From Frigoribacterium sp. Leaf263 (GTDB taxonomy: Bacteria > Actinomycetota > Actinomycetes > Actinomycetales > Microbacteriaceae): DNA of 64,000 bases. The stretch spans positions 635,135-699,134 of the forward strand of contig NZ_LMMO01000003.1 in NCBI RefSeq assembly GCF_001422285.1, in the 5' to 3' direction. This document shows, piece by piece, positions 1 to 64,000 of this stretch. A model generated the notes under the pieces. The model saw nothing but the letters and a program-made list of their open reading frames with translations, did not search any database and was not told the DNA's origin. Each line of letters starts with the position of its first letter. Within the stretch, counting starts at the first letter, position 1. The translations under genes and the position numbers were made by a program.

Positions 1-134
1 CCATCCGGATCCTCGAGGCGCTGGACGACGTGGCGCTCGAGTCGAGCAACCCCTGGGTTGCGGCTCCGCAGCGTGCCGTGTGTGCAGGGAGGAGGAGTTG
101 CCGACGTGCCGGAGGTCGGCGCTGGGCTGGGTGA
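1..134 (+). CDS. possible 3' end of an unidentified gene
   Basis: One frame is open from the window edge to TGA at 132-134. Its first codons read like ordinary high-GC protein (IRILEALDDVALESSNPW), after which it enters the repeat at 64-106 and becomes Arg/Cys-rich. The true gene may end with a tail supplied by the repeat, or it may not exist. There are too few residues to name a family. Confidence 0.25.
   Translation, partial: IRILEALDDVALESSNPWVAAPQRAVCAGRRSCRRAGGRRWAG
64..106 (+). repeat. 43-bp direct repeat, copy 1
   Basis: Identical over 43 bases to 206-248 (offset 142). It ends in GGAGGAGTTGCCGAC plus G. The 14-base core GAGGAGTTGCCGAC also occurs inverted at 163-176, so the block holds three cores in +, -, + order, as in REP/BIME-type elements. 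Confidence 0.9.
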
Positions 135-162
135 CCTCGGGTGGTCGAGGTCGCCTCGCCCT

Positions 163-176
163 GTCGGCAACTCCTC
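163..176 (-). repeat. inverted core of the left-edge repeat
   Basis: GTCGGCAACTCCTC is the exact reverse complement of 92-105 and 234-247. It could pair with either flanking copy in RNA or single-stranded DNA. Confidence 0.85.
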
Positions 177-205
177 TTCGGTGCTCGCCGTCGGCCCGTT
201 GCGGC

Positions 206-248
206 CTCCGCAGCGTGCCGTGTGTGCAGGGAGGAGGAGTTGCCGACG
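206..248 (+). repeat. 43-bp direct repeat, copy 2
   Basis: Exact copy of 64-106; the match breaks at the next base (T against C). No integrase or transposase is nearby, so an attachment site or insertion-sequence end is not supported. Confidence 0.9.
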
Positions 249-385
249 CTGAAGCGGTCGGCGAGGACCGGCGGGGCGGCGGCGGCGACGCAGCGGTGGC
301 CGGCGGGGCGCCGGCGGCGGCGACCGTCGGCGGCATGCCGGCGGAGAGGCGAGCGGCGCAGCGGCGGCCGGCAGGCGCGGCGGGA

Positions 386-451
386 CGGCGGGCCGCGCAG
401 CGGCGGCGGCGGCGGGCCGCGCAGCGGCGGCGGCGGGCCGCGCACCGGCGG
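386..451 (+). repeat. GC-only tandem repeat, three 21-bp copies
   Basis: A 21-base core beginning CGGCGGGCCGCGCAGCGG lies at 386-406, 410-430 and 431-451 (the last with one change), joined by CGG triplets. The surrounding 270-385 is also made of GGCGGC-like triplets. Overlapping frames here are open only because the composition excludes stop codons. Confidence 0.85.
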
Positions 452-522
452 GAATGACCGACGCCCGCCGGCGGTTCCCTCAGGTGCATACAAACGCATA
501 GACAATGACTAAGGTGGACGGC

Positions 523-1635
523 ATGCAGTTCGGAATCTTCTCCGTCGGAGACATCACCCCCGACCCCACGACCGGGCGAGCGCCCACAGAGCACGAGCGC
601 CTGCTCGCCATGGTCGCCATCGCCAAGAAGGCCGAGGAGGTCGGCCTCGACGTGTACGCGGCGGGCGAGCACCACAACCCTCCCTTCGTCAACTCGAGCC
701 CGACGACCCTGCTGGCCTACATCGCGGCCCAGACCGAGCGGATCATCCTCAGCACCGCGACGACGCTCATCACGACGAACGACCCGGTCAAGATCGCCGA
801 GGACTTCGCCCTCCTCCAGCACCTCGTCGGCGGGCGTGTCGATCTGACGCTCGGCCGCGGCAACACCGGCCCGGTCTACCCCTGGTTCGGCAAGGACATC
901 CGCCAGGGCATCAACCTCGCCATCGAGAACTACGCTCTGCTGCATCGCCTCTGGCGCGAGGACGTCGTCGACTGGAAGGGCCGTTTCCGCACGCCGCTGC
1001 AGGGCTTCACGTCGACGCCGCGGCCCCTCGACGATGTGCCGCCGTTCGTCTGGCACGGTTCGATCCGCAGCCCCGAGATCGCCGAGCAGGCGGCCTACTA
1101 CGGTGACGGCTTCTTCGCCAACCACATCTTCTGGCCGGCGTCGCACACGAAGCAGATGGTCGAGCTGTACCGCTCGCGCTACGAGCACCACGGTCACGGC
1201 CGTGCCGATCAGGCGATCGTGGGTCTCGGCGGTCAGGTGTTCCTCGCGAAGAACTCGCAGGACGCCGTCCGCGCCTTCCGCCCCTACTTCGACTCCGCGC
1301 CGGTCTACGGTCACGGCCCGAGCCTCGAGGACTTCACGTCGCAGACGCCGCTGACGGTCGGCAGCCCGCAGGAGGTCATCGACAAGACCCTGGGCTTCCG
1401 CGACTACGTGGGCGACTACCAGCGTCAGCTGTTCCTCATCGATCACGCCGGTCTGCCGCTGCAGACGGTGCTCGACCAGCTCGAGATCCTGGGCGAGGAG
1501 GTCGTCCCCGTGCTGCGGCGCGAGTTCGCCGTGAACCGCCCCGAGCACGTCCCCGACGCGCCGACGCACGCGGCCCGGGTCGCCGACGGCCTGACGAGCG
1601 CGGACGCGTCGGCTCCGGCCGTCGCGGCGCACTGA
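523..1635 (+). CDS. LLM-class FMN-dependent monooxygenase, CE1758 family
   Basis: A 370-residue luciferase-like TIM-barrel flavin monooxygenase. The N-terminal MQFGIFSVGD strand, AGEHHNPPF near residue 55, the TLGRGNTGPVYPWFGKD segment and GDGFFANHIFWP match the bacterial luciferase fold and the CE1758 subfamily of actinobacteria. That subfamily is nearly always paired with an FMN reductase of the CE1759 type, and one follows here after 16 bases. The start at 523 is preferred over ATG 505 because AAGGTGG lies six bases upstream of it. It probably oxidises an unknown small molecule with reduced flavin supplied by its neighbour. The Ala-rich last 25 residues look disordered. The substrate is unknown. 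Confidence 0.88.
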   Translation: MQFGIFSVGDITPDPTTGRAPTEHERLLAMVAIAKKAEEVGLDVYAAGEHHNPPFVNSSPTTLLAYIAAQTERIILSTATTLITTNDPVKIAEDFALLQHLVGGRVDLTLGRGNTGPVYPWFGKDIRQGINLAIENYALLHRLWREDVVDWKGRFRTPLQGFTSTPRPLDDVPPFVWHGSIRSPEIAEQAAYYGDGFFANHIFWPASHTKQMVELYRSRYEHHGHGRADQAIVGLGGQVFLAKNSQDAVRAFRPYFDSAPVYGHGPSLEDFTSQTPLTVGSPQEVIDKTLGFRDYVGDYQRQLFLIDHAGLPLQTVLDQLEILGEEVVPVLRREFAVNRPEHVPDAPTHAARVADGLTSADASAPAVAAH

Positions 1636-1651
1636 GCCGAGGAGGCGCGCC

Positions 1652-2284
1652 ATGGCTTCCAAGCATGTCGTCGTCGTCTCGGCGGGGCTGGGTCAGCCCT
1701 CCTCCACCCGTCTCCTGGCGGACCGTCTCGCCGAGGCGACCGCCCGGTCGATGCTCGCGGCGGGCGTCCCCGCCGAGTTCGAGGTGGTCGAGCTGCGGGA
1801 CCTCGCGCACGAGATCACCGACGCGATGCTGACGGGGTTCGCCCCGGAGGCGCTGGCCGGCGTGATCGACCGGGTCACCCGGGCGGACGGCCTCATCGCG
1901 GTGACCCCGGTGTTCACCGCGTCGTACAGCGGACTCTTCAAGTCGTTCTTCGACGTGATCGACAAGGATGCGCTGGCCGGCACGCCGGTCCTCGTCGGGG
2001 CGACCGCGGGCACGGCACGGCACTCGCTCGTGCTGGATCATGCGCTCCGGCCGCTCTTCTCGTATCTGAGGTCCGTGGTCGTTCCGACGTCGGTGTTCGC
2101 GGCGTCCGAGGACTGGGGCGCCGGCGACGAGACGATCACGGGGCTGCCCGAGCGGGTGAGCCGCGCGGCCGGCGAGTTCGCCGACCTCGTCGCGACCCGT
2201 TCGACCGAGCGCGGCGACCCGTTCGCCGACGTCGTGCCCTTCGCGGAGCAGCTCAGACGACTCGCCGGCGACGATCCGCTCTGA
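1652..2284 (+). CDS. NAD(P)H-dependent FMN reductase, CE1759 family
   Basis: A 210-residue flavodoxin-like reductase. The early VVVSAGLGQPSSTRLLAD is the flavin phosphate-binding loop region, and TPVFTASYSGLFKSFFD is the NADPH-dependent FMN reductase signature. It belongs to the CE1759 group that accompanies CE1758-type monooxygenases, so its likely job is to supply reduced FMN to the preceding enzyme. The start has a strong GGAGG at 1640-1644. The upstream sequence CCGAGGAGGCGCGCC also matches the dispersed motif seen elsewhere in the window. Co-transcription with its neighbours is expected from the 16-base and roughly 54-base gaps. Confidence 0.87.
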   Translation: MASKHVVVVSAGLGQPSSTRLLADRLAEATARSMLAAGVPAEFEVVELRDLAHEITDAMLTGFAPEALAGVIDRVTRADGLIAVTPVFTASYSGLFKSFFDVIDKDALAGTPVLVGATAGTARHSLVLDHALRPLFSYLRSVVVPTSVFAASEDWGAGDETITGLPERVSRAAGEFADLVATRSTERGDPFADVVPFAEQLRRLAGDDPL

Positions 2285-2338
2285 GCGGGCATGCTCGCAC
2301 GGTGCGCCGTGTTGGACCCGCAGACGAGAGGAACGATC

Positions 2339-3190
2339 ATGAGCAGCACGTCACCAGGAGACGAGACGGGCGCGTCGCCGTCGGTCGAGTTGACGAGGTT
2401 CCACGCCCTGCGCCGCACCCGGGTGACGTCGCCCACCGGTCCGCTCGCGCTGGTGAACACGCAGTGGGTCGACGGTGAGCAGCCGATCTGGGGAGTCGCC
2501 GGGATCTGGGCTCCCACGCCTGCGGGCGTCTCGGGCCTGATGGTCACGGCCGGTGCCGACGACGGGGTGAGCGTCGACGACGTGCTCGTCGACGGGACGG
2601 CCCTGGTGGCGGGGGACGACGCCGGGACGCCGGGCCGGGTGTCGTTCGCCGGCGGTGCGACGGGGACGGTGATCGCGAACGACGACGGGTCGTCGTACGC
2701 CCTCCGGGTGTGGGACTCCCGCTCCGACGCGGCGACCGCGTTCGGGTCGATCGACGCCTACCCCTACGACGCGTCGTGGGTGGTGACGGCGGAGTTCGTC
2801 CCGACCGAGCCCGGCACCGAGATCGACATCCGCCACCAGAAGGACCTCGACCTCAGCAGGCCGAAGCCGCTCCCGGGACTCATCCGGTTCCGCCGGGACG
2901 GTGTCGACTACGAGCTCGCGGCGTTCCCCAGCGGCCAGGGTGACCGCCTGCAGCTCGTCTTCGCCGACGGGACCACGGGCGACACGACCTACTCGGTCGG
3001 ACGCTTCCTCTTCCCGACCCCGGAGTCCGACGGCACGATCGTCCTCGACTTCAACCGCGCCGTCCTGCCGCCCTGCGCCTTCTCGTACAACTTCAACTGC
3101 CCCATCCCGCCCGCGCAGAACCGTCTGCTCGTCCGGGTCGAAGCGGGGGAGAAGAACGTGCTCGACCGGTCGGGCGCCCTCCTGCACTGA
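2339..3190 (+). CDS. DUF1684 family protein
   Basis: A 283-residue member of DUF1684, a family of unknown biochemical role. The C-terminal block is diagnostic: LDFNRAVLPPCAFSYNFNC followed by PIPPAQNRLLVRVEAGE. The start ATG 2339 has AGAGGA about 8 bases upstream; an in-frame ATG at 2291 lacks a site. There is no signal peptide or membrane segment, so it is probably cytoplasmic. It follows the monooxygenase/reductase pair on the same strand with a short gap and may share its transcript, which suggests but does not prove a shared pathway. Confidence 0.8.
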   Translation: MSSTSPGDETGASPSVELTRFHALRRTRVTSPTGPLALVNTQWVDGEQPIWGVAGIWAPTPAGVSGLMVTAGADDGVSVDDVLVDGTALVAGDDAGTPGRVSFAGGATGTVIANDDGSSYALRVWDSRSDAATAFGSIDAYPYDASWVVTAEFVPTEPGTEIDIRHQKDLDLSRPKPLPGLIRFRRDGVDYELAAFPSGQGDRLQLVFADGTTGDTTYSVGRFLFPTPESDGTIVLDFNRAVLPPCAFSYNFNCPIPPAQNRLLVRVEAGEKNVLDRSGALLH

Positions 3191-3266
3191 CTCCCGCGGG
3201 GGACGACGCACGCAGACGACCGGGCCGCCCTCTCCGACGTCGGTGGCCGGTGGCATGATCGAGAGC

Positions 3267-4916
3267 GTGTTCATCGTCCTTCGCCGTCTGCCCGACGGCC
3301 GAGTCGAGTTCACGCCCGTCGACCGTGACGCCTCCGACGGTGCCCCGGTGGCCGCAGCGCCGATCGTGGTCTCCGAGGCCGAGCTGGCGATGGCCGTCGC
3401 CACGCGCGAGGTGGAGGAGTCCCCGCGCTGGGTCTGGGACGACACCCGCAGCTGGTACCCGCGCCTCCTCGGCCTGGGCGTCCGCGTCGCTCGCTGCATC
3501 GACCTGCGGCTGTGCCACGCGATCCTGCGGCGGTCCGCCGCGACGAGCGGGAGCGAGCTGCACGGGACGCCGCCCGGACCGTACGACGGCCCGCAGGCGG
3601 AGCTGGCGCAGGGGGACGGCCTGTTCGACGTCGTCCCCGAGTCGCTGCCCGACCCGCTGGCCGAGTTCCTGCGCCAGCGTCGCGCCGTCCAGTCGAGCGC
3701 GCACCGCGAGGGGCTGGAGCTGCTCACGACGGCCGAGTCCGCCGGGGCGCTGGTCGCCTGCGAGATGCAGCACCGCGGCATCCCGTGGTCGGCACGGGTG
3801 CACGACCGTCTGCTGACCGAGGCGCTGGGCCCCCGCCCGGTCCGCGCCGGCGACCGACCGGCCGCGATGTCCGCCGACGTCGTCGAGATCCGCGCGGCCC
3901 TCGCCGCCCCGGACCTCAACCCCGACTCGCCCGCCGAGCTGCTCAAGGCGCTCAACCGGGCCGGCCTGCCCGTCACGTCCACGAGCAAGTGGGAGATCCA
4001 GCGGCACGAGCACCCGGTGGTCGAGCCGCTGCTGCGCTACAAGCGCCGGCAGCGCCTCCTCGTCGCGAACGGCTGGGCCTGGGTCGACGCCTGGGTCCGG
4101 CAGGGCCGGTTCCGGCCCGACTACGTGCCCGGCGGGGTCGTGACGGGCCGGTGGGCCACGAGCGGGGGAGGTGCGCTGCAGCTGCCGAAGGCCGTCCGCG
4201 CGGCCGTCGTGGCCGACCCGGGCTGGAAGCTGATCGTGGCCGACGCCGCGCAGCTGGAGCCGCGCATCCTCACCGGGCTCTCGCGGGATGCGGCGATGGC
4301 GGCGGCGGGTGAGGGCGACCTGTACGAAGGGATCGTGTCGAGCGGGGCGGTGGCGTCGCGCGCCGAAGCCAAGGTGGCGATGCTCGGAGCGATGTACGGC
4401 GCGACGCAGGGCGAGAGCGGACGACTCGTGCCCCGGCTCGCCCGACGGTTCCCCCGCGCCATGGAGTACGTCGAGTCCGCCGCCCGGACGGGCGAGGCGG
4501 GCGGTGTCGTCAGCACCCTGCTCGGGCGCAGCTCGCCGCGGCCCGGCGAGGCCGTCGCCGCCGATCTGCCGCCCGAGATGGACCGGGGGCCCATCGGCCG
4601 CGACGCCCGGGCCTGGGGGCGCTTCACGCGCAACTTCGTCGTGCAGGGCACCGCCGCCGAATGGGCGCTGTGCTGGATGGGCGCGACCAGGGCCGGCCTG
4701 CACGCGCGCTTCGCCGGGCTCGGCGAGGGGGCGCCGCACCTCGTGTTCTTCCTGCACGACGAGATCGTCGTCCACGCCCCGGCGGATGTCGCCGACGAGG
4801 TGGTCGGGGTCGTCGAGACCAGCGCTGCGGCGGCCGGGCGTCTCCTCTTCGGCGACGCCCCGGTGCGATTCCCCGTGACCGTCGCCGTCGTGGACGACTA
4901 CTCGCAGGCGAAGTGA
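3267..4916 (+). CDS. family A DNA polymerase (exonuclease/polymerase family)
   Basis: About 549 residues, far shorter than PolA. The C-terminal two thirds carry family A motifs: GRWATSGGGALQLPK, motif A as DAAQLEPRIL (usual Tyr replaced by Ala), motif B around KVAMLGAMYGATQG, and motif C LHDEIVV. The N-terminal region lies where this family has a 3'-5' exonuclease fold, but I see no DxE carboxylate motif, so proofreading is probably lost. CATGAT at 3254-3259 lies 7 bases before GTG 3267, suggesting a leaderless start; ATG 3255 is the alternative (12 bases longer). Such proteins are common in actinobacteria beside a true PolA and are presumed to act in repair synthesis. Confidence 0.85.
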   Translation: MFIVLRRLPDGRVEFTPVDRDASDGAPVAAAPIVVSEAELAMAVATREVEESPRWVWDDTRSWYPRLLGLGVRVARCIDLRLCHAILRRSAATSGSELHGTPPGPYDGPQAELAQGDGLFDVVPESLPDPLAEFLRQRRAVQSSAHREGLELLTTAESAGALVACEMQHRGIPWSARVHDRLLTEALGPRPVRAGDRPAAMSADVVEIRAALAAPDLNPDSPAELLKALNRAGLPVTSTSKWEIQRHEHPVVEPLLRYKRRQRLLVANGWAWVDAWVRQGRFRPDYVPGGVVTGRWATSGGGALQLPKAVRAAVVADPGWKLIVADAAQLEPRILTGLSRDAAMAAAGEGDLYEGIVSSGAVASRAEAKVAMLGAMYGATQGESGRLVPRLARRFPRAMEYVESAARTGEAGGVVSTLLGRSSPRPGEAVAADLPPEMDRGPIGRDARAWGRFTRNFVVQGTAAEWALCWMGATRAGLHARFAGLGEGAPHLVFFLHDEIVVHAPADVADEVVGVVETSAAAAGRLLFGDAPVRFPVTVAVVDDYSQAK

Positions 4917-4917
4917 T

Positions 4918-4941
4918 CCTGCCCGCTCGCCCATTGGCAGG
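4918..4941 (+). terminator. short hairpin after the polymerase gene
   Basis: CCTGCC (4918-4923) pairs with GGCAGG (4936-4941) just after the TGA at 4914-4916. There is no T-tract. A weak intrinsic terminator is possible. Confidence 0.4.
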
Positions 4942-4951
4942 AGTTACACAG

Positions 4952-4981
4952 TTGTGATCCGAGGTCCCGGTCTGCGATGAT
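4952..4981 (+). promoter_or_regulatory. candidate promoter for the DUF3145 gene
   Basis: TTGTGA (4952-4957) and GATGAT (4976-4981) are separated by 18 bases and resemble principal-sigma -35 and -10 elements. Transcription would begin near 4988, giving a leader of about 100 bases. Confidence 0.4.
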
Positions 4982-5088
4982 TCAGCCAGCGGACCAGTCC
5001 GTTCACAATCTCATACAGCACGAGAAGCCACCGTTTCACTCGTTCACCAGGTCGATGGGGAAGTCGCACCTAACCGGATGGAGGAATC

Positions 5089-5592
5089 GTGGCTGCTGCA
5101 ATGGCTCGGGGAGTGCTCTATGTGCACTCGTCCCCTCGTGCACTGTGCCCACATGTCGAGTGGGCTGTCGGTCGTGCCCTGGGGCACGCCGTCAACTTCG
5201 CCTGGGTCGACCAGCCGATCCTCGGCGGCTCCCAGCGGACGGAGTTCTCCTGGCAGGGCGACGAGGGCGCGGGCGCCCGCATCGCGTCGGCTCTCCGCGG
5301 TTGGGAGCACCTCCGCTACGAGGTGACCGAGGACCCCGATGCGCAGCACGACGGCGGGCGGTGGATGCACACGCCGGACCTCGGCATCTTCTTCGCGCAG
5401 ACGGACACGGCCGGCAACACGGTCGTCCCGGAGGACCGCGTCCGCTACGCCATGGAGGTCGCGGGCTCCAACGCGCTCGAGCTGCACCGCGAGCTGCGTC
5501 TCGCCCTCGGACAGGCCTGGGACGACGAGCTCGAGCCGTTCCGCTACAGCGGCGAGGGCAACCCCGTGGTCTGGCTGCACAAGGTCGGCTGA
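5089..5592 (+). CDS. DUF3145 family protein
   Basis: A 167-residue member of the actinobacterial DUF3145 family. The N-terminal GVLYVHSSPRALCPHVEWA is the hallmark; the rest follows family length. Function is unknown, and the protein looks soluble. The GTG start is chosen because GGAGG (5080-5084) lies four bases upstream; ATG 5101 is an alternative. The gene is monocistronic: it has its own promoter region and ends at a strong hairpin shared with the convergent fabF. DUF3145 genes commonly neighbour the fab cluster in this family of bacteria, as far as I recall, but no role in lipid metabolism is shown. Confidence 0.85.
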   Translation: MAAAMARGVLYVHSSPRALCPHVEWAVGRALGHAVNFAWVDQPILGGSQRTEFSWQGDEGAGARIASALRGWEHLRYEVTEDPDAQHDGGRWMHTPDLGIFFAQTDTAGNTVVPEDRVRYAMEVAGSNALELHRELRLALGQAWDDELEPFRYSGEGNPVVWLHKVG

Positions 5593-5627
5593 TCGCCGGC
5601 GCCGCTGCGCGAGACGCCGCGACGGAC

Positions 5628-5669
5628 GAAGGAGGCGCGGGTCGTGTTCACACGACCCGCGCCTCCTTC
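5628..5669. terminator. bidirectional terminator, 19-bp perfect stem
   Basis: The arms 5628-5646 and 5651-5669 are perfectly complementary with loop TTCA. The gene ends flank it convergently (DUF3145 at 5592, fabF at 5676). The arms contain GGAGGCGCGGGTC, the motif dispersed elsewhere in the window. Confidence 0.9.
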
Positions 5670-5675
5670 TGCGGC

Positions 5676-6914
5676 TCAGACCGACCGGAAGCCGATGACG
5701 GCGTTGTGCCCGCCGAAGCCGAACGAGTTGCTGAGGGCGACGATCTCGCCGTCGGGCAGGGCCCGGGGCTCGCCGACGACGACGTCCATGTCGATCTCGT
5801 CGTCCATCTGCGTGACGTTGATCGTCGGGGGAGCGACGCGCTCGTGCAGCGCCTTGACGGTGAAGAGCGCCTCGATGCCGCCGGCTCCGCCGAGGAGGTG
5901 CCCGGTCGCCGCCTTGGTCGCCGAGACGATCAGCCGGGGCGTGTGCTCTCCGAAGACCCGCTTGATGGCGTGGTACTCGGCGATGTCGCCGACCGGCGTG
6001 CTGGTCGCGTGGGCGTTGACGTGCACGACCTGCTCGCGCTCGATGCCGGCGTTCTCGAGGGTGGCGATGACCGCGCGGGCGGCGCCGTTGCCCTCGGGGT
6101 CGGGGGCGGTGATGTGGTACGAGTCGCTCGTGACCGCACCGCCGATGAGCTCGGCGTAGATGCGGGCGCCGCGGGCGAGCGCGTGCTCCTCGGTCTCGAG
6201 GACGAGAGCGGCGCCTCCTTCGGCGAGGACGAAGCCGTCGCGGGTCACGTCGTAGGGACGTGAGGCCGTCGCGGGGTCGTCGTTGCGCTTCGAGAGCGCC
6301 TGCATGGCGGCGAACGACGCCAGGGGCATGGGGTGGATCGCGGCCTCGGAGCCGCCGGCGATCGCGATGTCGGCGAGCCCGGACTGGAGGTGGTCGTACG
6401 CCATGGCGATCGACTCGGTGCTCGAGGCGCACGCGGACACGACGGTGCGGGCACCGGCGCGGGCGCCGAGCGTCATCGAGATGGCGGCCGCGGGGCCGTT
6501 CGGCATGAGCATGGGGACGGTCATGGGGAGGACCCGTCGCGGGCCCTTCTCGCGGAGGGTGTCCCAGCCGTCGAGGAGGGTCCAGACGCCGCCGATGCCG
6601 GTGGCCCAGTCGACGATGAACCGCTCGGGGACGACCTCGGGCGAGCCGGCGTCGGCCCAGGCCTCGCGGGCGGCGGTGAGGGCGAACTGGCTGGAGGGGT
6701 CGAGGCGCTTGGTCTCGCGGCGGTCGAGCACGTCGGCGGACGGCACGCGGGCCTGCCCGGCGAAGGTGACGGGCAGCTCGTACTTGGCGACCCACTCCTG
6801 CTCGAGGGTCGTGATGCCCGACTGGCCCGCCAGCAGGTTCTGCCAGCTCTCGACGGCGGTCCCGCCGAGGGGGGTGGTGGCACCGAGGCCGGTGACGACG
6901 ATCTTCTTGGTCAT
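5676..6914 (-). CDS. fabF: beta-ketoacyl-ACP synthase II
   Basis: A 412-residue KAS II that condenses malonyl-ACP with acyl-ACP during elongation in type II fatty acid synthesis. The Cys-His-His triad is visible: SACASSTES near residue 170, NAHATSTPVGD near 305 and ATGHLLGGAG near 340. FGFGGHNA closes the active site near the C-terminus. Length is typical. The start has a CAGGAGA site. It is the last gene of the fabD-fabH-acpP-fabF series and ends at the 19-bp terminator hairpin. Chain-length specificity cannot be judged. Confidence 0.95.
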   Translation of the reverse strand: MTKKIVVTGLGATTPLGGTAVESWQNLLAGQSGITTLEQEWVAKYELPVTFAGQARVPSADVLDRRETKRLDPSSQFALTAAREAWADAGSPEVVPERFIVDWATGIGGVWTLLDGWDTLREKGPRRVLPMTVPMLMPNGPAAAISMTLGARAGARTVVSACASSTESIAMAYDHLQSGLADIAIAGGSEAAIHPMPLASFAAMQALSKRNDDPATASRPYDVTRDGFVLAEGGAALVLETEEHALARGARIYAELIGGAVTSDSYHITAPDPEGNGAARAVIATLENAGIEREQVVHVNAHATSTPVGDIAEYHAIKRVFGEHTPRLIVSATKAATGHLLGGAGGIEALFTVKALHERVAPPTINVTQMDDEIDMDVVVGEPRALPDGEIVALSNSFGFGGHNAVIGFRSV

Positions 6915-7026
6915 GACGATTCTCCTGGAGGGACGGCCCGGGACGGGCGTGCGGCCTGTCGGACGGGCGGCTCCGACGACGGGACGCCCGGTCGTCCCCT
7001 CGCGGGGACGACCGGGCAGCTGACGT

Positions 7027-7275
7027 CTAGTCCTGTGCCTTGGTGATGAAGGTGACGGCGTCGCCGACGGTCTTGAGGTTCTTGACCTCTTCGTCGGGGA
7101 TCTTGACGTCGAACTTCTCTTCGGCGTTGACGACGATGGTCATCATCGAGATCGAGTCGATGTCGAGGTCGTCGGTGAACGACTTGCCCATCTCGACCGT
7201 GTCGGTCGCGATGCCGGTCTCGTCGTTGATCAGCTCGGCCAGGCCGGCGAGGACTTCTTCGGTGGACAGTGCCAT
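7027..7275 (-). CDS. acpP: acyl carrier protein
   Basis: An 82-residue ACP carrying the growing acyl chain. The phosphopantetheine attachment serine is in DIDSIS in the middle of the protein, inside the usual acidic helix II (DDLDIDSISMMTIV). The strong ribosome site AAGGAGA precedes the start. It lies between fabH and fabF with gaps of 78 and 112 bases. The upstream gap contains TATAGGCT, a possible internal promoter that would let this abundant protein be made in excess over the enzymes. Confidence 0.96.
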   Translation of the reverse strand: MALSTEEVLAGLAELINDETGIATDTVEMGKSFTDDLDIDSISMMTIVVNAEEKFDVKIPDEEVKNLKTVGDAVTFITKAQD

Positions 7276-7315
7276 GGTGTTGTTCTCCTTGAGGGGTGTC
7301 GGTTGACCGGGGGAA

Positions 7316-7323
7316 AGCCTATA
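7316..7323 (-). promoter_or_regulatory. possible internal promoter of acpP (-10)
   Basis: On the minus strand TATAGGCT occurs about 40 bases before the acpP start, in the fabH-acpP gap. Its TAGGCT matches the -10 sequence seen before several other genes here. No convincing -35 is visible. Confidence 0.4.
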
Positions 7324-7353
7324 AGGCGGGGAGCTCGTTGGAGGGGCGGCGCG

Positions 7354-8364
7354 CTACGGGAGCACGACGACCTGCGCGCCGAAGACGAGGCCGGCGCCGA
7401 AGCCGATCTGCAGGGCGAGACCGCCGCTCAGCTCGGGGTGCTCGTCCAGGAGGCGGTGGGTGGCGAGGGGGATGCTGGCCGCCGAGGTGTTGCCCATCGT
7501 CGCGATGTCGCGGCCGATGACGACCGACTCGGGCAGGCCGAGCTGCTTCGCGAACTCGTCGATGATGCGCATGTTGGCCTGGTGGGGGACGAACGCGGCG
7601 AGCTGGTCGGCCGTGACGCCGGCGCGCTCGAGGGCGAGGCGGGCGACCTTGACCATCTCCCAGACGGCCCAGCGGAAGACCGTCTGGCCTTCCTGGCGGA
7701 GGGTCGGCCAGGCGATCTCGCCCGCCCCCTCGCGGTACTCGAGCATGGTGTTCGTCATGCCGATGGCGTCCCACTTCGAGCCGTCGGAGCCCCAGACCGT
7801 CGGGCCGATCCCGGCCGACTCGGCCGGTCCGACGATCGCGGCGCCGGCGCCGTCGGCGAGCAGGAACGAGATCGTGCGGTCGGTGGGGTCGATGACGTCG
7901 CTGAGCTTCTCGGCGCCGACCACGAGGACGTACTCGGCGAGGCCGGACTTGACGAACGAGTCGGCTTGCGCGATGCCGTAGGTGAACCCGGCGCAGGCGG
8001 CCGAGATGTCGTAGGCGGCGGCGGGGTTGGCGCCCACCCGCTCGGCGAGGAGCGAGGCCACCGACGGGGTGGCGACGCCCGCCCCGATGGTCGAGACGAG
8101 GACGGCGCCGATCTGGTCCGGGCGGATGCCCGACTTCTCGATGGCCTCCTTCGACGCGGCCTCGGCGAGGTCGACGACCTTGACGTCCTTGCCGGCGCGA
8201 CGGCGGGTGACCACGCCGGTCCGCTGCTGGATCCACTCGTCCGACGAGTTGATCGGCTCGACGATGTCGGCGTTCGGCACGACGTTCTCGCCGCGTGCGG
8301 CGCCGAGCGCGTAGATGCGCGTGAACTGCGCACCGGTGGTCTGGTTCAACTGCGGGGTGGTCAT
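7354..8364 (-). CDS. fabH: beta-ketoacyl-ACP synthase III
   Basis: A 336-residue KAS III that starts fatty acid synthesis by condensing an acyl-CoA primer with malonyl-ACP. The triad is Cys in SAACAGF (near 120), His in VPHQANMRI (near 255) and Asn in GNTSAASIP. Its ATG overlaps the fabD stop (ATGA, 8361-8364), so the two are translationally coupled. Actinobacterial FabH often accepts branched primers, matching iso/anteiso lipids of this family; that preference is inferred, not seen. Confidence 0.95.
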   Translation of the reverse strand: MTTPQLNQTTGAQFTRIYALGAARGENVVPNADIVEPINSSDEWIQQRTGVVTRRRAGKDVKVVDLAEAASKEAIEKSGIRPDQIGAVLVSTIGAGVATPSVASLLAERVGANPAAAYDISAACAGFTYGIAQADSFVKSGLAEYVLVVGAEKLSDVIDPTDRTISFLLADGAGAAIVGPAESAGIGPTVWGSDGSKWDAIGMTNTMLEYREGAGEIAWPTLRQEGQTVFRWAVWEMVKVARLALERAGVTADQLAAFVPHQANMRIIDEFAKQLGLPESVVIGRDIATMGNTSAASIPLATHRLLDEHPELSGGLALQIGFGAGLVFGAQVVVLP

Positions 8365-9281
8365 GCTGCTCCCTCGATGAGGTCGACGGCGGCCGTGAGG
8401 TCGTCGGGTGTCGTGATCGCGACGGAGGGGACGCCCCGCAGCGCGCGTTTGGCGAGGCCGGTGAGGGCCCCGGCCGGAGCCAGCTCGATCAGCCCGGTGA
8501 CGCCCGCGGCCGCGAACGACTCCATGGTGGCGTCCCAGCGGACGGGCGACGAGACCTGACCGACGAGGAGGTCGACGAATCGGGCGCCCTCGGTGACGAC
8601 GCCGCCGTCGCTGTTGGTCCACAGGGTGAGGGTGGGGTCGGTCGCGGCCACGCCGGATGCCGCGTCGCGAAGACGTTCGACGGCCGGCTGCATGTAGCGC
8701 GTGTGGAACGCTCCGGCCACCTGGAGGGGGATCACCCGAGCCTTCGCGGGCGGCTGCTCGGCGAGGGCCGCGAGGGCCGACAGCTCGCCGGCGACGACGA
8801 TCTGCCCGCCGCCGTTGTAGTTGGCCGGCTCCAGTCCGAGCTCGTCGAGACGGGCCAGCAGCTCGGCCTGGTCGCCGCCGAGCACGGCGCTCATGCCCGT
8901 CTCGACCCGACCGGCGGCGTCGGACATGGCGCGGCCCCGCTCGGCGACGAGCGAGACGGCGTCGGTGTCGCTGAGCACCCCGGAGACCGCGGCCGCCGTG
9001 AACTCTCCGACGGAGTGCCCGGCGACCCCGGCGATGCGCGAACGGTCCACGCGGGAGAAGAGGGCGTGCGCCGTCATGATGCCGGCCGCGACGATCAGGG
9101 GCTGGGCGACCGCCGTGTCCCGGATGGTCTCGGCGTCGGACGTGGTGCCGTGGGCGACGAGGTCGACGTCGGCCGCCTGTGACAGTTCGCCGAGCAGCGA
9201 CGCCAGCTGCGGGTCGGCGAGCCACGGTTCGAGGAATCCGGGTTTCTGGGAGCCCTGGCCGGGCGCAACGACAACGATCAC
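8361..9281 (-). CDS. fabD: malonyl-CoA:ACP acyltransferase
   Basis: A 306-residue transacylase loading malonate onto ACP. It begins with IVVVAPGQGSQKPG, carries the GHSVGEFTAAA nucleophile elbow (Ser near residue 90) and AGAFHTRYM around the catalytic His. The start is placed at GTG 9281, giving the family-typical N-terminus; the ribosome site is weak. It is the first fab gene of the cluster, 111 bases downstream of fasR, and that gap is where FasR would be expected to bind. Confidence 0.93.
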   Translation of the reverse strand: MIVVVAPGQGSQKPGFLEPWLADPQLASLLGELSQAADVDLVAHGTTSDAETIRDTAVAQPLIVAAGIMTAHALFSRVDRSRIAGVAGHSVGEFTAAAVSGVLSDTDAVSLVAERGRAMSDAAGRVETGMSAVLGGDQAELLARLDELGLEPANYNGGGQIVVAGELSALAALAEQPPAKARVIPLQVAGAFHTRYMQPAVERLRDAASGVAATDPTLTLWTNSDGGVVTEGARFVDLLVGQVSSPVRWDATMESFAAAGVTGLIELAPAGALTGLAKRALRGVPSVAITTPDDLTAAVDLIEGAA

Positions 9282-9373
9282 TGATCCATCATGCCGCCCC
9301 GAGTGGCACCGCCGGTGTAGCAACTCGACCAAAGATCCGCGACCGCCTTGTGGGTTCTCACCATCGGGCAGCC

Positions 9374-9390
9374 GAGGAGGCGCGGGTCGG
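9374..9390 (+). repeat. dispersed motif GAGGAGGCGCGGGTC
   Basis: GAGGAGGCGCGGGTCGG lies between fabD and fasR, just before the fasR stop region. The same string occurs at 23712-23728 and inverted at 14147-14162, and inside the hairpin at 5628-5669. Confidence 0.75.
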
Positions 9391-9392
9391 CC

Positions 9393-10628
9393 TCAGCGAC
9401 GGCGCCCCGCCTGCCCGTCGTGGTCGGCGATCGACCCGAGGATGAGCGCCGACTGGAGGATGAGCGCTTCGCGCGCGCCGGTGGCGTCCCAGCCGATCAC
9501 GTCGCTGACCCGCTTGAGCCGGTATCGCACGGTGTTGGGGTGCACGAAGAGCTCACGGGCGGTGGCCTCGAGGGACCTCCCGTTGTCGAGGTAGCACCAC
9601 AGGGTCGCGAGCAGCTCGGTCGAGTGCAGCTTGAGCGGCTTGTACACGCGGTTGACGAGCGTCGAGCGTGCGACCGGATCACCGGCGAGAGCGCGTTCGG
9701 GCAGGAGGTCGTCGGCCAGCGCCGGGCGCGGTGCGTTGCGCCAGGCACGCGCCACCGAGAAGCCGGCCAGCGCGGTCTTGGCGCTCTTGGACGCGTCGAC
9801 GAGGCTCGGGACCTCGTGTCCGAGCACGAGGTGCCCGTCACCGAAGCCGGGTTCGAGCGCCTTGGCGATGTCGGTGAACGAGGGGCGGTTGGCGCCGGAC
9901 GGTGTGCCGTGTTCGTCGACGGCCTCCTCGGCTCGTCCGATGACGAGGACGAGGCGGCGCCCCTGCACGCCGATCAGCACGTCGGCGGCCAGGTGACGGG
10001 CCGTCCGACGCAGCATGTCGACGTCGAGCATCCGCGGGGTCGTGCCCACCAGCACCGAGACCTCGCCGTGCCCGTGCCATCCGAGCGCGGCGATGCGGCT
10101 GGGGAGCTCGTCGTCGTACTCGCCGCTGAGGATGGAGTCCACGACGAGGGCCTCGAGGCGGGCGTCCCAGAGGCCCCGTGCCTCGGCTGCCCGGGCGTAG
10201 ACGTCGGCTGAGGCGAACGCGATCTCACGCGAGTAGAGCAGGATCGCCTCTCGCAGCGAGTCGTCACCGTCTTTGACTCGCTCTTCGACGACCTCGACGG
10301 TGACCCGGATCAGCTGGAGCGTCTGCTGGAGACTGATCGATCGGAGCAGCTCGCGGGGAGCGGCGCCGAAGACGTCGGCCGCGATCCAGGGTGTGGACCG
10401 CGGGTCGTCGAACCAGCTGATGAACGACGTGATGCCGGCCTGGGCGACGAGCCCCACGGCCGATCGTCGCCCGGGCGGCATGTCGCCGTACCAGGGGAGT
10501 GTCTCTTCGAGCCGCTTGATGGTCGCGGTGGAGAGTTCCCCCGAGACCGTCCGCAGCCACGCGAGCGTGCGCTCTTTCGTGGCTGCGGACGGCTCCATCG
10601 GCGAGGTCGGAACCCGCTCTGCGCTCAC
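9393..10628 (-). CDS. fasR: FasR-type (PucR family) transcriptional regulator
   Basis: A 411-residue regulator with a C-terminal PucR-type helix-turn-helix (SLEATARELFVHPNTVRY, near residues 355-375). Its position directly upstream of fabD is the same as that of FasR in Streptomyces, which activates the fabDHPF operon; I infer the same role. The middle portion has the PucR-associated GGDEF-like fold. Start GTG 10628 lies 7 bases after the aceE stop, with GGAGAG about 11 bases upstream; ATG 10598 is an alternative. Transcription with aceE would tie lipid-gene control to acetyl-CoA production. Confidence 0.85.
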   Translation of the reverse strand: MSAERVPTSPMEPSAATKERTLAWLRTVSGELSTATIKRLEETLPWYGDMPPGRRSAVGLVAQAGITSFISWFDDPRSTPWIAADVFGAAPRELLRSISLQQTLQLIRVTVEVVEERVKDGDDSLREAILLYSREIAFASADVYARAAEARGLWDARLEALVVDSILSGEYDDELPSRIAALGWHGHGEVSVLVGTTPRMLDVDMLRRTARHLAADVLIGVQGRRLVLVIGRAEEAVDEHGTPSGANRPSFTDIAKALEPGFGDGHLVLGHEVPSLVDASKSAKTALAGFSVARAWRNAPRPALADDLLPERALAGDPVARSTLVNRVYKPLKLHSTELLATLWCYLDNGRSLEATARELFVHPNTVRYRLKRVSDVIGWDATGAREALILQSALILGSIADHDGQAGRRR

Positions 10629-10635
10629 TGGCCGG

Positions 10636-13380
10636 TCAGCTCTCCCCGCCGGCGTTGCCGCTGGTGCCGGCGGTCACGTCGTTCAGCCGGTACTTGTCGA
10701 TGGCCTGCTGCACGACGTGGGGCTCGACCTCTCCGCGGCGGGCGAGGGCCTGCAGCGTGCGGACGACGACCGAGGGTCCGTCGATCGTGAAGAATCGACG
10801 GGCCGCCGCGCGGGTGTCCGAGAAGCCGAAGCCGTCGGCGCCGAGCGTCAGGTAATCGCCGGGCACGTACTCGCGGATCTGGTCGGGGACGGCGGCCATG
10901 AAGTCGCTGGTCGCGATGAACGGACCCTCGGCTCCCTGGAGCTTCTCGGTGACGTACGCGATGCGCTGCTCGCCCTCGGGGTTGAGGAAGTTGTGCTGGT
11001 CGGCGGCGAGCCCGTCGCGTCGCAGCTCGTTCCAGGAGGTGACGCTCCACACGTCCGCGGCCACGTTCCAGTCGTCGGCGAGGAGGCGCTGGGCCTCGAG
11101 CACCCACGGCACACCCACGCCCGACGCGAGGAGCTGGGCGCGCGGGCCCAGGTTCTCGGCGCTCTTGAGCTTGTAGATGCCCCGGACGATGCCGTCCACG
11201 TCGACGTCGTCGGGCTCGACGGGCTGCTGCATCGGCTCGTTGTAGACCGTGATGTAGTACATGACGTTCGGATCGGCGTGCGTCGGGGTGCCGTTCTCGT
11301 CGGTGCCGTACATGCGGTCCATGCCCGACTTGACGATGTGGCCGAGCTCGTAGCCGAATGCGGGGTCGTACGACACGACCGCCGGGTTCGTCGACGCGAG
11401 CAGCGGCGAGTGTCCGTCGGCGTGCTGCAGACCTTCGCCGGTCAGGGTGGTGCGACCGGCCGTGGCGCCGATGATGAATCCCCGGGCCATCTGGTCGCCG
11501 GCGGCCCACATGGCGTCGCCCGTGCGCTGGAACCCGAACATCGAGTAGAAGACGTAGACGGGGATGAGGGGCTCGCCCTGGGTCGAGTAGGAGGTGCCGA
11601 CGGCGGTGAAGGCCGCGAACGCCCCGGCCTCGTTGATGCCGACGTGCAGGAGCTGGCCCTGGGGGCTCTCCTTGTAGGCCAGCAGCAGCTCCCGGTCGAC
11701 CGACGTGTAGTGCTGACCGTTCGGGTTGTAGATCTTCGACGTCGGGAAGTAGGCGTCCATGCCGAACGTGCGTGCCTCGTCGGGGATGATCGGCACGATC
11801 CGGTGGCCGAAGTCCTTCGTGCGGAGCAGGTCCTTGAGCAGACGCGCGAAGGCCATCGTCGTGGCGACCTCCTGCTTGCCCGAGCCCTTCTTGACCACGT
11901 CGTACGACGTCGACTCGGGGACGGCGAGCTGCGTGTACTTCGAGCGGCGCTCGGGGACGTACCCGCCGAGAGCGCGCCGGCGCTCGTGCAGGTACTGGAT
12001 CGCCTCGTCGCCGTCGCCCGGGTGGTAGTACGGCGGCAGGTACGGGTTCTCGTCGAGCTGCGAGTCGGAGATCGGGATGCGCATCTCGTCGCGGAACTGC
12101 TTGAGGTTGTCGAGCGTGAGCTTCTTCATCTGGTGCGTGGCGTTGCGACCCTCGAAGGACGGGCCGAGGCCATAGCCCTTGACCGTCTTCGCGAGGATCA
12201 CGGTCGGCTGGCCCTTGTGCTCGGCCGCCGCCTTGAACGCGGCGTAGACCTTGCGGTAGTCGTGGCCGCCGCGCTTGAGGTTCCAGACCTGGTCGTCGGT
12301 GAAGTCCTTGATGAGCTCGAGGGCGCGCGGGTCGCGGCCGAAGAAGTTCTCTCGGACGTACGCACCGCTCTCGGCCTTGTAGGTCTGGAAGTCGCCGTCG
12401 GGCGTGGTGTTCATGAGGTTGAGCAGCGCGCCCTCGGTGTCACGGGCGAGCAGGTCGTCCCATTCGCGACCCCAGACCACCTTGATGACGTTCCAGCCGG
12501 CGCCCCGGAAGAAGCTCTCGAGCTCCTGGATGATCTTGCCGTTGCCGCGGACCGGCCCGTCGAGGCGCTGCAGGTTGCAGTTGATGACGAAGTTCAGGTT
12601 GTCGAGGCCCTCGTTCGCCGCGACCTGCAGCTGACCGCGGCTCTCGACCTCGTCCATCTCGCCGTCGCCGAGGAACGCCCAGACCTGCTGGTCGGAGGCG
12701 TCCTTGATGCCGCGGTTGGTGAGGTACTTGGCGACCTGCGCCTGGTAGATCGCGTTGATGGGGCCGAGACCCATCGACACGGTCGGGAACTGCCAGAACG
12801 AGGGCATGAGGCGCGGGTGCGGGTACGAGCTGAGTCCGCCCGAGGCGTGGGACTTCTCTTGACGGAACCCGTCGAGCTGATCGGTGCCGAGTCGGCCCTC
12901 GAGGTACGCGCGGGCGTACATGCCGGGGGAGGCGTGGCCCTGGAAGAAGATCTGGTCGCCGCCGCCGGAGTGATCCTGGCCTCGGAAGAAGTGGTTGTAG
13001 CCGACCTCGTAGAGGGCGGCCGACGAGGCGTAGGTCGAGATGTGGCCGCCGACCGAGACGCCGGGGCGCTGAGCGCGGTGCACGGTGATCGCCGCGTTCC
13101 AGCGGATCCAGCGGCGGTAGCGGCGCTCGAGCTCTTCGTCGCCCGGGAAGGCGGGCTCGTCTTCGGGAGCGATGGTGTTGACGTAGTCCGTCTTCGGGAC
13201 CATCGGCACACCGAGGTGCAGTTCGCTCGACCGAGTCAGCAGGCTCTTCATGATCTCGCGAGCCCGCTCGTGCCCCTGGGCCGCCACGAGGGAGTCGAGC
13301 GACTCCCGCCATTCGGCGGTCTCTTCGGGATCGCGATCGGTCGTGTCGACCGTGTACGGGTCCTGGTCGTTTACCGTCAC
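10636..13380 (-). CDS. aceE: pyruvate dehydrogenase E1, homodimeric type
   Basis: A 914-residue thiamine diphosphate enzyme that decarboxylates pyruvate and acetylates the lipoyl group of E2. The homodimeric type is shown by full length and by [23 protein letters not shown] near the N-terminus; [10 protein letters not shown] with [21 protein letters not shown] forms the ThDP/Mg site. GTG 13380 is preferred over TTG 13392: GAGG lies 7 bases upstream and gives the usual MTVNDQDP start. No E2 or E3 is adjacent; probable partners lie at 46.4-49.3 kb. It heads the minus-strand run into fasR and the fab genes. Confidence 0.96.
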
Positions 13381-13402
13381 CCTTGACCTCAATCAATATC
13401 GT

Positions 13403-13441
13403 GGTGTTGATAGCACCGTGTGTGGGTCGCACCGTGTGTGG
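13403..13441 (-). promoter_or_regulatory. repeats upstream of aceE, candidate regulator site
   Basis: GCACCGTGTGTGG occurs twice (13413-13425 and 13429-13441, 16-base period), and GGTGTTGATAGCACC (13403-13417) is an imperfect palindrome. They lie 23-61 bases upstream of the aceE start. The spacing of 16 bases is not a full two helical turns. The regulator is unknown. Confidence 0.5.
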
Positions 13442-13651
13442 TGGACAGACAGATGCCAGGTCTCTCGCGCCCGGGTTCCGGACACGCACCCACCTGACTC
13501 GCCCGAGTCTAGTGACCCCGACTGACAGTGACCCTGCCCCAGTCAGCCTCCGCACGCGCTGGGAGCGGCCCTTGCGCTCGCCCGCGTGCGGCGTAGGATC
13601 ACTCATCGTGTTTGTCGCCGGCCGCCCGGGCCGACGCGGAAGGATCGCACC

Positions 13652-14125
13652 ATGGCACTGGAGAACGACATCCAGGCTCCCGACTTCGATTTGCCGAACC
13701 AGTTCGGCGAGCACGTCCGACTCTCGGACTTCCGCGGCGTCAGGCCCGTGGTGCTCGTGTTCTTCCCGCTGGCGTTCTCGAGCACCTGCACCAAAGAGCT
13801 CTGCACGCTCCGCGACAACCTGTCGATGTTCCAGGACCACCGCGTCGAGCTGCTCGTGGTCTCCGTCGACTCCAAGGCCACCCTGCGGGCGTTCGCCGAC
13901 GAGAAGGGCTACGAGTTCACGCTCCTCGCCGACTTCTGGCCCCACGGCGAGGTGTCGAAGGAGTACGGAGTGTTCCTCGAGCACAAGGGCTTCGCCACCC
14001 GCGCCACGTTCCTGATCGACGTCGACGGCGTCATCCGCGAGCATTTCGTGACCGAGCCCGGCCAGGAGCGCTCGCTCGACGACTACCGGGCCTCGCTCGA
14101 CGCCCTGGTGCCCGCCACCGTCTGA
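13652..14125 (+). CDS. AhpE-like peroxiredoxin
   Basis: A 157-residue thioredoxin-fold peroxidase that reduces hydroperoxides. PLAFSSTCTKELCTLRD near residue 40 contains the peroxidatic Cys in the P-x(4)-S-x(2)-C pattern; a second Cys lies five residues on. The sequence around it resembles mycobacterial AhpE more than Bcp. The start has GGAAGGA upstream, and TAGGAT near 13593 is a likely -10 box. It is divergent from aceE and ends just before a hairpin and the tRNA-Val gene. Confidence 0.88.
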   Translation: MALENDIQAPDFDLPNQFGEHVRLSDFRGVRPVVLVFFPLAFSSTCTKELCTLRDNLSMFQDHRVELLVVSVDSKATLRAFADEKGYEFTLLADFWPHGEVSKEYGVFLEHKGFATRATFLIDVDGVIREHFVTEPGQERSLDDYRASLDALVPATV

Positions 14126-14142
14126 CGCGACACCCACCAGGG

Positions 14143-14157
14143 GGCGCGACCCGCGCC
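14143..14157 (+). terminator. hairpin after the peroxiredoxin gene
   Basis: GGCGCG (14143-14148) pairs with CGCGCC (14152-14157) around loop ACC, 18 bases after the stop. It overlaps an inverted copy of the dispersed motif. Confidence 0.5.
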
Positions 14158-14163
14158 TCCTCG
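14147..14163 (-). repeat. dispersed motif, inverted copy
   Basis: CGACCCGCGCCTCCTCG is the exact reverse complement of the copies at 9373 and 23711, again in a gene-end position. Confidence 0.75.
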
Positions 14164-14204
14164 ACGGCTATCCTTCTCACACCCGCCCGGTCCGACCGGC
14201 GCAG

Positions 14205-14280
14205 GGGCCTTTAGCTCAGTTGGTAGAGCGCCACGTTTACACCGTGGATGTCATCGGTTCGAGCCCGGTAGGGCCCACCA
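14205..14280 (+). tRNA. tRNA-Val (anticodon UAC)
   Basis: The 76 bases fold as a cloverleaf: acceptor GGGCCTT/AGGGCCC, D-arm GCTC/GAGC, anticodon stem CCACG/CGTGG with loop TTTACAC, T-arm ATCGG/CCGGT with TTCGAGC. The anticodon TAC (14238-14240) reads GTA and other Val codons. The 3' CCA is encoded. TATCCT near 14169-14174 is a likely -10 box, about 30 bases upstream of the mature end. Confidence 0.97.
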
Positions 14281-14366
14281 CGAGGGGGCGCGCGCCCGAC
14301 ACGCTGCGGCGGCCGCCCGGGGCGACGGCTCAGTCGGCGGAGACGGGCGGGGCCGTCGACCACCGG

Positions 14367-15590
14367 TCAGGCGACGCCGCCCGCCGACAGAACGAGACCG
14401 CCGACCGCCCCCACGGCTACGACCGCCCACGCCGGCACCCGCCAGACGATCAGCAGCACGAAGCACACGAGCGCGAGGCAGAACGACCCGACGCCGGTGA
14501 TCGCCGCGGTGGACACGGGGTCGTAGAGCGCGGCGACCAGCACCCCGACCACGGCCGCGTTCGCCCCGCGGACGGCCGCTCCGACGAGGCGGCGACCACG
14601 AAGGGCGTCCCAGAACGGCAGGACCCCGACGAGCAGCAGGAACCCGGGCGCGAAGATCGCGAGGGTGGCCAGCACGGCCCCGAGGGCCCCGCCCGGTCCG
14701 AGGTCGGCGACCGCCCCCAGATACGTCGCGAACGTGAACAGCGGCCCGGGCACCGCCTGCGCGAGGCCGTAGCCGGTCAGGAAGACGTCGTCATCGACGA
14801 ATCCGGGCTCGACGAGGCCCGCCTGGAGCAGCGGCAGCACCACGTGACCACCGCCGAAGACGAGCGCGCCGGCCCGGTAGAAGACGTCGATCAGGGCGAC
14901 CGTCTCGGACCGGGTCGCGGCGGCCAGCACGGGCAGCCCCGCCAGGAGCATCGCGAAGACGGTCAGGCAGACCGCACCCACCCGTCGACCGACGGGCGAC
15001 CGGACCGTCTCGACCCGCTCCTCCTCGTCTCCTCGGCAGAGGACCATCCCGGCGAGCAGGCCGACGGCGAGTGCCCCGACCTGGCCGGTCGAGCCGGGCA
15101 GCACGAGGGCCGCGATGGCCGCGGCGACGGCGAGGGAGGCGCGGGTCGGGTCGGGCGCGAGCGTCCGCGCCATCCCCGTCACGGCCTGGGCGACGACCGC
15201 CACGGCCGCGATCGTGAGACCGGTCACGACGGCCGTGCCGACCGGCCCGTCGAGCGCTCCGACGCCGAGGGCGGCGGCGAACAGGATCAGAGCCGACGGG
15301 AGGGTGAAGGAGACGAACGCGGCCACCGCCCCGAGCGGCCCGGCTCGCAGCAGACCGAGCCCGAACCCGACCTGACTCGATGCCGGGCCGGGCAGGAACT
15401 GTCCGAGGGCGACGAGCTCGGCGTAGCGGGCGTCCGGGAGCCATCGTCGCCGCTCGACCAGCTCGGACCGGAAGTACCCCAGGTGCGCCACCGGGCCGCC
15501 GAACGACGTCAGCCCCAGCAGGGAGAAGACCCGGGCGACCTCGAAGGGGGTGCCTCGGGTGGCCGGTTCGGTCGTCGCGTCGTGCGTCAT
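14367..15590 (-). CDS. chrA: chromate ion transporter
   Basis: A 407-residue two-domain CHR-family membrane protein. The N-terminal half has TSFGGPVAHLGYFRSELVE and FLPGPASSQVGF; the C-terminal half repeats the pattern with VFGGGHVVLPLLQ and AQAVPGPLFTFATYLG. About ten to twelve hydrophobic helices are visible. The family exports chromate using the membrane potential, though substrates of most homologues are untested. It follows gldA on the same strand, but a strong hairpin between them suggests separate transcription. No chromate regulator (ChrB) is present. Confidence 0.9.
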   Translation of the reverse strand: MTHDATTEPATRGTPFEVARVFSLLGLTSFGGPVAHLGYFRSELVERRRWLPDARYAELVALGQFLPGPASSQVGFGLGLLRAGPLGAVAAFVSFTLPSALILFAAALGVGALDGPVGTAVVTGLTIAAVAVVAQAVTGMARTLAPDPTRASLAVAAAIAALVLPGSTGQVGALAVGLLAGMVLCRGDEEERVETVRSPVGRRVGAVCLTVFAMLLAGLPVLAAATRSETVALIDVFYRAGALVFGGGHVVLPLLQAGLVEPGFVDDDVFLTGYGLAQAVPGPLFTFATYLGAVADLGPGGALGAVLATLAIFAPGFLLLVGVLPFWDALRGRRLVGAAVRGANAAVVGVLVAALYDPVSTAAITGVGSFCLALVCFVLLIVWRVPAWAVVAVGAVGGLVLSAGGVA

Positions 15591-15654
15591 CGGGACAGGA
15601 TGCCCGGTCGAGGTGTCCCGCAGGTGACGGACGCCGCGACGCCGTCGCTCGACA

Positions 15655-15712
15655 CCCCGGGGAGCCGCTCAGGCCCCGGCTCGCGCCCTGGGGTCTCGGC
15701 GGCTTCCCGGGG
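15655..15712 (-). terminator. terminator after gldA
   Basis: The arms 15655-15668 and 15699-15712 pair over 14 bases with a single G-U, with a smaller CCCC/GGGG hairpin nested in the loop. It starts 18 bases downstream of the gldA stop on the minus strand. Confidence 0.7.
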
Positions 15713-15729
15713 TCTGACGCGCCGCCTCG

Positions 15730-16875
15730 TCAGTGGGCGGCGACGTACAGCTCGGGCTCGGGCAGACCCCGCTCGGCGCGGATCGAGCGCGACAGCCGCT
15801 CGATCGAGACGAGGGCGGCGACCACGTCGGCGGCCGTCACCGGGAACGGCATGTTGTGGATGGTCTCGGTCTCGACGGTGGCGGCCTCGGCGACGGCCGT
15901 CAGCTCGTCCAGGTCGTCGACGGTGAGGCCGATCTCGGTGAGGGTGTTCGGCAGCCCGACCCGCGTCGTGAACTCGACGAAGTCCTCGATCTCGGCGCGA
16001 GGAGCACCCTCGAGCACGAGCTGCGTCATCGAGCCGATGTTCACCTTCTGCCCGTGGGTGAGCCCGTGCGTCTGCGGTGCGGCGGTCAGCCCGTTGTGGA
16101 TGGCGTGCGCGGCGGCGAGCCCGCCCGACTCGAAGCCGAGCCCCGAGAGCAGCGTGTTGGCCTCGACGAGGGCCTCGAGGGCCGGGGTCACGACGCCGTC
16201 CTCCGCGGCCGCGAGCGCCGAGAAGGCGTTCTCGTGGATGATGCGCCACGACAGCTCGGCGAGGGCCGTGCCGGCCTGCGTGGGGAGGCCGCCGGCCATG
16301 GTGGTGGCGTGCGAGCGGGCGGAGGCGCGCGCCTCGAGCCAGGTCGCGAGGGCGTCGCCGATCCCCGCGACGAGGAACTTCGCGGGGGCGTTCGCGACGA
16401 GCTGCGTGTCGATCAGCACCAGGTCGGGGTTCCGGGGGAAGAACCGGTACTCGATGAACTCGCCCTCGTCGGTGTAGACCACGGCGAGCGCCGACGTCGG
16501 AGCGTCGGTCGAGGCGACGGTCGGGACGCTGACCCAGCGGATGCCGGCGAGGTGACCCGCCGCCTTCGCGGCATCGATCGCGCTGCCGCCGCCGATGGCG
16601 ACGACGACGTCGGCCGAGGCGCCCTGGATGGTCTCGACGAGCTCGTCGATCGCCGCGGGGGTCGCGAACCGGCCGAATCCCACGCGCTCGACGCCGAGCC
16701 CGGCGGTCTCGAAGCCGGCGGTGACGGCGTCCTCGACGAGACCCCAGACGATGTCGTCCGACACGATCAGCGGACGCCGGCCGATGGGCGCGACGAACTC
16801 GCCGAGGCGGGTGATCGCGTCCTTGCCCTGGACGTAGCGGGCGGGGCTCATGACGGTGCGGATGGGGGTGGTCAT
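15730..16875 (-). CDS. gldA: glycerol dehydrogenase, iron-type alcohol dehydrogenase family
   Basis: A 381-residue metal-dependent polyol dehydrogenase that oxidises glycerol to dihydroxyacetone with NAD+. AIGGGSAIDAAK near residue 95 binds the cofactor; GIGDALATWLEA supplies the metal-binding Asp, and HAIHNGL and HGLTHGQKV the metal-binding histidines. Length is typical. The start has AAGGAA seven bases upstream. It is followed by its own terminator. Related enzymes act on other diols, so the substrate is probable rather than certain. Confidence 0.88.
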   Translation of the reverse strand: MTTPIRTVMSPARYVQGKDAITRLGEFVAPIGRRPLIVSDDIVWGLVEDAVTAGFETAGLGVERVGFGRFATPAAIDELVETIQGASADVVVAIGGGSAIDAAKAAGHLAGIRWVSVPTVASTDAPTSALAVVYTDEGEFIEYRFFPRNPDLVLIDTQLVANAPAKFLVAGIGDALATWLEARASARSHATTMAGGLPTQAGTALAELSWRIIHENAFSALAAAEDGVVTPALEALVEANTLLSGLGFESGGLAAAHAIHNGLTAAPQTHGLTHGQKVNIGSMTQLVLEGAPRAEIEDFVEFTTRVGLPNTLTEIGLTVDDLDELTAVAEAATVETETIHNMPFPVTAADVVAALVSIERLSRSIRAERGLPEPELYVAAH

Positions 16876-16969
16876 AGGGCGTTCCTTTCGTCGGTGCGTG
16901 TCCGCTGGACGGTACGCGCGCCTCCTCGGTGGCCCCTCCGTGCCGGGTGACGCGGGGTACCGTCGGTGC

Positions 16970-17926
16970 ATGAGCACGCGCGGCGCCGGCCCCCTCCGTT
17001 CCTCCGACCAGGGCGTGAGCGTGCCCCTGGGGGCGCGGCTCGTCGTGCCGCAGTCGGTGGTGACGACGTTCCTGCGGCTGACGGGGGCGAATCGGACCTT
17101 CGTCAGCGCGGCGGGCGCCCGTCGACGGATCCGCGCCCGCTCGCTGCGCCCCGCGCCGTTCGGTCCGCCGAGCACCCTGCGTTCCGACGTCCGCGTCGAC
17201 GTCGAGCTGCGGGGCGCGTGGCCGGTGTACCGCGTGACGCGCCGCGACGGGGTCTCGAGCGGCTCGGTGGTCTACGCGCACGGCGGCGGCTGGGTCGGCG
17301 AGATCGTGTCGCAGCACTGGCATCTGATCGCGCAGATCGCGGCGGAGTCGGCTACCACGGTCGTCGTGCCGATCTACGGTCTCGTCCCGTTCGGCACGGC
17401 CGAGGAGGCGCGGCGCGGCGTCGTCGACCTCGTCGCGTCGTCGACGGGACCGGTCGCACTCGCGGGCGACTCGGCGGGCGGCCAGATCGCGCTCTCGGCC
17501 GCCCTGTCGCTGCGCGACGCCGGAGTCGTCGTGCCGAGGACGGTGCTGATCGCCCCCGCGCTCGACCTCGGCTGGAGCAACCCGCGGATCCCGGAGGTCC
17601 AGCCGAGTGACCCGTGGCTCGGCACACCAGGGGGCCGGGTGCTGTCCGAGCACTGGCGCGGGGCCCTCGACCTCCGCGACCCCACGGTCAGCCCGCTGTT
17701 CGGCGATCTGTCGGGGCTCGGCGCTCTCACCGTGTTCTCGGGGACGCGGGACGTCCTGAATCCGGACGCGCACCTCCTGAGATCCCGCGCGGCCGCCGCG
17801 GGCGTCTCGCTCGACTGGCACGAGGGGCCCGGTCTGATCCACGCGTTCCCGCTGCTGCCGACGCGAAGCGGGCGCGCGGCCCGGCGGGTGATCGTGGCGA
17901 CGCTGCGCGAGGCCGTCGCCGGCTGA
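16970..17926 (+). CDS. alpha/beta hydrolase, HSL-type esterase
   Basis: A 318-residue hydrolase of the hormone-sensitive-lipase group. YAHGGGW near residue 105 is the oxyanion-hole HGGG motif, GDSAGG near 165 holds the nucleophile Ser, and the Asp and His follow in RDVLNPDAH and GLIHAFP. There is no signal peptide, so it is likely cytoplasmic. TACCGT ends six bases before the ATG, a leaderless arrangement. It converges on cls with an 8-base gap. The natural ester substrate is unknown. Confidence 0.85.
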   Translation: MSTRGAGPLRSSDQGVSVPLGARLVVPQSVVTTFLRLTGANRTFVSAAGARRRIRARSLRPAPFGPPSTLRSDVRVDVELRGAWPVYRVTRRDGVSSGSVVYAHGGGWVGEIVSQHWHLIAQIAAESATTVVVPIYGLVPFGTAEEARRGVVDLVASSTGPVALAGDSAGGQIALSAALSLRDAGVVVPRTVLIAPALDLGWSNPRIPEVQPSDPWLGTPGGRVLSEHWRGALDLRDPTVSPLFGDLSGLGALTVFSGTRDVLNPDAHLLRSRAAAAGVSLDWHEGPGLIHAFPLLPTRSGRAARRVIVATLREAVAG

Positions 17927-17934
17927 CAGCGCGG

Positions 17935-19416
17935 CTACTGCACGGCGGCGGTCAGCCGGGCGACGTTGTCGAGCACCTGCAGCCCGGCGGGTCGCGACAA
18001 CCACGCGGCGAGGGTGACCTCGTGCGACCGAGAGCGGTAGTCGTCCTCGATGCGGCGGACCTCCTCGACGAAGCCGGCGCCGCGCACCATCAGCGACACC
18101 TCGAAGTTCAGGCTGAACGAGCGCATGTCCATGTTGCTCGAGCCGATCACGGCCACGTCGTCGTCGACGGTGAAGTGCTTCGAGTGCAGCACGGTCGGCT
18201 TCTCGTACAGGAAGATGCGCACTCCCGAGCGCAGCAGCGTCTCGTAGTACGAGCGCTGCGCGTGATAGACCATGAACTGGTCGGCGACCTCGCAGGCGAA
18301 GAGCTGGACGTCGACGCCTCGTTCGGCGGCGGTCGTGATGGCGTAGAGCATGGAGTCGTCGGGGACGAAGTACGGGCTCGCGATGATGAGGCGCTCCTGG
18401 GCGCCGTAGACGAGGGCGTTGAACAGGCGCAGGTTGTTCTCGCCGTCGAAGCCCGGCCCGCTCGGGACCACCTGGCACTCGAGGGTGTCGGAGTCGGCCG
18501 GGCGGTCGACCGGCGACTCGGCGTCCGCGTCGGCGTCGGTGTCGGTCGGCAGCTCGTCCGTCTCGCTGTACCAGTCGGTGATGAAGAGGGCGTTGAGGCC
18601 GATGGCGGCGGGGCCGTCGAGCCTCACCATGAGGTCCTTCCACTGCAGACCGCGCCGCATGTTGCCGCGCTTGTTGTAGCTCGGGTCGATCATGTTCTGC
18701 GAACCGGTGAAGGCGACGTTCCCGTCGACCACGACGATCTTGCGGTGGTTCCGCAGATCGGGCCGGCGCCACATGCCCTTGGTGGGGTGGAACGGGAGCA
18801 TCTCCTCGAACCGGATGCCCGAGTCGCGCAGCCACCGGCGGGTGACGCGACCCTGCGGGTTGCGGATCGTCGCCCAGTGGTCGTACAGCACGCGCACCCG
18901 GACGCCTCGGTCGTGCGCCCGCTTCAGGGCGTCGAAGAAGAGGTAGGTGCTCTCGTCGCGGGTGAAGATGTAGAACTCGACGTGGACGTAGCGCTCGGCG
19001 GCGTCGACGGCGGCGGTCATGGCGGCGATGGACTCGGCGTACTCCGGCAGCAGCCGGGCGGTGTTCCCCGGGATGAGGGGCATGGAGCCGAGCGTGCGGT
19101 TCAGCCGCACGACGGTGCCGAACCACGGCGGCTGCGTGACCGTGTCGGCGCGGTTGTCGAGCCCCTTCGTGTTCTCGAGGATGAGGTCGTTGATCTCGCG
19201 CTGCCGGTCGCGGCGATCCTGCGGCAGCCTCGTCGACCCGATCAGGCCGAAGAGGATGCTGCCGGGGATGGGGGCGACGAAGATCGCCATCAGCCACGCC
19301 ATGGCCGAGCTCGGGCGGCGGTTGCGGGGGACCACCACGACGGCGGCGATCCGGATGAGGATGTCGAGGACGAGCACGACGGTCGGGAACGCCTTGAGGA
19401 TCCTGCGCCAGTTCAT
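17935..19416 (-). CDS. cls: cardiolipin synthase, phospholipase D type
   Basis: A 493-residue membrane enzyme joining phosphatidylglycerol units into cardiolipin. Two N-terminal hydrophobic helices (about 10-70) are followed by two HKD motifs: HRKIVVVDGNVAFTGS near 230 and HSKHFTVDDDVAVIGS near 410. An Asp/Glu-rich insertion (about 295-310) with DTDADADAE lies between the domains and is likely a surface loop. The gene is divergent from the TetR-MFS operon across a 170-base region containing a perfect operator-like palindrome. Confidence 0.92.
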   Translation of the reverse strand: MNWRRILKAFPTVVLVLDILIRIAAVVVVPRNRRPSSAMAWLMAIFVAPIPGSILFGLIGSTRLPQDRRDRQREINDLILENTKGLDNRADTVTQPPWFGTVVRLNRTLGSMPLIPGNTARLLPEYAESIAAMTAAVDAAERYVHVEFYIFTRDESTYLFFDALKRAHDRGVRVRVLYDHWATIRNPQGRVTRRWLRDSGIRFEEMLPFHPTKGMWRRPDLRNHRKIVVVDGNVAFTGSQNMIDPSYNKRGNMRRGLQWKDLMVRLDGPAAIGLNALFITDWYSETDELPTDTDADADAESPVDRPADSDTLECQVVPSGPGFDGENNLRLFNALVYGAQERLIIASPYFVPDDSMLYAITTAAERGVDVQLFACEVADQFMVYHAQRSYYETLLRSGVRIFLYEKPTVLHSKHFTVDDDVAVIGSSNMDMRSFSLNFEVSLMVRGAGFVEEVRRIEDDYRSRSHEVTLAAWLSRPAGLQVLDNVARLTAAVQ

Positions 19417-19487
19417 GCGTCGATCCTCGCAGCATCACGGCGCACCCGCCCGGATGGTGCGGCACACGGCCAGTGCGGTGCGAGTCC

Positions 19488-19516
19488 TATTGCACTCTGA
19501 TCCGAGGAGTGCAATA
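19488..19516. promoter_or_regulatory. TetR-type operator overlapping a promoter
   Basis: TATTGCACTC (19488-19497) and GAGTGCAATA (19507-19516) are a perfect 10-bp inverted repeat with a 9-base spacer. TTGCAC (19490-19495) and AATAGT (19513-19518), 17 bases apart, could be the -35 and -10 of the tetR gene, so the repressor would block its own promoter. It lies 70 bases before the tetR start and 72 from the cls start. Confidence 0.75.
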
Positions 19517-19586
19517 GTGCATGTCGGGCATCCAGCCTCCGGCGACGTCGCCGACCACATCCGACGACGATCGAGCAGGAGGCGCG

Positions 19587-22020
<2,434 letters not shown>

Positions 22021-22039
22021 GGCCCGCGGCCCGGCGCGC

Positions 22040-22948
22040 TCACTCGGGCCGAGCCCGGTGGAGACTGCGCCGGGCCGTCTTCAGGACCGCCCGGGTGAGG
22101 GCGTCGAGCAGGGGGGAGTCGAGGGTCCACCGCTGCCAGAAGAGGGCCACGTCGACGGGGGAGTCGGGCGCGAGCTCGACCAGTCGCCCCGCCGCGATGT
22201 CGTCGACGGCCTGCGCCTCGGGCAGCATGCCCCAGCCGAGCCCGAGCACGGCGGCCCGCGCGAAGTCGGCGGACGCCGGCACGTGGTGCCGGGGAGCGCG
22301 CGGGTCGCGCCCGGACACGCGGCGGACGAAGTCGTGCTGCAGGGTGTCCGTCCGGTCGAAGACGACCATGGGGGCCCGGTCGAGCAGGTCGACGCCGGCT
22401 GTGCCGCCCAGCCGTCGCTCCACGAACGACGGGCTGGCCACGGCCCGGTAGCGCATGACTCCGAGGGGCTCCGCCGTGCATCCCTGCACGGGTGCCCGTG
22501 TCGCGGTGACCGCGGCGAGCACGTCGCCCGAGCGCAGCAGCGCCGAGGTGCGATCCTGGTCCGCTCGTCGGAGGTCGAAGACCACGGGATGCGCATCCGC
22601 GACCTCGGCGAGCGCGTCGAGGAACCAGGTCGCGGACGAGTCGGCGTTGACCGCGATCGGCAGCGTCGTCGGCGCATCCCCCGCCTCGGTCGTGCCCAGC
22701 TCGGACACGAGGTCGGCGGTGAGGAGGTCGATCTGACGGGCATGGCGGAGCACGACGTCGCCCGCCGCGGTGGGCGTCACCGGGGTCGTGCGCTGCAGCA
22801 GGATCGCGCCCGCGATGCGCTCGAGCTGCTTGATGCGCTGCGACACGGCCGACTGCGTCATGTGGAGGCGCTGCGCGGCCGCCTCGAACGTGCCCTCGTC
22901 GACGATCGTGCGGAGCGTGTCGAGCTGATCGATGGTGAAGCGCTGCAT
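22040..22948 (-). CDS. argP: LysR-type regulator ArgP/LysG
   Basis: A 302-residue LysR regulator with an N-terminal winged helix (TFEAAAQRLHMTQSAVSQRI, about 19-38) and a periplasmic-binding-type sensor domain. It diverges from a LysE/ArgO exporter gene, the pattern of LysG-LysE in Corynebacterium and ArgP-ArgO in enteric bacteria, so it probably activates export when lysine or arginine accumulates. TAAGCT (minus strand, 22955-22960) ends six bases before the ATG, implying a leaderless mRNA. Confidence 0.87.
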   Translation of the reverse strand: MQRFTIDQLDTLRTIVDEGTFEAAAQRLHMTQSAVSQRIKQLERIAGAILLQRTTPVTPTAAGDVVLRHARQIDLLTADLVSELGTTEAGDAPTTLPIAVNADSSATWFLDALAEVADAHPVVFDLRRADQDRTSALLRSGDVLAAVTATRAPVQGCTAEPLGVMRYRAVASPSFVERRLGGTAGVDLLDRAPMVVFDRTDTLQHDFVRRVSGRDPRAPRHHVPASADFARAAVLGLGWGMLPEAQAVDDIAAGRLVELAPDSPVDVALFWQRWTLDSPLLDALTRAVLKTARRSLHRARPE

Positions 22949-22959
22949 CAGAGCAGCTT

Positions 22960-22968
22960 ATGCGGCAT
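22960..22968. promoter_or_regulatory. candidate ArgP binding half-palindrome
   Basis: ATGCGGCAT is a short palindrome centred about 54 bases before the predicted lysE transcript start, in the range used by LysR activators. It is short, so chance is possible. Confidence 0.3.
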
Positions 22969-23017
22969 CAGGAACATGAGCTGGATGGATGAGAGCCGGG
23001 GTCGTAGCGTCGACGGC

Positions 23018-23671
23018 GTGCTCCTCACCAGCCTCCTGCCGACCGCCCTCCTCGGCTTCGGCACCAGCCTCGCCCTCATCGTCGCCATCGGGGCGCAGAA
23101 CGCCTTCGTTCTGCGCGTCGGACTGACGGGGACCGCCCGCGTGGTCCTCCCCGTCGTGATCGTCTGCGCGGTCAGCGACGCCGTCCTGATCAGCGCCGGG
23201 GTCGCCGGCATCGGCGCGCTCATCACGGCGCACCCCGGGGTCGTCGTCGTGGTGCGGTTCGTCGGCGCGGCGTTCCTGCTTGTCTATGCGGTGCTGGCGG
23301 CCGTCCGGGCGGTGCGTCCCGTCGGTGCGCTCGTGGTCGCCGACGGCGACGCCGCGGCCGCCACGACGACGGCTCCGGTGCGGGTGACGACCACCGTCCT
23401 GGCGGCCCTCGCCTTCACCTGGCTGAACCCGCACACCTACCTCGACACGATCGTGTTCCTGGGTTCCGTGGCGAACCAGCAGCCCGGGGAGCTGCGCTGG
23501 TGGTTCGCCGTCGGCGCGGTGCTGGGCAGTCTCGTCTGGTTCACGGCCCTCGGATTCGGCTCGCGCCTCCTGCGTCCGGTCTTCGCCCGGCCCGGTGCCT
23601 GGCGGGTGCTCGACGCGATCATCGCCGTCGTGATGACCGTCCTCGGCCTGCGCCTGCTCCTCGTCCCCTGA
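23018..23671 (+). CDS. LysE/ArgO basic amino acid exporter
   Basis: A 217-residue inner-membrane exporter with five to six helices. The N-terminal SLALIVAIGAQNAFVLRVGL and TWLNPHTYLDTIVFLGSV are signature segments of the LysE family. GTG 23018 is chosen because TAGCGT (23005-23010) lies seven bases upstream, a leaderless pattern; ATG 22976 would add 14 residues. It is divergent from argP, its likely activator. Lysine and arginine are the expected cargo. Confidence 0.88.
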   Translation: MLLTSLLPTALLGFGTSLALIVAIGAQNAFVLRVGLTGTARVVLPVVIVCAVSDAVLISAGVAGIGALITAHPGVVVVVRFVGAAFLLVYAVLAAVRAVRPVGALVVADGDAAAATTTAPVRVTTTVLAALAFTWLNPHTYLDTIVFLGSVANQQPGELRWWFAVGAVLGSLVWFTALGFGSRLLRPVFARPGAWRVLDAIIAVVMTVLGLRLLLVP

Positions 23672-23710
23672 CCGCCGTCGCCGACGGTCGGCCTCGAGAG
23701 GCGGGTCCGG

Positions 23711-23728
23711 CGAGGAGGCGCGGGTCGG
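23711..23728 (+). repeat. dispersed motif CGAGGAGGCGCGGGTCGG
   Basis: It sits between the convergent ends of lysE (23671) and the next gene (23730). A degraded copy (GAGAGGCGGGTCCGG) directly precedes it from 23697. Confidence 0.75.
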
Positions 23729-23729
23729 C

Positions 23730-24362
23730 TCAGGAGCCCCGGCGCGCCCTCCAGAAGCGTCCGGAGAGGCGTCCGAGTCCGACGAGAGCGAACGAGAGCA
23801 CCGTGAGGGCCACCAGCAGCACGCCGACGTAGACCGCCACGCCGCCGCCGCCGCCCTGCGCCGCGGGGTCGTAGAACGGGTAAGGGTAGAAGCCGATGAC
23901 CGCGCCGCGGATGATCGTGTAGACGCTGTAGACCACGGGGGTCACGAGGCCGACCAGCGCAGCGGACCAGGGGAGGCGCCGACCGGCCGGCAGGACGAGC
24001 CAGTCGATCAGGGCGGCCACGGGCACGAGCATGTGCACGACCACGTTCACCCAGGGGATGACGCCGCCACCGACCCCGGCGAGCAGCAGGTTGAAGACGA
24101 GCCCGACGAAGACCATGTTGACGACGTTCACGAGACGCACGACGTCCCACCCGCGGCTGCCCGGTCGGCGGCGCAGGGTGCGCACGGCCCCGACCGAGAA
24201 GACCACCACGGCGAACAGGTTGCTGAGGTTGGTGTAGTACGAGAAGAAGTTGACGACGCTGTAGTCCTCGACCAGCGTCACCCCGAACTGGGTCCCCACG
24301 GCGACGAGGCCGATCAGGGCGATGACGAGCCGGAACGGGATCATCACTCGGGCTCGCGTCAT
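23730..24362 (-). CDS. Pr6Pr family membrane protein
   Basis: A 210-residue integral membrane protein with about six helices, matching the actinobacterial Pr6Pr family of unknown function. YSVVNFFSYYTNLSNLFAVVV near the N-terminus and FYPYPFYDP in a loop near residue 165 are conserved features. TAAGCT ends six bases before the ATG and includes the TAA stop codon of the upstream oxidoreductase, so the promoter overlaps that gene's end. No enzymatic motif is seen. Confidence 0.75.
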   Translation of the reverse strand: MTRARVMIPFRLVIALIGLVAVGTQFGVTLVEDYSVVNFFSYYTNLSNLFAVVVFSVGAVRTLRRRPGSRGWDVVRLVNVVNMVFVGLVFNLLLAGVGGGVIPWVNVVVHMLVPVAALIDWLVLPAGRRLPWSAALVGLVTPVVYSVYTIIRGAVIGFYPYPFYDPAAQGGGGGVAVYVGVLLVALTVLSFALVGLGRLSGRFWRARRGS

Positions 24363-24371
24363 GGCGTCAGC

Positions 24372-25418
24372 TTAGCGAGCGGCGGACGGGCGCCCGTCGA
24401 CGACGGTCAGGGAGGCGCGGGCCGCCTCGATCGTCGCCAGGATCGATCTCGAGTCGGCCATCCCGTGGAGGGGCGAGTCGCGGAGCCCCCGGTCGACGAA
24501 CGATGCGAGCGCAGCCGCCTGGTACGCCAGTCCCTCGCGACCGGTCGGGACGGCCGGGTCGCTCCAGACGGCGGTGCCGCGACCCGTCGTGAGCTCGAAG
24601 GACGCCGGGAACACGAGGTGGTCGAGGGTGCGGAGCGAGCCGTCCGAGCCGGCCACCGTGCCGATGCCGGGCGAGGTGGCGAGGAGACTCGTCACGGCCG
24701 TGGCGAGCACGCCCTCCGCGGTCCGCGTCACGACGGCCGCGTCGAGATCGACGCCGTCGGCTCGGGTCGAGCCGGTGGCGGAGCGCTCGACGGGATGACC
24801 CGTGACGAACTGGGTGAACCAGAACGCGTACACGCCGATGTCGAGCAGGGCCCCGCCGCCGAGGGCCGGATCGCTCATCCGCCCCGGAGCGCTCAGGTCG
24901 TTGGCCCAGGCGACGTCCGCCGTCGCGAGGCGCACGTCGCCGATCGCCCCGTCGGCCAGGAGCCGGGCGATGACCGTCGAGTGCGGCAGATAGCGCGTCC
25001 AGAGCGCCTCCATCGCGAGCACGCCGGCCGCCGCCGCGGCCTCCGCGATGCGATCGGCGTCGGCGACCGTCGTGGCCAGGGGCTTCTCCACGAGCACGTG
25101 CTTGCCGGCCGCGATCGCGGTCAGGGCGTCGGGCAGGTGCCGCGTATGCGGTGTGGCCACGTACACGACGTCGACGTCGGGGGAGGCGGCCATCGCCTCG
25201 GCGTCGTCGAAGGCACGGTCGACCCCGTGGTCTCGGGCGAAGGCCTCGGCGCGCTCCCGGCGACGCGACGCGACGGCCACGACGCGCTGGTCCGTGTGCC
25301 GGTGGAGGGCGTCGGTGAAGTCGCCGGCGATCTCGCCCGGTCCGATGACTCCCCAGCGCAGCGTCGGACCTCCCCGCAGAGGGGCGTTGTCGGCGGAGGG
25401 GAAGGCGGGGGCGGGCAT
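24372..25418 (-). CDS. Gfo/Idh/MocA family oxidoreductase
   Basis: A 348-residue NAD(P)-dependent sugar or polyol dehydrogenase-like protein. GVIGPGEIAGDF near residue 25 is the Rossmann dinucleotide loop, and EKPLATT near residue 110 carries the conserved EKP motif. The start at 25418 follows GAGGAGA; GTG 25436 is less likely. It runs into the Pr6Pr gene with a 9-base gap. The substrate is unknown; the family acts on inositols, glucosides and other cyclic polyols. Confidence 0.87.
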   Translation of the reverse strand: MPAPAFPSADNAPLRGGPTLRWGVIGPGEIAGDFTDALHRHTDQRVVAVASRRRERAEAFARDHGVDRAFDDAEAMAASPDVDVVYVATPHTRHLPDALTAIAAGKHVLVEKPLATTVADADRIAEAAAAAGVLAMEALWTRYLPHSTVIARLLADGAIGDVRLATADVAWANDLSAPGRMSDPALGGGALLDIGVYAFWFTQFVTGHPVERSATGSTRADGVDLDAAVVTRTAEGVLATAVTSLLATSPGIGTVAGSDGSLRTLDHLVFPASFELTTGRGTAVWSDPAVPTGREGLAYQAAALASFVDRGLRDSPLHGMADSRSILATIEAARASLTVVDGRPSAAR

Positions 25419-25483
25419 GGGGTCTCCTCGGGTCACGTCGTCGTCCGCTCATCATGCCGTGCCGGGCCGACGAGCGACCCCGG

Positions 25484-26323
25484 TCAGTCGGCGAAGCGCT
25501 GCGTGCCGACGACGCCGAGTAGGCGGAGGCTCTCCGCGTCCGGCGATCCCGGCGTCGGTGTCAGCACCAGGAGCGTCTGCGACTGGTCCTCGGTGAAGAG
25601 CGCCTGGCAGTCCACCTGGATGGGGCCCAGCTCGGGGTGGACGAGGGTCTTGCGGTCGTCGAAGCGCTGGTGGACCGCGTGTCGGCTCCAGACGGCGTCG
25701 AACTCCTCGCCCGTCGCGAGCAGCGCCTCCACGATCTCCCGCGGGCGCCCGCCGCCTCCCGCCATGCTCAGCGCCGCTCGGAGACCCGAGGCCTGCAGCT
25801 CGAGCTGATGACCGTGATCCTCGGTCGGATAGAGCTCCCGCTCGGCGGGGTCGGTGAACCAGCGGTAGTAGGCGCTGCGGGCGAGACCCCGGTGGCGACG
25901 CTGATCGCCGAGCAGGGCGACGGCGAGACGGTTCTGCGCCAGCGTCTCGGCCAGATCGCTCAACACGAGGGCCGGCGTGTCGTCGAGCCGATCCAGCACC
26001 CGCAGCAGCGCCGGGCTCACGTGCTCGCTCCCGCGGGCGCGTCGGGGCGGGTGGTGACCCGTCAGACGGTAGAGGTGATCCCGCTCGTCGAGGCTGAGAC
26101 GGAGCCCGCGGGTCAGGGCGACCACCATCTGCTCGGAGGGTTGCGGGCCGCGCTGCTGCTCGAGCCGCGCGTAGTAGTCGGTGGACATCCCGACGAGCCC
26201 GGCGACCTCCTCTCGTCGGAGTCCGGGGGTCCGGCGCCGCACGCCCTCGGGGAGACCGACGTCCGACGGCCGCAGCGACTCCCGGCGGTGGCGGAGGAAG
26301 TCGGCGAGCTCGGCGCGGTCCAT
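25484..26323 (-). CDS. XRE family regulator with MmyB-like ligand domain
   Basis: A 279-residue regulator. The N-terminal HTH contains TPGLRREEVAGLVGMSTDYYARLEQ (residues about 31-56), and the C-terminal half resembles MmyB, including FDAVWSRHAVHQ and ADPAERELYPTE-like segments. CAGCAT ends six bases before the ATG, consistent with leaderless transcription. It diverges from an SDR gene, and such pairs usually consist of the regulator and the gene it controls. A 21-bp inverted repeat between them is the probable operator. The ligand is unknown. Confidence 0.87.
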   Translation of the reverse strand: MDRAELADFLRHRRESLRPSDVGLPEGVRRRTPGLRREEVAGLVGMSTDYYARLEQQRGPQPSEQMVVALTRGLRLSLDERDHLYRLTGHHPPRRARGSEHVSPALLRVLDRLDDTPALVLSDLAETLAQNRLAVALLGDQRRHRGLARSAYYRWFTDPAERELYPTEDHGHQLELQASGLRAALSMAGGGGRPREIVEALLATGEEFDAVWSRHAVHQRFDDRKTLVHPELGPIQVDCQALFTEDQSQTLLVLTPTPGSPDAESLRLLGVVGTQRFAD

Positions 26324-26355
26324 CCGCCCATGCTGCCAGGAGCCCCCGCGCTCGA

Positions 26356-26376
26356 CCAGGGACCGCCGATCCCTGG
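26356..26376. promoter_or_regulatory. candidate operator between XRE and SDR genes
   Basis: CCAGGGA (26356-26362) and TCCCTGG (26370-26376) form a perfect 7-bp inverted repeat with a 7-base spacer, in the 126-base divergent region 33 bases from the XRE start. Confidence 0.6.
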
Positions 26377-26449
26377 ACGAGCGGACTCTGCCGACCCGTG
26401 CCTCCTCGGCCCAGGCTGGTCGCGACACCCACATCACGAGGAGCATCGC

Positions 26450-27196
26450 ATGAAGATCAGCGGCAACACCGTTTTCATCCCCGGCGGCACGTCCGGCATC
26501 GGCCTCGGTCTCGCCCGGCGGCTCCGCGACGCCGGCAACACGGTCGTCGTGGCCGGGCGCCGGGTCGACCTGCTCGCCGAGATCGCCCGGGACGAGCCCG
26601 GCATCGAGTCGATCCTGCTCGACACGACCGACCCCGCCGCCGTCGTCTCCGTCTCGCGCGAGGTGCAGCACCGGTGGCCCGAGACGAACGTCGTCATCGC
26701 GATGGCCGGCGTCATGCGCTTCGAGGACGTCCGGACGCCGGGCTTCCTCGAGACGGCCGAGACGACGGTCACGACCAACCTGCTCGGACCGATCCGTCTG
26801 CTCGCCGCCTGGACCGGGTTCCTGCAGTCGCGACCGGGGGCGGCGTTCGTCACGGTGTCGTCCGGTCTCGCGAGCGTCCCCCTGCCCGCCACGCCGACGT
26901 ACAACGCGACCAAGGCGGCCATCCACTCGATCAGCGAGAGCGTGCGGGTGCAGCTCGCCCCGACCGGGGTCCAGGTGATCGAGCTCGTGCCCCCGGCGGT
27001 GCGGACGACCCTGCTGGGTCAGCAGGACGACCCGTCGGCGATGCCGCTCGACGAGTACCTCGACGAGACGATGGCCCTGCTGGAGGCGCAGCCGGACGCC
27101 CACGAGATCCTGGTCGAGCGGGTGCGGTTCCTCCGCGACGCCGAGGCGGAGGGGCGCTACGACGACGTGCTCGCGATGCTGAGCGGGCGGCACTGA
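26450..27196 (+). CDS. short-chain dehydrogenase/reductase, DltE-like
   Basis: A 248-residue classical SDR. GGTSGIGLGLA (residues 12-22) binds the cofactor, and the catalytic Ser, Tyr and Lys appear as TVSSGLASVP and YNATKAA. The C-terminal region, with IELVPPAVRTTLLG, matches the DltE-like subgroup. The start has GAGGAG about nine bases upstream. It is divergent from the XRE/MmyB regulator, as seen for many MmyB-controlled SDR genes. The substrate is unknown. Confidence 0.88.
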   Translation: MKISGNTVFIPGGTSGIGLGLARRLRDAGNTVVVAGRRVDLLAEIARDEPGIESILLDTTDPAAVVSVSREVQHRWPETNVVIAMAGVMRFEDVRTPGFLETAETTVTTNLLGPIRLLAAWTGFLQSRPGAAFVTVSSGLASVPLPATPTYNATKAAIHSISESVRVQLAPTGVQVIELVPPAVRTTLLGQQDDPSAMPLDEYLDETMALLEAQPDAHEILVERVRFLRDAEAEGRYDDVLAMLSGRH

Positions 27197-27236
27197 GCAG
27201 GCGGCACGGAGCGAGGGGCCTCGAGCGGGCGGCGCC

Positions 27237-27291
27237 GGGCGGGTGGCTCCGCGCGGGCGGTTCAAGCGGGCGGGTGGCTCCGCGCGGGCGG
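27237..27291 (+). repeat. 24-bp direct repeat after the SDR gene
   Basis: A 24-base unit beginning GGGCGGGTGGCTCCGCG occurs at 27237-27260 and 27268-27291 (31-base period), with shorter GAGCGGGCGG-like pieces back to 27181. The repeats fill the gap before the next promoter. They may be slippage-derived. Confidence 0.8.
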
Positions 27292-27308
27292 CACCGTAGG
27301 CTGGGGGG

Positions 27309-27542
27309 ATGAGCGGATGGGGCGAGTGGGGCACGGTCGTGCTCGCGGTCGGCGCGTTCGCCGTGTACGTGGCGATCGTGGCGAGCATCGTCCGCGCCGT
27401 GCGCCGGAGGGCCGACACGACCCCGATCGAGCGGACCGTCTGGACCGTCGCGGTGGTGCTGTTCCCCATCGGCGCCGGCGCCGTCTGGCTGCTGCTCGGG
27501 CCGCACCCCCTGGGGCTCCGGATCGATCACGAGCCCGACTGA
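27309..27542 (+). CDS. small membrane protein, PLDc_N-like
   Basis: 77 residues with two hydrophobic helices (about 10-30 and 44-63) and a short positive loop between. The order resembles the phospholipase D nuclease N-terminal (PLDc_N) family, small membrane proteins often found alone in actinobacteria. There is no HKD motif, so no catalysis is implied. TAGGCT (27297-27302) is followed by six G and the ATG, a clear leaderless start. Confidence 0.7.
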   Translation: MSGWGEWGTVVLAVGAFAVYVAIVASIVRAVRRRADTTPIERTVWTVAVVLFPIGAGAVWLLLGPHPLGLRIDHEPD

Positions 27543-27588
27543 CCCCCGGTCGTCGCCGTCTGTCGGTGGTCGGGCCTACCGTGCCGGC

Positions 27589-28191
27589 ATGGACACGCGC
27601 TCGCCCCGACCCGCCGACGCCTGCCGAGGAGGCGCGGTCCACGACGACCCCGTCGCCTGCGACGGCAGGGCGCTGCCCGGTTCGCCCGTGGCGCTCTGCG
27701 AACAGCACCTGGCCCTCGCCGCCGACTGGGCCGCGGCGCGCTCCGAGACGGTCGACGGGACCACCGACCTGCTGCCCGCCCCCTGCGCGGCCTGCGGCTC
27801 GAGACTCGGGGTCCACTGGCCTGCCGGCTGGCTGTGCGCCGTCTGCGAGTGGCGACAGGGCGACTCGCCCGACGGCGACCTCGCGCCGCCGCGCGTCGAT
27901 GTCGTCTACTACATCCGCTTCGACGACCGCATCAAGATCGGCACGACGGCGAATCCGCGGCAGCGGCTCGGGCGTCTCTGGCATCACGAGGTGCTGGCGT
28001 TCGAACGGGGCGACCGGGCGGTCGAGCGTCGTCGTCATGATCAGTTCGCCGCGTGGCGGTTCGCCCGGACGGAGTGGTTCGCCGTCAACGAGCCGCTCGC
28101 CGCGCACATCGCCACGCTCGCGGCGGGCGTCGACGACCCCTGGGGGCGCCATGCGCGCTGGCGGAGCGAGGCGACGGCCCTCCGAGGGTAG
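27589..28191 (+). CDS. zinc-ribbon protein with GIY-YIG-like nuclease domain
   Basis: 200 residues. The N-terminal half has Cys/His pairs, ending in CAACGSRLGVHWPAGWLCAVC (about 65-85), a likely zinc ribbon. The C-terminal half fits the T5orf172/Mug113 branch of GIY-YIG proteins: VVYYIRFDDRIKIGT, an Arg in RQRLGRL, a Glu in VERRRHDQF and TEWFAVNE. Such domains cut DNA, but activity here is inferred. TACCGT six bases before the ATG suggests leaderless expression. It converges on a second nuclease-like zinc protein with a 24-base gap. Confidence 0.7.
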   Translation: MDTRSPRPADACRGGAVHDDPVACDGRALPGSPVALCEQHLALAADWAAARSETVDGTTDLLPAPCAACGSRLGVHWPAGWLCAVCEWRQGDSPDGDLAPPRVDVVYYIRFDDRIKIGTTANPRQRLGRLWHHEVLAFERGDRAVERRRHDQFAAWRFARTEWFAVNEPLAAHIATLAAGVDDPWGRHARWRSEATALRG

Positions 28192-28215
28192 ACGCCCGCA
28201 GCCGATGCGACCCGG

Positions 28216-29178
28216 CTACGGGCGCAGATAGGCGTCGACGAACAGCGGCCCCCGGATGGCGCGCAGTTCGTCCAGCAGCCGCGGGACGGTCTGACGCGTC
28301 AGCCCCGAGAGCGACAGGTCGTGGGGACCGAGCATCGGCAGCCGTCCCGTCCGCAGGCGGATGACCTCCCACCCCGCCGACCGCAGGGCGGCGTCCTTGC
28401 GTCGGTCGGCCACCTCGCGCCTGCCGACGTGCTCGAGTCCGTGGCGTCCCGTCGAGTCGTACTCGATTGCCACCCGCAGGTCGGAGAGCACGATGTCGGG
28501 CCAGACCTCGAGGTGATCGAAGAACGGTCGGGCCACCCGCACGGCGTTGAGACCGGCCGCGAACTCGAGTCGCGACGTCAGCCCGGCTCGCAGCTCGGCC
28601 TCGACCGCCGACGCGGGCGGCGGCGCGCACGAGCTCGTGAAGGCGGTGCCGGTCGGCAGCGTCGGCGTCTTGGCGCACACCGGCCTCGTGGCCCGTGTCG
28701 GCTTCGACCCTCGCGGTCGCAGGTTCGCCGCACGTTCGGGAGACCGCGGCGTCGAGGGGAGCGGGGGAGCGGACGGCGCCTGGGGGGTCATCCGACCCGG
28801 ATCGACGGCGGGGACGGCGGGAGTCGCCGCGACCCGGCGCGCGACCGCCTCGGTGCGCATCGGCAGGGGCCGCGGTCGGGCGAGGTCGCTGCAGTCGGGG
28901 CACCACGACGACCGGCGCCGTTCGCGGCCGGGTCGGTGGCGCTGCTCGTCGGGGGTGGCGACGAAGAGGTGCCCGGCGTCGCACAGCCAGCAGAGGTAGA
29001 CGTCGGCGGCGGGCGGGATCTGACTGAGCACGATGCCGCCGTTGTGCTCGGGGCGGTACTGCCGGACGAGCACCGGGAACGACGCCCATGCCTCACGGTA
29101 GGAACCCACGGGGTAGGGCACGGCGAGACCGCGCGACGTCTGCCGTCGCGCCCACCAGCTGTCGATCGGCTCGGGCAC
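28216..29178 (-). CDS. treble-clef zinc protein with Vsr/DUF559-like nuclease domain
   Basis: 320 residues. The first 100 residues hold CWLCDAGHLF and WCPDCSDL, a four-Cys zinc-binding unit of the treble-clef type. A Pro/Thr-rich linker follows (about 110-175). The C-terminal domain reads VWPDIVLSDLRVAIEYDSTGRHG, then RRKDAALRSAGWEVIRLRTG, matching the D-(E)xD...KD..LR..GW..IR pattern of very-short-patch-repair-type endonucleases. GTG 29178 is preceded by TAGCCT at six bases. The role is unknown; DNA repair or defence are both possible. Confidence 0.65.
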   Translation of the reverse strand: MPEPIDSWWARRQTSRGLAVPYPVGSYREAWASFPVLVRQYRPEHNGGIVLSQIPPAADVYLCWLCDAGHLFVATPDEQRHRPGRERRRSSWCPDCSDLARPRPLPMRTEAVARRVAATPAVPAVDPGRMTPQAPSAPPLPSTPRSPERAANLRPRGSKPTRATRPVCAKTPTLPTGTAFTSSCAPPPASAVEAELRAGLTSRLEFAAGLNAVRVARPFFDHLEVWPDIVLSDLRVAIEYDSTGRHGLEHVGRREVADRRKDAALRSAGWEVIRLRTGRLPMLGPHDLSLSGLTRQTVPRLLDELRAIRGPLFVDAYLRP

Positions 29179-29286
29179 GGCATCAGGCTACGAGCGACCA
29201 CCGACAACGCCGTCGGGCGACCGCCCCGCCGTCCGGGCCCCGACCGCTCCGGCCCCGTGTCGCCGCACTCCTCTACCATCGACCGG

Positions 29287-31728
29287 ATGCCCGACACCGC
29301 CCCTCCCGACCTCCCCCGCCGAGCCGCCGACGTCCACGACCGGGGTTTCGTGCGGGTGCGGGGAGCCCGCGAGAACAACCTGCGCTCGGTCGACGTCGAC
29401 GTGCCGCGCGACAGCATCGTCGCCTTCACCGGCGTGTCCGGTTCGGGCAAGTCCTCGTTGGCCTTCGGGACCATCTACGCGGAGGCTCAGCGTCGCTTCC
29501 TCGAGTCCGTCGCCCCCTACGCGCGCCGGTTGATCGCCCAGGGCGGCACCCCGCACGTCGATGGGATATCGGGTCTGCCGCCGGCGGTCGCCCTGCAGCA
29601 GCGACGGGGCGCCCCGAGCTCGCGGTCGACCGTCGGCACGGTGACGACCCTCTCCAACTCGATGCGGATGCTGTTCTCCCGTGCCGGCACCTACCCCGAG
29701 GGCGCCTCCCGCCTCGAGTCCGACTCGTTCTCGCCGAACACGGCGGCGGGCGCGTGCCCGAGATGCCACGGCCTCGGCGTGGCTCACGAGGTCACCGAGG
29801 CGTCGGCCGTGCACGACCCCACGTCGTCGATCCGCGAGGGGGCCATCACGGCCTGGCCGGGCGCCTGGCAGGGCAAGAACCTCCGTGACGTCACCGCGGT
29901 GCTCGGCTACGACATCGACCGGCCCTGGCGGGAGCTGCCGCAGGCCGACCGCGACTGGCTCCTTTTCACCGACGAGCAGCCCGTGGTCGAGGTGGTCCCG
30001 CAGCGGGACCGCGTCGCCAAGCCCTACAAGGGCCGCTTCTGGAGCGCGCGGGCGTTCGTGCTCCACACCCTGGCCGATTCGCAGAGCGAGACCCAGCGGG
30101 CGAAGGTCCTGCGCTTCGTCGAGAGCGGTCCGTGCGCGCTCTGCGGCGGCAGCGGTCTCACCCGGGCCGCCCTCGCCGTCACGTTCGCGGGTCGGACGAT
30201 CGCCGAGCTGAACTCCCTTCCCCTGGCGGAGCTCGGAGACGTGCTCCGTCCGACCGCCTCGCTCACCTCGGCCTCCGCCGCGGTCTCGAACGCCTCGTCG
30301 GGCGAGGTGACCGAGGTCGCCGTCACGCTCGCCTCCGACCTCCTCGCGCGGACGACCGTCCTCGACGACCTCGGGCTCGGCTATCTGAGTCTCGGCCGCG
30401 CCACGCCGTCGCTGTCCCCGGGCGAGATGCAGCGTCTGCGCATCGCGACGCAGCTGCGCTCGGGGCTCTTCGGCGTGGTCTACGTGCTGGACGAGCCGAG
30501 CGCCGGGCTCCACCCGGCCGACGCCGAGCCCCTCGTCGCCGTGCTCGAGGAGCTCCGGGCGAGCGGCAACTCGGTCTTCGTGGTCGAGCACGACATGAGC
30601 ATCGTCCGGCGAGCCGACTGGGTCGTCGACGTCGGACCGGGGGCGGGGAGCGAAGGAGGCGCGGTGCTCTACAGCGGACCGGTCGCGGGTCTCGCCGAGG
30701 TCGAGCGCTCGGTCACGAGGCGGTTCCTCGTCCCCTGGTCGGATGCCCCGGTCCGGACCTCCGAGCGGCGTCGACCCGACGGCGTGCTCGCGCTCCGATC
30801 GGTCTCGCGGCACAACCTGCACGACGTCGACGTCGAGGTGCCGCGCGGGGTCCTCACCGCCGTGACGGGCGTCTCGGGGTCGGGTAAGTCCACCCTCGTC
30901 GGAGGCGTCCTGGCCGACACCGCGACGGACTTCGACGGGATCGATCGCGTGGTCGAGGTCGACCAGCGCCCGATCGGGCGCACGCCGCGATCGAACCTCG
31001 CCACCTACACGGGGCTGTTCGACGCGGTCCGGTCGGTCTTCGCCTCGACCGACGAGGCGGTCGTCCGCGGCTACACCGCCGGGCGGTTCTCGTTCAACGT
31101 GGTCGGGGGCCGGTGCGACGTCTGTCAGGGCGAGGGCTCGGTGTCGGTCGAGCTGCTGTTCCTGCCGGGCAGCTACGCCCCCTGCCCGGAGTGCCACGGG
31201 GCCCGCTATAACGCCGAGACGCTCGAGGTGCGGTGGAACGACCGCAGCATCGCGGATGTGCTCGCGATGACGGTGGCCGAGGCCGCCGGGTTCCTGCGAG
31301 GGGTGCCCGCCGCCTCCCGGGCTCTCGAGACCCTCCGCGAGGTCGGTCTCGGGTACCTGCGGCTGGGTCAGCCGGCCACGGAGCTGTCCGGCGGCGAGGC
31401 TCAGCGCATCAAGCTGGCCACCGAGCTCCAGCGTGTGCGCACGGGGCGGACCCTCTACCTGCTCGACGAGCCGACCACGGGTCTGCATCCCGCCGACGTC
31501 GAGCTGCTCGTCGCGCAGCTGCAGGGACTCGTCGACGGGGGCGACACCGTCGTGGTGGTCGAGCACCACATGGGCGTCGTGGCGGCGGCGGATCACGTCA
31601 TCGACATGGGCCCGGCCGGCGGTGACGGAGGCGGGCGGGTCGTCGCGTCCGGCACGCCGGAGCTCGTCGCGGCCTCCCCGCACAGCCGCACGGCCCCCTA
31701 CCTCGCCGCCGCGCTGGCCGACCGCTGA
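29287..31728 (+). CDS. UvrA-like ABC ATPase (UvrA2 type)
   Basis: 813 residues against about 950 for canonical UvrA. Both ATP sites are present (GVSGSGKSS near 58 and GVSGSGKST near 530), with signatures LSPGEMQRLR and LSGGEAQRIK and Walker B VLDEPSAGLHP and LLDEPTTGLHP. Zinc modules are CPRCHGLG, CALCGGSG and CDVCQGEG...CPECHG. The shorter first half suggests loss of the UvrB-binding region, as in UvrA2 proteins linked to drug or DNA-damage tolerance. TACCAT lies seven bases before the ATG. No uvrB is nearby. Confidence 0.87.
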   Translation: MPDTAPPDLPRRAADVHDRGFVRVRGARENNLRSVDVDVPRDSIVAFTGVSGSGKSSLAFGTIYAEAQRRFLESVAPYARRLIAQGGTPHVDGISGLPPAVALQQRRGAPSSRSTVGTVTTLSNSMRMLFSRAGTYPEGASRLESDSFSPNTAAGACPRCHGLGVAHEVTEASAVHDPTSSIREGAITAWPGAWQGKNLRDVTAVLGYDIDRPWRELPQADRDWLLFTDEQPVVEVVPQRDRVAKPYKGRFWSARAFVLHTLADSQSETQRAKVLRFVESGPCALCGGSGLTRAALAVTFAGRTIAELNSLPLAELGDVLRPTASLTSASAAVSNASSGEVTEVAVTLASDLLARTTVLDDLGLGYLSLGRATPSLSPGEMQRLRIATQLRSGLFGVVYVLDEPSAGLHPADAEPLVAVLEELRASGNSVFVVEHDMSIVRRADWVVDVGPGAGSEGGAVLYSGPVAGLAEVERSVTRRFLVPWSDAPVRTSERRRPDGVLALRSVSRHNLHDVDVEVPRGVLTAVTGVSGSGKSTLVGGVLADTATDFDGIDRVVEVDQRPIGRTPRSNLATYTGLFDAVRSVFASTDEAVVRGYTAGRFSFNVVGGRCDVCQGEGSVSVELLFLPGSYAPCPECHGARYNAETLEVRWNDRSIADVLAMTVAEAAGFLRGVPAASRALETLREVGLGYLRLGQPATELSGGEAQRIKLATELQRVRTGRTLYLLDEPTTGLHPADVELLVAQLQGLVDGGDTVVVVEHHMGVVAAADHVIDMGPAGGDGGGRVVASGTPELVAASPHSRTAPYLAAALADR

Positions 31729-31779
31729 TCCGCGCGGACGGCCCCGTCTCGGCCGAGGGCATGCCGTGCACCCGCGCTC

Positions 31780-31797
31780 ACCGGGATTAGTCCCGGT
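31780..31797 (+). terminator. hairpin after the uvrA-like gene
   Basis: ACCGGGA (31780-31786) pairs with TCCCGGT (31791-31797) around TTAG. No T-tract follows. Confidence 0.5.
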
Positions 31798-31849
31798 CGG
31801 CACGGCGAGCCGCGCCGATCCGGAGCCCCCGCGGACGTACCATCCACGC

Positions 31850-33337
31850 ATGACCGAGAACGCGGACCTGCTGAGGACGGACGCCGTCGCGCCTCCCGAG
31901 GTCGACGCCCACCGGTTCCGCTCGACGTTCGTCGAGCCCACCCCGACCCCCGCGCCGTCCACGACGCCGCCCCCGCAGGAGCTCCACCCCGTGTCTCAGA
32001 CCCTCGCCCCGGAGGCGCGCGACAGCATCGCCTCCCGCCCCGCCTCCGTCCCCAGTCACCGCGCCGACGCCCCCGAGCCGATCATGGTCCCGACAGCGTC
32101 CGATCCCGGCTCCGGGGCCGACCGCGAGGCGATGCCGGACCCCCGGCCGGTCAGCGCGCCGCGCCACTCGGTCGACACGTCCGCCATCACCCTGCCGGTC
32201 TTCGCCGTCCCCGTCGGCCCCGATCTGCCGCAGCCGCCGGAGCGCGTGACCCTCGACGACGACGTCCTCGCCCGGCTCGTGACCCGGCGCTTCGAGGACA
32301 CCGCGACGGTCGACCTCATGGCCGTGGTGCAGGCGCAGCTGCTCGCCCGCCGCGCCGAGGCGGCCCGCTTCGCCCGGTGGGAGAGCGAGATCAGCCGCGT
32401 CGGGACGGACGAGGCGGCGCTCGTCCTCGAACGCACCCGCCTGCGGTTCACGGGCGTGATCGATATCATCGGAGCAGGCGCTCCTGCTCCGGCGGGAGGC
32501 GACGTCGACGACAGCGACACGAACCTCATCCCCATCGTCACCCCCGAGGAGGCCGAGGCCGACCTCGCCGCGCGTCGCGAGGCGGCCCGACTGGCCGAGG
32601 CCGAGGCCGACGTCGTTGCCGAGCCGGACGTCGTGGCCGAGCCGGACGTCGTGGCCGAGCCGGACGTCGTGGCCGAGCCGGACGCCGTGGCCGAGCCGGA
32701 CGCCGTGGCCGAGCCGGAGGCCGAGGTCGGAGCCGCCGCCGAGGCCCCCGCCGCAGCGCCCCGCGAGACGTCGACCGCCCCGGTCGCCGACGTCACCGGT
32801 CCGGCGAAGGAGACCCCCGTGGTCTCCGGATCCGAGGCCGAGGCTGAGGCCCCGACCCGTCCCGCCGTCTCCGAGGGCCCCGGTCTCCGCGATCTCGTCG
32901 CCGGTACGGGCCGAGCGCTCCGCATCGCCGTCGTCGGCGCAGGCGTCCTCGTGCTCCTCGCCCTGATCCTGGCCGTGGCGGCGGGGGAGTCCCTCGGCAC
33001 CGCCGTCGTGGCGACGCTGGCCGTCCCGGTGATCGGCGCCCTCTCCGCGGTCGTCGCGACGATGGCGGTGTCGGCGCGCGCCGAGGACGCGTCCGTCGTC
33101 GAGCGTCGGCGTCCGATCGCGGTGGTGGCCGCCGTCGTGGTGGCCGCCGTCCTCGGATTCGGCGTGCTGTCGCCCGTCGTGGCAGCACTCGCCTGGCAGG
33201 GCTATCTCGTCTCCGGCATCGGCGGCTCCGGCCCCGCGGCCGGCGCGGCGGTGGCCCTCGCCCTCCTCGTCGCGGCCGTCTCCGCACTGGTCGTCGCGGT
33301 CCTGCTCACCGGGGTCCGTCGCCCGTCTCGCGACTAG
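31850..33337 (+). CDS. hypothetical membrane protein with six-residue tandem repeat
   Basis: 495 residues, family not recognised. Residues 1-125 are Pro/Ser/Thr-rich and probably disordered; 130-215 look helical (ARLVTRRFEDTATVDLMAVVQ, RRAEAARFARWESE). Residues 254-289 are six copies of D(V/A)VAEP in an acidic Ala/Glu-rich stretch. The last 140 residues contain about four membrane helices, so a long cytoplasmic N-terminus is likely. TACCAT ends six bases before ATG 31850. Its TAG stop lies inside the -10 box of the next gene. Confidence 0.65.
   Translation: MTENADLLRTDAVAPPEVDAHRFRSTFVEPTPTPAPSTTPPPQELHPVSQTLAPEARDSIASRPASVPSHRADAPEPIMVPTASDPGSGADREAMPDPRPVSAPRHSVDTSAITLPVFAVPVGPDLPQPPERVTLDDDVLARLVTRRFEDTATVDLMAVVQAQLLARRAEAARFARWESEISRVGTDEAALVLERTRLRFTGVIDIIGAGAPAPAGGDVDDSDTNLIPIVTPEEAEADLAARREAARLAEAEADVVAEPDVVAEPDVVAEPDVVAEPDAVAEPDAVAEPEAEVGAAAEAPAAAPRETSTAPVADVTGPAKETPVVSGSEAEAEAPTRPAVSEGPGLRDLVAGTGRALRIAVVGAGVLVLLALILAVAAGESLGTAVVATLAVPVIGALSAVVATMAVSARAEDASVVERRRPIAVVAAVVVAAVLGFGVLSPVVAALAWQGYLVSGIGGSGPAAGAAVALALLVAAVSALVVAVLLTGVRRPSRD
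32609..32716 (+). repeat. 18-bp coding minisatellite, six copies
   Basis: Six in-frame copies of an 18-base unit close to GACGTCGTGGCCGAGCCG, encoding DVVAEP four times and DAVAEP twice. Near identity between copies, including synonymous sites, points to recent slippage expansion, so copy number may vary between strains. Confidence 0.95.
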
Positions 33338-33346
33338 GCTGACGGG

Positions 33347-34162
33347 GTGTCCACCCTCGCCTCCGTCTCCGCCGTCGTCGAACGCCTCTGGCCGCTGAGC
33401 GGCGCCGAGTCCTGGGACTCCCCGGGGCTCGCCGTCGGCGATCCCGAGCGGCCCGTGACCCACATCCACCTCGCCGTCGACGCCGTCCTCGACACGGTCG
33501 ACGAGGCGCTCGGACTGGATGCCGACCTCCTCCTCGTGCATCACCCGCTCCTGTTCCGCGGCGCCCGCACGGTGTCCGAGGACACCACCAAGGGGGCCGT
33601 CATCGCCCGTCTCGTGAGGGGCGGCTGCGCGCTCGTCGCGGCTCACACCAACGCGGACGTCGTCGAGACCGGCACCTCCCGGGTGCTCGCGCACCAGCTC
33701 GGCCTCCTCGACCAGCGACCGATCACCGCGGGGAGCACCCCGACGACCGGCCTCGGGATCGTCGGGCGAATCGCCGAGCCGGTCCCGCTCGTCGCCTTGG
33801 CGACCATGCTCCGCGACGTGCTCCCGCCGACCGCCTCCGGCATCCGGGTCGCCGGGTCCGCTGAACGCCTCGTCGAGACGGTGGCGCTCTGCGCCGGAGC
33901 CGGAGACTCCCTCCTCGACGATCCGGCCGTCCGGTCCGCCGACGTCTTCATCACGAGCGACCTCCGCCATCACCCCGCCTCCGACGCCCGCGAGCTCATG
34001 CTCCTCGGTCGCGGGCCCGCGCTGATCGACGTGTCCCACTGGGCCGCCGAGTGGCTCTGGCTCGACACCGCCGCGGCCCAGCTGCGCGAGGCCCTCGACG
34101 ACGTCGAGGTGACGCTCAGCGACCTGCGCACCGACCCCTGGGACTTCACCGTCGTGCAGTGA
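33347..34162 (+). CDS. Nif3-like dinuclear metal centre protein
   Basis: A 271-residue member of the Nif3/DUF34 family (YqfO, GTP cyclohydrolase type 1-like annotations). LLLVHHPLLFRGARTV near residue 65 and VAAHTNADVV near 105 hold metal-binding His residues; the late ITSDLRHHPASDA and LIDVSHWAAEW complete the site. The family forms hexameric rings; the reaction is not agreed. TAGGCT (33335-33340), containing the stop codon of the previous gene, lies six bases before GTG 33347. Confidence 0.88.
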   Translation: MSTLASVSAVVERLWPLSGAESWDSPGLAVGDPERPVTHIHLAVDAVLDTVDEALGLDADLLLVHHPLLFRGARTVSEDTTKGAVIARLVRGGCALVAAHTNADVVETGTSRVLAHQLGLLDQRPITAGSTPTTGLGIVGRIAEPVPLVALATMLRDVLPPTASGIRVAGSAERLVETVALCAGAGDSLLDDPAVRSADVFITSDLRHHPASDARELMLLGRGPALIDVSHWAAEWLWLDTAAAQLREALDDVEVTLSDLRTDPWDFTVVQ

Positions 34163-34241
34163 CGCCCGACCGCCCGCCCACGCCGCGCCTCCTCGGCACC
34201 CCGTCCTCCGACCATCCGCACCGACACGAAGAAGGCCACGC

Positions 34242-34982
34242 ATGCCGCTGACCGCCAGCCCCGCCGATCAGGCCCTGCTGCTCGATCTCCAGAAGCTCGA
34301 CACGACCCTGCAGCAGCTCGCCCACAAGGCCCGCAACCTCCCCGAGATCGCCGTCCTCGCGACCATCGACGGCGACGCAGCCCGCCTCCGCAGCCGTCTC
34401 GCCTCCGAGCAGGGCGCGTTCGAAGACGCCGAGGTCGAGCTGAAGCGCATCGAGTCCGACGTGTCCGTCGTCGAGGCGCGGGTCGCGCGTGACACGCAGC
34501 GTCTCGCCTCCACGTCGTCCGTTAAAGACGTGCAGGCGCTCGAGGGCGAGCTGGCCGCCCTCGCCCGGCGCACCTCCGACCTCGAGGACCTCCAGATGGA
34601 CGTGATGGAGCGCGTCGAGAGCCTCGGCGCCGTCGCCCGTCTCACCCAGAGCGAGCTCGACCAGATCGACGGTCGTCGCGCCGACGCGACCACGTCGCGC
34701 GACGAGTCGCTGGCCGGGCTCGAGCGTGAGCGCGCTCAGGTGGCCGCCGACCGGCAGACCCTCGCGGCGCGGGTCCCCGGCGATCTGCTGGCCCTCTACG
34801 AACGTCAGCGCGAGCGCTACGGCGTCGGCGCGTCCCTCCTGCGCGGAGGCGTGTCGAGCGCCAGCGGCGTGACCCTCACCGGCAGCGATCTCGCCGCCGT
34901 GCGATCGGCCTCCGCCTACGACGTCCTGCTCTGCCCCGACAGCAACGCGGTGCTCGTCCGCACGCAGGAGTCCGGCATCTGA
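34242..34982 (+). CDS. CT398-like coiled-coil protein with degenerate zinc ribbon
   Basis: 246 residues, largely coiled coil from about 10 to 190 (heptad-rich, with VSVVEARVARDTQRLASTS), then a C-terminal domain. The family normally ends with a four-Cys zinc ribbon. Here the first pair is absent (SSASGVTLTGSDL) and only one Cys remains in DVLLCPDSNAVLVRT, so zinc binding is unlikely. It follows the Nif3 gene, a pairing conserved in actinobacteria. AAGAAGG lies about nine bases before the start. Function is unknown. Confidence 0.83.
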   Translation: MPLTASPADQALLLDLQKLDTTLQQLAHKARNLPEIAVLATIDGDAARLRSRLASEQGAFEDAEVELKRIESDVSVVEARVARDTQRLASTSSVKDVQALEGELAALARRTSDLEDLQMDVMERVESLGAVARLTQSELDQIDGRRADATTSRDESLAGLERERAQVAADRQTLAARVPGDLLALYERQRERYGVGASLLRGGVSSASGVTLTGSDLAAVRSASAYDVLLCPDSNAVLVRTQESGI

Positions 34983-35035
34983 CCCTCCTCCGCGGCCGCT
35001 CGCGTCGCCCGGCCCGAGGCCGGTAGGCTGTAGGG

Positions 35036-35425
35036 GCGAACGGGTCGGCAAGACGGTCGCGTCGGCACGGGTCCGCCCGTGCCGCCGAGGAACGTCCGGG
35101 CTCCACAGAGCAGGGCGGTGGGTAACACCCACCCGGGGCAACCCGCGAGACAGTGCAACAGAGAGCAGACCGCCACGGTCGTCACCGCGAGGTGCGACCG
35201 GGGTAAGGGTGAAACGGTGGTGTAAGAGACCACCAGCGGTTCGGGTGACCGACCGGCTAGGTAAACCTCGCCCGGAGCAAGGTCAGACAGAGGGCGTCGA
35301 GGTTGCTCGCCGAGTCCTCGGGTAGACCGCTGGAGAGCTGCGGCGACGCAGTTCCGAGAGAGATGGCCGTCCACGGTGCGTGAGCATCGAGACAGAACCC
35401 GGCGTATCAGCCGGCCCGTTCGCCT
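35036..35425 (+). ncRNA. rnpB: RNase P RNA, bacterial type A
   Basis: About 390 bases. The 5' segment CGAACGGGTCGGC (35037-35049) pairs with GCCGGCCCGTTCG (35410-35422). Conserved blocks include GAGGAACGTCCGGGCTCC, ACAGTGCAACAGAGAGCAGA, GGTAAGGGTGAAACGG, GGTGTAAGAGACCACC and GGTAAACC. TAGGCT (35024-35029) is the -10 box, placing the start near 35036. It matures tRNA 5' ends. Confidence 0.95.
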
Positions 35426-35426
35426 C

Positions 35427-35482
35427 ACGCGAGAACACCCTGCTGCAGGAGGCGCGCCTCCTGCAGCAGGGTGTTCTCGCGT
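35427..35482. terminator. 56-bp perfect palindrome, bidirectional terminator
   Basis: The arms 35427-35454 and 35455-35482 are exact reverse complements with no loop; the centre is GGAGGCGCGCCTCC, matching the dispersed motif. It lies between rnpB (+) and ppgK (-, ends 35504) and should stop transcription from both sides. Confidence 0.92.
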
Positions 35483-35503
35483 CGTGGGCGGTGCGCCCGA
35501 TCG

Positions 35504-36265
35504 TCAGCCGACCGGGTTCGACGAGGCGGCCAGAGCCGCGGCTCCCATGATGCCGGCGTTGTTGCGCAGCGTCGCCGGGACGATCTCGGCCCGGAGGTCG
35601 AGAAGCGGCAGGAACTCCTCGTGGTGCTTCGAGACGCCGCCGCCGACGATGATCAGTCGGGGGTAGAGCAGGGCCTCGAGGTGCGAGTAGTACTTCTGGA
35701 GGCGCTTGGCCCAGTGCTTCCAGGTGAGCTCGTCGCGCTCCTTGGCGGCGAACGAGGCCTTCGTCTCGTAGTCCTTGCCGCCGATCTCGAGGTGTCCGAG
35801 CTCGGCGTTGACGATCAGCACGCCGTCGTTGATCAGCGCCGTCCCGATGCCGGTCCCGAGGGTCGTCATGATGACGAGGCCCTTGACTCCGCGGGCGGCG
35901 CCGAAACGGGTCTCGGCGTAACCGGCGGCGTCGGCGTCGTTGACGAAGTGGATGTCCCGGCCGAGGGTGGTCTCGAAGAGCTTCTCGGCCTCGAAGCCGA
36001 TCCACTTCTTCGACACGTTGGCCGCCGACAGGGTGGTGCCGTCCATGATCGCCGCGGGGAAGCACACGCCCACCGGCATGGCGTCGTCGTCGACCCCGAG
36101 CTCGTCGACGATCTGCTTGACCACGGCGACGATGTCGTCGGGCTCACCGCCGGCGGGGGTGGGCTTCTTGATGCGGTCGGTGAGGAGCTCGCCGGACTCG
36201 AGGTCGACGATGGCCCCCTTGATGCCGGTGCCGCCGATGTCGATGCCCACTGCCTTCTGTGACAC
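35504..36265 (-). CDS. ppgK: polyphosphate glucokinase
   Basis: A 253-residue ROK-type kinase phosphorylating glucose with polyphosphate or ATP, a hallmark of actinobacteria. GIDIGGTGIKGAIVD (residues 7-21) is the phosphate-1 loop; TTLGTGIGTALINDG contains the second phosphate motif, and NDADAAGYAE the catalytic Asp region. Length is typical of PpgK. GTG start with AAGGAA upstream. It follows map after 34 bases, probably in one operon, and ends at the large palindrome. Confidence 0.93.
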   Translation of the reverse strand: MSQKAVGIDIGGTGIKGAIVDLESGELLTDRIKKPTPAGGEPDDIVAVVKQIVDELGVDDDAMPVGVCFPAAIMDGTTLSAANVSKKWIGFEAEKLFETTLGRDIHFVNDADAAGYAETRFGAARGVKGLVIMTTLGTGIGTALINDGVLIVNAELGHLEIGGKDYETKASFAAKERDELTWKHWAKRLQKYYSHLEALLYPRLIIVGGGVSKHHEEFLPLLDLRAEIVPATLRNNAGIMGAAALAASSNPVG

Positions 36266-36299
36266 GGGTGGTTCCTTTCCGGGGGTGGAGGGGTGAGCG

Positions 36300-37163
36300 T
36301 CAGCTCAGGGTGAGGATGTCGGCACCGCGTTCGGTGACGACGAGCGTGTGCTCGAACTGCGCGGTGAGGCTCTTGTCGCGGGTCGTGACCGTCCAGTCGT
36401 CGGACCAGATGTCGGCGTCGATGCCCCCGAGGGTCAGCATGGGCTCGATCGTGAAGACCATCCCGACCTCCATGACGTCGTCGTACCGGGGCGCGTCGTA
36501 GTGGGGGATGATCAGGCCCGAGTGGAAGGCCCGACCGACGCCGTGGCCGGTGTAGTCGCGGACGACGCCGTAGCCGAAGCGCTTCGCGTACGACTCGATG
36601 GCCCGACCGATCACGTTGACCTCGCGGCCCGGCGCGACCGCCTTGATGCCGCGGCGGAGGGCCTCGCGAGTGCGATCCACGAGATCGACGGTCGCCGGCG
36701 CGCCCTCGCCGACGACGAAGGTGCGGTTCAGGTCGCCGTGCACGCCGTGGGCGAAGGCGGTGATGTCGATGTTGATCAGATCGCCGTCGACCAGCTCGGT
36801 GTCGTCGGGGATGCCGTGGCAGATCACCTCGTTCACCGAGGTGCAGATCGACTTCGGGAACCCCCGGTAGCCGAGGGTCGACGGGTAGGCGTCGTGCGAG
36901 ACGACGAACTCGTGGGCCACGCGATCGAGCTCGTCGGTCGTGACGCCGGGGCGGATCGCCGCCTCGACCGCGTCGATGGCCTGCGAGGCGATGCGCCCGC
37001 TCGCCCTGATCAGCTCGACGGTCTCGGCGTCGTACACGTCGCCGCCCGTGTAGGGGCTCGGTGCCTTCCGGCCGACGTACTCGGGTCGGGGGATGGACGC
37101 GGGGACCGGACGCTGCGCTGAGATCCGGCCCGGAGTCAGTGTTCCGTCGAGGTCCCGAGGCAT
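36300..37163 (-). CDS. map: methionine aminopeptidase, type I
   Basis: A 287-residue metalloprotease removing initiator methionine. The N-terminal ~40 residues are the actinobacterial extension with SIPRPEYVGR. Metal ligands are visible in INIDITAFAHGVHGDLNRTF (two Asp), GHGVGRAFH (His), FTIEPM (Glu) and QFEHTLVV (Glu). TAAGCT ends seven bases before the ATG, suggesting a leaderless message. It is the first gene of the map-ppgK pair. Confidence 0.93.
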   Translation of the reverse strand: MPRDLDGTLTPGRISAQRPVPASIPRPEYVGRKAPSPYTGGDVYDAETVELIRASGRIASQAIDAVEAAIRPGVTTDELDRVAHEFVVSHDAYPSTLGYRGFPKSICTSVNEVICHGIPDDTELVDGDLINIDITAFAHGVHGDLNRTFVVGEGAPATVDLVDRTREALRRGIKAVAPGREVNVIGRAIESYAKRFGYGVVRDYTGHGVGRAFHSGLIIPHYDAPRYDDVMEVGMVFTIEPMLTLGGIDADIWSDDWTVTTRDKSLTAQFEHTLVVTERGADILTLS

Positions 37164-37242
37164 GTCGACCAGCTTAGGGGGCGCGTCGTCGGGCGGGCGC
37201 GTCCGCTTGCCGTGGTCCCGTCGACAGGCGAGAATCGACGAC

Positions 37243-37395
37243 ATGGTCGCCATCGTCATCGCCCTCATGGTCGTGGGCTCGCTCGTCATCATCGCCGGGA
37301 TCCTCGTGATGCTGCTCTCGCCGCTCGTCTCGTCGCTGCTCGCCCGTCGAGCACCGGGCCGTCGGCCCGCGCCCGTGGCGCCTCCGCGCCGCTGA
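37243..37395 (+). CDS. small single-pass membrane protein
   Basis: 50 residues: one hydrophobic helix (MVAIVIALMVVGSLVIIAGI and on to about 33), then an Arg/Pro-rich tail. No family is recognised. GAGAAT lies seven bases before the ATG, fitting the leaderless pattern, and the gene diverges from map. Its small size and lack of a named family make it tentative. Confidence 0.5.
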   Translation: MVAIVIALMVVGSLVIIAGILVMLLSPLVSSLLARRAPGRRPAPVAPPRR

Positions 37396-37440
37396 CGGCG
37401 TCTCCGGGCGGCTCCGGCCGGCGGGCGGTAGCCTTCCCGC

Positions 37441-37611
37441 ATGGCTGAGTTCTGGTTCAACACGAAGACGCACGAGGTCGAAGAGGGCAAGGTGTCGCCC
37501 GCTGTCGACCGTGCCGGCCCGTACGCCACGCGCGACGAGGCGGCGAAGGCCATCGAGACCATCAAGGCCCGCAACGCGCGTCTCGATGCCGAGGACGCCG
37601 CCGACGACTGA
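37441..37611 (+). CDS. small conserved actinobacterial protein
   Basis: 56 residues, starting MAEFWFNTKTHEVEEGKV with GPYATRDEAAKAIE in the middle and an acidic end. It resembles the short SPOR-like proteins often annotated beside glnA2 or map in actinobacteria. TAGCCT (37429-37434) ends six bases before the ATG. It is soluble, with no membrane helix. Function unknown. Confidence 0.72.
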   Translation: MAEFWFNTKTHEVEEGKVSPAVDRAGPYATRDEAAKAIETIKARNARLDAEDAADD

Positions 37612-37684
37612 TCCCCGCCGGAGCGGCGACCCTCGCGACACCCGGTGCGTCCACTAGCCTGGACGGCGAGCAGAAAGGCCGTGA

Positions 37685-39022
37685 ATGGACAAGCAGAGAG
37701 ACTTCGTTCTTCGAACGATCGAAGAGCGCGGCATCAAGTTCATCCGCCTCTGGTTCACCGACGTGATCGGCACCCTCAAGTCGGTGGCCATCGCGCCCGC
37801 CGAGGTCGAGGGGGCCTTCGCCGAGGGCATCGGCTTCGACGGATCCGCCATCGAGGGCCTCACCCGCTCGTACGAGGCCGACGTGCTGGCGCAGCCCGAC
37901 CCCACCACGTTCCAGATCCTGCCGTGGCGTGGTGAGATCGACCCCACCGCCCGGATGTTCTGCGACATCACGACACCCGACGGTCAGCCCGCCGTGGCGG
38001 ACCCGCGCAACGTCCTCAAGCGCACCCTGGCCCGGGCCGGCGATCGGGGCTTCACGTTCTACACGCATCCCGAGGTCGAGTTCTACCTCCTGAAGAGCGC
38101 GCAGGTCGGCGATGACGGTCCTCAGCCGGTGGACTCCGCCGGGTACTTCGACAACGTCCCCGGAGGCACGGCGCACGACTTCCGTCGCCGCTCGGTCCGC
38201 ATGCTGGAAGACCTCGGCATCTCGGTGGAGTTCAGCCACCACGAGGCCGGCCCCGGACAGAACGAGATCGATCTGCGCTACGCGGACGCGCTGACGACCG
38301 CCGACAACATCATGACCTTCCGGACGGTCATCAAAGAGGTCGCCATCGAGCAGGGCGTCTACGCCACGTTCATGCCCAAACCGTTCAGTCAGCACCCCGG
38401 TTCGGGCATGCACACCCACATGTCGCTCTTCGAGGGCGACTCGAACGCGTTCTACGAGGCCGGCGCCGAGTACCAGCTCTCGACCATCGGGCGCCAGTTC
38501 ATCGCCGGTCTGTTGAAGCACGCTCCCGAGATCACGGCCGTCACCAACCAGTTCGTCAACAGCTACAAGCGCCTCTGGGGCGGCGACGAGGCCCCGAGCT
38601 TCGTCACCTGGGGCCACAACAACCGGTCGGCTCTCGTCCGGGTCCCTCTCTACAAGCCGAACAAGGGCAACTCGAGCCGGGTCGAGTACCGCGCCATCGA
38701 CTCGGCGGCGAACCCCTACCTCGCCTTCTCGCTCATGCTGGCCGCCGGCCTCAAGGGCATCGAGGAGGGCTACGAGCTGCCCGCCGAGGCGGAGGACAAC
38801 GTCTGGGGCATGAGCGACGCCGAGCGTCGCGCCCTCGGGTACAGGCAGCTGCCGGCGAGTCTCGACCACGCGCTGTCCATCATGGAGGACAGCGAGCTCG
38901 TCGCCGAGACGCTGGGGGAGCAGGTCTTCAACTACGTCCTGCTCAACAAGCGTCAGGAGTGGAAGGCCTACCGGGCTCAGGTGACTCCGTTCGAGCTGCG
39001 CTCGAACCTCGAGATGCTCTGA
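37685..39022 (+). CDS. glnA2: glutamine synthetase family protein GlnA2
   Basis: A 445-residue GSI-type synthetase. GFDGSAIEGL (near residue 50), EFYLLK, NEIDLRYADAL and GSGMHTHMSLF are ATP, metal and glutamate site motifs. In the adenylylation loop the sequence is AEDNVWGMSDAER, with Trp where GlnA1 has the modified Tyr, so it should escape GlnE control. It lies 10 bases upstream of glnE. AAGG seven bases before the ATG gives the ribosome site, and TAGCCT near 37655 a likely -10. Actinobacterial GlnA2 has been linked to polyamine use or poly-glutamate metabolism; which applies here is unknown. Confidence 0.9.
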   Translation: MDKQRDFVLRTIEERGIKFIRLWFTDVIGTLKSVAIAPAEVEGAFAEGIGFDGSAIEGLTRSYEADVLAQPDPTTFQILPWRGEIDPTARMFCDITTPDGQPAVADPRNVLKRTLARAGDRGFTFYTHPEVEFYLLKSAQVGDDGPQPVDSAGYFDNVPGGTAHDFRRRSVRMLEDLGISVEFSHHEAGPGQNEIDLRYADALTTADNIMTFRTVIKEVAIEQGVYATFMPKPFSQHPGSGMHTHMSLFEGDSNAFYEAGAEYQLSTIGRQFIAGLLKHAPEITAVTNQFVNSYKRLWGGDEAPSFVTWGHNNRSALVRVPLYKPNKGNSSRVEYRAIDSAANPYLAFSLMLAAGLKGIEEGYELPAEAEDNVWGMSDAERRALGYRQLPASLDHALSIMEDSELVAETLGEQVFNYVLLNKRQEWKAYRAQVTPFELRSNLEML

Positions 39023-39032
39023 GCACCGACCC

Positions 39033-41981
39033 ATGCCCCGTCCCGCCGCGGCTCTGTCCGAGCTGGCTCGACTCGGGTTCTCCCGGCTCGGCGAGGCGCG
39101 CGACCGCCTCGCCGAGCTCGCCGTGTCGACACCGGCCGTCGAGGCGCTCCTGCCCTCGTTCGCGGCATGCCCGGATCCCGACGCGGCACTGCTCCACCTC
39201 GATCGTCTGATCGACCGCGATCGGCCGACGGTCGAGTCCCTGCTGGCGGACGGCTTCGGTCCCCGCCTCGTCGTGGTGCTGGGCGCCTCCTCGGGGCTCG
39301 CCGACTTCCTCGTCCGACGACCGGCCGAGTCGGAGGCGCTCCGCACCTCCCTGACGCAGCCGCCGTCCGAAGCGGAGTACGTCGCCGACCTGCAGGAGGC
39401 CGTCGGCGACCGGGTGGGTGACGAGGCGCGGGTCGCCCTGCGGGTGCGATACCGGCGGAACCTGCTCCAGCTCGCGTCGTACGACCTGGACGCACCCGAC
39501 CCTCTCGCCGTGATGCCCCTCGTGGCCACGGCGCTGGCCGACCTCGCGGGCGCTGCCCTCGAGGCGGCGCTCGGCATCGCCCGTCGGGAGGTCGCCTTCC
39601 CCGCCGAGGACGTCGAACGGACGCGATTGGCGATCATCGGGATGGGCAAGGCCGGTGCGAGAGAGCTGAACTACCTCAGCGACGTCGACGTCGTCTACGT
39701 CGCGCAGGGGGCGGACGGGCTCGAGAACGGCCGCGCCGTCGAGATCGCCACCCGCCTCGCCGTCCACACCGTGCGAGCGGTCTCCGAGCTCTCCCTCGAG
39801 ACCGAGCTGTGGGAGGTCGATGCGAACCTCCGCCCCGAGGGGCAGGCCGGCGCCCTCGTCCGGACCCTCGAATCGCACATCGCCTACTACGAGCGGTGGG
39901 CCAAGGGCTGGGAGTTCCAGGCCCTGCTCAAGGCCCGTCCTCTCGCCGGCGACCGCGAGCTCGGCGACCGCTACGTCGAGCGGATCGCCCCGTTCGTCTG
40001 GGCGGCGGCCTCGCGCGAGAACTTCGTCGAGTCCGTGCAGCGCATGCGCGAACGGGTGACCGATCTCATCCCGGCCGACGAGGTCGACCGCCAGCTGAAG
40101 CTCGGTCCGGGCGGACTGCGCGACATCGAGTTCACGATCCAGCTCCTGCAGCTCGTGCACGGTCAGGCCGACGAGAACGTCCGCCAGAGGGCCACCCTCG
40201 ACGCCCTGGGCGCGCTCGCCCGGCGCGGGTACGTCGGTCGTGCCGAGGCGGCCGAGTTCGATCGCGACTACCGCCTCCTCCGTCTCCTCGAGCACCGCAT
40301 CCAGCTCTCGAAGCTGCGACGGACCCATCTCATGCCCGTCGACGAGGGCGAGCTGCGCGTGCTGGCGAGATCGACCCGCCTCGGCGCCACGGCCGGCGAC
40401 CTCGTGAGCACGTGGCACGACGTCCGGCGGCGGGTCAGGACCCTCCACGAGCGACTCTTCTACCGGCCCCTCCTGTCGGCCGTCGCCGCGAGACCGGAGG
40501 AGGAGCTCGGGCTCAGCAGCGACCAGGCCGCGGCGCGCCTCGCCGTCATCGGCTTCGTCGACCCGCGCGGGGCCCTCGGGCACATCGCCGCCCTGACCGC
40601 GGGGGTCTCCCGGCGCGCGAGCATCCAGCGTCACCTGCTGCCGGCCATGCTGCAGTGGTTCGCCGACGGCACCGACCCCGACCTGGGGCTGCTCGCGTTC
40701 CGACGCCTGAGCGACGGACTCGGCGAGTCGTACTGGTTCCTGCGCATGCTGCGGGACTCCTCCGGGGCTGCTCATCGGCTGACCACCGTCCTGTCGAACT
40801 CGCGGTTCGTGGCCGATCTCCTCGACCGCATCCCCGAGGCCGCGGCCTGGTTCGAGAACGACCACGAGCTGCGACCTCGAGCGCTCGGCACGCTCCTCGC
40901 CGAGGCCGAGGCCACCGTCGCGCGCCACTCGGGCGTCGACGCCGCCGCGGCCGTCCTCCGCCAGTCGCGTCGACGGGAGATCCTCCGTCTGGCGATGGGC
41001 GGCATCCTCGGCCTGCTCAGCATCGACGAGCTCGCCCGCGGGCTGTCGGCGGTGACGACCGCCGCGATCTCCGGCGCGCTGGCCCTCGCTCGGCGCGACG
41101 CCGGCGATCTCGAGTTCGCCGTCATCGCGATGGGGCGCTACGGCGGCGAGGAGCTCGGGTTCGGGTCCGATGCCGATGTGCTCTTCGTCTACCGTGCCGC
41201 CGACGACCACGACGGCTCGGCGCACCGCCGGGCCCTGGCCGTGGTGAGCGAGATGAACCGGCTGACCTCCGATGCCCTCGTGCCCCTCGACCTCGACACG
41301 GGTCTGCGACCGGAGGGCAAGAACGGCACCGTCGCCCGATCGCTGTCCTCCTACCGCGCCTACTACGCCCGCTGGTCGCTGACCTGGGAGGCCCAGTCGC
41401 TTCTCCGCGCCCGCGCGGTCGCCGGCGACGACGAGCTGGCGTCCGACTTCATGGCGTTGGCCGACGACGTCCGGTACCCCACCGCGATCTCCGAGCAGGA
41501 GGTGCGCGAGGTCAAGCGCATCAAGGCCCGGGTCGAAGCGGAACGACTTCCGAAAGGCGCCGAGCCGTCTCGTCATCTCAAGCTCGGGCGCGGTTCGCTC
41601 AGCGACGTCGAATGGTACGTCCAGCTCCTCCAGCTCCAGCACGCCCACGAGGTGCCGGGGCTGCGGACGCCGTCGACCCTCGACGCCCTCGCCGCGGCAG
41701 CGGAGGCCGGTCTCCTGACGGACGACGATGCGCAGAAGCTCCATGACGCCTGGACGATCGCGTCACGCGCTCGGTCGGCCGTCGTGCTGTGGACATCCCG
41801 GACGTCCGACGTCCTGCCGACGGACCGGCGCCTCCTCGAGGGCGTGGCTCGACTGATGGAGTACCCGCCGGGGTCGGCGACGCGCCTCGAAGAGGACTAC
41901 CTGGCCGCCACGAGGCGCTCCCGTGCGGTCTTCGAGCGCGGTTTCTACGGACTCGACGAGACCCCCGAGCCCACCGGCTGA
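39033..41981 (+). CDS. glnE: glutamine synthetase adenylyltransferase/deadenylylase
   Basis: A 982-residue bifunctional enzyme that attaches AMP to, and removes it from, glutamine synthetase. Both nucleotidyltransferase domains are visible: GMGKAGARELNYLSDVDV near residue 205 (deadenylylase) and AMGRYGGEELGFGSDADVLF near 700 (adenylylase), each with the GG/GS and DxD pattern, and each followed by LKLGPGGLRDIEF or LKLGRGSLSDVEW. Its likely target is GlnA1, encoded convergently downstream. Co-transcribed with glnA2. Confidence 0.95.
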   Translation: MPRPAAALSELARLGFSRLGEARDRLAELAVSTPAVEALLPSFAACPDPDAALLHLDRLIDRDRPTVESLLADGFGPRLVVVLGASSGLADFLVRRPAESEALRTSLTQPPSEAEYVADLQEAVGDRVGDEARVALRVRYRRNLLQLASYDLDAPDPLAVMPLVATALADLAGAALEAALGIARREVAFPAEDVERTRLAIIGMGKAGARELNYLSDVDVVYVAQGADGLENGRAVEIATRLAVHTVRAVSELSLETELWEVDANLRPEGQAGALVRTLESHIAYYERWAKGWEFQALLKARPLAGDRELGDRYVERIAPFVWAAASRENFVESVQRMRERVTDLIPADEVDRQLKLGPGGLRDIEFTIQLLQLVHGQADENVRQRATLDALGALARRGYVGRAEAAEFDRDYRLLRLLEHRIQLSKLRRTHLMPVDEGELRVLARSTRLGATAGDLVSTWHDVRRRVRTLHERLFYRPLLSAVAARPEEELGLSSDQAAARLAVIGFVDPRGALGHIAALTAGVSRRASIQRHLLPAMLQWFADGTDPDLGLLAFRRLSDGLGESYWFLRMLRDSSGAAHRLTTVLSNSRFVADLLDRIPEAAAWFENDHELRPRALGTLLAEAEATVARHSGVDAAAAVLRQSRRREILRLAMGGILGLLSIDELARGLSAVTTAAISGALALARRDAGDLEFAVIAMGRYGGEELGFGSDADVLFVYRAADDHDGSAHRRALAVVSEMNRLTSDALVPLDLDTGLRPEGKNGTVARSLSSYRAYYARWSLTWEAQSLLRARAVAGDDELASDFMALADDVRYPTAISEQEVREVKRIKARVEAERLPKGAEPSRHLKLGRGSLSDVEWYVQLLQLQHAHEVPGLRTPSTLDALAAAAEAGLLTDDDAQKLHDAWTIASRARSAVVLWTSRTSDVLPTDRRLLEGVARLMEYPPGSATRLEEDYLAATRRSRAVFERGFYGLDETPEPTG

Positions 41982-42078
41982 ATCGGGTCCGCTCGTGCAC
42001 GGCGGGTTCGGTCGCGCACGGCGCCCGGCGCGCACCTCGCGACCGTGGGGGCCCGGTGGGAACGTGTGCGGGGAACGC

Positions 42079-42115
42079 CACGAGGCCCGCACCCCTGGGG
42101 GGCACGGGCCTCGTG
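42079..42115. terminator. bidirectional terminator between glnE and glnA
   Basis: CACGAGGCCCG (42079-42089) pairs with CGGGCCTCGTG (42105-42115); CCCC and GGGG can extend pairing inside the loop. Genes converge on it from 41981 and 42129. Confidence 0.82.
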
Positions 42116-42128
42116 AGACCTGTCCGGG

Positions 42129-43553
42129 TCAGACGCCGAAGTACAGCTCGAACTCGAACGGGTGGGGGCGCTGGGCCATCGGGAGGATCTCCTTCTCGCG
42201 CTTGTACGCGATCCAGGTCTCGATGAGGTCCTCGGTGAAGACGTTGCCCTTGGTGAGGAACTCGTGGTCGGCCTCGAGTGCGTCGAGCGCACCGTCGAGC
42301 GACGCGGGGACCTGGGGGATGTTCTTGGCTTCCTCCGGGGGGAGTTCGTAGAGGTCCTTGTCGACCGGCTCGTGCGGCTCGATGCGGTTCTGGATCCCGT
42401 CGAGACCGGCCATCAGCTGCGCGGCGAACGCCAGGTACGGGTTCGAGGCGGCGTCCGGTACGCGGAACTCGATGCGCTTGGCCTTCGGGTTCGTGCCCGT
42501 GATCGGGATCCGGATCGCAGCCGAGCGGTTGCCGGCCGAGTAGACGAGGTTGACGGGAGCCTCGAAGCCCGGGATCAGACGGTGGTACGAGTTGATCGAC
42601 GGGTTCGTGAAGGCCAGGACGGCGGGAGCGTGCTTCAGCAGACCGCCGATGTACCAGCGGGCGAGATCCGAGAGACCGCCGTAGCCGTTCTCGTCGTAGA
42701 AGAGGGGCTTGCCCTCGCTCCACAGCGACTGGTGCGTGTGCATGCCCGAGCCGTTGTCGCCGAACAGCGGCTTCGGCATGAAGGTCGCGACCTTGCCCCA
42801 GAGCTCGGCGGTGTTCTTGACGATGTACTTGAACTTCAGGATGTCGTCCGCCGCGTGGACCATCGTGTCGAACTTGTAGTTGATCTCCTGCTGACCGCCG
42901 GTGCCCACCTCGTGGTGCGCGCGCTCGAGCTCGAGGCCCGCGTCGATCAGCTTGAGGCTGATGTCGTCGCGGAGGTCCGCAGTCTTGTCGACCGGGCTGA
43001 CGGGGAAGTAGCCGCCCTTGTACGCGGTCTTGTTGGCGAGGTTGCCGCCCTCTTCGACGCGGCCGGTGTTCCAGGCGCCCTCTTCGCTGTCGACGCTGTA
43101 GAAGCTGGCGTTCTGCTTCACCTCGTAGCGGACGTCGTCGAAGATGTAGAACTCGGCTTCGGGGGCGAAGAACGCGGTGTCGGCGATGCCGGTCGACGCG
43201 AGGTACTTCTCGGCCTTCTTGGCGACCTGTCGGGGGTCGCGGCTGTAGAGCTCGCCGTTGCGCGGGTTGAAGATGTCGAACACGAGGATGAGCGTGCGCT
43301 CGGCACGGAACGGGTCGACGTAGCCGGTGGTGACGTCCGGGATGAGCTGCATGTCCGACTCGTGGATCGAGGCGAAGCCACGGATGGACGATCCATCGAA
43401 GAGCTGTCCGACGGAGAAGAACTCCTCGTCGACCGTGGAGGCGGGGATGTTGAAGTGCTGCTGGACACCGGGAAGATCGGTGAAGCGGATATCAAGGAAC
43501 TTGACGTCGGTGTCCTTGATGAACTTCAGCACCTCGGAAGAATCAGTGAACAT
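42129..43553 (-). CDS. glnA: glutamine synthetase type I-beta
   Basis: A 474-residue dodecameric enzyme making glutamine from glutamate and ammonia. FDGSSIRGF near residue 52, [22 protein letters not shown] and NRSAAIRIP are active-site blocks; [13 protein letters not shown] near 400 contains the tyrosine adenylylated by GlnE. It has GGAGAGA before the ATG. A four-element GlnR box (43631-43668) and TAGCCT (-10, minus strand, 43615-43620) lie upstream, so it should be controlled both in transcription by nitrogen status and post-translationally by GlnE. Confidence 0.96.
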
Positions 43554-43630
43554 ACGAGATGTCTCTCCAATGGGCTTGGCTGGAACGGACAGGCCACGGC
43601 TGCAGCCTCAGACGAGGCTATTGAGGGGCC

Positions 43631-43668
43631 GTTTCGACGTAGTGTCCTCAATGTTTCCGGCATGTTAC
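43631..43668 (-). promoter_or_regulatory. GlnR binding box upstream of glnA
   Basis: Read on the minus strand: GTAAC-n6-GAAAC-n6-GACAC-n6-GAAAC, matching the actinobacterial GlnR consensus gTnAC-n6-GaAAC-n6-GtnAC-n6-GAAAC in order and spacing. It ends about 10 bases upstream of the glnA -10 (TAGCCT), and also lies 28 bases before the divergent RDD gene. Confidence 0.85.
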
Positions 43669-43695
43669 GGCTGCGCCGATCGGTAGGCTCGGGGC

Positions 43696-44142
43696 ATGCC
43701 CCAGACGCCCCGCACCCCGTCGAACGGTCACGACCCGGCCGGAGGCGCGGGGCAGGGCCCGCAGGCCTGGCCCGGTCGTCGACTCGGCCTCCCCGAGCAC
43801 GGACCCCGGTCCGTGGCGCGACTCGGCCGTCGCGTCGCCGCCATCGCCATCGACTGGGCCCTGGCCTACGTCGTCGCCTTCGCGTTCTTCGGCGGCGAGG
43901 GGATCGCCATCACGCTGGTCTTCGTCGTCGTGCAGATCGTGTTCCTGGTGACTCTCGGAGGCACCATCGGACATCTGATTCTGCGGATGCGCGTCGTCCG
44001 GATGGCCGGGGGCTACCTCGGGGTCTGGCGTCCGATCGTCCGCACCGCTCTCGTGGCGCTCGTCATCCCCGCGGTCGTCTTCGATCTGGATCAGCGAGGC
44101 CTGCACGATCGGATCGCGGGCACGATCCTCGTGCGGGTCTGA
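43696..44142 (+). CDS. RDD family membrane protein
   Basis: 148 residues. The RDD domain contains about three helices; ARLGRRVAAIAIDWALAYVV is the first helix with the family's Arg-Asp pattern, and LILRMRVVRMAGG is conserved. The N-terminal ~35 residues are Pro/Gly-rich and cytoplasmic. TAGGCT ends six bases before the ATG. RDD proteins have no settled role (ion transport has been proposed for some). It is divergent from glnA across the GlnR box, so nitrogen control is possible but unproven. Confidence 0.85.
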   Translation: MPQTPRTPSNGHDPAGGAGQGPQAWPGRRLGLPEHGPRSVARLGRRVAAIAIDWALAYVVAFAFFGGEGIAITLVFVVVQIVFLVTLGGTIGHLILRMRVVRMAGGYLGVWRPIVRTALVALVIPAVVFDLDQRGLHDRIAGTILVRV

Positions 44143-44157
44143 CCGGGGGAGAGACGA

Positions 44158-44186
44158 CACCGCCGCCTCCGGGGAGAGCGGCGGTG
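44158..44186. terminator. hairpin between RDD and DUF4191 genes
   Basis: CACCGCCGC (44158-44166) pairs with GCGGCGGTG (44178-44186) over an 11-base loop, in the gap between convergent genes (44142 and 44209). Confidence 0.75.
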
Positions 44187-44208
44187 CGACCCGAATGGGA
44201 TGCGCAGG

Positions 44209-44931
44209 TCAGCGGGGTCGACCGGCGCGCACCTTGAACGGGTCCACGCCCTTGGGGATCGGGAGACCGTTCTGACCCAGTGACTGGAGGCGGTTGCCGA
44301 CGGCGAGCACCTCGTTGCGGTTGATGGCCTTCTTGAGCTTGTTCATGCGACCGGCGAGCTTGTGCAGCGGGATCGCATCGCTGTCCGGGCCGACGTGCAG
44401 GACCGTGATCGGCACGTTCGGGAGGACCCTCGCCACCTTGCGACGCTCCTCGTCGACGAGGCGCTTCGTCTGACCGGCGGCACCCTCGGCGATCAGGACG
44501 ACACCCGGCTTGCCGACGGCACGGTAGACGGCGGCCTGGCTGCGACCCTGCACGGCGACGGGCATCTCGTTGGCACGCCATGCTCGGCGGAGGCCGCTCT
44601 TCATGACCGCGCCGACGGCGCCCGGCTGGCCTTCGATCTGCGAGTAGGCGGCGCGCTCGGCACGACGGCCGAGCACGATCAGCAGCAGGAGGATGCCGAG
44701 CATGACGCCCACGACGATGTAGAGGACGAGCGCCAGGATGCTGCCCTCGGACAGGAAGAGGCCCGCGACCACGCCCAGGAGGATGGGGAGGATCAGCACC
44801 GCCAGCATCACGGGCAGAGCCGTCTTGTCGATCCGGCGGGTCATCTGGAAGACCTGCCACATCTGCTTGAAACGGCCCGGTTCCTTGGGCGGTTTCGGGG
44901 TCGTGTTCTCCGAAGACTTACGTCGTGCCAT
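44209..44931 (-). CDS. DUF4191 family membrane protein
   Basis: A 240-residue member of the actinobacterial DUF4191 family. The N-terminus is basic (MARRKSSENTTPKPPKEPGR), with RFKQMWQVFQMTR before two adjacent hydrophobic helices (about 40-85). The cytoplasmic C-terminal domain contains QPGAVGAV and KRLVDEERRKVARVLPNVPI. TATCCT ends six bases before ATG 44931, implying leaderless transcription; an in-frame GTG six bases earlier is less likely. The function is unknown; the gene is usually close to the lipoate/2-oxoacid dehydrogenase genes, as here. Confidence 0.85.
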   Translation of the reverse strand: MARRKSSENTTPKPPKEPGRFKQMWQVFQMTRRIDKTALPVMLAVLILPILLGVVAGLFLSEGSILALVLYIVVGVMLGILLLLIVLGRRAERAAYSQIEGQPGAVGAVMKSGLRRAWRANEMPVAVQGRSQAAVYRAVGKPGVVLIAEGAAGQTKRLVDEERRKVARVLPNVPITVLHVGPDSDAIPLHKLAGRMNKLKKAINRNEVLAVGNRLQSLGQNGLPIPKGVDPFKVRAGRPR

Positions 44932-45053
44932 GAACACAGGATACGGGGTCGTCCGCCGTCATGAGTCCTCCCCGGTCACGTCGCAGGCTCGAGGATCCCC
45001 AGATGCCTTGCCAGAGAGCGCGGCTCGTCATCGCGGAAGCCCAGGATCGAGCC

Positions 45054-46358
45054 ATGTCGACGACCACCGTGGGGCCCTACGAGGCTCGAGAGGTCGACGG
45101 ACCGGCCCCGTCCGAGTGGTGGACGTCGGTCACCGGCTCCGGTGAGGCGGTCCTGCTCCGCGCCTCCCCGGCGTCCGCCCGAGAGGCGCTCGTCGAGGCC
45201 GCGGTGCTCGGGTCGGCCGAGCATCCGCACGTCGCCGAGATCCTGGACGTGTTCCACGACGAGGGGAGGGTCGTGGTGGTCACGCGGGGCGCGCCCCCGG
45301 TCCGGCTCGACGCCTGGCTAACCGGGCGCGGGGTCGTCGAACGCGGCGAGGCCGTGACGCTCGTGGTGCCGTTGGCCTCGGCGCTCGCTCACCTGGCGTC
45401 CCGCGGCATCGTGCCCGCGGGCCTGTCGGCGAGCGATGTCGCCATCGATGATCGCGGGGCGCCCGTGCTCCTCGGGCTGAGTCGGGGCATCGTCGTGCGG
45501 TCGCCCGATCGCGAGCATCCCGCGGTGAGCGACCTGTGGGCTCTCGTCGCCGAGCAGCTCGATGGGCGCCCCGGGGGCGGCACGCCACCGAGCACCCCCG
45601 AGGAGCTCTTCGAGTGGGCCCATGATCTCGGGGCTCCGCAGCCCCTCCCGACCGTCTTCGGCGAGATCGACCGGCGGCCGGCGACGGGGAGTCCAGCGGA
45701 GCCCGAGGGCGCCCTGCCGGCCTGGGCGTCCGTGCTTCCCGAGAGCGCGTTGGTGGAGCGAGCCGCCGCCTGGTGGGTCTCTCGCAGCTCGACGACCCTC
45801 CGTGAGCGGCTGCGAGGCATCCGGCCCCGGTTCCGGGTGGTGGCGGCGACCCTGGTCGTCTCGGTCGGTGCGGTGGCGGCTCTGAACCTCGCGGAAGGAC
45901 CCGCCGGCGGTGAGCCGGCGGCATCCTCCTCGTCGACGGCTCCGTCGCCGACGACGCCGGGCGCCGAGGAGCCGCCGGAGACCGAGGCGACCTCCGTGCC
46001 CGACGAGTCGCCGCGAGACCCGACGGGCGTCGATCAGGTCATCCGCGGTGACGACGCCGCCGCGGCAGCGGGCCTCCTGCTGGAGGCGCGGGCCCGGTGC
46101 CTGAGAGACGTCACGCCCTCCTGTCTCGCGGCCGTGGACCACGCGGGCTCACCCCTCGAGGATCGGGACGCCGTGCTGCTCCGGGACCCGGGCGCCACGG
46201 AGGGCGTCATCGTGCCGATCCGGCTGGGCGCCGAGACGCAGCGACTGGGGGAGAGCGTGCTCTTCACGGCGACCACCGGAGACGACGAACCGGCCTCGGT
46301 CCTCGTGGTGAGGACCGAGGCCGGTTGGCGGCTCCGCGAGATCACAGCCCGTCGGTGA
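45054..46358 (+). CDS. membrane-anchored pseudokinase-like protein
   Basis: 434 residues. The first 220 have the outline of a Ser/Thr kinase domain (ALVEAAVLGSAEHPHVAEILDVF, then VPLASALAHLASRGIVPAGL and DVAIDDRGAPVLLGLS), but the catalytic HRD is replaced by the region around SASDVAI and no DFG is seen, so it is probably inactive. One membrane helix lies near 265-285; the outer part has a Ser/Thr/Pro linker and a C-terminal domain of about 95 residues. CAGGAT ends six bases before the ATG. It diverges from DUF4191 and converges on E2. Confidence 0.65.
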   Translation: MSTTTVGPYEAREVDGPAPSEWWTSVTGSGEAVLLRASPASAREALVEAAVLGSAEHPHVAEILDVFHDEGRVVVVTRGAPPVRLDAWLTGRGVVERGEAVTLVVPLASALAHLASRGIVPAGLSASDVAIDDRGAPVLLGLSRGIVVRSPDREHPAVSDLWALVAEQLDGRPGGGTPPSTPEELFEWAHDLGAPQPLPTVFGEIDRRPATGSPAEPEGALPAWASVLPESALVERAAAWWVSRSSTTLRERLRGIRPRFRVVAATLVVSVGAVAALNLAEGPAGGEPAASSSSTAPSPTTPGAEEPPETEATSVPDESPRDPTGVDQVIRGDDAAAAAGLLLEARARCLRDVTPSCLAAVDHAGSPLEDRDAVLLRDPGATEGVIVPIRLGAETQRLGESVLFTATTGDDEPASVLVVRTEAGWRLREITARR

Positions 46359-46368
46359 CGGGCCGGAC

Positions 46369-47862
46369 TCAGATGCCTAGCTTCGCCGTGAAGTCGCCCG
46401 CCTCGAGGCGGTCCTTGACCGCTACGAGGAACCTCGCGGCGTCCGCGCCGTCCACGATGCGGTGGTCGTACGACAGGGCCAGGTAGACCATCGAGCGGAT
46501 GGCGATGGCCTCACCGCCGTCGGCCTTGATGACCACGGGGCGCTTGACCACGATCCCGGTGCCGAGGATCGCCACCTGGGGCAGGAACACGACGGGAGTG
46601 TCGAAGAGCGCTCCGCGCGACCCGGTGTTGGTGACGGTGAAGGTGCCGCCCGCGAGCTCGTCGGGCTTCAGCTTGTTGTCGCGCGTCCGCTGAGCGAGAT
46701 CGGCGATCTGACCGGCGATGCCGGCCAGGTCGAGGTCTGCGGCGTTCTTGATGACCGGCGTGAGCAGACCGCGCTCGGTGTCGACGGCCATGCTGATGTT
46801 CTCGTGATCCGGGTAGACGATGGAGTCGCCGTCGACGGTCGCGTTGAGCTTCGGGTGGGCCTGGAGGGCCTCCGCCGCAGCGAGGGTGAAGAACGGCAGG
46901 AACGAGAGCTTGTTGCCCGTCTTCTCGAGGAACGCCGCCTTGTTGGCGTCACGGAACGAGGCCACCTTGGTGACGTCGACCTCGACGACGCTCGTCAGCT
47001 GCGCCATGGCCTGCATGGACTGGACGGCCCGTTCGGCGACGACCTTGCGGAGGCGCGTCATCGGGACGGTCGTGCCGCGCAGGGGCGAGATCTCGAGGGG
47101 GGCCGGAGCAGCGGCTGCGGATGGCGCCTCCGTCGTCTTCGCGGCGGCCTCCGCGGCGGAGAGGACGTCCTCCTTGCGGATGCGTCCACCGACGCCGCTG
47201 CCCGAGATGCTCGACAGATCGACGCCCTTCTCGTTGGCGAGCTTGCGGACGAGCGGCGTCACGTAGCCGGCCGTCGCGTTGGAGTCGGCGGCCGGAGCCG
47301 GAGCAGCCGGTGCCGCTGCGGCGGCCGGAGCAGCGGCGGCGGGAGTCGCGGCCGGCGCGGGAGCGGCGGCCGCCGGAGCGACCGGGGCCGAAGGAGCGGC
47401 GGCGGGGACGGCCGGCGCGGCCTGCGGAGGCGCGGCCTGGCTGGCGGCAGGCGCGGGGTCGGCGGCGGGTGCCGGCTCGGGGGCCGAGGCCTCGGAGTCC
47501 TCGCCGGGAGCGGGGGCAGCCGACGAGGGGAGCTCTGCCTCCTCCGCGTCGTCGCCGGTCTCCGCGGACGACTCCGGTGCTTCGGCCTGATCCTCGGCGG
47601 CCGGCTCGGCGGGAGCGTCGGAGCCGCCGTCGCCGATGCGCACCAGGGCGGTTCCGACCTCGACGGTCTCGTCCTCGGGGACGAGGATCTCTTCGATGAC
47701 TCCGGCGACGGGCGAGGGGATCTCGGTGTCGACCTTGTCCGTCGAGACCTCGAGCAGCGGCTCGTCGACCTCGACGCGGTCACCGACGTTCTTCAGCCAG
47801 CGGGTGACCGTACCCTCGGTGACGCTCTCACCGAGTGCCGGGAGGTTGACGGATTCGCTCAT
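46369..47862 (-). CDS. sucB: 2-oxoacid dehydrogenase E2 (dihydrolipoamide acyltransferase)
   Basis: 497 residues. One lipoyl domain (1-78) with DKVDTE around the lipoylated Lys, an Ala/Pro-rich linker (about 80-205) with many PAA repeats, a peripheral subunit-binding domain (TPLVRKLANEKGVDL), and a catalytic core with SYDHRIVDGADAARFL. Actinobacterial proteins annotated SucB have been shown in Corynebacterium and Mycobacterium to serve as the pyruvate dehydrogenase E2 (AceF/DlaT), which fits the lone aceE at 10.6 kb. AAAGGAG precedes the ATG. E3 lies upstream. Confidence 0.92.
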   Translation of the reverse strand: MSESVNLPALGESVTEGTVTRWLKNVGDRVEVDEPLLEVSTDKVDTEIPSPVAGVIEEILVPEDETVEVGTALVRIGDGGSDAPAEPAAEDQAEAPESSAETGDDAEEAELPSSAAPAPGEDSEASAPEPAPAADPAPAASQAAPPQAAPAVPAAAPSAPVAPAAAAPAPAATPAAAAPAAAAAPAAPAPAADSNATAGYVTPLVRKLANEKGVDLSSISGSGVGGRIRKEDVLSAAEAAAKTTEAPSAAAAPAPLEISPLRGTTVPMTRLRKVVAERAVQSMQAMAQLTSVVEVDVTKVASFRDANKAAFLEKTGNKLSFLPFFTLAAAEALQAHPKLNATVDGDSIVYPDHENISMAVDTERGLLTPVIKNAADLDLAGIAGQIADLAQRTRDNKLKPDELAGGTFTVTNTGSRGALFDTPVVFLPQVAILGTGIVVKRPVVIKADGGEAIAIRSMVYLALSYDHRIVDGADAARFLVAVKDRLEAGDFTAKLGI

Positions 47863-47918
47863 TCGTGGAACTCCTTTGACGACATTGTGTGTCTTTGTGT
47901 GTGTAAGTGCGGGTGGGG

Positions 47919-49292
47919 CTACATCGCGTGAAGCGGTTTGCCGGCTAGAGCCAGCATCGCCTCACCGAGAGCCTCGTTCTGAGTGGGGTGCGCATGGACC
48001 AGGGGAGCGATGTCCTCCGGGTAGGCCTCCCAGTTGACGGCGAGCTGCGCCTCTCCGATGAGCTCGCCGACGCGCGCGCCGATCATGTGGACCCCGACGA
48101 CGGGACCGTCGACGACGCGGACGACCTTGACGGATCCGGCCGTGCCGATGATGTGGCTCTTGCCGTTGCCCGCCAGGTTGTAGTCGTAGCTCGTGATCTT
48201 GTCGCCGCCGTACTTCTCCGAGGCCTTCGCCTCGGTGAGGCCGACGGAGGCCACCTCGGGGTCGGAGTACGTCACCTTGGGGATGTTGACGTCTTCGATG
48301 ACGACGGGCTTGAGCCCGGCGATCTCCTCGGCGACGAAGATGCCCTGCTGGAAGCTGCGATGGGCGAGCTGCAGACCGGGCACGATGTCGCCGACGGCGT
48401 AGACGCCGGGGACGGAGGTCGCGAGACGCTCGTTCGTGATGACGAAGCCGCGGTCGACGGTCACCCCGGCCTCCTCGAAGCCGAGACCGGCCGTCGACGG
48501 CCCCCGACCCACGGCCACCAGGAGGAGGTCGGCATCGAAGGTCTTGCCGTCTTCGAGCGTGACGACCACGCCGTCGTCGTTCTGGGTCACGCTCTGGAAC
48601 CGGACACCCAGCGAGAACTCGATGCCGCGCTTGCGGAACGCGCGTTCGAACTGCTTGCTGATCGACTCCTCCTCGTTGGGGACGAGGTGGGGGAGGGCCT
48701 CGATGATGGTGACCTCGGCGCCGAAGGACTTCCAGACGCTGGCGAACTCGACGCCGATCACGCCGCCACCCAGGATGGCCACCTTGTTCGGGACGTGGTC
48801 GAGGGCGAGGGCCTGCTCGCTGGTGATGACCTTCCCGCCGATCTCGAGACCGGGCAGGCTCCGGGAGTACGAGCCCGTGGCCAGGACGATGTTCTTCGCC
48901 TTGAGGGTCGTCTCGCCGACCTGGACGGTCGAGGGGGACGTCAGTCGACCTTCCCCTTCGATCGTCGTGATCTTGCGGGCCTTCAGGAGCCCCTGGAGGC
49001 CCTTGTACTTGCTGGCCACCACGCCCTCGCGGTAGCTCGTCACCGCCGGGATGTCGATGCCGTGGAAGTCCGTGTGGACGCCGTACTTCGCCGACTCGCG
49101 TGACACGTCGGCGACCTCTGCCGAGTGCAGCAGCGCCTTCGTCGGGATGCAGCCGCGGTGGAGGCATGTGCCGCCGACCTTGTCCTTCTCGACGAGCGCG
49201 ACGTTCAGCCCCAGCTCGGTCGCCCGGAGCGCCGCAGCGTATCCACCGCTGCCGCCGCCGAGCACGACCAGGTCAAAATTCTGTTCCGACAC
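47919..49292 (-). CDS. lpdA: dihydrolipoyl dehydrogenase
   Basis: A 457-residue FAD disulfide oxidoreductase, E3 of 2-oxoacid dehydrogenases, reoxidising dihydrolipoamide with NAD+. LGGGSGGYAAALRA is the FAD loop, GGTCLHRGCIPTK the redox-active disulfide near residue 45, ILGGGVIGVEFASVW the NAD loop near 175, and HAHPTQNEALGEAM holds the C-terminal catalytic His. GTG start with GGGAG nine bases upstream. It precedes the E2 gene by 56 bases, and the two are likely one operon; the gap is GTGTGT-rich. Confidence 0.95.
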   Translation of the reverse strand: MSEQNFDLVVLGGGSGGYAAALRATELGLNVALVEKDKVGGTCLHRGCIPTKALLHSAEVADVSRESAKYGVHTDFHGIDIPAVTSYREGVVASKYKGLQGLLKARKITTIEGEGRLTSPSTVQVGETTLKAKNIVLATGSYSRSLPGLEIGGKVITSEQALALDHVPNKVAILGGGVIGVEFASVWKSFGAEVTIIEALPHLVPNEEESISKQFERAFRKRGIEFSLGVRFQSVTQNDDGVVVTLEDGKTFDADLLLVAVGRGPSTAGLGFEEAGVTVDRGFVITNERLATSVPGVYAVGDIVPGLQLAHRSFQQGIFVAEEIAGLKPVVIEDVNIPKVTYSDPEVASVGLTEAKASEKYGGDKITSYDYNLAGNGKSHIIGTAGSVKVVRVVDGPVVGVHMIGARVGELIGEAQLAVNWEAYPEDIAPLVHAHPTQNEALGEAMLALAGKPLHAM

Positions 49293-49340
49293 CCAGCAAC
49301 TCCCTCGTGCGTTCGGAGGTGCCCCGCGCCGGGCGGGTGC

Positions 49341-49364
49341 GCGTCGTCATGGTCTTGACGACGC
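49341..49364 (-). terminator. hairpin after pepA
   Basis: GCGTCGTCA (49341-49349) pairs with TGACGACGC (49356-49364) around TGGTCT, in the gap between pepA (stop 49452) and lpdA (start 49292) on the minus strand. Flanking GGTG/CACC extends it with a bulge. Confidence 0.7.
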
Positions 49365-49451
49365 ACCACCCGACGGCCTCCATCGTGTCGTGGAGTCCGG
49401 CCGGCGTTCAGGGACCGTGTTCTGCGGGATTCTCCCGCCTCCACGACCCTA

Positions 49452-50930
49452 CTACGAGGCCGAAAACTCGGAGGCCAGCTCTAGCAGGGTTCTCACGGAA
49501 ACACCGGTCGAACCCTTGCCCGTGTAGCCGTAGCCGCCGCCCTTGTTGTTGGACGGGCCCGCGATGTCGAGGTGGACCCAGGGGAGCGCCGTCTCGGTGC
49601 CCTCCTTGACGCCCACGAACTCGTTCAGGAACACGCCGGCGAGGAGCATCCCCGCCGCGGTGTTGCCGGGGGTCGCGTTCACGAGGTCGGCGACGTCCGA
49701 CGCGAGGCGGGCCTTCAGCTCGCCCGGCAGGGGCATGCGCCAGAACGTCTCGCCGACGGAGTCGGCGATCCCCACGACGCGCGATGCGAGCTCGTCGTTG
49801 CCCATGACGCCCACGGTCCGCATCCCCAGGGCCACCACCTGCGCCCCCGTGAGGGTGGCCACGTCGATGATCGCATCGGGCTGCTCCTCGCTGGCGGCGA
49901 CGAGCCCGTCGGCCATGACTAGCCGGCCCTCGGCGTCGGTGTTCGTGACCTCGACGGTCGTGCCGCCTCGGATGGTGAGGACGTCGTCGGGCCGGATGGC
50001 CGTGCCGCTCGGCATGTTCTCCGCGATGCACAGCCACGCCGTCAGGCGGACGGCCAGCTCGAGCTCGGCGGCGGCTGCGATCACGGCGAGGACGGTGGCC
50101 GCGCCGGTCATGTCGTCCTTCATGCCGAGCATGGAGCCGGCCGGCTTCAGAGAGAGACCGCCGGTGTCGTAGGTGATGCCCTTGCCCACGAGGGCCAGGT
50201 GCTTGGCGGCTCCGGCGGGCTTGTACTCGACCTTCACCAGACGCGGTCCACGGCTCGATCCCTGTCCGACGCCGAGGATGCCTCCGAAGCCCCCGGCGAG
50301 GAGCTCCTCCTCGGCGAGCACGGTCACCTCGAGCGCGGTCCCCTCGGCGAGTGAGAGCGCCTTGTCCGCGAGGGCCTGGGGGAACATCTGCTGGGGCGGC
50401 GTGTTCGAGAGGTCGCGGACCGTGTGCACCGCGGTCGCGATCGCCGTGGCGCGCTTCACGATCGACGCGTCGACCGGCTCGGACGTGGCGAGCACGATGT
50501 CCCGCGCGTGGCGTCGCGACTCGGAGGCGGACGTCGAGCGGAACGCGTCGAACTCGTAGGAGGCGATGGCCGCGCCCTCGAGTGCGGCCAGCGCCTCGTG
50601 CGCTCCGGCGACGGGCAGACCGAGCACGACACGGTCGACGCCCGTGAGCTGCCTGACGGCCGAGCCGGCCGCGTATCGGACGGCCTCGGCGTCGACGGCG
50701 TCCCCCATCCCGATGAGGGCGATCGAGGAGGCGCGCACGGCCGATCCGGGCAGGCGCACCAGTTCATCGCGAGCGCCCGTGACGCCCAGCGAGGACAGGA
50801 CGTCCGACAGGCCGTCGACGTCGAGCACGAGCTCGGGTCCTGTGGTGGTCTTGCGGACGCCGACGACGAGGACGTCGCCCTCGATGTCCGTGGCTGCGGT
50901 CGTGCTGGTGGTCAGGATCGAAACGGTCAT
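49452..50930 (-). CDS. pepA: leucyl aminopeptidase, M17 family
   Basis: A 492-residue two-zinc aminopeptidase. The C-terminal catalytic domain holds VGKGITYDTGGLSLKP (metal Lys and Asp), KDDMTGAATVLA (Asp) and NTDAEGRLVMAD, the family signature with Asp and Glu ligands. TACCAT ends six bases before ATG 50930, giving a leaderless message. It works in peptide turnover; some homologues also bind DNA, which cannot be judged here. Confidence 0.95.
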   Translation of the reverse strand: MTVSILTTSTTAATDIEGDVLVVGVRKTTTGPELVLDVDGLSDVLSSLGVTGARDELVRLPGSAVRASSIALIGMGDAVDAEAVRYAAGSAVRQLTGVDRVVLGLPVAGAHEALAALEGAAIASYEFDAFRSTSASESRRHARDIVLATSEPVDASIVKRATAIATAVHTVRDLSNTPPQQMFPQALADKALSLAEGTALEVTVLAEEELLAGGFGGILGVGQGSSRGPRLVKVEYKPAGAAKHLALVGKGITYDTGGLSLKPAGSMLGMKDDMTGAATVLAVIAAAAELELAVRLTAWLCIAENMPSGTAIRPDDVLTIRGGTTVEVTNTDAEGRLVMADGLVAASEEQPDAIIDVATLTGAQVVALGMRTVGVMGNDELASRVVGIADSVGETFWRMPLPGELKARLASDVADLVNATPGNTAAGMLLAGVFLNEFVGVKEGTETALPWVHLDIAGPSNNKGGGYGYTGKGSTGVSVRTLLELASEFSAS

Positions 50931-51015
50931 GCCCCGATGGTATCCACGGCTCTGTTCGCTCAGGGCACGTGGCGACGGGCCGTGGTTCGGGTCGCCGGTA
51001 CCTAGGCTGGACGTC

Positions 51016-51933
51016 ATGCACGACCCTGCCGGACTCTACGACCTCTCCGCCGACGCCCCGAACGTCCCCGACGGGCTGCCGCTCGTCGCGGCCCTGACGG
51101 GCTTCGCCGACGCCGGCTCCGCCGTGAGCCAGCTGGCCGAGTACATGCTGGACTCCCTCGACAACACCCTGCTCGCGAGCTTCGACGCCGACGAGCTGCT
51201 CGACTACCGCGCCCGCCGCCCCGTCTTCACCTTCGATCAGGATCACATCAGCGAGGTGTCCGTCGCTCGGCTGTCGCTGCACCTGATGAGCGACGACATC
51301 GGTCAGCCCTTCCTCCTGCTGTCGGGCTTCGAGCCCGACTTCCAGTGGAACCGCTTCACCGCCGCGGTCGTGCAGCTGGTCGAGCGGTACCGGGTGGCGA
51401 CCACCACCTGGGTGCACGCCATCCCGATGCCCGTTCCGCACACCCGGCCGATCGGGGTCACCGTCAGCGGAAACCGCGTCGACCTCATCGAGACGCTCTC
51501 CGTCTGGAAACCCGTCACGCAGGCCCCCGCCAACGCTCTGCACCTCATCGAGCACCGGCTCGGTAGAGACGGCCACCCGACGACGGGCTTCGTCCTGCTC
51601 GTGCCCCACTACCTCGCCGACACGGAGTTCCCGGACGCCGCGGTGGCGGCGCTCTCGAGCATCAGCGCCGCGACCGGGCTCATCTTCCCGACCGACCGCC
51701 TGCGCGAGGAGGGGCGGGAGTTCCTCGCCAAGGTCGAGGAGCAGGTGCACGGCAACACGGAGCTCTCGAGACTCGTCTCCACCCTCGAGGAGCGACACGA
51801 CACGTACATGGAGGGGAACCCCCTCCCGTCGCCGCTGACCGATCAGGACGGCCGTGTGCCGAGCGCCGACGCTCTCGCGGCGGAGCTCGAGAAGTTCCTC
51901 GCCCGACGCAGCGACGGAGACTCGACGGACTGA
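51016..51933 (+). CDS. PAC2 family protein
   Basis: A 305-residue protein of the PAC2 (proteasome-assembly-chaperone-like) family widespread in actinobacteria. Characteristic parts are LPLVAALTGFADAGSAVSQ near residue 25, LLDYRARRP and PFLLLSGFEPDFQWNRFTAAV. The C-terminal ~60 residues are helical and charged. TAGGCT lies seven bases before the ATG. Microbacteriaceae generally lack a proteasome, so the role is unclear. The divergent partner is pepA. Confidence 0.85.
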   Translation: MHDPAGLYDLSADAPNVPDGLPLVAALTGFADAGSAVSQLAEYMLDSLDNTLLASFDADELLDYRARRPVFTFDQDHISEVSVARLSLHLMSDDIGQPFLLLSGFEPDFQWNRFTAAVVQLVERYRVATTTWVHAIPMPVPHTRPIGVTVSGNRVDLIETLSVWKPVTQAPANALHLIEHRLGRDGHPTTGFVLLVPHYLADTEFPDAAVAALSSISAATGLIFPTDRLREEGREFLAKVEEQVHGNTELSRLVSTLEERHDTYMEGNPLPSPLTDQDGRVPSADALAAELEKFLARRSDGDSTD

Positions 51934-52000
51934 GCCGCACCTCCTCGATCCGTGCCGGGGTGGGCTGACCGTCGTCCGTCCGCCACGGTAGATTCGTCGG

Positions 52001-53341
52001 GTGAACTCGTCCCGCGCCTGGCTCGTCTGGGGCGCCGCCGTCTTCGCCTACATCGTCGCCGTGCTGCAGCGGTCGTCGCTCGGAGTCGCCGGCGTCGAGG
52101 CGCGGGGGCTCTTCGACGTGTCCGCGTCGACGCTCTCGACCCTCGCCGTCGTCCAGCTGATCGTGTACGCCGGGCTCCAGATCCCGGTCGGCGTGATGCT
52201 CGACAAGGTCGGGCCGAAGGCCCTCATCGTCACCGGCGGAGTGCTGCTCGCAGCCGGCCAGCTCGTGGTCGCCTTCGCCCCGCCGGCGATCGGCATGGCC
52301 ATCGTGGGCCGCATGCTGGTCGGTGCCGGCGACGCGATGACGTTCATCTCGGTCATCCGTCTCCTGCCGTCCTGGTTCCGCGGGCCGATCCTGCCCCAGG
52401 TGTCGCAGTGGACGGGCAACATCGGGCAGTTCGGGCAGATCCTCTCGGCCGTGCCCCTGTCGATCGTCCTCCACGGCGCGGGCTGGTCGCCGGCCTTCGT
52501 CAGCGCGGCCGCGCTCTCGGTCGTGGCGGTGGTCGTCGTCGTCGTGCTCGTCTCGGAATCGCCCGACGGGGCGGCGGCGCCGACGACGGCGACCACATGG
52601 GCGGCGGCGGGCCGCCAGCTCGTCGACAGCGCCCGCCGCCCGGGGACCCGACTCGGGTTCTGGTCGCATTTCGTGACGCAGTCGTCAGGCACGGTGTTCA
52701 GCCTCCTGTGGGGCGTGCCGTTCCTCGTGGGGGGCCTCGGGCTGTCATCGGGGGAGGCGTCGGGTCTGCTGGCCGTCCTCGTGGCCTCCGGGGTCGTGGC
52801 AGGGCCGATCCTGGGTCTGCTCGTCGCGAGGTTCCCCCTGCGCCGGTCGAACCTCGTCCTCGGCATAGTCGCCGCCATGGGCGTCGTCTGGGCCGTCGTC
52901 CTGGCCTGGCCGGGGACTCCGCCGCCCTGGATCGCCGTCGTGCTCGTGATCGTGCTGGGGGTCGGCGGCCCGGGGTCCATCATCGGCTTCGACTTCGCAC
53001 GGAGCTTCAACCCCCTGCGGAGCCTCGGGGTGGCCAACGGGATCGTGAACGTGGGCGGCTTCCTGGCGAGCTTCGTGATGATGTTCCTCATCGGCGTCGT
53101 GCTCGACCGGTTGGACGCGGCGCGCGTCGCGTCGGGGGCCGCCAGCGACGTGTTCGCCTTCGAGTCGTTCCGCGTGGCCTTCCTCGTCCAGTACGTGGTC
53201 GTCGGCGCCGGGGTCATCGGCCTCGTCGTCGAGCGACGCCGGACCCGGTCGGGACTCCACCGCGAGGAGGGGATCGAGGTCGCCCCCATCTGGGTCGCCG
53301 TCATGCGCCGGTGGCGGACGAGGCGGGGTCGCCGACCCTGA
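52001..53341 (+). CDS. MFS transporter
   Basis: A 446-residue major facilitator with about 12 helices. AYIVAVLQRSSLGVAGVEA in helix 1, GVMLDKVGPKALI in the 2-3 loop and VGRMLVGAGDAMTFISVIRL in helices 4-5 resemble NarK/nitrate- or sugar-phosphate-like carriers. TAGATT (51989-51994) precedes the GTG by six bases, so the start appears leaderless. No regulator or substrate gene is adjacent, so the substrate is unknown. Confidence 0.87.
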   Translation: MNSSRAWLVWGAAVFAYIVAVLQRSSLGVAGVEARGLFDVSASTLSTLAVVQLIVYAGLQIPVGVMLDKVGPKALIVTGGVLLAAGQLVVAFAPPAIGMAIVGRMLVGAGDAMTFISVIRLLPSWFRGPILPQVSQWTGNIGQFGQILSAVPLSIVLHGAGWSPAFVSAAALSVVAVVVVVVLVSESPDGAAAPTTATTWAAAGRQLVDSARRPGTRLGFWSHFVTQSSGTVFSLLWGVPFLVGGLGLSSGEASGLLAVLVASGVVAGPILGLLVARFPLRRSNLVLGIVAAMGVVWAVVLAWPGTPPPWIAVVLVIVLGVGGPGSIIGFDFARSFNPLRSLGVANGIVNVGGFLASFVMMFLIGVVLDRLDAARVASGAASDVFAFESFRVAFLVQYVVVGAGVIGLVVERRRTRSGLHREEGIEVAPIWVAVMRRWRTRRGRRP

Positions 53342-53381
53342 CGCGGAGTCAGGCCTCCGGTCGGCGCGCCCCCTCAGGGCG

Positions 53382-53390
53382 TGCAATAAT
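53382..53390 (+). promoter_or_regulatory. candidate rpoD promoter P1, extended -10
   Basis: TGCAATAAT reads as an extended -10 (TGn plus AATAAT at 53385-53390). A transcript starting near 53397 would have a leader of about 195 bases. Confidence 0.5.
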
Positions 53391-53461
53391 GGAGCACGGA
53401 CCCGTTCGTTTCTCGTACCCCGATGTCACCGCCTCGCTGAGGCCCGCCTTCGCTCCGAGAC

Positions 53462-53490
53462 TTGACATGGGTCCTAGTACTGCCCGAAAT
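53462..53490 (+). promoter_or_regulatory. candidate rpoD promoter P2
   Basis: A consensus TTGACA (53462-53467) is followed 17 bases later by the weak CGAAAT (53485-53490). A perfect -35 is rare in this window, so a second promoter or another sigma factor is possible. Confidence 0.45.
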
Positions 53491-53590
53491 CGACCGACGC
53501 GATCCTCTGCCGGTCGAGGTTCGACGGTTCCGGTCGTTCGACCACGAGCGTCGAGCCCGGACCGAGCGACGAGATGTGAAAGGTGATCGC

Positions 53591-54805
53591 ATGGCTACCC
53601 GCAGCAAAGCGACCGCAGCCTCCGACGAGACTGCGACCGACACGACCGAGGTCGCGGTCGAGACCCCCGTCAAGAAGGCGCCTGCGAAGCGCGCCCCCGC
53701 CAAGAAGGCGGCGCCCAAAGCCGCCAAGGCGGCCGACGAGGCACCGGCCGACGACGACGCCGAGTCGCCCGAGGTCGCCGTCGAGGCCGACGCCGAGACC
53801 CCTGACAAGGCACCCGAGGTCCTTCCCACAGGAGCTCTCGTCATCTCGCAGGACGACGACGACGAGATGCCGGTCTACTCGACCACCATCACGGGAGCCA
53901 CGGCCGACCCCGTCAAGGACTACCTCAAGCAGATCGGCAAGGTCGCCCTGCTGAACGCCGCGGAGGAGGTCGAGCTCGCGATGCGCATCGAGGCGGGACT
54001 CTTCGCCGAGGACAAGCTCGCCGCGAGCACCGGGCTCAGCAAGGAGCTCGAGCGCGAGCTCCGCTGGGTCGCCCGCGACGGTCAGCGCGCGAAGAGCCAC
54101 CTGCTCGGCGCCAACCTCCGACTCGTGGTCAGCCTGGCCAAGCGCTACACGGGGCGCGGCATGCAGTTCCTCGACCTCATCCAGGAAGGCAACCTCGGCC
54201 TCATCCGGGCCGTGGAGAAATTCGACTACACCAAGGGCTTCAAGTTCTCGACCTACGCCACCTGGTGGATCCGTCAGGCCATCACCCGCGCCATGGCCGA
54301 TCAGGCCCGCACGATCCGCATCCCCGTCCACATGGTCGAGGTCATCAACAAGCTCGCTCGGGTGCAGCGTCAGATGCTGCAGGACCTCGGACGCGAGCCC
54401 ACTCCCGAAGAGCTCTCACGCGAGCTCGACATGACGCCTGAGAAGGTCGTCGAGGTGCAGAAGTACGGGCGAGAGCCCATCTCGCTGCACACGCCTCTCG
54501 GTGAGGACGGCGACAGCGAGTTCGGCGACCTCATCGAGGACACCGAAGCGGTCGTCCCGGCCGACGCCGTGGGATTCACGATGCTGCAGAAGCAGCTCGA
54601 GTCGCTGCTCGACAGCCTGTCGGAGCGCGAGGCGGGCGTGATCCGCATGCGCTTCGGACTCGGCGACGGCATGCCGAAGACCCTCGACCAGATCGGCGAC
54701 ACCTTCGGCGTGACCCGCGAGCGGATCCGTCAGATCGAGTCGAAGACGATGGCCAAGCTGCGCCACCCGTCGCGATCGCAGTCGCTCCGCGACTACCTCG
54801 AGTAG
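53591..54805 (+). CDS. rpoD: principal RNA polymerase sigma factor
   Basis: A 404-residue sigma-70 (SigA/HrdB type). An N-terminal Lys/Ala/Pro-rich stretch ([12 protein letters not shown], about 25-45) and acidic segment precede region 1.2 ([16 protein letters not shown]). Region 2 holds [32 protein letters not shown] split across -10 contacts, and region 4.2 has [11 protein letters not shown] for the -35. It should recognise the TANNNT -10 boxes seen throughout. The start has AAAGGTG seven bases upstream. murT follows after 3 bases. Confidence 0.96.
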
Positions 54806-54808
54806 ACC

Positions 54809-56068
54809 GTGAAGTACGTCGTCCCCGTTCTCGCGGGCAGGCTCGTCCGCGCTGTCGCGCGTCTCCGAGGCGGTGGCTCCGCCTACCCGGGCCGAACTGT
54901 TCTGGCACTGGCACCCGACTTCCTCACGCACGTCTCGTCGCAGTTCGAGCGTGGCGTGGTCTTCGTGCTCGGCTCCAACGGCAAGTCGACCACGACCATG
55001 ATGCTGACCGAGACGCTGCGAGCCCACGGTCTCTCGGTGTTCACCAATCCGACCGGGGCCAACCTCCCCCAGGGCATCGCCTCGGCGTTCCTCCGCGAGG
55101 TCACGCCGTTCGGCGACGTCAAGCACGACATCGGGGTCATCGAGGTCGACGAGGCCTTCGCCGTCGAGCTGACCAAGTCGTTGAACCCCTCGACCGTGCT
55201 GATGCTCAACGTCCAGGTCGATCAGCTGTACCGCTTCTTCGAGACCGAGCGCGTCGGCACGATGATGACCGACACGGCCGCTCTGGCCTCGCAGGCCGTC
55301 GTCACCAATCGCGACGACCAGCACCTCGGGCCGTACGTGGCGCGCCCCGGCCAGACCGTCACCCGCTTCGGTGCGTCGCCCGAGATCGTCGCCGCGTCGC
55401 CCAACGGTCTGCAGAACGCGAACGACTTCACGCGGAGCGCCGACCAGACTCTCGCCGCCGAGGCCGAGGTCGTCGCCCTCGACGGCGCCGCAGCGACGAT
55501 CCGCGTCGGTGAAGTGACCGTCGAGGTCCAGCTCCCCGCCCGAGGTCTGCACTACGCCGTCGACGCCGCGGCGGCCCTTCAGACCGCGGCAGTCGTGCTC
55601 GGTGGATCGATCGACGCCGTCGCGGCGGCTCGGGCGTTCGACGGCATGAAGCCGGCTTACGGCCGCGGAGAGCGCATGTCCCTCGGCACGGACGACGCCG
55701 AGTTCATCATGTTCAAGAACGCAGCCAGTCTGCAGATGAACCTCGATGCTCTCCCGCAGGGCGTCGAGCAGGTGATGCTGGCCATCGATGAGGGCACCCC
55801 CGACATCTCGTGGATCTACGACATCGACTTCTCGCACCTCGACCACGTCGACGTCCTGGCGGGTGCCAAGGCATGGCAGCTGGCGCTGCGGCTCGAGCAC
55901 GAGGGCATCCCCGTCCACGTGATCGAAGAGGACATCTCGAAGGCGATCAGACTGATGCGGGCCCTGCCTTCACCCAGCGACAAGACGAAGCACTTCGTGA
56001 CGAACTACGAGCAGATGATGCTGGCACGCCGCATCCTGGGCCACCCCGACCTGGAGAAGAGCGCGTGA
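54809..56068 (+). CDS. murT: MurT-like Mur ligase without zinc ribbon
   Basis: 419 residues. GSNGKSTTT (55-63) is the ATP loop, NPTGANLPQGIASAF (80-94) and IEVDEAF (111-117) are MurT blocks, and the C-terminal DUF1727 domain has ISWIYDIDF. Canonical MurT carries a Cys4 zinc ribbon in the central domain; this protein has no cysteine at all and that segment is missing. The family amidates the alpha-carboxyl of D-Glu in lipid II with ammonia from GatD. Here the partner is catalytically dead (next entry), so another nucleophile may be used. GTG start; its TGA overlaps the gatD GTG. Confidence 0.85.
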   Translation: MKYVVPVLAGRLVRAVARLRGGGSAYPGRTVLALAPDFLTHVSSQFERGVVFVLGSNGKSTTTMMLTETLRAHGLSVFTNPTGANLPQGIASAFLREVTPFGDVKHDIGVIEVDEAFAVELTKSLNPSTVLMLNVQVDQLYRFFETERVGTMMTDTAALASQAVVTNRDDQHLGPYVARPGQTVTRFGASPEIVAASPNGLQNANDFTRSADQTLAAEAEVVALDGAAATIRVGEVTVEVQLPARGLHYAVDAAAALQTAAVVLGGSIDAVAAARAFDGMKPAYGRGERMSLGTDDAEFIMFKNAASLQMNLDALPQGVEQVMLAIDEGTPDISWIYDIDFSHLDHVDVLAGAKAWQLALRLEHEGIPVHVIEEDISKAIRLMRALPSPSDKTKHFVTNYEQMMLARRILGHPDLEKSA

Positions 56069-56820
56069 GCGACGATGTCCTGAGAATCGTCCACCTCTAC
56101 CCTGAGGAGCTCGGCGTCAGCGGAGACCGCGGGAACGTCACGACGCTCGTGGAGCGAGCCCGCCGAGCGGGCATCGCGTCCGAGGTGACCGAGTACCGGG
56201 TCGGTGACGGTGTGCCGATGGTGGCCGACGTCGTCGTGCTCGGTCACGGTCCGCTCTCCGGAGTCCGAGCCGTCAGCGCCGACGCGACACGTCTCCGTGA
56301 GTCCCTCGAGGGATTCGCTCAGTCGGGGGTACCCGTGGTCGCGGTCGGCGGAGGGCTCGAACTCCTGACGCGCGGAGTCGTCACGGTCGAGGGCGAGACG
56401 GTCGACGGGGTCGGCTTCTTCGACGCGCTGGTCCGACGAGGAGCCCCTCGTCGGACGAACTACTTCCAGGTGACGACGACCTACGGCGGCGATGAGCTCA
56501 CGCTCTTCGGCTTCGAGGATCATGCCGCTCATCTCGAGCTGGGCACGGGCTCGCAGCCCTTCGCGAGCGTCGTCCACGGTGGCGGCAACGGTGCCGACGG
56601 ACACGAGGGCGTCGTGCGGGGGACGTCCTTCGGCACACAGCTCAAGGGTCCGTTGCTGCCTCTGAACCCGGCACTGACCGACAGGGTCCTCAGATCAGCG
56701 CTCTCGCGTCGGGGCATCTCCTATGCGATCACCGAGGCGCATGAGAAGCTCGATCGCTACGCCGCGGCATCGCAACGGGTGATCGCCGACAACCTCGAGC
56801 GGTCCTTCAAGGCGATGTGA
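56065..56820 (+). CDS. gatD: GatD-like protein lacking catalytic residues
   Basis: A 251-residue class I (CobB/CobQ-type) amidotransferase homologue. Fold motifs are kept: LYPEELGVSGDRGN near 11-24, GVPVVAVGGGLELL near 88-101 and GTQLKGPLLPLNP near 190-202. The nucleophile Cys (94 in Staphylococcus GatD) is Gly 95 and the catalytic His (189 there) is Lys 194; there is no Cys anywhere. It cannot hydrolyse glutamine by the known mechanism, so it is probably a structural or regulatory partner of MurT. Start GTG 56065 overlaps the murT stop. Ends in a terminator. Confidence 0.85.
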   Translation: MSDDVLRIVHLYPEELGVSGDRGNVTTLVERARRAGIASEVTEYRVGDGVPMVADVVVLGHGPLSGVRAVSADATRLRESLEGFAQSGVPVVAVGGGLELLTRGVVTVEGETVDGVGFFDALVRRGAPRRTNYFQVTTTYGGDELTLFGFEDHAAHLELGTGSQPFASVVHGGGNGADGHEGVVRGTSFGTQLKGPLLPLNPALTDRVLRSALSRRGISYAITEAHEKLDRYAAASQRVIADNLERSFKAM

Positions 56821-56868
56821 CGACGGAGAAGCCCGCATCCTCGGTGAGGATGCGGGCTTCTCCGTCGT
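56820..56868. terminator. terminator with 23-bp perfect stem
   Basis: The arms 56820-56842 and 56846-56868 are exact complements around GGT. The first base is the last base of the gatD stop codon. It also faces the convergent DUF7455 gene ending at 56891. Confidence 0.93.
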
Positions 56869-56890
56869 GATCGCCGGGTAGAGCCCTGGA

Positions 56891-57118
56891 TCAGTGCTCC
56901 GAGAGCTTCGAGCTCTCGTCGAGCCACTCGATCGCGGTCGGCTGCAGCTTGTCCTTCAACTTGGCGCCGTGGTGTGCGCAGAAGAAGAGCTGTCCGGTTG
57001 CCAGGGTCGCACGGATGTACGCCTGGGCTCCGCAGCTGTCGCAGCGGTCTGCCGCACTGAGCTGGTAGCGGGAGCCGAGCTCATCGACGGCGGTCTGGTC
57101 GGTGGCCATCTGAGTCAT
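56891..57118 (-). CDS. DUF7455 small zinc-binding protein
   Basis: 75 residues. RCDSCGAQAYIRATL and LFFCAHHGAKL give a C-x2-C plus C-x2-H zinc site, typical of DUF7455, a small actinobacterial family near sigA. GGAGGAG stands six bases before the ATG. No function is known; the size and zinc site suggest an RNA polymerase or nucleic-acid partner, but that is inference. Confidence 0.85.
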   Translation of the reverse strand: MTQMATDQTAVDELGSRYQLSAADRCDSCGAQAYIRATLATGQLFFCAHHGAKLKDKLQPTAIEWLDESSKLSEH

Positions 57119-57270
57119 GGGGTGCTCCTCCTGACGGTGGTGCTGTGGATACGTGACACTCATCAAAACACGCCCACGAGACGAAGGTGAGACATTCGGA
57201 CGTATTTCGCTCATCGCGTAGCTGCTCGATGACGAGAGAGTGTCGGGGCGACCGTGTCGGTGCCCCTCGT

Positions 57271-57276
57271 TACCAT
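57271..57276 (+). promoter_or_regulatory. -10 box of parE
   Basis: TACCAT about 64 bases upstream of the TTG start. It lies downstream of GTG 57254 and so argues against an earlier start. Confidence 0.5.
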
Positions 57277-57340
57277 TGAACCCGGCCACCGCCTCCGGAA
57301 TTCCCCGTCCGCGGTCGCCCGCACGCGTCAGGAGCACCCA

Positions 57341-59437
57341 TTGGCCACGTCCGACTACTCGGCCCGTCATCTGTCCGTCCTCGAGGGCCTCGAGGCGGTC
57401 CGCAAGCGACCCGGCATGTACATCGGCAGCACGGACTCCCGCGGTCTCATGCACTGCCTCTGGGAGATCATCGACAACTCCGTCGACGAGGCCCTCGGGG
57501 GGCACGGAGACTCGATCGACGTCGTCCTGCATGCCGACGACAGCGTCGAGGTCCGAGACACCGCCCGGGGCATCCCGGTCGACATCGAGCCCAAGACGGG
57601 ACTGACCGGCGTCGAGGTCGTCTTCACGAAGCTGCACGCCGGAGGCAAGTTCGGCGGCGGTTCGTACGGCTCCTCCGGAGGTCTGCACGGCGTCGGAGCC
57701 TCCGTCGTGAACGCCCTCTCGGAGCGGCTCGACGTCGAGGTCGACCGCAACGGCAAGACCTACGCCATGTCGTTCCGTCGCGGCGAGCCGGGTACCTTCG
57801 AGGACGACGGCGAGCCGACGCCGGACGCCCCGTTCACCCCGTTCGTGTCCGGCAGCGTCCTCCGCGAGACGGGCAAGGTGAAGCGCGGGGTCACCGGAAC
57901 GCGCATCCGCTATTGGGCCGACCGTCAGATCTTCACCCGCGGCGCGGCCTTCCAGCCCGACGACCTCACCGGCCGCGCGCGCCAGACGGCCTTCCTCATC
58001 CCGGGTCTCACGCTCCGGATCCGCGACGAGCGGCCCGGATCGCTGACGGACGGCGGCTTCCCTCTCGAGAGCACGTTCCGGTTCGACGGGGGGATCAGCG
58101 AGTACGTCGAGTTCCTGGCTCCCGACGCGCCCGTGACCGACACCTGGCGCATGACGGGAACGGGGTCGTACACCGAGACGGTCCCGGTGCTGACGGACGG
58201 CGGTGCGATGGTGGCCACCGAGCTGACCCGCGAGTGCGAGGTCGACATCGCGCTCCGCTGGGGCGGCGGTTACGAGACCGTCTTCCGCAGCTTCGTCAAC
58301 ATCATCTCGACGCCGAAGGGCGGTTCGCACCAGGCGGGGTTCGAAGCCGGCCTCCTGAAGTTCCTCCGGCAGCAGGTCGAGCAGAACGCCCGTCGACTCA
58401 AGGTCGGCACCGACAAGATCGACAAGGACGATGTGCTCGCCGGTCTGACCGCCGTCCTGACCGTCCGACTGCCCGAACCCCAGTTCGAAGGGCAGACGAA
58501 GGAGATCCTCGGCACTCCCGCGGTCCGGGCGATCGTCGCCAACGTCGTGGCCACGCAGTTCGCCGAGCGCTTCGCCTCGACGCGGCGCGAGGACAAGGCG
58601 CAGACGGCCCTCGTGCTCGACAAGGTCGTCGCCGAGATGAAGTCGCGCATCGCCGCGCGCGCCCACAAGGAGACGCAACGACGCAAGAACGCCCTCGAGA
58701 ACTCCTCGCTGCCCGCGAAGCTCGTCGACTGCCGCTCGAACGACGTCGCCAGCAGCGAGCTCTTCATCGTGGAGGGGGATTCGGCGCTGGGGACGGCGAA
58801 GGTCGCTCGCAACAGCGAGTTCCAGGCTCTTCTCCCCATCCGGGGGAAGATCCTGAACGTCCAGAAGGCCTCGGTCAGCGACATGCTCTCGAACGTCGAG
58901 TGCGCCTCCATCATCCAGGTCCTCGGCGCGGGGTCCGGCCGGTCCTTCGACCTCAGCGCGGCTCGGTACGGCAAGGTCATCATCATGAGCGACGCCGACG
59001 TCGACGGTGCGCACATCCGCACGTTGCTCCTGACGCTCTTCTTCCGGTACATGCGTCCGATGATCGAGGCGGGTCGGGTCTTCGCGGCCGTGCCGCCCCT
59101 CCATCGCGTGGTCGTCATGCACCCCGGAAGCAAGCCCAACGAGACGATCTACACGTACTCCGAGAAGGAGCTCCACGGGGTGCTCGCCGGGCTGAAGCGC
59201 ACCAGCAAGAAGTTCCAGGATCCGATCCAGCGGTACAAGGGTCTCGGTGAGATGGACGCCGAGCAGCTCCGGACGACGACGATGGAGCGTCAGAACCGCA
59301 TGCTGCGACGCGTCAAGGTCGACGACGCCGAGAATGCGGCGCGCGTGTTCGAGCTCCTGATGGGCAACGAGGTCGCCCCGCGCAAGGAGTTCATCATCGA
59401 CGGCGCGGGTCTCAGTCGCGACCGCATCGACGTCTGA
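57341..59437 (+). CDS. parE: DNA topoisomerase IV subunit B
   Basis: A 698-residue GHKL ATPase/TOPRIM subunit. EIIDNSVDEAL near residue 45 and GLHGVGASVVNAL near 115 are ATP-site motifs; VEGDSALGTAK near 475 and DADVDGAHIRTLLLT near 550 are TOPRIM motifs, and KGLGEMD near 630 is conserved. It starts at TTG 57341 with AGGAG six bases upstream. It converges on parC, and the partner plus the absence of dnaA/recF context supports ParE over GyrB. The pair decatenates chromosomes. Confidence 0.92.
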   Translation: MATSDYSARHLSVLEGLEAVRKRPGMYIGSTDSRGLMHCLWEIIDNSVDEALGGHGDSIDVVLHADDSVEVRDTARGIPVDIEPKTGLTGVEVVFTKLHAGGKFGGGSYGSSGGLHGVGASVVNALSERLDVEVDRNGKTYAMSFRRGEPGTFEDDGEPTPDAPFTPFVSGSVLRETGKVKRGVTGTRIRYWADRQIFTRGAAFQPDDLTGRARQTAFLIPGLTLRIRDERPGSLTDGGFPLESTFRFDGGISEYVEFLAPDAPVTDTWRMTGTGSYTETVPVLTDGGAMVATELTRECEVDIALRWGGGYETVFRSFVNIISTPKGGSHQAGFEAGLLKFLRQQVEQNARRLKVGTDKIDKDDVLAGLTAVLTVRLPEPQFEGQTKEILGTPAVRAIVANVVATQFAERFASTRREDKAQTALVLDKVVAEMKSRIAARAHKETQRRKNALENSSLPAKLVDCRSNDVASSELFIVEGDSALGTAKVARNSEFQALLPIRGKILNVQKASVSDMLSNVECASIIQVLGAGSGRSFDLSAARYGKVIIMSDADVDGAHIRTLLLTLFFRYMRPMIEAGRVFAAVPPLHRVVVMHPGSKPNETIYTYSEKELHGVLAGLKRTSKKFQDPIQRYKGLGEMDAEQLRTTTMERQNRMLRRVKVDDAENAARVFELLMGNEVAPRKEFIIDGAGLSRDRIDV

Positions 59438-59538
59438 CACCCGCGCAGACGCCGACCGAGCCGCAGCTCCCGCCGACGCGGTCGACGGTCTCGTGCGACG
59501 GGTGGCATGAGAGCCGTCCGCCGCACGAGCGGATCGAT

Positions 59539-62085
59539 CTACGCCTCGTCGCCCGTCACGGGCGCCGTCGTCGCGTCGGGGGCGTCGGCACCCGCGTCGG
59601 CACCGGTCGCGGAGTCGGTGATGTGGGCCACGGAGGCCCCGACGGACCCGATCTCAGCCGACAGGGGAACACCTGAGGCGTCGCGGCGCGACGTGTCGGC
59701 GGGGATCTCTCGCACCCCGCCGTCGGTCCCGACCGCTCTGGCCGGGGCCGGCCCGACCCAGGCCAGTGTCAGCCCGTCCTCGCCCTTCAGCAGGGCGTGC
59801 GAACGGACCCCGCCCGTCGCGCGCCCCTTGCCGGGGTACTCGTCGAAGGCGCTGATCTTCCCTCGGCCCGGATCGGTGCCCGCGATGGTCGAAGCGCTGC
59901 TCGACACGGTGACGACGACGGCGTCGTGGCCGGCGGGGACAGCACCGAAGAAGATGACCGTCGACGAGTCGGGGAGGTTGATCCCGGCGACCCCGCCACC
60001 GGCGGGCCCCTGCGGTCGGACCGTCGCCGCCGGGAACCTCAGCAGCTGGGTCGACGACGAGACGAAGACGAGCTCGTCGTCGTCGGCGCCCTGGGCGACG
60101 CCGACGACCGAGTCGCCCTTCTTCAGCGTGATCACGGGGAAGTCGGGCCGTGACGGGTACTGCCCGGGGGAGACGCGTTTGACGACGCCACGAGCCGTGC
60201 CGAGGGCTATGGCTCGGTCCGCCGTCAGCGAGACCAGGGCGAGGACGCGCTCGCCCCGGTCGGTCAGACCGATGTAGTCGCGCACGGGCACGCCGGCGCC
60301 GAGCTGCACCGAGGTGGGGGGCACGGAGGGCAGATCGACCGGGGTGAACCGGATGAGGCGCCCGAGCGAGGTGACCGCGCCGATCTCCGTCCGGCTCGTC
60401 GTGTCGATCGACGACAGGATGGCGTCATGCTTCGTGCGCCGTGCCGGGGGAGTGGGAGCCCCCGATTCCGGGTCCTGGTGATCGACCCGCAGGATGCGTC
60501 CGGTCGTCGAGAGGAAGACCCGGGTCGGGGTGTCGGCGATCTCGAGCACGGGTGCCTTCTTCCCGCCTCGACCGACGGTCGCGACGCTCGGCGCCGCCTC
60601 GGTGAGCAGCGTCCGGCGCGGGGTCCCGAACTGCTCGGCGATCTCGCCGAGCTCGGTGGAGACGAGGGCCCGCAGTCGACGCTTGTCGGCCAGCAGCGCC
60701 CGCAGATCGGCGATCGCGGCCAGCAGGTCGTCCCGCTCCGCCTCCAGCTCGATGCGGCTGAACTTCGTGAGTCTGCGGAGCTGCAGATCGAGGATGTACT
60801 CGGCCTGGATCTCGCTGAGGTCGAACACCTCACGGAGGCGAGCCCGGGCCGCGGCGGTGTCGTCGCTCGTCCTGATGACCTGGATGACCTCGTCGATGTC
60901 GACGATGGCGATGAGCAGACCCTCGACCAGGTGGAGGCGGTCCTCCTTCTTCGCGAGTCGATAGCGCGTCCGACGGGTCACCACCTCGACCCGGTGCGCC
61001 ACGTAGACCTCGAGCATCTCCTTGAGACCGAGCGTGCGCGGCTGTCCCTCGACGAGGGCGACGTTGTTGATGCTGAAGCCGTCTTCGAGCGGCGTGTAGC
61101 GGTAGAGCTGCTCGAGGACCGCCTGCGGGCTGAAACCCGTCTTGATGCCGATGACGAGACGCAGCCCGTGCTTGTGGTCGGTGAGATCGGTGACGTCGGT
61201 GATGCCCGTGAGCTTCTTGGCCTGGACGCCGTCCTTGATCTTCTCGATGACCTTCTCGGGTCCGACCAGGTAGGGGAGCTCGGTGACCACGAGGCCGTTC
61301 TTCCTCGCCGTGATGCTCTCGACCGCGACCTTCGCCCGCGTCTTGAAGCTGCCTCGACCGGTCGCGTACGCATCCCGGACCCCGGCGAGCCCCGAGATCG
61401 TCCCGCCCGTGGGCAGGTCGGGCCCCGGCACGAAGGCCATCAGGTCGTCGAGGCTCGCACCGGGATGGTCGATCAGGTGCCGCGCGGCGCCCACGACCTC
61501 GATGAGGTTGTGCGGAGCCATGTTCGTCGCCATTCCGACCGCGATGCCGCTGGCGCCGTTGACCAGGAGATTGGGGAACGCCGCGGGCAGGACCTCGGGC
61601 TGCATGAGCTGGTTGTCGTAGTTCGGCACGAAGTCGACGACGTCCTCGCCGAGGCTCTGCGTCATGGCCAGCGACGCCTCGGCCAGACGGGCCTCCGTGT
61701 ACCGGGGCGCGGCCGGGCCGTCGTCGAGCGAGCCGAAGTTGCCGTGTCCGTCGATGAGCGGCACGCGCATGGTGAAGGGCTGCGCCTGGCGGACCATCGC
61801 GTCGTAGATCGCCGTGTCGCCGTGCGGGTGCAGCTTGCCCATGACCTCGCCGACCACTCGAGCGCTCTTCACGTGACCGCGATCGGGACGCAGGCCCATC
61901 TCGGACATCTGGTAGAGGATGCGCCGCTGCACGGGCTTGAGGCCGTCACGGGCGTCGGGCAGGGCACGCGAGTAGATGACCGAGTAGGCGTATTCGAGGA
62001 ACGATCCCTGCATCTCGAGCGAGACGTCGATGTCCTCGATGCGTTCGCCGTCGTCGGGGCTGGAGAGGGTGTCGGTCGTCGTCAT
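59539..62085 (-). CDS. parC: DNA topoisomerase IV subunit A
   Basis: An 848-residue breakage-reunion subunit. The catalytic tyrosine is in [11 protein letters not shown] near residue 125, and [11 protein letters not shown] with [11 protein letters not shown] near 50-90 form the quinolone-pocket region. The C-terminal beta-propeller lacks the GyrA-box QRRGGRG, which distinguishes ParC from GyrA; the nearest string is VGRGGKKAP. Ends in an Ala/Asp/Thr-rich tail. GAGAAG is upstream of ATG 62085. It is convergent with parE. Confidence 0.92.
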
Positions 62086-62153
62086 GCGCTTCTCAGGGGC
62101 AGGAGGCGCGAAGCACCTCGGATGGATGGTTCGGCTGTGGCAGACTGGTGCCG

Positions 62154-63293
62154 ATGACGTCCATCGTACCGGGGCGCCCCCCGCACGCCGTGACCCTCGC
62201 CGACGTGCTGCCGGCGGTGGTGTCCTCTCTCGCCGGGGCCGACAATCCCCTCCGTCTCCCGCCGGCCGTCTCGGCCATCGTCCTCCTCGTGGACGGCCTG
62301 GGAAGCTCGGCGCTCGGTGCCCGGAAGGGCCATGCCCGGACCCTCGCGGCCGCGCCGGGGGGCAGCATCTGGTCGGGATTCCCGACGACGACCGCCGCCG
62401 CACTCACGACCCTGATGACCGGTGTCCTGCCCGGCGAGCACGGTCTCGTGGGGTACTCCGTCCTCGATGCGGATCGAGACCGGGTGGTCAAGCAGCTCTC
62501 CGGCTGGGACTCCGGCATGCGGCCCGACGTGTGGCAGCGCAGCAGCACGGTCTTCGAGCGGGCGGCCGATGCCGGGGTGACGAGCTTCGCGGTCGGTCCG
62601 AGGCGCTACGCCGCCTCGGGGCTCACCGAGGCGATCCTCTCCGGCGCGACGTACGTCTCGGCCGAGTCGATGGGTGACCGCTTCGACCGGGCGCGCGATC
62701 TGGCGGAGTCGACCCGCGCCTCCCTGGTGTATCTCTACGTCCCGGAGCTCGACATGATCGCCCACCGGGCGGGGTGGGAGTCGCCCGAGTGGACGACGGC
62801 GCTCGAGGAGCTGGACGCCGAGATCCGTCGTCTCGGCGACGGACTCGGCGCAGGCACGGGCCTCCTCGTGACGGCCGATCACGGGATCCTCGACGTCGGC
62901 GAACGCCGCCGCATCGTCTTCGGAGACCGGCCGGAGCTCGTCGACGGGGTCCGGCACGTCGCCGGCGAGCCGCGGTGTCTTCAGCTGCACTTCGAGCCCG
63001 ATGCGTCGGAGGAGCGCCGGGCCGCGACGCTCGCCGCCTGGCGGGACGCCGAATCGGAGCGTGCCTGGGTCGTCACCCGGGAGCAGGCCGTCGAGGCCGA
63101 CTGGTTCGGACCCGTGCACCCCGACGTGCTGCCGCGGATCGGCGACGTGCTGGTCGCGGCGCGCCGGGGCGTCGTCTACTACGACGGTCGCACCACCGGG
63201 GGAGTCGCCGGCTCGATGATCGGCCAGCATGGGAGCTGGTCGTCGGACGAGACGCAGGTGCCGCTGCGGCGTCTCGCGGCCTACGCGCGCTGA
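62154..63293 (+). CDS. alkaline phosphatase superfamily phosphodiesterase
   Basis: 379 residues of the type I phosphodiesterase/nucleotide pyrophosphatase family. [12 protein letters not shown] near residue 45 holds the first metal Asp, [16 protein letters not shown] near 75 the nucleophile Thr, [12 protein letters not shown] near 200 and TADHGILDV near 245 other metal ligands. CAGACT precedes the ATG by seven bases, consistent with leaderless transcription. It is divergent from parC. The substrate (nucleotide or other phosphodiester) is unknown. Confidence 0.87.
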
Positions 63294-63314
63294 CCTAGGG
63301 TCAGGAACTGCCGG

Positions 63315-64000
63315 TCACTGGTCGTCGTCCGACCGGGCACCGAAGACGATCTCGTCCCAGCTCGGCATCGAGGCGCGTCCACGGCCCTTCTTGCCACCGG
63401 CCGGCAGGGGGGTGACGGGAGGGATGGCGCCGGGGCGACGCGGTCGACCCGTGCGGGGAGCCCCTGCGATCGGGTACAGCGGCGAGGAGCCCGCGTCGGG
63501 GGTCGCGTCGTGATCCGCCTCGGGGGCCGACTCGGTCGAGCCCTCCGGGAGTCCGAAGTCGTCGAGAGGGACGTCGATGATGCGGATCGACCCGGCCGAC
63601 GGGTGGGCCGCGGCGTCGTCATCCGAGAACCGGGCCGACTCCCGCTCGCCCCGGCGACGGCGGAGCGCCTCGAGCAGGTCGGCGGTCTGGTTGTGCGAGG
63701 ACGTCGGGTCGGGGGCCCGGTTCGTCGCCGCGACGGCTGCCGGGGATCGCGTGTCCCCCCGGCGACGGTCGGGTTCCGACGTCGGTGCCGACTCCGGCTC
63801 GACCTCGGGTTCGGGAGCGACGTCGACGACGAATGCTCCGCTGTCGAAACGACCGGACGTCGTGGCCGGTTCGCGATCCACGGCTCGCAGACGGGGAGCC
63901 AGAGGCCCGATGTCCTCTCGGTGCTGCGACAGGGTGTTCGCGTCGCCGCCGGACGGCGCGAGGAGGAGCTTCTTGGGGTCGAAACGCCAGGTGGCGTCCC
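63315..64000 (-). CDS. sepH: SepH, cell division protein (partial, 3' portion)
   Basis: The frame is open from TGA at 63315-63317 to the window edge, so the 5' part lies beyond 64000. The visible start of this fragment, DATWRFDPKKLLLAPSGG, matches the end of the DUF3071 domain of SepH. The remainder is Pro/Glu/Arg-rich and disordered (ending in FGARSDDDQ), typical of SepH tails. SepH binds and stimulates FtsZ in Streptomyces and Mycobacterium. It converges on the phosphodiesterase gene with a 21-base gap. Confidence 0.85.
   Translation of the reverse strand, partial: DATWRFDPKKLLLAPSGGDANTLSQHREDIGPLAPRLRAVDREPATTSGRFDSGAFVVDVAPEPEVEPESAPTSEPDRRRGDTRSPAAVAATNRAPDPTSSHNQTADLLEALRRRRGERESARFSDDDAAAHPSAGSIRIIDVPLDDFGLPEGSTESAPEADHDATPDAGSSPLYPIAGAPRTGRPRRPGAIPPVTPLPAGGKKGRGRASMPSWDEIVFGARSDDDQ

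Follow-up and report, generated by a model that had tools for sequence, protein, structure and literature searches.

What does a MurT–GatD pair do once its GatD has lost the catalytic Cys and His, and why should such a pair be kept? The question is raised by two genes that follow rpoD in the window, as we call the whole stretch of 64,000 nucleotides of Frigoribacterium sp. Leaf263 analysed here. The reading favoured below, to which we give a probability of about 0.6, is that MurT, with GatD as a non-catalytic partner, would couple the alpha-carboxyl of D-Glu to an amino acid (most likely a D-diamino acid), and that this would be the first step of B-type bridge formation. B-type peptidoglycan, a long-standing character in bacterial taxonomy, is the kind whose bridge begins at D-Glu. 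The features of the locus are the following:

53462–54805, plus strand: rpoD, an ORF taken from its first possible start, the upstream neighbour of murT
54809–56068, plus strand: murT of the Cys-less kind here called M-type, 419 aa, GTG start, with a Mur ligase middle domain and MurT_C
54983–54985, plus strand: Lys59 of the MurT P-loop (GSNGKSTT), kept, like Glu108, in 97 of the 97 readable unique M-type rows, with 3 gaps
55802–55804, plus strand: Asp332 of MurT, equivalent to S. aureus Asp349, an Asp in 100 of 100 unique M-type rows
56065–56820, plus strand: gatD without the catalytic Cys and His, 251 aa, GTG start, overlapping murT by GTGA
56347–56349, plus strand: GGC codon of GatD Gly95, in the place of catalytic Cys94 by alignment to solved chains
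56449–56451, plus strand: Arg129 of GatD, equivalent to S. aureus Arg128, the glutamine-sequestering Arg, which is retained
56644–56646, plus strand: AAG codon of GatD Lys194, in the place of catalytic His189 by alignment to solved chains
56891–57130, minus strand: ORF of a small Cys-containing protein at the far end of the slot, presumably DUF7455, present in 57 of 105 M-type loci, many of which stop short of its place
57254–59437, plus strand: GyrB/ParE-type topoisomerase subunit, named by reading, the downstream anchor of the slot, with matches in 32 of 32 named genomes

The first-pass annotation had placed Gly95 and Lys194 of GatD where the catalytic Cys and His belong, and the alignment to the solved S. 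aureus and S. pneumoniae chains bears this out. Likewise confirmed are the absence of Cys from both proteins (zero in either translation), the GTGA overlap and the position after rpoD, with murT starting 3 bases past the rpoD stop. With regard to family membership, the window MurT matches PF08353 (MurT_C) at 39.4 bits and PF08245 at 28.6 bits, both above the Pfam gathering scores, and its best solved homologue is 6fqb_A (E 9.8e-27); GatD matches GATase_3 at 61.1 bits, also above the gathering score, and 6gs2_A with E 5.8e-21. The NCBIfam equivalog cut-offs are far from reached by the pair (99.2 vs 800, 87.2 vs 450 and 77.6 vs 400 bits). Mur_ligase_M and MurT_C are thus both present, together with a GATase_3 partner in the same operon, but the residues that mark an isoglutaminyl synthase, Cys94 and His189, are missing from GatD. 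The M-type pair is for this reason not called an isoglutaminyl synthase, despite that descent and a working that appears Mur-ligase-like; judged by these residues, the complex would no longer produce ammonia from glutamine.

At E 1e-15, a profile (A1) built from 40 Cys-less MurTs detected some type of MurT in 98 of 120 family genomes (84 with PF08353 alone), a count that very divergent MurTs could escape, as only the 15 best candidates per genome were scored. The 14 genomes with a MurT by A1 only stand outside the GatD-based counts. After removal of L061, L396 and L400, which are copies or fragments, 169 MurT–GatD pairs were classed by the Cys column of GatD and by motif, with genomes reached by two routes counted twice, both here and in the counts of rpoD adjacency and neighbour genes. 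These comprise 105 M-type pairs, 51 CAN (canonical without the ribbon), 3 CANZ (canonical with a double CxxC), 8 T3 (a second Cys-less kind, whose MurTs retain CxxC motifs) and 2 odd pairs. Because M-type and CAN are told apart by the Cys column itself, the figure of 0/100 M-type rows that keep the Cys is true by definition, and the MurT tree is the sole test of this grouping. In this tree, made by a quick method from 159 unique MurTs without GatD (those shorter than 350 aa left out, long branches present), a single branch with an SH-aLRT of 100 separates all 97 M-type rows from the rest, and no Cys-bearing pair falls among them. The 8 T3 rows are set apart by a branch of their own (SH-aLRT 97).

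Identical MurTs were collapsed for the residue counts, which leaves 100 unique M-type rows. Several glutaminase residues of GatD are gone from these while the ATP site of MurT is kept, an observation that supports the ligase reading: the oxyanion Gly60 is found in 2/100 and the gate Tyr17 in 0/100. A complete lack of Cys, over the aligned parts, applies to 72/100 pairs. All 51 CAN loci, for comparison, keep Gly60, Tyr17 and the other residues scored in the M-type. The catalytic His is present in 61/100 rows, so that its loss, as seen in the window, does not extend to a general rule, and Arg128 is R in 91/100 (5 gaps, 4 other residues). These two figures are left unexplained by a GatD that is purely a scaffold and count against that part of the reading. 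Both murT and gatD are under purifying selection, with dN/dS of 0.08–0.25 and 0.12–0.29, respectively, in nine chosen pairs; the low gatD values mean that the dead GatD is no decaying gene in these pairs.

The DNxxADGRD stretch of MurT is shorter and rewritten in the M-type (DEGTPD, GSDVRD) and longer in T3; in the window, the part ahead of Asp349 reads DEGTPD. An excerpt of PMC6113224 mentions this stretch alongside the motif by which MurE recognises lysine, but assigns it a proposed contact with the stem-peptide lysine. On that proposal, its rewriting is compatible with a changed stem peptide as well as with a new nucleophile. The same excerpt describes the zinc finger of MurT as occurring in a subset only (PMC6113224). 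The loss of the zinc ribbon, which had been taken as a special sign of the window pair, was ruled out as evidence, since the double CxxC is also missing in 49 of 52 unique Cys-bearing pairs (3 of the 49 with one CxxC) and present in 3, the 52 loci being the best-scoring ones and no random sample. A pattern search of viral contigs gave 95 matches, none of which was confirmed as a phage-borne copy.

The retention of a GatD without its Cys can be approached through S. aureus. According to excerpts of PMC3266927, the GatD-C94G mutant loses glutamine-dependent amidation, shows NH3-dependent activity at pH 8.5 and none at pH 7.5, and MurT alone is inactive. Together, these data explain why a dead GatD is kept and argue against free ammonia, which by analogy looks a poor substrate at neutral pH. 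The residue introduced in that mutant is the Gly found at the same place in the window GatD. In the ligase reading, GatD would stay as a non-catalytic partner required for MurT activity; MurT would activate a carboxylate with ATP, presumably the D-Glu alpha-carboxyl of a peptidoglycan precursor, and the activated carboxylate would be coupled to an amino acid through its amino group; the most likely amino acid is the D-diamino acid of a B2 bridge. We infer the substrate, the nucleophile, the product and the step in wall synthesis alike, and the exact nucleophile of the M-type MurT is less sure than the ligase reading itself.

Alternatively, GatD could be a dead scaffold and MurT could amidate D-Glu with NH3 drawn from the cytosol or from another glutaminase. 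Such an amidase would be in line with the intact ATP site and with the activity of the S. aureus MurT/GatD_C94G complex at pH 8.5, although the inactivity of the mutant with NH3 at pH 7.5 speaks against it (PMC3266927, excerpt). It also leaves unexplained the alternation with CofE-like genes and the racemase context described below, and we consider it unlikely. Furthermore, an amide on the D-Glu alpha-carboxyl would block the carboxyl used by B-type bridges.

The wall chemistry of the genera, as given in excerpts of the cited papers, bears on the nucleophile. Frigoribacterium is listed at genus level with D-Lys and B2-beta (table 3 of PMC7033078), and D-Lys would be the nucleophile there by this genus chemistry. 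Cryobacterium has DAB and B2-gamma (PMC7033078), and Herbiconiux D- and L-DAB and B2-gamma (PMC10011130), so that the three M-type genera with a wall type in these papers are all B2. An A-type wall, which had been named as evidence against the proposal, is contradicted at the level of the genus only. With regard to other genera, Homoserinimonas has D-Orn and B2-beta and Salinibacterium Lys/Orn and type B (PMC7033078); Microbacterium walls vary, with L-Lys, D-Orn or DAB (PMC10757982); Leucobacter appears in a table with DAB and cross-link type B (PMC4804768), and Rhodoluna is described as B2-beta with D-Ala-D-Dab (PMC4156110). Glycine, one of the nucleophiles named by the first-pass annotation, would make the complex a ligase for a B1-type start, adding Gly in place of a diamino acid. 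The addition of Gly to the D-Glu alpha-carboxyl is known chemistry (PMC11555704, excerpt), but the B2 walls of the three M-type genera (PMC7033078, PMC10011130) do not support it, and neither a racemase nor a diaminobutyrate transaminase, as found near some M-type pairs, is needed for glycine. We therefore hold a glycine ligase to be very unlikely.

Counted over loci, with the double counting noted above, rpoD lies directly upstream of the M-type murT in 99 of 105 loci and within 1.4 kb in 4 more, and 2/105 have no rpoD inside the stretch. T3 pairs are found directly after rpoD in 8/8 loci, Cys-bearing pairs in 0/54 and odd pairs in 0/2, and a CofE-like gene takes this place in 13/17. The slot between rpoD and the gyrB/parE-type gene was read in 20 named genomes, where it holds a CofE-like gene in 12, a T3 pair in 1 and neither ligase in 7 (Klugiella, Leucobacter, Amnibacterium, two Agrococcus, Aurantimicrobium and Tessaracoccus, the last with rpoD outside the stretch read; the Leucobacter slot, L413, is the sole one read in that genus). 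One slot CofE-like protein was scored and matches PF01996 at 48.6 bits. A CofE-like profile (A3) gave 17 matches over the 120 family genomes, 16 of them in the 22 genomes without MurT vs 1 in the 98 with MurT (Fisher 3.9e-14, a value that ignores shared ancestry). Three genera (g7, g9 and g13) contain both states. The M-type genome G076 and the CofE-like Frigoribacterium CG_9.8 have 16S sequences that are 99.8% identical. This alternation is the pattern expected from replacement between ligases of like function. In the sole exception, G053, the CofE-like gene directly adjoins an odd MurT–GatD pair; two ligases in series would fit this arrangement as well, and CofE-like and MurT–GatD need not be equivalent.

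The adjacency to rpoD in 99/105 M-type loci could also indicate a regulatory function, or some other one outside the wall, connected with rpoD itself. This appears highly improbable, as the ATP site is conserved in a Mur-ligase fold, another amide ligase replaces the pair at the same place and racemase genes are among the neighbours.

With regard to these neighbours, a pair of alanine-racemase-like genes, Alr1 and Alr2, adjoins the M-type pair in 9 of 20 larger neighbourhoods, a figure that is no rate because the 20 were partly picked for racemase matches seen. The same two genes adjoin CofE-like genes at 4/5 Microbacterium loci, at both Homoserinibacter loci and in CG_9.8. Alr1 has [VI]SYG in 18/18 and no lysine at the PLP place in 13/13 readable sequences; Alr2, with one weak match (L429) left out, has the lysine motif in 18/20 by a loose pattern, [VI]SYG in none and a bare SYG in 3/20. 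Alanine racemase uses these two residues, the lysine and the tyrosine, as its catalytic pair. Judging from these motifs, Alr1 with the tyrosine and Alr2 with the PLP lysine could together form one composite active site. In Microbacterium sp. RU33B, a diaminobutyrate transaminase gene stands alone between rpoD and murT, and the racemase genes lie past gatD. This arrangement would provide, in succession, what a bridge with a D-diamino acid requires: diaminobutyrate, a racemase and an amide ligase. However, the transaminase was seen in 1 of the 20 larger M-type neighbourhoods (RU33B only), and beside NCBIfam PRK09264 (623 bits, cut-off 438) it matches the ectoine EctB model (594.7, cut-off 552.2); that this is a model of ectoine synthesis counts against the bridge reading.

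Another neighbour, an ATP-grasp gene (PF14397), accompanies CofE-like genes in 10/12 and 12/17 loci and T3 pairs in at least 4/8. That two ligases may act serially, as this association and the coexistence of CofE-like and MurT–GatD in G053 suggest, leads to a further possibility, in which the M-type pair would act later, on a bridge already begun by another enzyme, or would modify another carboxyl. This is likewise improbable, since neither CofE-like nor ATP-grasp genes were found in the 20 larger M-type neighbourhoods (0/20 each), and the shorter M-type loci have ATP-grasp in 1/105 and CofE-like in 0/105.

For the first bridge step, a wider proposal can be put forward tentatively, at slightly short of even odds: the slot between rpoD and the gyrB/parE-type gene may be an exchangeable cassette that initiates the group-B bridge, in which three amide ligases of separate descent (M-type, the ribbon-keeping T3 and CofE-like of the F420 ligase fold) would each join a D-diamino acid to D-Glu, with the split racemase supplying the D-amino acid.

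The distribution over named genera sets bounds to the ligase reading. A 16S pattern with a 20-base core, present in 64/68 family sequences and 0/27 others, recovered at least 117 loci in a scan of named genomes, some from other families (Propionibacteriaceae, Cellulomonas). Among the matches listed, 98 named genomes searched with A1 comprise 38 with the M-type, 7 with a canonical pair only (5 Leucobacter, Amnibacterium and Agrococcus jejuensis), 51 with no MurT, 1 CANZ (Aurantimicrobium) and 1 T3 (Schumannella). The M-type genera include Clavibacter, Leifsonia, Herbiconiux, Frigoribacterium, Curtobacterium, Labedella, Glaciibacter, Cryobacterium, Agromyces, Mycetocola, Rathayibacter and Naasia, among others, and two Leifsonia genomes carry a canonical pair in addition. 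Cys loss as a mark of all B-type Microbacteriaceae did not hold: among the matches listed, 40 of 42 named Microbacterium genomes have no MurT match at E 1e-15 and Leucobacter has an intact canonical pair in 5/5, so that a rule equating the B-type with the Cys-less pair was rejected. A rule by which the M-type would mean B2 and CofE-like B1 was also discarded, since CofE-like genera include B2 walls in the excerpts at hand (PMC7033078, PMC10757982); Homoserinimonas, with its B2-beta wall, carries a CofE-like gene. Taken together, B2 in CofE-like genera and the B-type, canonical Leucobacter mean that the M-type pair is not necessary for the B-type and is no clean B2 marker. Leucobacter, along with the six of the 22 MurT-less family genomes that also lack a CofE-like match, counts against the ligase reading.

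By 16S, the window is 99.3% identical to Frigoribacterium sp. ACAM 257. Its genome (3.24 Mb, 99.95% complete) has one MurT_C match, so that the second, intact MurT–GatD that had been named as a possible refutation was not found; FemAB (PF02388) gave no match at E 0.001 and CofE-like none at E 1e-20. Within the 64-kb window, queries for racemase, transaminase, ATP-grasp and CofE-like gave zero matches, which counts against the ligase reading. Two more GATase_3 matches exist in the genome: L062, with 61 bits to the GatD profile and the Cys present (TCAGL), is read as a putative PdxT-type protein, and L063 scores 16 bits. No MurT was seen beside either in the 3.2 kb read around each.

The case for an amino-acid ligase is carried by the MurT tree, by the shared slot and by the way M-type and CofE-like genes alternate. 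As first put forward, the proposal of such a ligase for the B-type bridge has gained indirect support from the dismantled site under purifying selection, from that alternation and from the racemase genes and, once, the transaminase, and has lost its ribbon, His and glycine components. Among the open-licence papers listed, none ties murT–gatD genes to B-type peptidoglycan. If true, the M-type pair would be an amidotransferase that, having lost its ammonia supply, turned into an amino-acid ligase, unrelated enzymes would have been swapped at one chromosomal slot and, on the wider proposal, this slot would hold the missing enzymology of B-type peptidoglycan. The question lends itself to direct testing: the candidate consists of two genes and has solved relatives, a C94G equivalent has been published, and sister genera offer an alternative ligase.

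Among known systems, the MurT–GatD of S. aureus and S. pneumoniae shares with the window pair the gene order and overlap, the Mur_ligase_M, MurT_C and GATase_3 domains, the P-loop Lys and acidic residues, Asp349 of MurT and Arg128 and Asp19 of GatD. Conversely, the window pair has no catalytic Cys or His and a rewritten DNxxADGRD stretch, and Gly60 and Tyr17 are gone in nearly all M-type relatives. MurE and the other amino-acid-adding Mur ligases resemble it in the Mur ligase middle and C-terminal fold and in the presumed acyl-phosphate mechanism, whereas MurT has no UDP-binding N-terminal domain (PMC6113224, excerpt) and is here paired with GatD. CofE-like proteins (PF01996) share the place after rpoD, the racemases nearby at some loci and, presumably, the making of an amide bond between a carboxylate and an amino acid; they belong to an unrelated family, as single proteins of ~231 aa without GatD, and the slot protein scored lies far under the equivalog cut-off for F420 CofE (32.5 vs 180.65 bits). 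Finally, the archaea with pseudomurein have a MurT relative without a glutaminase, and in the excerpt of PMC11915815 a GatD homologue is absent where only the MurT-like protein occurs, unlike in the window, where GatD is kept but dead.

A second clade of Cys-less MurT-GatD, T3, is represented by the pair listed here and by L016-L021, L096 and L398 (L-numbers being stretches read from other genomes), and rpoD immediately precedes the T3 pair at 8/8 loci. T3 GatD carries the motifs FTHNA[LA]EV and GTSL[IL]GP, while T3 MurT retains its CxxC motifs and, in seven of eight proteins, has Asn in place of Asp349 (S. aureus position).

L419:3892-6011, T3 MurT-GatD pair, Cys-less
L419:6019-7020, minus strand, ATP-grasp gene (PF14397), opposite to and adjoining the T3 ligase

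In a set of MurT-less genomes, the slot directly 3' of rpoD is occupied by an unrelated CofE-like amide ligase (PF01996), found also at L403, L404, L405, L406, L407, L409, L410, L411, L412, L417 and L418. Across the family sample, CofE-like and MurT almost never occur together in one genome. Genome G053 has a row of CofE-like, odd MurT (with CxxC motifs) and odd GatD; rpoD is absent from the stretch around it.

L402:3455-4150, CofE-like ligase
L402:4208-5224, minus strand, ATP-grasp gene (PF14397), opposite to and adjoining this ligase
L438:1489-2205 and L022, G053 row

Two Leifsonia genomes, L. aquatica and Leifsonia sp. TF02-11, have a canonical, Cys-bearing pair in addition to one of M-type (Cys-less, as in the window) (L375, L399). 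The GatD profile alignment covers just 84-142 residues in six small genomes (1.1-1.7 Mb; L026, L029, L071, L079, L100, L104), leaving the His-bearing part unaligned. An M-type pair (L386) is also carried by a record titled Planococcus sp. APC 4015; this record and a Desulfovibrio MAG (L328, L288) show a Microbacteriaceae-typical 16S pattern, and both are probably misnamed or contaminated.

Other neighbours include a transaminase gene and split alanine-racemase pairs, the latter also at L439, L441, L443, L446, L452, L453 and L455-L457.

L439:4215-5498, diaminobutyrate-2-oxoglutarate transaminase gene, Microbacterium sp. RU33B, with rpoD upstream and murT on the other side
L402:5305-7046, split racemase pair Alr1 and Alr2

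The racemase motifs are complementary, with the PLP-Lys in Alr2 and VSYG in Alr1, and the two proteins possibly form an obligate heterodimer.
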